Shown here: in pieces, positions 1 to 27,116 of the stretch | Layout: each line of letters opens with the position of its first letter | Position numbering within the stretch: the stretch's first letter is position 1 | Virus record (IMG/VR): IMGVR_UViG_3300037070_003333 | Location: 1-27,116 of that record | From: a virus | Direction: 5' to 3' (one strand) | DNA length: 27,116 nt | Made by a program: the position numbers and the translations under genes | The notes under the pieces: generated by a model | Told to the model about the DNA's origin: nothing | Databases searched by the model: none | The model's input: the letters and a program-made list of their open reading frames with translations, nothing else

Positions 1-2
1 GA

Positions 3-413
3 ATGAAACAGAGAGGTCGCAAATCCTCGCAGTCGTTATCGACGCTGGCCGACATTTCCGCGGTGCGGCGCCCGGATCCTCCGGCGACTCTGACGGATGA
101 ACAGGCAGACGAGTGGCGCGGGGTTGTCGATCGTTTGCCGGCGGAATGGTTTGGCCGCGAAACGCATCCGCTGCTCGAGCAATATTGCCGGCATGTGGTG
201 CGAGCTCGGCGCCTGGCTCAATTACTGGATGCGTGCGAGTTGGCGACTGAGTTTGATATCAAAGAATACCGTGAGTTGTTAAGCGACGAAATCAAGCAGT
301 CGACCATCATGCAGGGTCTGGCGACGCGGATGAGGATTTCGCAGGCGTCGAGTTATGACGCCTCGCGGTCGCGGCCGGTGAATGCTGCTAAGCCGTGGGA
401 CATGGCCGCTTAG
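3..413 (+). CDS. terS: Phage terminase small subunit
   Basis: This 136-residue protein is the likely DNA-recognition subunit of the packaging motor, which selects phage DNA and hands it to the large terminase. The basic N-terminus (MKQRGRKSSQSL) is followed by a proline-rich linker and a 'LTDEQADEWRGVVDRLPAEWF' type segment. Next comes a helical region with an 'EQYCRHVVRARR' core, and the C-terminus ends in KPWDMAA. This pattern is typical of P27-like small terminases of alphaproteobacterial phages. The window begins two bases before this ATG, so neither its ribosome binding site nor a possible earlier start can be examined. The large terminase lies 3.6 kb downstream rather than adjacent, because an accessory island has come between them. 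Confidence 0.85.
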   Translation: MKQRGRKSSQSLSTLADISAVRRPDPPATLTDEQADEWRGVVDRLPAEWFGRETHPLLEQYCRHVVRARRLAQLLDACELATEFDIKEYRELLSDEIKQSTIMQGLATRMRISQASSYDASRSRPVNAAKPWDMAA

Positions 414-884
414 GTGGCGGTGGATTGGCATTGGCTGGCGATGGGCGCCGGGTTCGCGGCGGTTACTGGCGGGTTGATTGTGAACGGGGCTTTGACGGTA
501 CGGGTTGTTACGGCCGCGGAGCAATTGGTAGACGCGGTGACGACGGACAATGGTCGGCACGGCGGGTTAATAACCCGGGAAACGATCCGGGCGGCTGACG
601 AGTTAAGGGCTCTGCTGCTGGCCTGGCGGCGGGTGTCGCCTGGCGCTGACGGCGAGGAGCTAAGCAACATGGCACAGGAAACGACTTACACTGTCGCGCG
701 GCGGTTTAAGGACTCGAGCGGCCGGCAGTGGGAAGAGGGCGACGCGTTCGAGGAAGCCGACGAGAAGGCGATTGCGAAGGCGCTTCGCGAGGGCAACATT
801 CGCGAGGGCGACCAGGCGACGCAACAGCCGGCCGGCGGGCAAAAGCCTGGCCAGGGCGGCCAGGGTGGACAGCCGAAAGCTTAG
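414..884 (+). CDS. Hypothetical membrane-anchored protein with a strong internal start
   Basis: A GTG directly abuts the small terminase stop and opens a 156-codon frame. Residues 1 to about 30 form a hydrophobic segment. The middle is a soluble helical stretch, and the C-terminal part (from MAQETTYTVARRF) looks like a small beta-barrel or KOW-like domain ending in a Gly/Gln-rich tail. An ATG at 669 has a clear purine-rich ribosome binding site (GAGGAG, about nine bases upstream). A 71-residue soluble product could therefore be made alone or in addition. Resemblance of the short form to small phage head-region proteins is an impression, not a recognised family. The TAG stop shares bases with the TAA stop of the convergent gene at 881. 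The long-form start is less certain than the frame itself. Confidence 0.55.
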   Translation: MAVDWHWLAMGAGFAAVTGGLIVNGALTVRVVTAAEQLVDAVTTDNGRHGGLITRETIRAADELRALLLAWRRVSPGADGEELSNMAQETTYTVARRFKDSSGRQWEEGDAFEEADEKAIAKALREGNIREGDQATQQPAGGQKPGQGGQGGQPKA

Positions 885-1555
885 CCTTGGGCGAAGAAAG
901 GGTTAGGCCGTTTCGGGTTTTTGACGGATCCGACGTTTAGTAGATCCTCGAATATCGAGGCGGCCTGACTCTTGTTCTTGGCGTCGATCTTCTGCCAAAT
1001 TTCATCGGCGAGGTTTTCGTAGAAGCGGGTGAGCTCGTCATCGGCGGAGAGGTCGAACGACTCGAGCCGATTGTTTTCGTTTAGGTTCATGCTCGAGCGG
1101 ATGGCTATTGCCAGGTCGGCGCCGCGCACGGTGCAGAATTTGGCGTGACTGTTGACGGCGCGGAAGCTCTCCGGGCCAAAGCCTTTCACAAGTACTGATG
1201 CGAGCTCCGGTCGACGCGAGAACATGCTCGGGTCGAGGATGAAGCGCATTCGCTTAATCAGTTTGTCTTGCGTGAAGTCGTAAGCCTTTTGTGCGTCGTA
1301 GACTCCCATTGTCCACGTCGCAACTATAACTTCTGCCGCTCCGGTTTGCGTGAGGCAATGCCGGAGGATGTCGACGAGCGAAAATTGCCCGTTGGTGATT
1401 CCGCATATTTCGTCGCCGTCGCGGATCTGGCCGATTAGTGTTGCCGCATCGGCGAAGCCATCTTTTCGGAACAGGCGTCGTTTACTCCCGACGGCGCGGC
1501 GGAAGATGATGGGCTCGAGGGCATCCGCCGGCAGCTTGTCAAATAGCGTGGTCAT
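881..1555 (-). CDS. Phospholipase D-fold protein with a single degenerate HKD motif
   Basis: This 224-residue protein has one PLD-like active-site segment: His137-x-Lys139 followed by a serine pair (154-155) and Asn157 in 'SSMNLNENNR'. That matches the HxK...GSxNLN layout of PLD enzymes and bacterial Nuc-type nucleases. The usual aspartate five residues after the lysine is an arginine here, so catalysis may be altered. The strand segment 'AEVIVATWTMGVYD' (residues 75-87) fits the N-terminal half of the fold. Single-HKD proteins of this kind normally act as dimers. The ATG overlaps the HTH gene stop by four bases (ATGA), so the two are translationally coupled and probably act together. It is the last gene of the leftward operon. 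It might be a nuclease, phosphodiesterase or exclusion factor, and the substrate cannot be read from sequence. Confidence 0.65.
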   Translation of the reverse strand: MTTLFDKLPADALEPIIFRRAVGSKRRLFRKDGFADAATLIGQIRDGDEICGITNGQFSLVDILRHCLTQTGAAEVIVATWTMGVYDAQKAYDFTQDKLIKRMRFILDPSMFSRRPELASVLVKGFGPESFRAVNSHAKFCTVRGADLAIAIRSSMNLNENNRLESFDLSADDELTRFYENLADEIWQKIDAKNKSQAASIFEDLLNVGSVKNPKRPNPFFAQG

Positions 1556-1788
1556 GTGCGGGGCTTCCTGGCGGTGGGTTTCGGGATCTTGAAACCGAGC
1601 TCGGCGGCGGTTGCCTTGGTGAGCTCATAGGAGAGGGCAGCGCAGGCGAGCGCGATATGCCGGCGGATTGGAACGGCGCCGGCGAGCATGCGGCGTAAGC
1701 GATCCTGGGAGATATCGAGCTCGGCTGCGAATTGCTGCCGGTCCCATTCCATGCGGGCGCGGAATTGCTCGAGGGTCTTAGGGGTCAT
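1552..1788 (-). CDS. Cro/XRE-like helix-turn-helix protein
   Basis: This 78-residue protein carries a helix-turn-helix of the kind seen in small phage regulators. Segment 'RMEWDRQQFAAELDISQDRL' (residues 12-31) aligns with helices 2-3 of Cro/XRE proteins. It is followed by 'RRMLAGAVPIRRHIALACAAL', a pattern familiar in alphaproteobacterial prophage XRE proteins. The C-terminus is short and basic. It lies in the leftward operon controlled by the promoter near 2958-2986, which contains palindromic operators. It is therefore the best local candidate for the protein that binds those operators, although this is inference. Its ATG overlaps the stop of a 19-residue upstream frame, and its stop overlaps the PLD-like start, so all three are coupled. 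The leader keeps the ACTGTGCA-ATG end seen in sister genes but lacks a full AAGGA. Confidence 0.7.
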   Translation of the reverse strand: MTPKTLEQFRARMEWDRQQFAAELDISQDRLRRMLAGAVPIRRHIALACAALSYELTKATAAELGFKIPKPTARKPRT

Positions 1789-1844
1789 TGCACAGTTACT
1801 CCGGGTCGCGTAGGTTTCGCTTTGTTCGGCGGTTTTCTAGCCAT
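1785..1844 (-). CDS. Possible 19-residue micro-gene coupled to the HTH gene
   Basis: The leftward strand has an ATG at 1844 preceded at about five bases by GGAG. It encodes the basic peptide MARKPPNKAKPTRPGVTVQ, and its TGA overlaps the ATG of the HTH gene (ATGA). Good ribosome binding site placement and an exact coupling overlap suggest it is translated, at least as a leader that feeds ribosomes into the HTH gene, which itself has a poor Shine-Dalgarno. Five of 19 residues are Lys or Arg and four are Pro. No family is recognised. It may be only a regulatory leader peptide. Confidence 0.4.
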   Translation of the reverse strand: MARKPPNKAKPTRPGVTVQ

Positions 1845-1857
1845 CGTTCTCCACGGT

Positions 1858-1894
1858 AATGAGCCTCGGCGCCTTGGCGGCGTCGAGGCTCATT
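1858..1894 (-). terminator. 11-bp inverted repeat, possible terminator or attenuator
   Basis: AATGAGCCTCG (1858-1868) and CGAGGCTCATT (1884-1894) are perfectly complementary around a 15-base loop. The element lies just after the stop of the leftward gene at 1899 and before the coupled micro-gene/HTH/PLD set. There is no T-run after it on the leftward strand. It is therefore more likely a pausing, processing or attenuation structure that sets HTH/PLD expression below that of the upstream genes than a full terminator. A 18-codon frame beginning at 1893 runs through it but has no good ribosome binding site. Confidence 0.4.
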
Positions 1895-1898
1895 CTGT

Positions 1899-2141
1899 TC
1901 AGCCGGCTTGATCGGCTGGATCGGGCGGTGATACGCACCAATCAATCGCGCGTTCGAGTTCGCGGGCTGATACGGTGCCATCCTCGCGGCGCACCTTGAC
2001 AACAGAGCAATCTGCCAGCGCGGCGTCGGGTAGGCCGAGCATTAAATACTTACCGGCGCCGGAGATGGTGACATTTACTCCGAGCTCGCTAGCTTGTTTG
2101 ATTGCCTCCTCGAGCGGCAGGCGCGGCTTTTCAATTGGCAT
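1899..2141 (-). CDS. Hypothetical protein, 80 residues
   Basis: The start at 2141 was chosen because AAAGGAAACTGTGCA precedes it directly, matching the leader of neighbouring genes; the frame stays open upstream but has no signal there. The protein is an acidic/basic mixed soluble polypeptide. It contains 'LEEAIKQASELGVNVTISG' (helix followed by strand), a 'VVKVRREDG' strand turn, and a C-terminal 'ELERAIDWCVSPPDPADQ'. No catalytic motif or known family is recognised. It is a middle gene of the leftward operon starting at 2909, upstream of the 11-bp inverted repeat. Small phage proteins of this kind often modulate host functions, but no function is supported here. Confidence 0.6.
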   Translation of the reverse strand: MPIEKPRLPLEEAIKQASELGVNVTISGAGKYLMLGLPDAALADCSVVKVRREDGTVSARELERAIDWCVSPPDPADQAG

Positions 2142-2178
2142 TGCACAGTTTCCTTTCTGCTGGTGGTTGGGGCGGCGG

Positions 2179-2406
2179 TTATTCGTAGATGCACTGATCG
2201 ATCTTTGCATCGAAGATGCTGCGTGACACGGTGTAGCGGCCATCGCGCTCGTCGCGGACGGGCACATTATAGACGGCGGTCATATCGGATTTCTCAATCA
2301 GGATGGCGCGGAGAGTGCCGTGTGTTGTCCTCTCGAAAGCGTAGGTAAGGCCGAGCTTGTTAAGCTGGCGAACGGCGGCGACGGCGCTGATACGTTGGTC
2401 GGTCAT
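2179..2406 (-). CDS. Hypothetical protein, 75 residues
   Basis: The ATG at 2406 lies after AAAAGGAACCTGTG, the leader shared with several genes of the island; a GTG one codon earlier is too close to the Shine-Dalgarno. The predicted protein has an N-terminal helix ('AAVRQLNKLGLTYAFER'). A mixed strand region follows ('TLRAILIEKSDMTAVYNV'), with a polar C-terminus ending DQCIYE. It has no transmembrane segment and no recognised motif. The whole 53-base start region, including an upstream hairpin, is a near-exact copy of that in front of the next gene upstream (2619). Confidence 0.6.
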   Translation of the reverse strand: MTDQRISAVAAVRQLNKLGLTYAFERTTHGTLRAILIEKSDMTAVYNVPVRDERDGRYTVSRSIFDAKIDQCIYE

Positions 2407-2455
2407 CACAGGTTCCTTTTGGTGAGGGGTTGGTCGGGCGCCTGGTGGCGCCCGG
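2403..2455 (-). repeat. Leader/hairpin repeat, copy 1
   Basis: This 53-base segment matches 2616-2668 with a single mismatch. On the leftward strand it contains an 8-bp stem (2435-2442 with 2447-2454, four-base loop), then the ribosome binding site AAAAGGA, the conserved ACCTGTG and the ATG of the gene at 2406. Duplication of leader plus hairpin, but not of the coding sequence behind it, points to recombination between intergenic leaders. It could also reflect selection for the same post-transcriptional control. Confidence 0.8.
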
Positions 2456-2460
2456 TTGGA

Positions 2461-2619
2461 TCAGTCGGCCGACACGACGTCGCCGGTTTCGTAGTAGCGA
2501 TGGAGTCTGCTGCTCATGGCGATGCGCTTTGCCTCTGCCACAGTGTCGGCCTCGACGTATTGCTCACAGACAACCGCGCCGGTGCGGCGGTCGACGATGT
2601 TGACGAAATAGGAGTTCAT
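2461..2619 (-). CDS. Hypothetical protein, 52 residues
   Basis: This small leftward gene fills what would otherwise be a gap. ATG at 2619 follows AAAAGGAACCTGTG and the frame ends TGA at 2461. The product starts MNSYFVNIVDRRTGAVVCEQ, then 'YVEADTVAEAKRIAMSSRL', and ends 'YYETGDVVSAD'. The pattern is a strand-turn-strand followed by one helix, like many small phage proteins with a ferredoxin-like or beta-grasp half. No family is identified. Perfect leader conservation with the neighbouring genes is the main evidence that it is real. Confidence 0.6.
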   Translation of the reverse strand: MNSYFVNIVDRRTGAVVCEQYVEADTVAEAKRIAMSSRLHRYYETGDVVSAD

Positions 2620-2668
2620 CACAGGTTCCTTTTGGTGAGGGGGTGGTCGGGCGCCTGGTGGCGCCCGG
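2616..2668 (-). repeat. Leader/hairpin repeat, copy 2
   Basis: This is the second copy of the 53-base leader cassette, one mismatch from 2403-2455. It contains the 8-bp stem (2648-2655 with 2660-2667), the AAAAGGA site and the ATG of the 52-residue gene at 2619. On the leftward transcript each stem lies about 22 bases before a ribosome binding site. That position suits an RNA-stability or processing element between cistrons. Confidence 0.8.
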
Positions 2669-2672
2669 GGGG

Positions 2673-2909
2673 TTAGGAGAGCTCGATCTCGATTTCGTTG
2701 CGGTTGGCGTAGTCGACGAATTTCGCCAGGCGGCCGGCCTCGATTGCGAGTGTGGTAAAGCCGCTGCCGGTGCGGAGCTCGGTCATCAGGTGGCGATGCT
2801 TCTCGAGGAAACGAAAAGTCGCGTCGTGGCCGCCGGGAATGCCGGTTCCGTAATTGGTTAGCAGATACCAGTCGCAGCTTGCCGTTGCCTTGATCCGTCC
2901 GTGGGCCAT
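2673..2909 (-). CDS. Hypothetical protein, 78 residues, first gene of the leftward operon
   Basis: ATG at 2909 follows a strong AAAGGAG site six bases upstream. The protein begins MAHGRIKATASCDWYLLTNY, has a glycine-rich turn (GTGIPGGHDATF), and then a helix 'FLEKHRHLMTELRTGSGF'. It ends in a strand-helix region 'TTLAIEAGRLAKFVDYANRN'. No known motif is recognised. It is the promoter-proximal gene of the operon, about 40 bases downstream of the predicted transcription start from the operator-containing promoter. It should therefore be the most strongly expressed member when that promoter is open. Confidence 0.6.
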   Translation of the reverse strand: MAHGRIKATASCDWYLLTNYGTGIPGGHDATFRFLEKHRHLMTELRTGSGFTTLAIEAGRLAKFVDYANRNEIEIELS

Positions 2910-2957
2910 TTGGGCTCCTTTGGGCTGGCGGCAGGATTGCCGCTGTTCAATGAAAAT

Positions 2958-2986
2958 ACCCTAATACGCGTTTGCGTATCGGTCAA
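2958..2986 (-). promoter_or_regulatory. Leftward sigma70-type promoter P1
   Basis: On the complementary strand TTGACC (2986-2981) and TAGGGT (2963-2958) are separated by exactly 17 bases. The -35 matches consensus in five of six positions and the -10 in three. The whole spacer is filled by the palindrome ATACGCGTTTGCGTAT, so a protein bound there would block RNA polymerase directly. The first gene starts 49 bases further on. Confidence 0.6.
2964..2979. promoter_or_regulatory. Operator O1
   Basis: ATACGCGTTTGCGTAT has perfect 6-bp inverted arms (ATACGC/GCGTAT) around GTTT. It lies exactly in the -35/-10 spacer of P1. Identical to O2, and near-identical to O3 and O4 read on the other strand. 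Confidence 0.75.
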
Positions 2987-2991
2987 CAGAA

Positions 2992-3007
2992 ATACGCGTT
3001 TGCGTAT
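2992..3007. promoter_or_regulatory. Operator O2
   Basis: Exact second copy of ATACGCGTTTGCGTAT, 28 bases centre-to-centre from O1 and five bases beyond the -35 of P1. It lies upstream of the rightward gene at 3049. The pairing suggests cooperative binding by a dimeric repressor. Confidence 0.75.
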
Positions 3008-3048
3008 CGGCGAGCGGTCACGTCTTTGTGAGCTCGGAGGTTAGGGCA

Positions 3049-3216
3049 ATGACACTTGGTTTAGCATACTGGATCTTGATGCTAATCTGGCTCGTGCTCG
3101 GCTTGTATGTTGGTTACATCGGTGCCAGTCATTACGTGCTAGGTGGCAATATCCTGTTGTTCATCCTGCTGTTGCTTCTCGGCTGGCAAGTGTTTGGCGC
3201 TCCGCTGCGGGGGTGA
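3049..3216 (+). CDS. Small membrane protein with two transmembrane segments
   Basis: The ATG at 3049 was chosen because GGAGG lies eight bases upstream; a GTG at 3028 has no such site. The 55-residue product is almost entirely hydrophobic. It has helix one at about residues 3-25 (LAYWILMLIWLVLGLYVGY), a short 'GASHYVLGG' turn, and helix two at about residues 33-51. It is the only rightward gene inside the leftward island and lies divergent from P1, sharing the O1/O2 region. Two-helix proteins of this size in phages include holin-like, exclusion and lysogenic membrane proteins; nothing here decides between them. It ends about 20 bases from the convergent gene at 3238. Confidence 0.65.
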   Translation: MTLGLAYWILMLIWLVLGLYVGYIGASHYVLGGNILLFILLLLLGWQVFGAPLRG

Positions 3217-3237
3217 CGCGGCGGAGCTCGCCTTCGC

Positions 3238-3474
3238 CTAGGTGAAGAGGGCGTAATAAGTTAGCAGCTTGCGCTTGGCGGTGGCGCGGGGCTCGGCGTC
3301 TTCGATCGCGTCGGCCTCGGTCCAGGCGATGTGAAACATCTCGCGGAGCAAGGCGCTCGAGTCGCCGCGGCCGATGTGCCTGGTGGCGCCTCCGGCCTCG
3401 AGCCGGAAGCCGGCTCCGCCGTTGATTTCGACGAGGCGAAAGCCGCCGTCGTGAAACAGGGTCTTCGTGGTCAC
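3238..3474 (-). CDS. Hypothetical protein, 78 residues
   Basis: GTG at 3474 follows CCAAAGGAACCTGTGCC, the island's conserved leader, so it is preferred although the frame stays open much further upstream. The product starts MTTKTLFHDGGFRLVEINGG, with repeated beta strands ('AGFRLEAGGATRHIG'). A helical C-terminal half follows ('LLREMFHIAWTEADAIEDA...TAKRKLLTYYALF'). No known family is recognised. It is the last gene of the second leftward operon (P2), convergent with the small membrane protein gene. Confidence 0.6.
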   Translation of the reverse strand: MTTKTLFHDGGFRLVEINGGAGFRLEAGGATRHIGRGDSSALLREMFHIAWTEADAIEDAEPRATAKRKLLTYYALFT

Positions 3475-3491
3475 GGCACAGGTTCCTTTGG

Positions 3492-3662
3492 TTAAGAGAG
3501 CTCGAGCTCGCGCATGGCGGCCTCGGCCTCGGCGCGGGTGGAGTAAGCGCGGTCCAAGCCTGACCGCCATAGTTTCAGGCTGGCGTCGGCTATTTGCTGG
3601 CCGGTGCCGTGCGGGGCGACGATGTGCCAAAGGTAGTCGGTCGTCTGGATTACTCGATACAT
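3492..3662 (-). CDS. Hypothetical protein, 56 residues
   Basis: ATG at 3662 is preceded by GAGGAAAACCTGTG, a variant of the shared leader. The 56-residue product begins MYRVIQTTDYLWHIVAPHG, continues with a helix 'GQQIADASLKLWRSGL', and ends in an acidic helix 'STRAEAEAAMRELELS'. This strand-helix arrangement recalls small phage proteins of unknown role; no motif is recognised. It is the middle gene of the P2 leftward operon, with 17 bases to the next gene. Confidence 0.6.
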   Translation of the reverse strand: MYRVIQTTDYLWHIVAPHGTGQQIADASLKLWRSGLDRAYSTRAEAEAAMRELELS

Positions 3663-3680
3663 CACAGGTTTTCCTCGGTG

Positions 3681-3962
3681 TTAGATTTCGCGGGGCAGTC
3701 CGTGGGACTGGCGGAGGGCGCGCATGCGCGGCTCGGCAAGCTGGCGGGCCAGGTGGTCGCGGCGGGCTTGGATGGTGGCAGAGGCGGCGGCGATTGCCTC
3801 GGCGCGGGTGACAAACGCCAGGGCGAGTAACTGCTCGGTGTGGCGCCCGTGGTCGACGATCGGCACATAGGGCCAGGCGGGGTTGCGGCCGCGCTTGACG
3901 GCGGTCGGCTTGCCGAAGTCGGCGGCGGCGACGATGGCGGCGATTTGCTCGGTGAGGGTCAT
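3681..3962 (-). CDS. Hypothetical protein, 93 residues, first gene of the P2 operon
   Basis: ATG at 3962 has GGAG eight bases upstream and lies about 20 bases from the predicted P2 transcription start. The product begins with a helix (MTLTEQIAAIVAAADFG), has a basic loop 'KPTAVKRGRNPAWPYVPIV', then 'HTEQLLALAFVTRAEAIAAA'. It ends in a basic helix 'TIQARRDHLARQLAEPRMR'. The overall basic charge would allow nucleic-acid binding, but there is no recognised domain. Confidence 0.6.
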   Translation of the reverse strand: MTLTEQIAAIVAAADFGKPTAVKRGRNPAWPYVPIVDHGRHTEQLLALAFVTRAEAIAAASATIQARRDHLARQLAEPRMRALRQSHGLPREI

Positions 3963-3988
3963 CGATCGGACTCCAGGTCAACGAAACG

Positions 3989-4017
3989 ACGATACGCAAA
4001 CACGCATCGGAAGTCAA
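3989..4017 (-). promoter_or_regulatory. Leftward sigma70-type promoter P2
   Basis: On the complementary strand TTGACT (4017-4012) and TATCGT (3994-3989) are 17 bases apart; -35 matches consensus in five of six positions and -10 in four. Operator O3 overlaps the -10 and most of the spacer, and O4 lies just beyond the -35. This is the same architecture as P1. Confidence 0.65.
3992..4007. promoter_or_regulatory. Operator O3
   Basis: ATACGCAAACACGCAT is the reverse-orientation operator with two mismatches, so it is probably the weakest of the four. It covers the end of the P2 -10 and most of its spacer. Confidence 0.65.
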
Positions 4018-4023
4018 TCGCAA

Positions 4024-4039
4024 ATGCGCAAACGCGTAT
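4024..4039. promoter_or_regulatory. Operator O4, overlapping the large terminase start
   Basis: ATGCGCAAACGCGTAT matches the operator with one mismatch and lies 32 bases centre-to-centre from O3. Its first three bases are the proposed ATG of the large terminase gene, so binding here could also affect late gene transcription passing through. Confidence 0.65.
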
Positions 4040-5571
4040 CGAAAAACGGAGAGAAATCACGCGCCGATCTGGTGATTGAGTTCATCGAAGGGCATATGAA
4101 AATTCCGGAAGGCCGCGACGTCGGCAAGCCGGTTGTGCTGCGCGAATGGCAAAAGGAAAACATCCGGCGGATTTATAACAACCCGCACGGGACGCGGCGC
4201 GCGATAGTCTCTTTTGGAAGGAAAAACGCTAAGACGACGTTGGCGGCGTTCCTTCTCTTGGTGCATCTCTGCGGGCCGGAGCGGAAGCTTAATTCGCAAT
4301 TGAACTCGGCGGCTCAGTCGCGCGACCAGGCGGCGATTTTGTTTGCGCTCGCGGCGAAGATTGTTCGCCTGTCGCCGACATTGAACAGCGTCATTACGAT
4401 CCGCGACACGGTGAAGGAAATCTTCTGTCCGGAGCTCGGCACTCTCTACAAGGCATTGTCGGCGGAAGCGTCGACGGCGTTCGGTCTGTCGCCGGTGTTT
4501 ATTGTTCACGACGAGCTCGGCCAGGTGCAGGGGCCGCGCTCGGCGCTGTATGAAGCATTAGAGACGGCGGTCGGCGCGCACGAGGCGCCGCTGTCCCTGG
4601 TCATCAGTACTCAGGCGCCGACGGATAACGATCTGTTGTCGATCCTTATCGATGACGCGCGGGCGAATAACGATCCGCGGGTGATCTTGTCGCTGTATAG
4701 CGCCGGTGACGAGCTCGACGCGTTTTCGGAAGAGGCAATCCGGGCGGCGAATCCCGCCTATGGCGATTTTCTGAATGCCCGGGAAGTGCTGGCGATGGCG
4801 GCGGACGCTAAGCGCATGCCATCGCGGGAAAGCGAATATCGCAATCTCGTACTCAATCAGCGGGTCGAGGTAGCGTCGCCGTTCATCAGCCGCTCGGCCT
4901 GGAACGATTGCCGCGGCGAGGTGCTCGATAGCTTCGCTGGCCTGCCGGTGTATGGCGGCCTTGATCTGTCGGCAACGGCGGATCTGACGGCGCTTGTATT
5001 GATTGCGCCGCAGGATGGTAAGTTTCACGTGAAACCTACTTTCTGGTTGCCGGGCGAGGGATTGCGGGAAAAGGCGCAAGCCGATCGGGTGCCTTACGAT
5101 GTGTGGCATCGTGACGGGCTGCTCGAGACGACGCCAGGTCGTGCGGTCGAATATGAGTACGTCGCCAACTATCTCCGCGGTCTGTTCGAGCGACTCGACA
5201 TTCGCGAGATTGGGTTTGACGCCTGGGGCTGGGTTCACTTCAAGCCGTGGCTATTGAAGGCGGGCTTTACTGAAGAGGAACTCGAAACCAAGTTCCGCCA
5301 GGTGCGGCAGAATTTTAAGGAAATGTCGCCGGCGCTCCTAAGCCTCGAGGCGGCGTTGTTGCAATACCGGATCATTCACGACGGGCATCCGGTGTTGAGT
5401 ATGTGCGCGGCGAATGCGGTTGTCGTCTCGGACAGTCAGAATAATCGCATGCTGACCAAGGCGAAGAGTCACGGCCGCATCGATGGCCTGGTTGCCTTGG
5501 CAATGGCGAAGCTGGTCGCCGGCACGCATGAAGAGGCGCCGGTACTCGATATCATGGCGATGGTCGCCTAA
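4024..5571 (+). CDS. terL: Phage terminase large subunit (packaging ATPase/nuclease)
   Basis: The 515-residue product has both terminase domains. The ATPase domain shows a Walker A-like SFGRKNAKTTLAA (residues 63-75) and a Walker B region ending VFIVHDELG, with the acidic pair at about 163-164. The nuclease domain shows GGLDLSATADLTA (Asp314 and Asp320), FDAW (about 398-401), and KSHGRIDGLVAL with Asp487, the expected RNase H-like metal ligands. It powers DNA translocation into the prohead and makes the cuts. ATG at 4024 was chosen because it gives the basic N-terminus usual for this group and GGAAG lies ten bases before it; ATG 4096 is an alternative. The 5' codons double as operator O4. Confidence 0.93.
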   Translation: MRKRVSKNGEKSRADLVIEFIEGHMKIPEGRDVGKPVVLREWQKENIRRIYNNPHGTRRAIVSFGRKNAKTTLAAFLLLVHLCGPERKLNSQLNSAAQSRDQAAILFALAAKIVRLSPTLNSVITIRDTVKEIFCPELGTLYKALSAEASTAFGLSPVFIVHDELGQVQGPRSALYEALETAVGAHEAPLSLVISTQAPTDNDLLSILIDDARANNDPRVILSLYSAGDELDAFSEEAIRAANPAYGDFLNAREVLAMAADAKRMPSRESEYRNLVLNQRVEVASPFISRSAWNDCRGEVLDSFAGLPVYGGLDLSATADLTALVLIAPQDGKFHVKPTFWLPGEGLREKAQADRVPYDVWHRDGLLETTPGRAVEYEYVANYLRGLFERLDIREIGFDAWGWVHFKPWLLKAGFTEEELETKFRQVRQNFKEMSPALLSLEAALLQYRIIHDGHPVLSMCAANAVVVSDSQNNRMLTKAKSHGRIDGLVALAMAKLVAGTHEEAPVLDIMAMVA

Positions 5572-5588
5572 CTCCCGGGGTTCCCAAA

Positions 5589-7472
5589 ATGACGTTTTAT
5601 CGCACGACGGCGGCGGCCGGCGACGGGATGGATTTTGTCATCTCCGATGGATCGCTTGATCGGCACGGGACGCGCATCAATCCGGCCGGCTGGCATCTTG
5701 ACGCGTTCCGGAAAAATCCGGTTGCGCTGTTCGGCCACGATGGCGGGTTTCCGATCGGCCGTTGGCACGATGTGCGGGTTGAGGGCGAGCGGCTGATCGG
5801 GCGCCTGGCGATGGCGGCGGAAGGCACAAGCGCCCGTATCGACGAGATCCGGAAGCTGATCGAACAGGGAATCCTGCGGGCGGTGTCGGCGGGCTTTAAC
5901 GTGCTCGAGTTCGGCAAGCCGGGAACGGAATTCGATTTTCAAAAGCAAGCGTTGGTCGAGGCGTCGCTGGTGGCGGTGCCTTCCAACATTAACGCGCTCG
6001 CGCAAGCGCGAGCTCTCAACGTCTCCACAGATACGCTCAAGCTGGTCTTTGGCGAGCATGCCGAAGCGGACCAGGCGCGGGCGGCGAATGGCGGGAACGC
6101 CGCGACTCCTCAGAAATCGAAAGTCCCTAAAATGGCTGAGACTCTTTCACAGCGGATTGAAGCCGCTCAGACTGATTTGAATACGGCGCGCGACGCGCTG
6201 ACTGCGCATCTGGCCGACGATGCCTCGGACACGGCACAGACTGAAACGCTCTCCGGCGAAATCGAGGTTCGCGAAACGCGCCTCGTGAGCCTCAAGCGGG
6301 CGGAGAAGGCGCTTGCGATCCGTCAGCCGGATAACTCCGACACGACGGCGGAAGGCAAGCGGGCGGGGCTCCCCGCGCCGGCAATCCGCAAGCCGCTCGG
6401 CGTCAAGCTGCGCGAGCCGAAGCCGGAGGATCTCTTTATTCGCGCCGCCCACGTTGCGTTGCGCGCTTACGTGACCGGCAAGGATCCGATCGCGGTACTC
6501 GAGGAGCGTTACGGCGACCACGAAGATACGCAAATCGTCACCCGGGCGACTATGACCGGCGCCACAACTACCGTTGCCGGTTGGGCCTCGGAGCTCGTGG
6601 AAACGGCAACTGATGCGTTTCTCGAATCCATGCGGCCTATTGCGGTGTTCCCGCGCCTGGCCGCGGCCGGGACGCAACTCTCGTTCGGGCCTAATCGCGG
6701 AGCGATCCGGATCCCGTCACGGGCAGCGACGCCATCTATTACCGGGTCGTTCGTGGGCGAGGGCGCGGCTATTCCGGTGCGCAAGATCGGCCTTACCTCG
6801 ATCACGCTGACGCCGCACAAGATGGGCGTTATCTCGGTATTCACCCGGGAAATCGCGCGCTACTCGAATCCGCAAATTGAGGGTCTGCTTCGCCAGGAAA
6901 TCCAATTTGATACGGCGCTGACGATCGACTCGCTGTTGCTCGATGCGGTGGCGGGCTCTGCCTCAACTCGGCCGGCGGGTCTTATCAATGGTGTGGTTGG
7001 GCTGACGGCCTCGACGGTTGGCGGCTATGCGGCAATCCTGGCGGATATTCAGGCGCTTGCCGCTCCGTTCGACGCGGCTAATGCCGGCAGGAAACTCGTG
7101 CTGATGATGAATCCGCGTGAGGCTCGCCTGGTGGCTATGGCGCCCGGGCCGGATGGGACGTTCGGATGGGCGACCGGATTTATGGGGGAATTTAACGTCA
7201 TCGTCAGTACGACGGTCACGGCCGGAAAGCTGGTCATGGTCGACGCGGCGGATTTCGTCTCCGTCAACGGTTCGCCTGAATTCGATGTCTCCGAGCAAAC
7301 GGTCCTGCATATGGAGGACACAACTCCCGGGCTCGATATCTCGACGGCTACTCCGAGCCAATCGATGTTTCAAACGGCGAGCATTGCGCTCCGTATGCTG
7401 CTCGATATCACCTGGGCGATGCGGCGTACGGGGATGGTTACGTTTATGACCGGCGCCGATTGGGCTCCGTAA
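5589..7472 (+). CDS. Fused HK97-type prohead protease and major capsid protein
   Basis: One 627-residue frame covers two proteins that are separate in HK97. Residues 1 to about 145 are a peptidase S78 prohead protease with the probable triad His50 (in LFGHDGG), Ser100 (in LRAVSAGF) and Glu124 (in LVEASLVAVP). Residues about 183-245 are a charged, coiled-coil delta/scaffold region. Residues about 315-625 are the HK97-fold capsid protein, with 'GSFVGEGAAIPVRKIGL', 'LTPHKMGVISVFTREI' and the C-terminal 'ALRMLLDITWAMRR' segments. The protease is expected to cleave near the end of the scaffold to release the mature capsid subunit. An ATG at 6132 begins MAETLSQRIEAA but has no ribosome binding site, so a true fusion is favoured. 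Codons are uniform across the junction. Confidence 0.92.
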   Translation: MTFYRTTAAAGDGMDFVISDGSLDRHGTRINPAGWHLDAFRKNPVALFGHDGGFPIGRWHDVRVEGERLIGRLAMAAEGTSARIDEIRKLIEQGILRAVSAGFNVLEFGKPGTEFDFQKQALVEASLVAVPSNINALAQARALNVSTDTLKLVFGEHAEADQARAANGGNAATPQKSKVPKMAETLSQRIEAAQTDLNTARDALTAHLADDASDTAQTETLSGEIEVRETRLVSLKRAEKALAIRQPDNSDTTAEGKRAGLPAPAIRKPLGVKLREPKPEDLFIRAAHVALRAYVTGKDPIAVLEERYGDHEDTQIVTRATMTGATTTVAGWASELVETATDAFLESMRPIAVFPRLAAAGTQLSFGPNRGAIRIPSRAATPSITGSFVGEGAAIPVRKIGLTSITLTPHKMGVISVFTREIARYSNPQIEGLLRQEIQFDTALTIDSLLLDAVAGSASTRPAGLINGVVGLTASTVGGYAAILADIQALAAPFDAANAGRKLVLMMNPREARLVAMAPGPDGTFGWATGFMGEFNVIVSTTVTAGKLVMVDAADFVSVNGSPEFDVSEQTVLHMEDTTPGLDISTATPSQSMFQTASIALRMLLDITWAMRRTGMVTFMTGADWAP

Positions 7473-7495
7473 TTCGTCACAAGCATTTCACTGGC

Positions 7496-7517
7496 GCCGG
7501 CGCCTCGAGGCGTCGGC
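7496..7517 (+). terminator. Hairpin immediately after the capsid gene
   Basis: GCCGGCGCC (7496-7504) and GGCGTCGGC (7509-7517) pair over nine bases with one G-U, closed by a TCGA loop. It lies in the 61-base gap between capsid and the next gene. No T-run follows, so it is probably a 3' stabiliser or partial attenuator that raises capsid mRNA relative to downstream genes. Confidence 0.45.
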
Positions 7518-7533
7518 AGAAAGCGGAGAGAAT

Positions 7534-7833
7534 ATGAGCACAGACAATCCGTCGCCGGCCTCAACGGTAATGGCGGACAAGGCGAAGGCAGACGATCGGG
7601 CCAAGGCGGACGCTGACAAGCGGCGCCAGGAGCTCGAGCTTCACCGCACGGGTCGCGCGGTGGAGGGTGAAGGGCGGACGGGCGAGCCGGCCGTACCGGA
7701 TCCGACTCAAGAGGAAGCCGACAACATCAAGCTTGGCTTGCCGCCGGACGGGGTACCTCCGGATCCGCCGGTCGCACGTACGCGCGACGCGCGGCCGCAA
7801 GCCAATCAGGCGGCCCCCTATAAGACGCGCTGA
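7534..7833 (+). CDS. Hypothetical hydrophilic, disordered protein
   Basis: ATG at 7534 follows GGAGAG. The 99-residue product is dominated by Lys, Ala, Asp, Glu, Arg and Pro. It has a helical charged N-terminal half ('ADKAKADDRAKADADKRRQE') and a proline-rich C-terminal half ('LGLPPDGVPPDPPVARTRD'). It is likely unstructured and lacks hydrophobic core or motifs. The gene lies between capsid and portal and overlaps the portal ATG by one base. Highly charged small proteins at this position can assist head assembly or bind DNA in the capsid; that is inference from location. Confidence 0.7.
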   Translation: MSTDNPSPASTVMADKAKADDRAKADADKRRQELELHRTGRAVEGEGRTGEPAVPDPTQEEADNIKLGLPPDGVPPDPPVARTRDARPQANQAAPYKTR

Positions 7834-9233
7834 TGTCTAATTGGTTGACGCGCGTTTTTCGTCCCTCTGCGGTTAGCGCCGCAGAGGGCGAGCCTCGGCC
7901 GGGGCCATACTTTCTCAGTGAGGGATGGTTGCCGGCCGGGTCGCCTTGGAATTTCTGGCAGACCGGCGCCAACGTCCTGCCTTATGGCGAAGCCTCGGCA
8001 ATGGTCGAGGCGTGCGTTGCGGCCTATGCGCAAACGCTTGCCATGTGTCCAGGCGACCATTGGCGCTCGTTGGGCAATGGCGGGCGCGAGCGGGTCACGA
8101 GCTCGGCGCTGACGCGCATTCTGCGGCGGCCGAATGACTATCAAACGATATCCGATTTCTTAATGAACTTGACGCGGCGCCTGTATGCCAGGGGCGAGGC
8201 GTTCGCCTTGGCGGTGCGCAACGATCGCGGCGAAATTGCCGAATTGCATTGGCTGCGTGATGGCGTGGCGGAAATCGCCGAAGATGGTTCGATCTTCTAT
8301 TCGTTGCGCGGCAACGAGGTTGTCGATCAACGCTTCGATCTGTCGGCGCCGATACCGGCGCGCGACGTGCTGCATGTGCGGTTGCACACTCCGCGCCATC
8401 CTTTGAAAGGCGTCTCTCCGATTCTGGCAACGGCGCTCGATCTGGCGATGAACGGCGCGGCGCTGAATCAGCAAATCGCGTTCTATCTCAATCAGGCGCG
8501 GCCGTCGTTCATGCTCGAGACGGTCGAGAAATTGACGGCCTCACAGACTGTCGAGCTCCGCAATCGGTGGAATGAGCAAACGCAAGGGTTAAACGCCGGC
8601 GGGACGCCAATCCTCACCTGGGGTTTGAAGGCGCGTGAAGTCTCTAAGACGGCGAGTGACGGGCAACTCGCGGAAATGATGAAGATGAGCGACGCGAATG
8701 TCGCGCTCGCCTTTCGTCTGCCGTTGCAAATCCTCGGGGTCGGGGGAACGCCTTTCGCGTCGACCGAGCTCCTTATGCAAAGCTGGATTGCCAGCGGGCT
8801 CGGGTTTGCGCTCAACCATGTCGAAGAGGCATTCGGGCAGTTGTTCAAGCTCCGCGGTTGGCCTGACGAATATTTAGAATTGAATACCGCGGCGCTTCTC
8901 CGCTCGGCACATCGCGAGCGGATCGAGGCTCTAGCGCGCGGTGTCATCTCCGGCATTTTCTCGCCGGATGAGGCGCGGGCGAGCGAGGATCTGCCGGCGG
9001 TCGAGGGCGGACACGGGGCAATGCCTCGAGTCCAGCAACAGGTCGTGCCGCTGTCCTTTGGTACAGAGCTAAAGCCTCCGAGTGCGACACCAAAGCCGCC
9101 GGCGGTGGCGGCCGGAAAGCCGCCGGCCGACGAAAGCGACGCGCCGGAAGGCGACGACGAGGGCGGGGCCGATGGGCGAGAATTTGCAGATCAAATCTTC
9201 CGGCGCCTCGAGGCTCATGGATCCCTACACTGA
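7833..9233 (+). CDS. HK97-family portal protein
   Basis: The 466-residue product matches the HK97-type portal pattern. An N-terminal 'VEACVAAYAQTLAMCPGDHW' helix is followed by 'LTRILRRPNDYQTISDFLMN', then 'LYARGEAFALAVRNDRGEIAELHWL'. The conserved 'DVLHVRLHTP' and 'GVSPILATALDLAMN' segments come next, then the wing/stem/crown region ending near 'AFGQLFKLRGWPDEYLELN'. The Pro/Ala/acidic C-terminal tail (about residues 390-466) is typical. Twelve copies form the DNA channel at the head vertex. It comes after the capsid gene here, whereas the common order is portal before protease/capsid. Confidence 0.92.
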   Translation: MSNWLTRVFRPSAVSAAEGEPRPGPYFLSEGWLPAGSPWNFWQTGANVLPYGEASAMVEACVAAYAQTLAMCPGDHWRSLGNGGRERVTSSALTRILRRPNDYQTISDFLMNLTRRLYARGEAFALAVRNDRGEIAELHWLRDGVAEIAEDGSIFYSLRGNEVVDQRFDLSAPIPARDVLHVRLHTPRHPLKGVSPILATALDLAMNGAALNQQIAFYLNQARPSFMLETVEKLTASQTVELRNRWNEQTQGLNAGGTPILTWGLKAREVSKTASDGQLAEMMKMSDANVALAFRLPLQILGVGGTPFASTELLMQSWIASGLGFALNHVEEAFGQLFKLRGWPDEYLELNTAALLRSAHRERIEALARGVISGIFSPDEARASEDLPAVEGGHGAMPRVQQQVVPLSFGTELKPPSATPKPPAVAAGKPPADESDAPEGDDEGGADGREFADQIFRRLEAHGSLH

Positions 9234-10062
9234 CGCGCTCGAGCGGGCGCTCGGTCGCGTCATTGCCAGGGCAAACGACGAGCTCCGGCTAATCCGCGAG
9301 CGATCCGAAGCGATCACGGCAACGGCGGCCGCCAAAGTGGCGGAAGCTGACATGCGTATGATGGCGCTCGAGCATGATCTGGCCGAGCGACTCCGCATGC
9401 TGGCGGAATTAAAAGACGGCAAGGATGGCGTCGACGGAGCTCCCGGGGTGCCTGGCGAGCGCGGCGCCGACGGGGCGCCGGGCCGCGATGGCCGCGACGG
9501 GGCGCCTGGCGCCGACGGCGTTCCCGGCTGCGACGGCGTTGATGGGGTAGGGGAGCGCGGCCCGCGCGGCCTCGACGGGCTGCTGACAATGGCGATGCCG
9601 TGGGCCGACGGCGTGCATTATCGCGGCGCGGTGGTCATGCACGACGGGTCCACCTGGCAGGCGCGTGAGGATACCGGGCGCGAGCCTCCTCACGACGACT
9701 GGCAATGCCTGGCGCGGGGCGGCCAGGATGGCGCCGACGGGCGCTCGTTCACAGTCCGCGGCACATGGTCGGATGACATAAGCTATCGGGCGCTTGACGT
9801 GGTGGCGCTCGGCGGGGCGTCGTTCGCGGCCAGGCGGGATAATCCCGGGGAGTGTCCGGGCGACGATTGGCAATTGATCGCTGCGCAAGGCAAGCGAGGG
9901 AATCCCGGGCAGTCGGGGGTTGGCGTGCGGGGTGAGCGCGGGTTGCCCGGGCCGGTGCCGGTGGAGCTGCGGGTTGACGACGAGGGGTTGTTGACGCTGG
10001 TCAATAGCGACGGGACGGTGATCGCGTGCGATCTTTATCCCGTGCTCGCAAAGCTGGCCTGA
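9217..10062 (+). CDS. Collagen-like fibre protein with two binding modules
   Basis: With ATG 9217 the product has 281 residues. Residues 1 to about 65 form a long helix/coiled coil. Residues about 66-123 are Gly-X-Y collagen-like repeats (for example GAPGVPGERGADGAPGRDGR). Two similar roughly 40-residue modules follow (about 129-167 and 181-223), each with an aromatic start, a 'Y.A/G..V' strand and an ending 'DDWQ', resembling carbohydrate-binding modules of the CBM5/12 sort. A second short Gly-X-Y run (about 225-247) and a beta C-terminus complete it. The Gly-X-Y runs imply a trimer. ATG 9172 has a better Shine-Dalgarno (GAGGG) but overlaps the portal by 62 bases. Position between portal and connector genes suggests a head-attached appendage; a tail fibre is the alternative. 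Confidence 0.72.
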   Translation: MDPYTDALERALGRVIARANDELRLIRERSEAITATAAAKVAEADMRMMALEHDLAERLRMLAELKDGKDGVDGAPGVPGERGADGAPGRDGRDGAPGADGVPGCDGVDGVGERGPRGLDGLLTMAMPWADGVHYRGAVVMHDGSTWQAREDTGREPPHDDWQCLARGGQDGADGRSFTVRGTWSDDISYRALDVVALGGASFAARRDNPGECPGDDWQLIAAQGKRGNPGQSGVGVRGERGLPGPVPVELRVDDEGLLTLVNSDGTVIACDLYPVLAKLA

Positions 10063-10074
10063 GGGGGCGAGGCA

Positions 10075-11694
10075 ATGCCAGGTCCGCGCGGGTCTGTCCG
10101 CATTTTCCCGCGTTTTGGGCGGGCGCTTGTTGAGGTTCCGCCGGAGCCGATCACTGTCACCATGACGGCGCCGGCCGATGCGTCGACGGTGAGCGGGGCC
10201 GCGGTCACGGTATCGGCGTCGACGACGGGGCCGGTGGTCGGGGTCCAGTTCAAGCTGGATGGGGTCAACCTTGGCGCCGAAGATATTGGCGCGCCATACT
10301 CGATCACTTGGAGCACGGTCGGCGTTGCGGCCGGCGTTCATTCGCTCTCCGCGGTTGCCAGGCGGGCCGACGGCGTGACGGCAACGGCGACGGCTGTTAG
10401 TGCGACGGTGGCGCAAGGCGGCGGCGTCATCCTGATTGGGGAGACGGACGGGCTCGGGATCGATTATCTGCATGCGGTCGCCGGCGAGCGGGTCGCCAAA
10501 AAGAGCGGCGGGGTTATTACCTATTCCAATTTGCAGGCGTTCTACACAAACGCTGCAACGGCCTCGCCGAAACTGACCTTTGACGTCAACGGCAATTTCG
10601 TTTGGTCGCCGCACAATTTCTTTTTGAACTCGGCGACACCGGCAACGCAGTCGGTCACGACGATCGTTGGTTATCAGTATACGGTCACGGTGGTCGGCTC
10701 CGGCTCGATGACCGGCTCGGCCGGCGCCAGCGGCGTCGCCACGGCTGGCGCGCCGCTGACATATACGGCGACCACGACGACGAGCACTTTCACGCTCGCC
10801 GGGTCACTGTCGCAGATCCAGATGAATCGCGGCACGGTGGCGACGGAATACCTGGCGACGACGGCTGCGATGCGGATCGGCGTCGCGGTCGACTATCATC
10901 CGACGACGCACGCGCCGCTTGGCATGCTCGGCGAGGCAGCGGTCACGCCTCTCCTGCTGAATAACGCGACGCTCGCGACGCAATCGGCAACGGTTACAGC
11001 GGTAGCTCACACTCTCTCGTTTTGGGGAACGGGGACGGTCACGCTTTCCGGCACGTCGACGGCGGGTCCATTGGTCGGCACGGGCGCCGCTAATCGGGTG
11101 TCGCTGACATTCACGCCGACTGCCGGATCGTTGACGCTAACAGTGACGGGCACGGTGACGAATGCGCAACTCGAAATCGGCACGGTGCCAACGTCTTTCG
11201 TCCCGGTGTTTGGGGTGGCGGTCACGCGGGCGGTCGATGATATCCGGGTAACGCCGGTGAGCTCGTTCGGGTGGAGCGCGGCGGGTGCTAATTCGGTTGT
11301 CATGTGGGCGGCGCCGAATTTGTTGAATACCGTCTACATGGCATTGCACGACAATACGGATAACGAGCGGCATCTGTTCGACACCTCGGCCGGGACCAAG
11401 GTCGCGCGGGTCGTTGTGACGGATGCCACGGTGTCACAGGCGGATCTCTCTCCGGCGGCCGGGGTTCCGGTTGTCGGCACTCTCTACAAGGTCGCGGCGG
11501 CGCTCGCGGCGGGTGATTTTGCCGCCAGTATCAACGGCGCGGCGGTGCTGACGGACGCGGCCGGCACTTTGCCCACAGTAACCATTATGAGCGTCTGCGG
11601 CGGGCGCACGGGCGGGCGCAACGTCTATTTCCGCAAGCATAAGATTGTGCCGCGGCGGATGACTAATGCCGAGCTCGTGACGGAAGCGACATGA
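10075..11694 (+). CDS. Ig-like/spike-type fibre protein with duplicated domain
   Basis: GAGG precedes ATG 10075. The 539-residue product has a basic N-terminus. A bacterial Ig-like domain spans about residues 24-113 (starting 'PITVTMTAPADASTVSG'). A linker (115-180) follows, then two related beta modules at about 182-261 and 293-377. Both modules share 'LN.AT.ATQS', a 'Y/HT....G.G..T.SG' strand pair and an ending like 'NAQLEIGTVPTSFVP', a signature I associate with phage head-spike/fibre domains. The C-terminal 160 residues are lectin-like, ending in a basic 'RKHKIVPRRMT'. It is probably a surface receptor-binding or decoration protein. The location in the head module and next to the collagen-like gene suggests both build one appendage. 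Confidence 0.7.
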   Translation: MPGPRGSVRIFPRFGRALVEVPPEPITVTMTAPADASTVSGAAVTVSASTTGPVVGVQFKLDGVNLGAEDIGAPYSITWSTVGVAAGVHSLSAVARRADGVTATATAVSATVAQGGGVILIGETDGLGIDYLHAVAGERVAKKSGGVITYSNLQAFYTNAATASPKLTFDVNGNFVWSPHNFFLNSATPATQSVTTIVGYQYTVTVVGSGSMTGSAGASGVATAGAPLTYTATTTTSTFTLAGSLSQIQMNRGTVATEYLATTAAMRIGVAVDYHPTTHAPLGMLGEAAVTPLLLNNATLATQSATVTAVAHTLSFWGTGTVTLSGTSTAGPLVGTGAANRVSLTFTPTAGSLTLTVTGTVTNAQLEIGTVPTSFVPVFGVAVTRAVDDIRVTPVSSFGWSAAGANSVVMWAAPNLLNTVYMALHDNTDNERHLFDTSAGTKVARVVVTDATVSQADLSPAAGVPVVGTLYKVAAALAAGDFAASINGAAVLTDAAGTLPTVTIMSVCGGRTGGRNVYFRKHKIVPRRMTNAELVTEAT

Positions 11695-11897
11695 CTGACA
11701 TTGTGCGGTCGCGGCCGGCCAATCTGCAATCGGAAACGCGGCCGGCGAATGTGCAGAACTATCGCGGGCCGCGGCCTCCGGCTGCGAGCGTAGTGACGGA
11801 AACGGTGTTGTTGCTGGTGAGTGATTTCGCGGTGCGCGACGCGAGCGACGCACAGGATCTTCAATACAAGGGAACGACGGGGACGCTTACGCCATGA
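11691..11897 (+). CDS. Small proline/arginine-rich protein sharing a module with the GH71 protein
   Basis: The start overlaps the preceding stop (ATGA) and its own stop overlaps the next start (ATGA). The 68-residue product has a polar N-terminus (SRPANLQSETRPANVQNYRG), a short hydrophobic strand 'VVTETVLLLVSDFAV', and ends SDAQDLQYKGTTGTLTP. The last part is nearly the same as residues 463-482 of the glycoside hydrolase encoded at 24284, including a 22-base identical DNA stretch. No family is recognised. The shared end suggests a common docking or assembly element on the virion. Confidence 0.65.
   Translation: MTDIVRSRPANLQSETRPANVQNYRGPRPPAASVVTETVLLLVSDFAVRDASDAQDLQYKGTTGTLTP
11851..11872 (+). 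repeat. 22-base repeat, copy 1 (QDLQYKG module)
   Basis: Identical over 22 bases to 25698-25719 and in the same reading phase, coding QDLQYKG in both. The adjacent residues are also similar (FAVRDASDA versus FPVRGSSKS), so the related segment is about 24 residues long. Confidence 0.8.
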
Positions 11898-12496
11898 CTG
11901 CGATCTGCAACGTCAATGGCTACATCCCGTCGCTGGTGGCGGTGACTCCGGCGCCGCCTGTCGTCACCTGGGGCGAGGTCGCGCGGCACTTAAGGATTGA
12001 GGACGAATCCGAGCGGGCCTTGGTCGAAAGCTATGTTGAGGCGGCGACACTCCACCTTGACGCCGAGTACGGGATCCTTGCCGGGTTCACTCTCGGCGCT
12101 CAAACCTGGGAGCTCTATCTCGATGCCTTTCCGAGCGGGGCAATCCTCATTCCGCTGTCGCCGCTGATTGAGGTTTTGAGCGTCGGCTATGTCGACGAGG
12201 ATGGATTCGGGCAAGCGGTCGACGCGCTCAACTATGTCGTCGACAATAAGGGCCGGGATGGTTGGGTAGTGCCAATCGAGGGGTTTAGCTGGCCGTCGAC
12301 GTTTGCCGGGATTAACGCGGTGACGGTCACTTTCATTGCCGGCAATGTGACGGTTCCGGCGCCGCTTAAACAAGCGGTGCTGTTGTTGACGGGGCATCTC
12401 TACGAAAACCGGGAGACGGTAACGCCGCTCACCATGAACGAGATTCCAATCGGCGTTTACAATCTGGTCGCGCCTTATCGGCGCATCTATCTTTAG
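11894..12496 (+). CDS. Head-tail connector (phiE125 gp8/HK97 gp6-like)
   Basis: The 200-residue product has the features of connector proteins that sit under the portal. These are an N-terminal domain with 'VTWGEVARHLRIEDESERAL' and 'YVEAATLHLDAEYGI', then a beta region 'PLSPLIEVLSVGYVDEDGF'. The C-terminal helix is 'VPAPLKQAVLLLTGHLYENR'. This pattern corresponds to the phiE125 gp8 family, which is structurally related to HK97 gp6. It joins the portal to the tail-proximal adaptor. It is coupled to the preceding small gene by an ATGA overlap. Confidence 0.85.
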   Translation: MTAICNVNGYIPSLVAVTPAPPVVTWGEVARHLRIEDESERALVESYVEAATLHLDAEYGILAGFTLGAQTWELYLDAFPSGAILIPLSPLIEVLSVGYVDEDGFGQAVDALNYVVDNKGRDGWVVPIEGFSWPSTFAGINAVTVTFIAGNVTVPAPLKQAVLLLTGHLYENRETVTPLTMNEIPIGVYNLVAPYRRIYL

Positions 12497-12507
12497 AGGG
12501 GTTCACC

Positions 12508-12927
12508 ATGACTGATATCGTCATAACGCCGGCGAGCGTTGTTCCTGACTCCAATGCGGTCATTGAGACGGGATGGGCCGGCGCGGCAATCGCGGCCGGC
12601 CAGGTGGTCTATCGCGCCGATAGCGTCGATGGGCGCTACAATCTCGCGGATAGCAACGTTGACACGCCGGCCGAAATCCATACTCCGCGCGGGATTGCAT
12701 TGAATAATGCCGCGGCCGGTCAGCCGTTGACCGTCATCAAAAGCGGGTCGGTGACGATCGGCGGGACGCTGGTCGCGAACACGGCCTATTATCTTTCCGA
12801 TACGCCAGGCGGCATAGCGCCGGTAGCGGATGTCGGGACACAGGAATATCCGACGGTGCTTGGAATGAGCACGTCAACGACTGTTCTGCGCGTTGACATC
12901 CAGACCTCGGGCGGGGAATTGCCGTAG
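12508..12927 (+). CDS. Capsid decoration/cement-like protein (DUF2190-like)
   Basis: GAGGGG precedes ATG 12508. The 139-residue all-beta product contains 'AGAAIAAGQVVYRADSVDGRY', 'RGIALNNAAAGQPLTVIKSG' and 'VANTAYYLSDTPGGIAPVAD'. It ends with 'YPTVLGMSTSTTVLRVDIQ'. These are the pattern of small DUF2190-type decoration proteins that stabilise phage capsids. In this position (after the connector) such proteins are common in rhizobial prophages. Assignment to decoration rather than a tail component is from pattern, so it is moderately firm. Confidence 0.65.
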   Translation: MTDIVITPASVVPDSNAVIETGWAGAAIAAGQVVYRADSVDGRYNLADSNVDTPAEIHTPRGIALNNAAAGQPLTVIKSGSVTIGGTLVANTAYYLSDTPGGIAPVADVGTQEYPTVLGMSTSTTVLRVDIQTSGGELP

Positions 12928-12929
12928 CC

Positions 12930-13262
12930 ATGCAAGCCGGCCGGCTGCGCAATCGCGTGATCTTCCAGAAGGCGACGCCAACGTCTGACGATGGCGGCGG
13001 GTTCGCCGTTACCTGGGGCGAGGACGTGCAGCGATGGGCCGAGTTCCTAGTCGAACGCGGCTCCGAGCGGATCGAGGCGGGGCGCATATCGGCGGAAATG
13101 TCGGGTATCCTGCGGCTGCGCGAGGATGAGGTCACAGCGTCGATAACGCCGCAATATCGGGCTGTGATCGACGGGGAGATGTGGAACATCCGGTCAGTCT
13201 CCAACGAAGATCGGCGACACCGCATGCTGACGATGGTTGTCGAGCGCGGACCGGCAACGTGA
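12930..13262 (+). CDS. Head-tail adaptor (SPP1 gp16-like)
   Basis: The 110-residue product matches the small head-tail joining family. It has an N-terminal 'MQAGRLRNRVIFQKATPTSDDGGGF', then 'WGEDVQRWAEFLVERGSERIEAGRI' and 'PQYRAVIDGEMWNIRSVSNED'. It ends in the beta strand 'RHRMLTMVVERG'. It acts as a ring at the connector, closing the head for tail attachment. Its TGA overlaps the GTG of the next small gene (GTGA). Confidence 0.87.
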   Translation: MQAGRLRNRVIFQKATPTSDDGGGFAVTWGEDVQRWAEFLVERGSERIEAGRISAEMSGILRLREDEVTASITPQYRAVIDGEMWNIRSVSNEDRRHRMLTMVVERGPAT

Positions 13263-13348
13263 GCGTGGAATCGGTATCACAGGCGCTGTTTATCCTCTTC
13301 CTCGCCGGCATGGTGGTGGCGTTTATATGGATGATATGGCGCGGGTGA
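13259..13348 (+). CDS. Micro-gene: 29-residue single-pass membrane peptide
   Basis: GTG at 13259 overlaps the adaptor stop (GTGA). The product is MSVESVSQALFILFLAGMVV followed by AFIWMIWRG. This is a polar N-terminus, one transmembrane helix (about residues 9-27) and a short positive end. Its own stop again forms a GTGA overlap with the following lipoprotein frame. Three consecutive four-base overlaps (13259, 13345, 13467) are strong evidence that these tiny frames are translated. The function is unknown, and the short length rules out a classical i-spanin. Confidence 0.6.
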   Translation: MSVESVSQALFILFLAGMVVAFIWMIWRG

Positions 13349-13470
13349 CGGCAATGCTCGGACTGCTGATCCTGGGCGGTTGCACGGCACGCCATGAGTG
13401 GGAGGTGTCGATCCTTCAACAGCCAGCGCCGCAAGTCGTCTATGTGCCGGGTCCGCCGGTGCGGCGATGA
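13345..13470 (+). CDS. Micro-gene: 41-residue proline-rich lipoprotein
   Basis: GTG at 13345 overlaps the preceding stop (GTGA), and the TGA overlaps the gp10-like start (ATGA). The product is a lipoprotein signal MTAMLGLLILGGC with Cys13 as the acylation site, followed by a short periplasmic region ending QQPAPQVVYVPGPPVRR. Small proline-rich lipoproteins are the form of Rz1-type outer-membrane spanin subunits, so a lysis role is possible. The location in the head-tail module and the lack of a proper inner-membrane partner make this uncertain. Upstream in-frame ATGs at 13327 and 13336 would extend the N-terminus without a better ribosome binding site. Confidence 0.6.
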   Translation: MTAMLGLLILGGCTARHEWEVSILQQPAPQVVYVPGPPVRR

Positions 13471-13886
13471 GTGTCAATGTGCGGGTGTTGAACAGGGAGA
13501 AGCTCGCGGCGAAGCTCAAGCGTCTGGCGCCGGAAGTGCAACGGGCGCTCGGCGAGGCTAATGAGCGGGCGGCAACGGAGATGGTTGCCAGCGCGCGGAA
13601 TCTGGCGCCGGTCGGCCTGACCGGGAATCTGGTCGCTTCGATCCGCGCCGAGTTCGTGGGCCGGGAGACAGGCGCGGTTAGGGTGAGCGCGGGCGGGGCA
13701 ACGACGACAAAGCACGCTCGCGGCGGCCAGGGCAGTTATGATTATGCGTTAGGGGTCGAGTTCGGCACGAGCGACACGACGGCTGTTCCGTTCTTTTTCC
13801 CGGCGTTTCGGTTGGTAAAAAGGCGGCATCGGGGGCGCACGACACGCGCAATCAATCAGGCTCATAAGCGGGTGGCTAGTAAGTGA
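13467..13886 (+). CDS. HK97 gp10-family tail-completion protein
   Basis: ATG at 13467 overlaps the lipoprotein stop and gives a 139-residue product. It shows the gp10-family pattern: an N-terminal helix 'REKLAAKLKRLAPEVQRALGE', 'EMVASARNLAPVGLTGNLVASI', then 'YALGVEFGTSDTTAVPFFFP' and a basic C-terminal helix. HK97 gp10 homologues act at the head-tail interface or in tail completion. Earlier in-frame starts lack a signal and would cover the lipoprotein gene. Confidence 0.87.
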   Translation: MSVNVRVLNREKLAAKLKRLAPEVQRALGEANERAATEMVASARNLAPVGLTGNLVASIRAEFVGRETGAVRVSAGGATTTKHARGGQGSYDYALGVEFGTSDTTAVPFFFPAFRLVKRRHRGRTTRAINQAHKRVASK

Positions 13887-14312
13887 ATGGCAATCGGCTC
13901 CTGGGCGGTGCAAGCGGCGATATATGATTTGCTGCTGACGGCCGGCATTGTCGGCCGGCGCATCTTTGACGCGGACGCGGTGCCTCCGGATGTGGTGTTC
14001 CCCTATATCGCGATCGGGGCGACGGAAGCGATCGGCGCCGACGTGATCGGCCGCGACGGGTCGAATGAGTTTCTGCCGCTGCATATCTGGGACCGCGCAA
14101 ACCGTGAGGGCGGCCAGCGCGGCGGCCGCAATGTCGGGCTGATCGGCGACGAGCTCCACAGTCTCTTGAATGCCAAGCGGCTCGAGGTTGAGGGGCGCGA
14201 TTGGGCGTTCTGTATCGTGCGGGATTTCCTGCGGACTCCGGATCCGGATCCGCTGACGACGCATGCGGTGTTGACGCTGCGAGTGCAGCATTTCGGGCCG
14301 CGCTTGGTGTAG
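13887..14312 (+). CDS. Tail terminator/completion protein (DUF3168)
   Basis: The 141-residue product follows immediately after the previous stop. It shows the DUF3168 pattern: N-terminal 'AVQAAIYDLLLTAGIVGRRIFD', 'FPYIAIGATEAIGADVIGRDG', 'LPLHIWDRANREGGQRGGRNV', a helix 'IGDELHSLLNAKRLEVEG', and a terminal beta strand 'HAVLTLRVQHFG'. These proteins cap the tail tube at its head end (SPP1 gp17/lambda gpU type). An 84-base gap follows before the tail tube gene; I see no gene in it. Confidence 0.85.
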   Translation: MAIGSWAVQAAIYDLLLTAGIVGRRIFDADAVPPDVVFPYIAIGATEAIGADVIGRDGSNEFLPLHIWDRANREGGQRGGRNVGLIGDELHSLLNAKRLEVEGRDWAFCIVRDFLRTPDPDPLTTHAVLTLRVQHFGPRLV

Positions 14313-14396
14313 TCGCCTCTTAGTTTAGTCGGGCGGTTGGTGGGTCGGTTCGCTGTTGCGGGCCGGCCTTTTTCGTTTTGGTCGGAGGACAGGATT

Positions 14397-14834
14397 ATGG
14401 CGCAACAGAATGCAAGGGAGCTCGTCATCAAGCGTTCGACGGTTCCTGACGGAACGGGAACGCGAGTCTTTGTCTGCGGGCTGCGTACGCGTTCATTCAC
14501 GATCGCAAACGCGGACATAGATTCGACCGTCCCGAATTGTGACGACCCCTCACTGCCGATCGTTGCGACGAGTGCTCCGGGTCGGCAGACTCTCGAGTTC
14601 ACGGGCGACGGCCTGGCGGACAATGACGCGGTTGGGCTCATCATCTTTGATGATGCCAGACTGCAACGGCGGGTGATCTATGAAATCATTATTCCGGGGT
14701 ATGGCACGTATATCGGGCCGATGGCGATTTATGATTGGGAGTTCTCCGGCGATATGGAAGAGCCGATGGCGTTCTCTGCCACTTGGCGGCCGACGGATGC
14801 GGGCGAGCTTATTTACACGCCGGCGGCGCCATAA
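14397..14834 (+). CDS. Major tail tube protein
   Basis: ATG at 14397 follows a strong GGAGG; a GTG/ATG further upstream has no signal. The 145-residue product is all-beta, with 'RELVIKRSTVPDGTGTRVFVCG', 'IDSTVPNCDDPSLPIVATSAP' and 'RRVIYEIIIPGYGTYIGPMAIY'. It ends 'SGDMEEPMAFSATWRPTDAGEL', the tail-tube (Phage_tail_2-like, GTA gp9) layout. Position before the chaperone and tape measure genes agrees. The individual Shine-Dalgarno fits the need for high expression. Confidence 0.87.
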   Translation: MAQQNARELVIKRSTVPDGTGTRVFVCGLRTRSFTIANADIDSTVPNCDDPSLPIVATSAPGRQTLEFTGDGLADNDAVGLIIFDDARLQRRVIYEIIIPGYGTYIGPMAIYDWEFSGDMEEPMAFSATWRPTDAGELIYTPAAP

Positions 14835-15224
14835 ATGGCAGTCTCCGTCAACGAAGCGACCGGCGAGGCTACGGTTGAGCTCGACGGCATAACGTTCCGC
14901 TTGCACGGCACAATGACGCGCATCGGGGATCTCGAGCGGGCGCTTGGTGTCGACGGCCTAATCGGCGTTAACGAGAAGCTCGCCAGGAAAAGTGCCGATG
15001 TAACGCTGACCGCGCTTCGCGCGCTTTGCACCTCCGGCAATGAAGCGGAGCTAGACGGTCTGCTGTTCGGCAGAATCATCGGGCCGGCGAGCGCGGCGAT
15101 CTTTGCCGCGATCTTTGCGGCATTGCCTGAGGACATAGGCAAGCCAAGGGGAAACGCGGTCGCGGCCACGAAGGGCAACGGACTCCGTGGTCGCGATACC
15201 GCGAGATTGCCTACGGCGTCTTAG
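14835..15224 (+). CDS. Tail assembly chaperone, unshifted form (GTA gp10-like)
   Basis: ATG directly follows the tail tube stop. The 129-residue product has 'EATVELDGITFRLHGTMTRIG', a helix 'DLERALGVDGLIGVNEKLAR', 'LTALRALCTSGNEAELDGLLF' and an Ala-rich helix. It resembles GTA gp10/Phage_TAC chaperones that bind the tape measure before tube assembly. Residues after about 107 are low-complexity, consistent with being the unshifted end. In its place, a -1 shift at GGGAAAC (15149-15155) would join a second conserved domain. Confidence 0.85.
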   Translation: MAVSVNEATGEATVELDGITFRLHGTMTRIGDLERALGVDGLIGVNEKLARKSADVTLTALRALCTSGNEAELDGLLFGRIIGPASAAIFAAIFAALPEDIGKPRGNAVAATKGNGLRGRDTARLPTAS

Positions 15225-15373
15225 GCTGGCCGCCAGGGTCGTTCGATCGCGCTACGATCCGCGATCTGATCGAGGCGCTTGACGGCTGGCGGGAGATGAA
15301 CGGCTCCAAAAAGAGCGGGGCGCCGATGACGCGTGAACGGCTCGAGGAATTGAAGGCACAGTATGGCAACTGA
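14835..15373 (+). CDS. Tail assembly chaperone, -1 frameshift product
   Basis: After codon 107 (AAC, 15153) a -1 shift continues through 15155-15373, giving about 179 residues. The shifted part has 'PWSRYREIAYGVLGWPPGSF', then 'DRATIRDLIEALDGW', then 'TRERLEELKAQYGN'. This is the conserved second chaperone domain (GTA gp10.1-like, with a W..Y/REIA..LGW core). There is no usable start codon in that frame upstream of its conserved core (the first is an internal ATG near 15296). A stop at 15128 closes it further upstream, so frameshifting is needed to make it. The stop overlaps the tape measure start, as in lambda-type G/GT loci. Confidence 0.75.
15149..15197 (+). promoter_or_regulatory. Programmed -1 frameshift signal
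   Basis: GGGAAAC at 15149-15155 is in the proper phase (G GGA AAC) and fits X XXY YYZ, one base away from lambda's GGGAAAG. Five bases later a stem is formed by 15161-15170 (CGCGGCCACG) and 15186-15195 (CGTGGTCGCG), ten pairs with one G-U, around a 15-base loop. A U-A and G-U pair can extend it. Slippery site, short spacer and stable stem are all present. Confidence 0.8.
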
Positions 15374-17132
15374 TCTCGAGCGGTTAACAGTCTTAATCGA
15401 GGCAAATACCAAGTCGTATGAACGCGCGATGACGCGTTTGCAGGCGCAAACGGAAAAGGCAATCCGCGGCGCCTCGAAGTCGATCAAGTCGCTGGATAGC
15501 AGTCTTAATGCGGCGGCGCTCGGGGCGAAGGCATTCGTTGCGGCGTTCGTTATCAAGGAAGCCTCAAAACTTCCCGGGCTCATCCGCGACGTGGTGAAGG
15601 AAGCCGCGGACCTGGGCGATTTGGCCGAGCGTATCGGCCTCACGACGGACGCGCTGCAAGAGCTCAATTTCCAGGCGCAGCAAGCGGGCTCCTCTGCCGA
15701 AGAGATGGCGGCCGGCCTGGCGCAATTTTCCAAGCGCATTGGCGAGGCGTCGCAAGGCTCCGGTGATCTTTACAAGCTGCTGACGGCAAACGGTATCAAG
15801 CTCCGCGACACGGCCGGAGAGATACGGCCTATCAACGAGCTCCTCGCCGAGTTCGCAAACCTGATTGCGGGCGCCGGCTCGGAAGCGGAAGCCGCGGCGA
15901 TTGCCGTCGACGGGTTCGGTAAGGGCGGCGCCGCCCTGGCGCTCGTCTTCAAGGACGGGGCGCCGGGGATCGCGCTGGCGGCGCAACAGGCGCAAGAGCT
16001 CGGACAGATTCTCGATAAGGATCTGGCGGAAGCGGCGCGCAAGGTTGACGACGATTTCGACGCGCTGTCTGGCACAATCTCTACATTCGTCAAGAATGAG
16101 GTTCTGATTTTCGTTCGCGATCTGGTGGCGGGCTTGAACGCGCTCGCTGACGCGGCGGATTTTGTGCGCGATGCCTACACGACGAGCGGCCAGGAAGCCC
16201 GGGCCGAGCTCGAGCGGATCGAGGCAAAGATAATCGAGCTCCGCGCGCAAGTTGAAGAGAACATGCGGATCAATATTGACGACGAGTTCGCGGTTGCGCG
16301 GCTCAATGCGTTGATCCGCCAGGCGGCCGAGCTCCGGTCGCAGCTTGCGCAAGAATACGATCCGCTAACGTCGATCAAAACGCCAGGGTCGATTCCAAGC
16401 GGGCCGAAGCGGGCAACGATCATTCCGCCAAAGCTTTCCGGTGGTGGCGGCGGTGGTGGCAGGGGCGGCGGTGGAGGTCGCGACGCGGCGGCCGATGCGG
16501 CGAAACGCGAGCGGGAGGAAGTTGTTGAGCTCATCGCGGAGCTCGAGCGCGAGCGGGAGTTGATTGGCGCCACAGATACCGAGCGGCGCATATCGAACGC
16601 GCTCCGCGATGCCGGCGCTGTCGCCACGGAAGCGCAAAAGCAACAGATCATTTCGCTCATCACAGCGATTGAACAGGAAGAGGCGGCGCAAGAGCGGTTG
16701 ATTGATCGGCTTGACGAGTTCCGGTCAGTCTCCGAAGGCGCGCTCGATTCCTTCGTGCAATCGGTCATTGACGGCCAGGGCGCGCTCGAGGGGTTGCGAA
16801 GCGCATTGATTGGCGTGCTCGAGCAAATCATCAAAATCGCCGAGCAACAGTTGATTCTGAAACTACTCGGCGCCGGCGGGACGACGGGCGGCGGATTCCT
16901 CGGGGATCTATTCAGCAAGGGCATAGGGTCGCTTGGCAACGCGCCGAATGTCGCGCGGGTGGGACCGGCAACGGGCGGTCAGTCGAGCTCCAACACGGTG
17001 CATATTACCGCGGACGCTTCGCCGCTGCTGCATCTGTCGATCAGGCAGAGCTCGCAGGAAGCAGAGCATCGGGCGATAGCCAGGGGGCCGGCAGTGGCAC
17101 GCAATAACGCGCAACGGTTCTCGGTGCCGTAG
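15363..17132 (+). CDS. Tape measure protein
   Basis: ATG follows GAAGG by six bases. The 589-residue product sets tail length; at about 0.15 nm per residue it would imply a short tail of roughly 90 nm. The N-terminal part is helical ('LERLTVLIEANTKSYERAMT'). Next are 'LPGLIRDVVKEAADLGDLAERIG', a mixed helical core, a strong glycine run (about residues 360-375), and coiled coil ('REREEVVELIAELERERELIG'). The C-terminal 'SALIGVLEQIIKIAEQQLILKL' is followed by Gly-rich linkers. Order after the chaperones is diagnostic. Confidence 0.9.
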   Translation: MATDLERLTVLIEANTKSYERAMTRLQAQTEKAIRGASKSIKSLDSSLNAAALGAKAFVAAFVIKEASKLPGLIRDVVKEAADLGDLAERIGLTTDALQELNFQAQQAGSSAEEMAAGLAQFSKRIGEASQGSGDLYKLLTANGIKLRDTAGEIRPINELLAEFANLIAGAGSEAEAAAIAVDGFGKGGAALALVFKDGAPGIALAAQQAQELGQILDKDLAEAARKVDDDFDALSGTISTFVKNEVLIFVRDLVAGLNALADAADFVRDAYTTSGQEARAELERIEAKIIELRAQVEENMRINIDDEFAVARLNALIRQAAELRSQLAQEYDPLTSIKTPGSIPSGPKRATIIPPKLSGGGGGGGRGGGGGRDAAADAAKREREEVVELIAELERERELIGATDTERRISNALRDAGAVATEAQKQQIISLITAIEQEEAAQERLIDRLDEFRSVSEGALDSFVQSVIDGQGALEGLRSALIGVLEQIIKIAEQQLILKLLGAGGTTGGGFLGDLFSKGIGSLGNAPNVARVGPATGGQSSSNTVHITADASPLLHLSIRQSSQEAEHRAIARGPAVARNNAQRFSVP

Positions 17133-17836
17133 TGGTCAACATTCCCTGGCCGGAGAAGCTGAAACCATCGGCGTTCGGTTTCTATCATATCGACGTTGAC
17201 ACCTCGGGCGGCGCGGCGCTCGGCGGCGGCGAGCAATTCGTAATCTCGCCGGGGCCACGATGGGGCGCGGCAATGACGCTGCCGATCTTCGACCATGACG
17301 GGGTTTTGGCGGCTCGAGCTCTGCGCTCGAAATTGAAGGGGCGGGCCAATCCGGCGCTGTTGCCGAATTTCGACGGCGCGCGGTTGTCCTGGCCGGTGGA
17401 TCCGCTGACGGGTGTTGTTATCACTCCGCGAGTAGCGAAGCGGCGGGACGGGACGCTCGGCCTCGGCGGGACGTCTTACGGCGGCGTCGAGATTCCGCCT
17501 GAGGCGGAGATTGTCGCAACCATGTTTGCGCCTGGCCTGACCGGCGAAACGCAAGTGCGGATTGAGATGACGCAAGGCGGCCCTATCCGCGAGGGGCAAC
17601 AATTCGGGCTGTTAGGTGAGCGGCTGTATGAGATTGCCGACATAGTGTCGGTGGCGGGGACGCTGACAATCGTCAACGTTCTGCCGCGACTACGATCCAA
17701 CGTCGACGCGGGGACGGCAGTGCAATTTACGCGGCCGCTCTGTCTGATGCGGTGCGTGAATATGGATAACGAATTGCGCAAGCTGGATATGTTGCGGTTT
17801 GCGACGTTGAATCTGGAATTTGTCGAGTTCTTCTAA
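17132..17836 (+). CDS. Tail tip protein (GTA gp12 position)
   Basis: GTG at 17132 overlaps the tape measure stop by one base. The 234-residue product is beta-rich. An N-terminal 'MVNIPWPEKLKPSAFGFYHID', 'GPRWGAAMTLPIFDHDGVLAA' and 'LSWPVDPLTGVVITPRVA' lead to a central 'GEQFGLLGERLYEIAD'-like strand pair and an ending 'ATLNLEFVEFF'. I see family resemblance to distal-tail proteins of GTA-like phages, not a firm assignment. It should form the first ring below the tail tube and bind the next three gene products. Confidence 0.65.
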   Translation: MVNIPWPEKLKPSAFGFYHIDVDTSGGAALGGGEQFVISPGPRWGAAMTLPIFDHDGVLAARALRSKLKGRANPALLPNFDGARLSWPVDPLTGVVITPRVAKRRDGTLGLGGTSYGGVEIPPEAEIVATMFAPGLTGETQVRIEMTQGGPIREGQQFGLLGERLYEIADIVSVAGTLTIVNVLPRLRSNVDAGTAVQFTRPLCLMRCVNMDNELRKLDMLRFATLNLEFVEFF

Positions 17837-18408
17837 TGGGGTTCTTTGACGCCCCACAGTCTGTCCTCGCGCAAGGGCGCTCCGTCTTTTACGGGGAGCT
17901 CTATCGGGCGGGGTTCCTGTCGGGGCCTGCGTTTTATTGGGACGGGTTCGGCAACCTGGCGGCCTATGATGAAACCTGGCTGGGGCAGGGGCAGTTCGTC
18001 CAGCGGACAGAGATTCCGTTTGGTGTCGACGACGACGCGGGGCAACTGACGCTAACGCTCTCCGGCGTCGACGACGAGGTGATTGCCCGGGTGAGGGCCG
18101 CGGAGGCGGAATTCTATGGCCGGCCTCTGCAAGTGTGGGGGCAGTTTTTCGACGAGGCTCTGGCGCTCTCCGGCGCGCGGTTTCATCTGTTTGCAGGGAC
18201 GATGGATTGCCCGACATATGGCGGCACGGGGCCGGGTAGTCGGTGGGTCACGATTCCCTGCGAGGGGGAATGGAGCGATCGCAACGGCGCGGCCTTTGAG
18301 TTCTTCACCAATGCTTCGCAGCAAAAGCGATATCCGGGCGATAAGGGCTTGGAATACGTCTACCGCTACCATGCCGGCGTGCTCCGGCCGTGGCCGCATT
18401 TCGGATGA
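17836..18408 (+). CDS. Baseplate/tail hub protein (GTA gp13-like)
   Basis: ATG overlaps the preceding TAA by one base. The 190-residue product starts 'MGFFDAPQSVLAQGRSVFYG', then 'LGQGQFVQRTEIPFGVDDDAG', 'LSGVDDEVIARVRAAEAEFYG' and 'ALSGARFHLFAGTMDCPTYG'. It ends near 'IPCEGEWSDRN...YPGDKGLEYVYRYHAG'. This resembles the DUF2163/gp13 hub domain that joins the distal tail ring to the tip. The assignment rests on pattern and gene order. Confidence 0.65.
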   Translation: MGFFDAPQSVLAQGRSVFYGELYRAGFLSGPAFYWDGFGNLAAYDETWLGQGQFVQRTEIPFGVDDDAGQLTLTLSGVDDEVIARVRAAEAEFYGRPLQVWGQFFDEALALSGARFHLFAGTMDCPTYGGTGPGSRWVTIPCEGEWSDRNGAAFEFFTNASQQKRYPGDKGLEYVYRYHAGVLRPWPHFG

Positions 18409-18839
18409 TCTTGCTCGGTGCGGATCCGCTCTCCCGGTTCATCAACCGGGCCGCGGTCACGCCGTTTGCCTGGGGGCGGTTCGATTGCCTCTTATGGCTC
18501 GCCGATTGGGTCATTGAGCAGCGGGAGGTTGATCCGGCCGGGTTCCTGCGAGGGCGCTATACGACGATGCTAGGGGCCGCCAGGATCGTTCGGGACGGCG
18601 GCGGCATGGTGGAGCTCGTCGATCGGCAAACTAATCTGGCGGGGCTGCGGAGGGTCGGCACGGGGCGGCCATTGCGCGGGGATATCGCTGTTGTTTCGAT
18701 GCCTGGCATTGGCGGCGAGCATTTCGGCAATGCTGCCGGCGCGATTCTGCTCGGCGGGACGGTGGTCTTGCTCTGCCAGGATGGGTTGGTAATGCCGCGG
18801 CTTGCGGATGTGCCGGTGTTGATGGCGTGGAGGGTCTGA
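18405..18839 (+). CDS. NlpC/P60-like tail tip peptidase (DUF6950-type)
   Basis: ATG at 18405 overlaps the previous stop (ATGA). The 144-residue product has 'TPFAWGRFDCLLWLADWVIE', with Cys28 at the place of the NlpC/P60 nucleophile (G..DC). 'PLRGDIAVVSMPGIGGEHFGNAAG' contains His106 in the expected strand. GTA gp14 at the same map position is a cell-wall peptidase. It may cleave peptidoglycan cross-links during DNA entry. The assignment is moderate, because a third catalytic residue is not identified. Confidence 0.72.
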   Translation: MILLGADPLSRFINRAAVTPFAWGRFDCLLWLADWVIEQREVDPAGFLRGRYTTMLGAARIVRDGGGMVELVDRQTNLAGLRRVGTGRPLRGDIAVVSMPGIGGEHFGNAAGAILLGGTVVLLCQDGLVMPRLADVPVLMAWRV

Positions 18840-18842
18840 CCT

Positions 18843-20486
18843 TTGCCACAGGTTATACCTTTTGCGGTCGCCTATGCGGCAAGCAATGCCGCGGCGGCGA
18901 TTGGCGCTTCGGTGGCGACGCAAGCGACGATCGCGGCGACGGCGGCGACGGTCGCCGCGTCAGTGCAAACGACGGCAGTCCTTATTGGCGCGTCCTATGT
19001 GCTGGCGAAGCTGACGGCGCCGCCGGTGCCAAAGCCGAGCGACGGCCAGATAGAATTGAAGCAGGCAATTCCGCCGCGGTTCTTCACCTATGGCGGGTTT
19101 CGTACGAATGGGCCAATCCTGCTGTTCGAGGTGGCGGACGCGGGCCACGATCTCTTGAAGATTGTCGGGTGGGGAACGCGGCCGATAGGGGCAATCCAGA
19201 AGTTCTACATCGACGGCCACGAGCGGGCGCTTGATGGCACGGGCGGAATTCCGGAAGAGGAATTCCGCTTCGTCGACGATGACACGCACGGCTTTTTGCA
19301 CACTCACTTAGGCGCCGAAGATCAGGCGGCCGACGCGGCGCTGTTGGAATGGGTCGGGTGGTCGACCAATCATCGGCTGCGGGGGATCCCTTACGGGTTC
19401 GAGCGGCTCTACAGTCAGGATGCGGAGGATTTTCAAGAGGCGTTCCCGAACGGGCCGCCGACGATGGAAATTGTCGCCGGCGTCAATGTGTATGATCCGA
19501 GAAAGGACAGCACAAACGGCGGGACGGGCTCGCATCGGCGCGGCTATGAAAACCGGCACACATGGGAATATTCCGACAATCAACGACTGTGCGCGCTGGA
19601 TTGGCTCACCTGGCGCGACGGCTACAACAAGTCGTTCGATCGGATCGATTGGCCGTCGTGGATTGAGCAAATTGCGCTCGCCGACGAAAACGTACCGCTA
19701 AAGGTCGGCGGCGGAGCGACTGAGAAGCGATATCGGATCGCGACGCGGGTCGGGTATGACGAGCCGCGATCGCGGGTGTTGCATCGGATCTTGCAAGCCG
19801 GGGATCAGCAACTCTACGTGACGCGTGACGGGCTCATAGCGTCGCGCGGCGGTAAGTGGGACGCGCCAACGGTGGGGCTCGAGGTCGAGCAATTTCCGGA
19901 AATGTCGTTCACGCACGGCGTCCCCATGATGGAGAGATGCAACGAGTTTGAATTAACGTGCATGCTGCCTGAGCGGGATTATGGGGAGTTCGAGCTCGAG
20001 CCTTGGGTGAACGCCGCGGATCCGGAGCATATTGCCGGCATCATCCGGCGTCAGCCGCTCGATCTATCAATGGTGCCGAGCAACGGCCAGGCGCGGCGCC
20101 TCGCCAAAATCTATATGTCGAAACGCAATCCGGCTTGGTCGGGCCAAGTGCGCACAAGCTTTCGCGGCCTTGACGTCTTGGGCGAGGATAAGGTTTCGCT
20201 GGCGTTCTCGGAGCTCGATCAGCCGGCGGGAACGTTCAACGGTCCATTTTGGATCAACGGCCAAATTGCTTTTCTGCCGGACAAAACCGGGCTGACAATG
20301 GCTGTCTCCGCGGCAGATCCGACGGCCTATGATTGGAATCCGGCAACGGAAGAGCTCGAGCCGCCGGAAGCGCCCGGGGTCAATGAAGACGCCGCAATTG
20401 AGCTCGCGCCGGATGTCGTCGACGAGGATGAGGTAACGGCGTTCGACGAGGATGAGTCGGTTGCGCGCGACGAGGTAGATACCTGA
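18843..20486 (+). CDS. Tail tip/hub protein (GTA gp15, lambda J-like)
   Basis: A TTG start with GGAGG nine bases upstream gives a 547-residue product. The N-terminal 60 residues are Ala-rich and hydrophobic ('SNAAAAIGASVATQATIAATA'), as often in this family. The middle contains 'PRFFTYGGFRTNGPILLFEV', 'HLGAEDQAADAALLEWVGW' and 'WTWRDGYNKSFDRIDWPSW'-like segments. 'SWRVRTSFRGLDVLGEDKV'-type beta regions and an acidic C-terminus (VVDEDEVTAFDEDESVA) complete it. It is shorter than the usual 1000+ residue GTA gp15, so it may hold only the hub domains. Assigned by order and pattern. Confidence 0.7.
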   Translation: MPQVIPFAVAYAASNAAAAIGASVATQATIAATAATVAASVQTTAVLIGASYVLAKLTAPPVPKPSDGQIELKQAIPPRFFTYGGFRTNGPILLFEVADAGHDLLKIVGWGTRPIGAIQKFYIDGHERALDGTGGIPEEEFRFVDDDTHGFLHTHLGAEDQAADAALLEWVGWSTNHRLRGIPYGFERLYSQDAEDFQEAFPNGPPTMEIVAGVNVYDPRKDSTNGGTGSHRRGYENRHTWEYSDNQRLCALDWLTWRDGYNKSFDRIDWPSWIEQIALADENVPLKVGGGATEKRYRIATRVGYDEPRSRVLHRILQAGDQQLYVTRDGLIASRGGKWDAPTVGLEVEQFPEMSFTHGVPMMERCNEFELTCMLPERDYGEFELEPWVNAADPEHIAGIIRRQPLDLSMVPSNGQARRLAKIYMSKRNPAWSGQVRTSFRGLDVLGEDKVSLAFSELDQPAGTFNGPFWINGQIAFLPDKTGLTMAVSAADPTAYDWNPATEELEPPEAPGVNEDAAIELAPDVVDEDEVTAFDEDESVARDEVDT

Positions 20487-20984
20487 ATGGCGAAGTTCGA
20501 CGACACGCTTTGGTTTGGCACGGCGCGTTATATTGCGGCTGCGACAAGTACCGAGATTTTTGGGCCGGCGCCCGATCGGCGAATGACGGTCATCGTCTCC
20601 GGCTCCGGCATTTCGATTGACGATTTCGGGGTGGTGGAGAACGTCGCCAATCGAACCTGGCGCTTCGTTCTGTGGGGGGGCGTCAACACCATCGTTAACG
20701 GCGTTCGCAATCTTTGCTCGAGCGGCGCCGATATCGTCACGGCGCCCGGGGATCTGTCGCTAATCAACGGCGACACTGACGGCAATTGTGTGATCTTCCA
20801 TTTCCGCGCGCTCGGCATGGTCGCGGACGTCTTCACGGTGGCAACGCTGCCGGCGGCGGGAACGATCGGGCGTAAGGCAATGGTTAGCGACGCGACGACG
20901 CCGGCGTTTCTCGCTGTGCTGACGGGCGGCGGTGCAGTGTTAACGCCGGTCTTCGATGACGGCACGGTGTGGAGGGCGGGCTAA
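20487..20984 (+). CDS. Tail fibre/appendage protein
   Basis: ATG is immediately after the gp15-like stop. The 165-residue product has an N-terminal beta domain ('MAKFDDTLWFGTARYIAAAT', 'MTVIVSGSGISIDDFGVVEN'). Its C-terminal segment ('TVATLPAAGTIGRKAMVSDA' then 'AVLTGGGAVLTPVFDDGTVW') is a frequent ending of phage tail-fibre and baseplate proteins. It probably forms part of the tail appendage. The ending TAA shares an A with the next start. Confidence 0.65.
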   Translation: MAKFDDTLWFGTARYIAAATSTEIFGPAPDRRMTVIVSGSGISIDDFGVVENVANRTWRFVLWGGVNTIVNGVRNLCSSGADIVTAPGDLSLINGDTDGNCVIFHFRALGMVADVFTVATLPAAGTIGRKAMVSDATTPAFLAVLTGGGAVLTPVFDDGTVWRAG

Positions 20985-21370
20985 TGCCGGGCGAAGAATT
21001 TCCACAACATGCGCCATTCAATTTGCTGGACGTCGATATTAGCCAGGATGCGGATTGGAACGATCCGTTTCAAATCATCGAAGCAAACGACGATCCGCTG
21101 GACCTGACCGGCCTCGTTCTCGAGCTCTACATTCGCCCCAAGTTCGGGCACGATACGCTGCTAAAAAAGCTTTCGACGGTGGGCTCGGCGGGAATCATCG
21201 TCGACAATCCGGTTGAGGGAATGGCTTATTTCTTCCTCGATCGCGCGGTTGTCTTGGCCGATCTGCCGGTGGGCGAGTGGCAGCAATTTCTGGTGCTCAC
21301 TGAGGGGTCGCTGCAAACCGAAATCTGGCGCGGCCAGATACGGATTCACCCTGGTCTAATCGCGGCCTAA
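20984..21370 (+). CDS. Baseplate-associated beta protein (BppU N-terminus-like)
   Basis: ATG 20984 overlaps the previous stop and has GGAGG nine bases upstream. The 128-residue product is beta-sandwich-like: 'LLDVDISQDADWNDPFQIIE', 'DPLDLTGLVLELYIRPKFGH', 'LLKKLSTVGSAGIIVDNP', 'YFFLDRAVVLADLPVGEWQQFL' and 'EIWRGQIRIHPG'. This looks like the immunoglobulin-type fold of small baseplate proteins. Function is by neighbourhood only. Confidence 0.6.
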   Translation: MPGEEFPQHAPFNLLDVDISQDADWNDPFQIIEANDDPLDLTGLVLELYIRPKFGHDTLLKKLSTVGSAGIIVDNPVEGMAYFFLDRAVVLADLPVGEWQQFLVLTEGSLQTEIWRGQIRIHPGLIAA

Positions 21371-21401
21371 ACGGCCGCTCTCCGTTCCTGAGAGGTTGGT
21401 A

Positions 21402-23720
21402 ATGGCGCTCACGCCTCGCCTAATCGTACGCATGCCGGCGCCGGCGCTCCGCGGCGCGGTTGAGGTCAATGTCAACGTTAACATTGTCTGGCACGATCCG
21501 GTGCGGTTCGTCGCGACAAGCGGGACGTTGGCAACGGATTTCAACACGGGCGACACCTATGACGGGCTGACGCTCGCGGCCGGCGACCATTTCCTTTATC
21601 AGCCGCTCACGGCGGGCGCCTCGGTGCCTGGCGTGACGGTCGGAATTTACGTTGTTGGCGCCGGCGCTCCAGTGCGGCGGGTGACGGAAGATGCCGGCAA
21701 TGAATTTGTAACGCCGGTCGGCAATTGCGCGGTGCGCGTCCTGGCGGGGACAATCGGCGCCGGCACGGCCTGGATATGCTGCAACGAAACGGCGCCGGCG
21801 GTAGGGACGGATGCGATCGTTTTTCGCATGTTCGAGCTCGCCAGCGGCGGCGGTGCGACTGAGCTCCTAGACGCCTCCGACGACATTGCGACGTATAGCG
21901 AGGGGTCGAATGTAATCGCAACGGCCGGATACAATGCCGCGATCGACGCCGGCGGTATGACGTGGCGGCGGCGCACGACGACGGCGCCAACGACACTTAG
22001 CTACTTCCGGCGCCAGGATTTCGGCGGCGTTTGGTATGAGGCGGCGGCGAAGCGCATCATTCACGGCGAGAGTCTCGGGATATTCGGCGAGGGCGTGGGG
22101 GTCGATATTGGGCCGGCGCTGAATGAGGCGATTGCCTGGCTCGGCGGGAAGGGCGGCGGCCGGATTATTCTTCCTCCCGGGCTCTGCTACTCAAATACGG
22201 ATTTACTCTGTGACACCAGCGGGATTTGGATTCAGGGTTCCGCGGAAGGATCCTCGGAGGGCAGTTTCGGGACGGTGTTTCACCTGGGCGCGGATAAGAC
22301 GTTCCATTTCGGCACGGCCGGCGGAACGGAGCGGTATGCCTTCAAAGCCTCCGACATGAAGCTTACGCAAGCGACCGGCGGAACGGCGTATTTCTTCCAC
22401 GCCCACAACACGCGAAATATGAAGTTCCAGAATCTGCAATTGAAGGATCTATACGGGTTCCTTCATGCGGGCGATGCGATCGCTGCGAGCGATGCGCGTA
22501 TGATCTTTATGGAGTCCATTGAAGGCGGCGTACGACGCGTGACGGGCGGGTCAGAGCATTTCATCTTCGCCGACAACATGGGCGCGCTAATGATGTCGGA
22601 TGTTGTCGTTGAGGGATTCACGGATCCGGGCCAGTCCTTCATTTATCAGCCATATCATTCCGGATTTTCGGCCAATAAGCCCGACGGCTGTCTGTGGACG
22701 AATGTCGGCGCGAGCCTGTGGGATTATGGGCTGTGGTTCGAGTGGGGCATCGGCAATCTGCTTTGCACTAATTCATGGTTTGATCGCTGCAACACGACGG
22801 GGCTCAAAATTCGATCGCGGGCCGCGACGGCGGGTCTGCGCTTTAACAACTGCCACTTTGTCGGGATCAACCCGCCGCATGTCGGGCATATCGGAATCGA
22901 CCTGGGGGAAGAGGGCAATACGATCAGCCGGTTTGAAATCAGTGACAGTCAAATCTGCCATTGGGGGCAGCATGCAATGGTGCTCAACAATTCCCCAAAT
23001 GGCATTAGCATCGTCAACAATCAGTTCGAGGATAATTGCACGGGCGGCACGGGGCCGGGGCTTTACCCTGTGGTCATCATCGGCGGAACAACCTTCAATC
23101 TGAAATTCACGGACAATCAAATCTATCGTGCGGTCACGATCGGCAATTTCGCCTTTGCTCCGCTCAATGGGATTCAGATCGACACGACGCATGCCAACGT
23201 TGAGGTTTGCAACAATACGATCACGGGCGTACTCGGCGAGCCGGTCGTCAATCCGCATCGTGAGAATCCCAAAACGCGGAAGGTTTACGGGAATTCCGGC
23301 CAGGTGCTCGAGGGCACGACGCAACAACTAGGGCCGTGGATGCGGTCAGACATTATCGCCAATCTCAGCGATAATACGATGACCTTCCTCGGCGTTCAGC
23401 CGGTGGCGAACAATGGTCATATTCAAATCGTAATGACGGCGCGCGGGCGCCTGTGGGGCGTCTGGATAACCATTCGCGGGACGATCGCAACGCCGTCAGT
23501 CAATGCTATTTCGGTGCGGGCGTCGATCAATGGAACGGTGCAGGCGTTTGCGGCGGCGTTGGATCTTGGCGAGTCGAGCTCTTACACGCTGCCGACGGCG
23601 GACGGCATCGCGTTTGAGGCGGGTGATCGGATCGGAATGCTGCTTACGACACCATCGGATTATACCGCCTCGGGAACGCCGGTCGACGTGACGGCCGGCC
23701 TCGTTGTCTATTACGATTGA
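21402..23720 (+). CDS. Beta-helix tailspike, probable polysaccharide depolymerase
   Basis: ATG 21402 follows GAGAGG. The 772-residue product has an N-terminal attachment domain (1 to about 165; 'VRFVATSGTLATDFNTGDTYD'). The entry motif of pectate-lyase-like spikes follows ('GVDIGPALNEAIAWLGGKGG' then 'GRIILPPG', residues about 233-260). A long right-handed beta helix (about 255-625) has many N-rich turns. The C-terminal beta domain (about 650-772) is jelly-roll-like. Such spikes bind and often cut capsular or exo-polysaccharide. No catalytic residues can be assigned. The N-terminal domain may attach to the baseplate proteins encoded just upstream. Confidence 0.82.
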   Translation: MALTPRLIVRMPAPALRGAVEVNVNVNIVWHDPVRFVATSGTLATDFNTGDTYDGLTLAAGDHFLYQPLTAGASVPGVTVGIYVVGAGAPVRRVTEDAGNEFVTPVGNCAVRVLAGTIGAGTAWICCNETAPAVGTDAIVFRMFELASGGGATELLDASDDIATYSEGSNVIATAGYNAAIDAGGMTWRRRTTTAPTTLSYFRRQDFGGVWYEAAAKRIIHGESLGIFGEGVGVDIGPALNEAIAWLGGKGGGRIILPPGLCYSNTDLLCDTSGIWIQGSAEGSSEGSFGTVFHLGADKTFHFGTAGGTERYAFKASDMKLTQATGGTAYFFHAHNTRNMKFQNLQLKDLYGFLHAGDAIAASDARMIFMESIEGGVRRVTGGSEHFIFADNMGALMMSDVVVEGFTDPGQSFIYQPYHSGFSANKPDGCLWTNVGASLWDYGLWFEWGIGNLLCTNSWFDRCNTTGLKIRSRAATAGLRFNNCHFVGINPPHVGHIGIDLGEEGNTISRFEISDSQICHWGQHAMVLNNSPNGISIVNNQFEDNCTGGTGPGLYPVVIIGGTTFNLKFTDNQIYRAVTIGNFAFAPLNGIQIDTTHANVEVCNNTITGVLGEPVVNPHRENPKTRKVYGNSGQVLEGTTQQLGPWMRSDIIANLSDNTMTFLGVQPVANNGHIQIVMTARGRLWGVWITIRGTIATPSVNAISVRASINGTVQAFAAALDLGESSSYTLPTADGIAFEAGDRIGMLLTTPSDYTASGTPVDVTAGLVVYYD

Positions 23721-23733
23721 AGGGAGAGCTCTG

Positions 23734-24105
23734 ATGTCTTTAGAGATTGTCAACGGGCCGACTATCCCGGGGCGAGGGTCACTTTCCGACGGGGTTGATG
23801 TGTCGGCCGGCCAGGTCATCCGCATTACCTGCCCGGAGGAATGGACTCCAGCCAATATCAGCTTTCAGATTAGCTCTGATGGCCTGATGTATAACTCGCT
23901 GTATAATCAGCGGGGCGAGGAAATCGTTTTGCCGTGCGGACCGAAGCGCGCCATCGTCCTGAATTGGACGGGGCCGGCCTGGCGCGCGATCGCGTTCCTG
24001 AAAATCCGCTCCGGTTCGGAAGGAAATCTGGTTCCGCAACCGGCGCCGCGGCAATTTGCGATCGCGATTTGGGTCGGGCCAGAAACGACGGCGCCGGCTG
24101 AGTAA
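23734..24105 (+). CDS. Small virion-associated beta protein
   Basis: GGGAGAG precedes ATG 23734; an earlier in-frame start has no signal. The 123-residue product has 'TIPGRGSLSDGVDVSAGQVI', 'RITCPEEWTPANISFQISSDG', 'YNSLYNQRGEEIVLPCGPKR', and 'AIAFLKIRSGSEGNLVPQPA'. This belongs to a commonly seen family of small tail/appendage proteins with an 'SDG...YLKIRSGT' core. The exact role is unknown. Confidence 0.6.
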   Translation: MSLEIVNGPTIPGRGSLSDGVDVSAGQVIRITCPEEWTPANISFQISSDGLMYNSLYNQRGEEIVLPCGPKRAIVLNWTGPAWRAIAFLKIRSGSEGNLVPQPAPRQFAIAIWVGPETTAPAE

Positions 24106-24109
24106 TGCC

Positions 24110-24283
24110 GTGGAGGGGCCTGTTACCTGGCAGGCACTTCTGCTGCTCACGTCGGCGACGATTATCGTCAACGCTACTACGGCATGGTTTGTCGGGATGC
24201 TCGTCTACAAGGTGAGCGTGCTGCTCGGCGGGCTTGAAAAGCGCATCATGCGGCTGGAATTTTTAATCGAAAAGGGGAAGTGA
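24110..24283 (+). CDS. Small single-pass membrane protein
   Basis: GTG at 24110 is the first in-frame start after the previous stop. The 57-residue product has a short polar N-terminus, a transmembrane helix at about residues 7-31 ('ALLLLTSATIIVNATTAWFVG'), and an amphipathic C-terminal helix ending 'EKRIMRLEFLIEKGK'. It stops one base before the next gene. It may be a small holin-like or membrane-associated protein, but one helix is not enough to say so. Confidence 0.55.
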   Translation: MEGPVTWQALLLLTSATIIVNATTAWFVGMLVYKVSVLLGGLEKRIMRLEFLIEKGK

Positions 24284-26644
24284 ATGGCCGCGCTTGTTAG
24301 TGCTCCGGTCTATGCCTGGGATCGGCCGGCCGGCCTCTCGCCGCACGTCTCCGGGCGCTCGGTGTGGGCCTGGTGGCATTATTTCCAGCGAGCATTCACG
24401 GATTTGCCGAAGGGCAGCGACTATTACGACACGCAATATTTAAATCCGAGCGGGCAGGGTTCCTCAGACTGGGGCAGCTACATAAAGGATCGCCCGCTTA
24501 GCCGCCCCACGATCGGCGGCACTGGTCCGGCCTATCAAGAGGAATGGCGTCGCGTTGATATGCAACACGACTGTGAGCAGGCATGGCATGCGGGGTTAGA
24601 CGGCTTCCAAATTAACTGCATCAATCATTTTACAAATACGCAAGACGGCGCGGTGCTGCCCAACATTCTCGAGGGCGCGACACGCGCGGCGGCGGTCGGC
24701 TGTCCCATAAAAATAATGCTGATGAGCGACGGCATAACGGGCTCTCAAACCTCGGCCGCGGCTAAGGGCGCATACTTCGCGCAATTCAAAAATCATCCGC
24801 ACGTTTTGAAGACGAGTGACGGAAAGCTCGTGCTTGGAAGCTTCGCTCCGGAATTGTCGGCCGGCGGCGATCCCGCACACTGGCAACAAGTGATCGCTGC
24901 AATCGGCAGTCCGGTTTACTTCATTCCGAGTTTTCTCAATCCGGGCCTGTGCATGAGTCCGTCTTGGGTCGCGATCACGCAAGGGTGCGGGATTTGGGGA
25001 GGCAATGTCTTCTCTACGCAAGCGCAAATGGTTGCCATCGGCCGCCAGGTTATGGATGGCGGCCGCGAGTGGATGCCGACGGCGTTTCCGGCGGACTATC
25101 GCCCGAATTTTAATACCGGCGCAGTGCATCAGTATCGGGAAAGCAGCGGCTCGCGATTGTATCGCCAGGCGTGGGCCGATGCGATTGGAGCTCACCAATA
25201 CAATCCGGCGAAGTCCAATAAAGTGTCGATCGCGACGTGGAATGATTACTCGGAACATAATCACTGCGGGATCAGCGAACCGGGCGTCGGCACACAATCC
25301 TTTTTCCGCGACATGACGTGCTATTTTTCGATCCGCTATAAGACGGGATCGCCTCCGGTCATCCTTCGCGATCAGTTGGGGCTCTGCCACAGAATCGAGC
25401 GAACCGACACCTGGCCGGCGACAGGATCCGGTCAGCCGTCAGCGACTCCGAATGCCTCGGGCGCGGCGGCTGACGCAGCGACCAATAACATTGAGGCAAT
25501 CGCTTATCTGAGCTCCGCGGGTTCGCTCGAGGCGGATCGGGGTGACGGCGTGATCGGGCCGGTTGTCTCCGGCTCCGGCCTCCAAGTGACGACGGTTCCG
25601 ATGGCGGTGAACATGACGCCAAAGGCGCGAGTAAGGCGCTCGAGCTCGCAAGCGGCGGCGCTGACGTCGACGTTTCCGGTGCGGGGGAGCTCCAAGTCAC
25701 AGGATCTTCAATACAAGGGCTCAACGAGTGTCGCGGCGGGGGGAATCCCTCCAGTCGAGCCGGTGAAGCCTCCGGCAACGCCTCCTCCGGTGGCGGGCGG
25801 GTGGTCGCCGGATGTGCTCGGCGCGCGGATATTGCTGTTCGGCCCTAACGCTAGCTGGTCGGGCTCGAGTCTGGCGGCACTTCCGAATGCCGGCGTCGAT
25901 TGGCAGGGCATAGCAACGGTCGCTGGTCCGCCGACACGGGGCGCCGATCTGAAGGGCCTGGCGACGGTGCGGGCTGACGCGGCGGCCGAGATGGTCACGT
26001 ACCAGCTAAAGGATATTCCGGCCGGTGGGCTGTGGTTCTTCTGGTACGGCAAGGCGCTGACCGCGGCCTCTGACCAGGCGTTCATTGGCCATAAATGGCC
26101 GACGGCCGCCGGTGGCGTTGCGGCTTATCTCTGTTCCAGCGGGTCGGCAAAATCGACGACAATGGGCAACGGCTATGGCGATAACGCGCCACGGTTCCGC
26201 ACGGCCTCGAATGCTGTTCGCGATACAGAGCCGCATTGCCTGTTCTCACAGATCGGCATGCTCAACGAGCTCTATGTCAACGGCCGGGAGGTTGCCGTTA
26301 CCGCGTCGCTGATTGGTGAGGCTCCGGCTTATCCGGCCGGCGCTTGGGTCTGTTTCCATAGTGGCGCCGGCAACGAGGTCATCAACGCTGAGACTCTGGT
26401 GTTGATGGTGGGTGTCACGCCCGCGCCCTCGCCGGCCGATAGGCAGCGGCTCGAAGGATGGGCGTGCTGGATGGGCGGCTCGCAATCATCGCTGGACCCG
26501 GAGCATCCTTACGCCAAGGCGCCGCCGATGCTTGATGAGGTTCCGCCAGGCGGGCCGATCGAGGTTGATGTGTCCGGCCAGGCCGAGCACGAGGGCCGTG
26601 TGTTTGAGTTTGAAGGAACACTAGAGGTTCGTGAGGTGGAGTGA
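24284..26644 (+). CDS. Glycoside hydrolase family 71 protein with C-terminal lectin-like domain
   Basis: The 786-residue product has a GH71-like (endo-alpha-1,3-glucanase type) N-terminal catalytic region of about 380 residues. It includes 'VWAWWHYFQRAF', 'WHAGLDGFQINC', 'PIKIMLMSDGITGSQ' and the diagnostic TWNDYSEHNH (318-327), with Glu324 and Asp321 as candidate catalytic acids. A linker (about 380-505) includes the QDLQYKG module shared with the gene at 11691. Residues about 508-735 are a concanavalin/LamG-like domain ending 'DRQRLEGWACWMGGS', and there is a short acidic beta tail. No signal peptide is evident, so it is probably virion-bound. It likely degrades an alpha-glucan in the host envelope or matrix during adsorption. 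Confidence 0.8.
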   Translation: MAALVSAPVYAWDRPAGLSPHVSGRSVWAWWHYFQRAFTDLPKGSDYYDTQYLNPSGQGSSDWGSYIKDRPLSRPTIGGTGPAYQEEWRRVDMQHDCEQAWHAGLDGFQINCINHFTNTQDGAVLPNILEGATRAAAVGCPIKIMLMSDGITGSQTSAAAKGAYFAQFKNHPHVLKTSDGKLVLGSFAPELSAGGDPAHWQQVIAAIGSPVYFIPSFLNPGLCMSPSWVAITQGCGIWGGNVFSTQAQMVAIGRQVMDGGREWMPTAFPADYRPNFNTGAVHQYRESSGSRLYRQAWADAIGAHQYNPAKSNKVSIATWNDYSEHNHCGISEPGVGTQSFFRDMTCYFSIRYKTGSPPVILRDQLGLCHRIERTDTWPATGSGQPSATPNASGAAADAATNNIEAIAYLSSAGSLEADRGDGVIGPVVSGSGLQVTTVPMAVNMTPKARVRRSSSQAAALTSTFPVRGSSKSQDLQYKGSTSVAAGGIPPVEPVKPPATPPPVAGGWSPDVLGARILLFGPNASWSGSSLAALPNAGVDWQGIATVAGPPTRGADLKGLATVRADAAAEMVTYQLKDIPAGGLWFFWYGKALTAASDQAFIGHKWPTAAGGVAAYLCSSGSAKSTTMGNGYGDNAPRFRTASNAVRDTEPHCLFSQIGMLNELYVNGREVAVTASLIGEAPAYPAGAWVCFHSGAGNEVINAETLVLMVGVTPAPSPADRQRLEGWACWMGGSQSSLDPEHPYAKAPPMLDEVPPGGPIEVDVSGQAEHEGRVFEFEGTLEVREVE
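25698..25719 (+). repeat. 22-base repeat, copy 2 (QDLQYKG module)
   Basis: Identical to 11851-11872 and in the same reading phase, inside the GH71 linker. Confidence 0.8.
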
Positions 26645-27116
26645 TGAAATTAATTGCACGCGCAATTGCGCTAATTGGGCTGACTGTTTCCGCCCCCGTT
26701 AGCGCCAAGTCGAATATCGATACCTCGCTTAATCTTTGGGGCGAGGATTATCCCGCCGCCACCTCCGCCTTCACATCCGAGCTTCGCTATGTCGGCGGCC
26801 TCGGCTGTTTCAAGCGCACTACGCCTGGCACCGATCACAAGCTCAACACGGAACAGGAAACATTTCTCGACAACACTGTGCAGGATTTCGTGTGGGAACC
26901 TTGCGCTTACATCGCTAACAGCGAGGACAACACCGATCCCGATTTTGGCACGCTCTTAATTGAGAATGTCGCGGATTATCACGCGGCGCGACCAAGCGGA
27001 AAATTTATCGCCCATGTGGAGATTACTGAATTTGCCGATGTGCTCCCTGACAGTCATATTATTTACAACACCGCTACCGAGTATTACCGCGATATGTTCG
27101 TCTATAGGGAAGGATG
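26644..27116 (+). CDS. Secreted protein of unknown function, truncated by window end
   Basis: ATG at 26644 overlaps the GH71 stop. The frame is open for 157 codons to the window end. It begins with a signal peptide (MKLIARAIALIGLTVSAPVSA, cleavage predicted after VSA). The mature part starts KSNIDTSLNLWGEDYPAATS and contains Cys residues at about 55 and 87. 'DFGTLLIENVADYHAARPSG' and 'KFIAHVEITEFADVLPDSHI' follow. No family is recognised. Codon choice (ACC, TCC, GCC, CTC, with many AT-rich codons at the start) is unlike the preceding phage genes, suggesting a separate origin. A periplasmic or exported product encoded among tail genes is unusual for a virion component and may be a lysogeny cargo. 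Confidence 0.6.
   Translation, partial: MKLIARAIALIGLTVSAPVSAKSNIDTSLNLWGEDYPAATSAFTSELRYVGGLGCFKRTTPGTDHKLNTEQETFLDNTVQDFVWEPCAYIANSEDNTDPDFGTLLIENVADYHAARPSGKFIAHVEITEFADVLPDSHIIYNTATEYYRDMFVYREG

Follow-up and report, generated by a model that had tools for sequence, protein, structure and literature searches.

In the acr-aca operons acrIF1-aca1 of JBD30, acrIF8-aca2 of ZF40 and acrIC7-acrIC6-aca10, a small HTH gene comes after the small ORFs. One inverted repeat lies within the core promoter of an Aca-controlled operon, frequently joined by another; the Aca proteins act as repressors, and strong acr transcription damages later phage gene expression (PMC9410906). The small proteins are made early, from strong promoters, until the HTH protein has built up, covers the repeats in the core promoter and turns the operon off (PMC9410906, PMC9410881). 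The minimal site of Aca10, ATACGCTCATTGAGCGTAT, has the outer half-site ATACGC/GCGTAT and a 7-bp centre (PMC9410881).

The window, by which we mean the whole 27,116-nt virus record that was analysed, belongs to an HK97-type tailed phage and holds an accessory island that resembles these operons. As in acr-aca operons, a small HTH gene is co-directional with small ORFs (2909 to 1552), a pairing that also occurs in the related loci L221 and L245, and an inverted repeat lies inside a core promoter with a second one beside it. The island differs from acr-aca operons in that it encodes no known Acr, has two promoters and four sites, and carries a nuclease gene after the HTH gene, whose product is not specifically similar to the known Aca proteins. 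The arms of the Aca10 site equal those found here, whereas its centre is 7 bp long instead of 4 bp; this likeness is a resemblance and not an identity, and we do not claim the candidate HTH protein as a member of an Aca family.

Two other well-described types of regulation bear comparison. HigA/HipB-type antitoxins, which share the XRE fold with the island HTH protein, autorepress at palindromes. The model of the island protein (pLDDT about 87-91 across residues 1-50) has HigA2 and NE0471 among its best fold matches, together with 434 Cro and Aca2, all with non-significant E-values. Unlike such antitoxins, however, the island HTH comes after several small ORFs of no known family, and it matched none of the antitoxin models at the cut-off. 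A type II toxin-antitoxin system (HigBA-like) was considered and rejected, as no toxin family occurs among the HTH neighbours and the next gene encodes a NucT-like nuclease. The CI-Cro operators of lambda and 434, like the sites described below, are paired palindromes overlapping a promoter, but the window sites belong to leftward accessory promoters within the packaging region and not to an immunity region.

A leftward island between the terminase genes

The closest terminases come from alphaproteobacterial phages and prophages, the majority of them of Hyphomicrobiales, and we take this HK97-like phage to be one of soil-type Alphaproteobacteria. A single query returned just one distant terminase relative, a limit that an alignment query overcame; the best match, L076, shows 76% identity. 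Among the relatives of the terminase are temperate phages, for example 16-3 and PAJU2. To the right of terL, late genes continue up to the right end of the window, and some of these match genes for head proteins in related phages; the early region, where the main repressor of the phage would be encoded, is missing from the contig. Many of the related contigs L076-L155 start about 40-60 bp upstream of terS, at what resembles a cos end, and the first base of the window lies 2 bases ahead of terS.

The island (881-3962) is antiparallel to terS and terL, which it separates by 3.6 kb (Table 1). Since about 130 relatives have terS next to terL, or with no more than a short insert in between, we regard the 3.6-kb island as an insertion. 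Three small leftward ORFs lie behind the predicted promoter P3; behind P1 there are four small ORFs, the HTH gene and an inverted NucT-like gene. A NucT-like gene whose product is 57-63% identical occupies the same terS/terL slot in L018-L022, where it is rightward and alone, whereas it is leftward and behind an accessory operon in the window.

Table 1. Coordinates of the genes, predicted promoters and palindromic sites in the window (ORF, open reading frame; strand as in the record).
Feature	Position	Strand	Remarks
terS (small terminase)	3..413	+	phrog_12559, 5.9e-30; left neighbour of the insertion
NucT-like endonuclease	881..1555	-	phrog_16945; last leftward gene
HTH (XRE-type) protein, 78 aa	1552..1788	-	penultimate leftward gene; proposed Aca-like autorepressor for O1-O4
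Small ORF, 80 aa	1899..2141	-	P1 operon
Small ORF, ~76 aa	2179..2409	-	P1 operon
Small ORF, ~53 aa	2461..2622	-	P1 operon
Small ORF, 78 aa	2673..2909	-	first behind P1; L221/L222 relative; predicted alpha/beta fold, pLDDT 90
P1 (predicted promoter)	2958..2986	-	TTGACC (2986-2981), 17-bp spacer, TAGGGT (2963-2958); consensus match 8/12
O1	2964..2979	.	ATACGCGTTTGCGTAT, exact; O1 plus one G make up the entire 17-bp spacer of P1
O2	2992..3007	.	identical to O1, 28 bp off; 5 bp ahead of the -35 of P1
Small ORF, hydrophobic	3028..3216	+	between the two leftward series
Small ORF, ~79 aa	3238..3477	-	behind P3; no family
Small ORF, 57 aa	3492..3665	-	behind P3; no family
Small ORF, 93 aa	3681..3962	-	first behind P3; no confident relative
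P3 (predicted promoter)	3989..4017	-	TTGACT (4017-4012), 17-bp spacer, TATCGT (3994-3989)
O3	3992..4007	.	minus strand ATGCGTGTTTGCGTAT, 2 mismatches; over P3 spacer and -10
O4	4024..4039	.	minus strand ATACGCGTTTGCGCAT, 1 mismatch; 6 bp ahead of the -35 of P3; terL codons 1-6
terL (large terminase)	4024..5571	+	right neighbour of the insertion; start codon within O4

No confident match to the small ORFs was found in Pfam, PHROGs, NCBIfam or PADLOC. Searches with the island ORFs in phages, viral contigs, plasmids and 298 genomes returned nothing except a relative of ORF 2673-2909 in L221, which came to light through the HTH search. A fold search with ORF 2673-2909 gave nothing significant, and its weak likeness to MutS-domain-I-like folds was set aside.

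Two small leftward genes are each preceded by a copy of a 53-bp repeat (2403-2455 and 2616-2668, 98% identical), which consists of the hairpin CGGGCGCC-ACCA-GGCGCCCG and the ribosome site AAAGGAACCTGTGATG, with a partial copy at 3477. We take it to be reminiscent of the start-associated repeats of some mycobacteriophages. Used as bait, this leader repeat matched 19 stretches, about the chance number, and brought no island relatives. A strong inverted repeat (1858-1894), with 16-bp arms that are 94% complementary, separates the HTH gene from the last of the small ORFs and might attenuate HTH expression.

Paired palindromes in and beside two predicted promoters

The window contains four copies of ATACGCGTTTGCGTAT, at 2964-3007 and 3992-4039, with 0, 0, 2 and 1 mismatches, and no further copy with up to three mismatches in its 27,116 bases. 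Shuffled sequences gave a mean of 0.20 matches and reached four in 0/100 shuffles, so that the four palindromes described in the earlier note are indeed present, and far above chance. A perfect 6-4-6 palindrome is nothing rare in itself (the window has 14, versus 8.5 in shuffles); what is unusual is the repetition of the same palindrome in pairs. The centre-to-centre spacing is 28 bp for O1/O2 and 32 bp for O3/O4. When the four sites are put in a common orientation, the GTTT centre is constant (ATnCGnGTTTGCGnAT) and the arms are variable, as expected for a protein site and not for a hairpin.

It is worth noting how these sites are set relative to the promoter-like boxes. First, the minus-strand order at P1 is O2, TTCTG, TTGACC, a G plus O1, and TAGGGT; at P3 it is O4, 6 nt, TTGACT, 17 nt and TATCGT, with O3 overlapping the final 13 spacer bases and the TAT of the -10. 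The earlier claim that O1 and O3 occupy the spacers (O3 reaching the -10) and that O2 and O4 precede the -35 boxes was thus confirmed base by base. Second, the -10 of P1 lies about 49 bp ahead of ORF 2673-2909, the first gene of its operon, and the -10 of P3 about 27 bp ahead of ORF 3681-3962, the first gene of the other one. Third, the hexamers of P1 and P3 are only moderate matches to the consensus, and a plain promoter scan found 1 site versus 1.4 expected; the predicted promoters are credible mainly because their boxes coincide with the palindromic sites.

The start of O4 is exactly the ATG of terL (4024), and terminase conservation begins about 11 codons past the terL start. The overlap between O4 and terL is therefore real, but O4 covers only variable leader codons before the conserved terminase region, and the regulatory link between accessory and late genes that had been read into this overlap is unsupported.

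The island HTH protein and the loci of its relatives

The island HTH protein matches HTH_31 of Pfam at 7.6e-6, slightly below the cut-off. As a single sequence it gave zero matches in the PDB and nothing among 289 genomes and the INPHARED phages; searched as a profile, it matched Aca1 (E 0.014) and Aca2 (0.73) in the PDB, no better than many other XRE proteins. Ten viral relatives were found (L215-L224, 31-45% identity), several of which adjoin terminase genes and are antiparallel to them. A chromosomal HTH family related to the island protein (KRWRKSLGLSQKEAAEALGLKRRVVQYYEKGERDG; L246, L249-L273) occurs in many alphaproteobacterial genomes.

L221/L222 represent an otherwise unrelated phage. 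Here an HTH relative comes directly after a relative of ORF 2673-2909 (33% identity over 64 aa, 3e-8; motif GGHxxTxxFLE...KFxxY), and the two form a two-gene operon. The predicted promoter, TTGACG-17-CATATT, carries the 16-bp palindrome TGCTCACTTTTGAGCA in its spacer and a second copy, 13/16 identical, 24 bp upstream, before the -35. Similarly, L223 has a TTGACA-17-TATATT promoter with the 13-bp palindrome GGTACAAGGTACC in the spacer, and L245 a TTGCAA-17-TATATT promoter with the 13-bp palindrome GCTACTCAGTAGC; in both cases the partner lies 32 bp upstream, which is the O3/O4 spacing. The L245 promoter stands ahead of a single small ORF, the end of which runs into the start of the HTH gene. 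In the phage L279, whose HTH protein is 59% identical to that of L245, CATACTGAGTATG was spotted by eye at the matching place, next to a weak -35 with which the locus does not pass our promoter criterion.

This layout, defined after L221 had been seen as a palindrome in a promoter spacer plus a partner of at least 65% identity, has a background of 23 per 4.8 million strand-bases, i.e. about 0.05 expected in the 12 searched regions, where three were found. When the same definition was carried over without change to about 58 more members of the family, most of them single genes in chromosomes, it yielded no new palindrome-plus-partner case; spacer palindromes alone numbered 6-7 in these members versus about 1.4 expected. 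Together, these counts support an association between HTH relatives and palindromes in predicted promoter spacers. Site and HTH protein are linked by layout only, as the HTH relatives share no more than 31-45% identity and the palindromes differ in sequence, in length (13 or 16 bp) and in spacing (24 or 32 bp).

Candidate regulators of the sites and proposed working of the cassette

From the sequence and from the layout at the three HTH-relative loci, the earlier proposal of paired putative operators at two leftward promoters framing the island gains support; the cooperativity that was part of it gains none. We consider it fairly probable that the island is an autoregulated accessory ('moron') cassette of acr-aca-like design, in which the HTH protein 1552-1788 likely represses both promoters. 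Against this reading stand the divergence of the HTH relatives and of their palindromes, the unspecific match to known Aca proteins, the small ORFs that match no known family, and the 110 bp and the hairpin (1858-1894) that lie between the HTH gene and the gene upstream of it.

The sites could instead be the operators of the phage's own CI/Cro-type immunity or lytic regulator, whose gene would lie in the part of the genome that the contig lacks and which would silence the island in lysogens. Paired palindromes overlapping promoters are typical of lambdoid operators, the terminase relatives include temperate phages, and the island HTH is a candidate binder only. We nevertheless hold this to be rather unlikely, on the following lines of evidence. 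First, within the window the sites are confined to the island. Second, a site with at most one mismatch occurs in 0/14 related phage records, which also lends no support to phage repressors in general, named in the earlier note as possible binders. Third, a tandem pair with exact arms occurs in 0/16 bacterial genomes carrying related terminases. Fourth, the layout is seen again beside relatives of the island HTH. The description of the sites as phage operators is supported in part; the cognate protein is more likely the island HTH than the main phage repressor.

The many scattered host-genome copies that would have told against operators were not found for the tandem pair: besides the related-prophage genomes just mentioned, only one of 385 alphaproteobacterial genomes has the tandem pair, in a different arrangement, and these two counts rule out O1/O2 as a host repeat. 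A search of viral contigs with the exact 16-mer gave 8 single matches, about the chance level, and no relatives were gained. A relaxed pair pattern derived from the window matched 58 viral stretches versus about 2 expected (a rough estimate), with 44 of the pairs spaced 27 bp apart and 4 of them 28 bp, which raises the possibility that O1/O2 belong to a widespread class of 27-bp twins, ATACGC-N4-GCGTAT, in unrelated viruses. We judge such membership to be very unlikely. The class has freely varying 4-bp centres (35 kinds among 60), no -35 box between the palindromes, and pairs that often lie just past co-directional gene stops, whereas the window has a constant GTTT centre, variable arms, promoters, and spacings of 28 and 32 bp. 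The relaxed pattern was thus abandoned as a route to relatives of the window, its 58 stretches being a different-looking class.

These twins (L156-L213), of the form [AT]TACGC-N4-GCGTA[AT] and spaced exactly 27 bp, come from very diverse viruses (e.g. L160:11170-11210, L166:10124-10164 and L197:1725-1765); the 44 pairs comprise 30 distinct sequences with 35 kinds of N4 centre, and the 12 loci compared with Rfam gave no match.

That the pairs 2964-3007 and 3992-4039, inverted relative to each other by their GTTT centres, are recombination sites flanking an invertible 1-kb segment is highly improbable, as none of the genes searched was recognised as encoding a recombinase, every site is itself palindromic and in or beside a promoter, the pairs differ in spacing (28 versus 32) and sequence, and inversion would swap the promoters uselessly.

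Returning to the autoregulated cassette, we infer its binding, autorepression and timing as follows. Upon entry of the phage DNA, P3 and P1 would fire leftward, and small, fast-evolving proteins, to which we ascribe a putative anti-defence role, would be made. The HTH protein would then build up, and its dimers would occupy O1/O2 and O3/O4. Because O1 and O3 sit inside the core promoters, RNA polymerase would be excluded, and O2 and O4 would contribute affinity or cooperativity. Such a shut-off would cap the accessory protein levels and would spare the late transcription, which must run rightward from terS across the island to terL, a collision with leftward transcription. The need for a shut-off at this place would come from the island running against the late transcription heading to terL.

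More tentatively, the HTH protein may be the first member of a new Aca family, with one repressor acting on two promoters through four sites, and the seven leftward ORFs, ORF 2673-2909 above all, may encode new anti-defence proteins. Concrete anti-defence candidates are ORF 2673-2909 and the ORF related to it in L221, both of them associated with an HTH gene. If the HTH protein is the repressor, the HTH gene together with the palindrome-in-spacer signature would serve as a bait for anti-defence genes in alphaproteobacterial phages. The island, if it works as proposed, would clearly exemplify an accessory operon that opposes the packaging genes and silences itself so that these get expressed.
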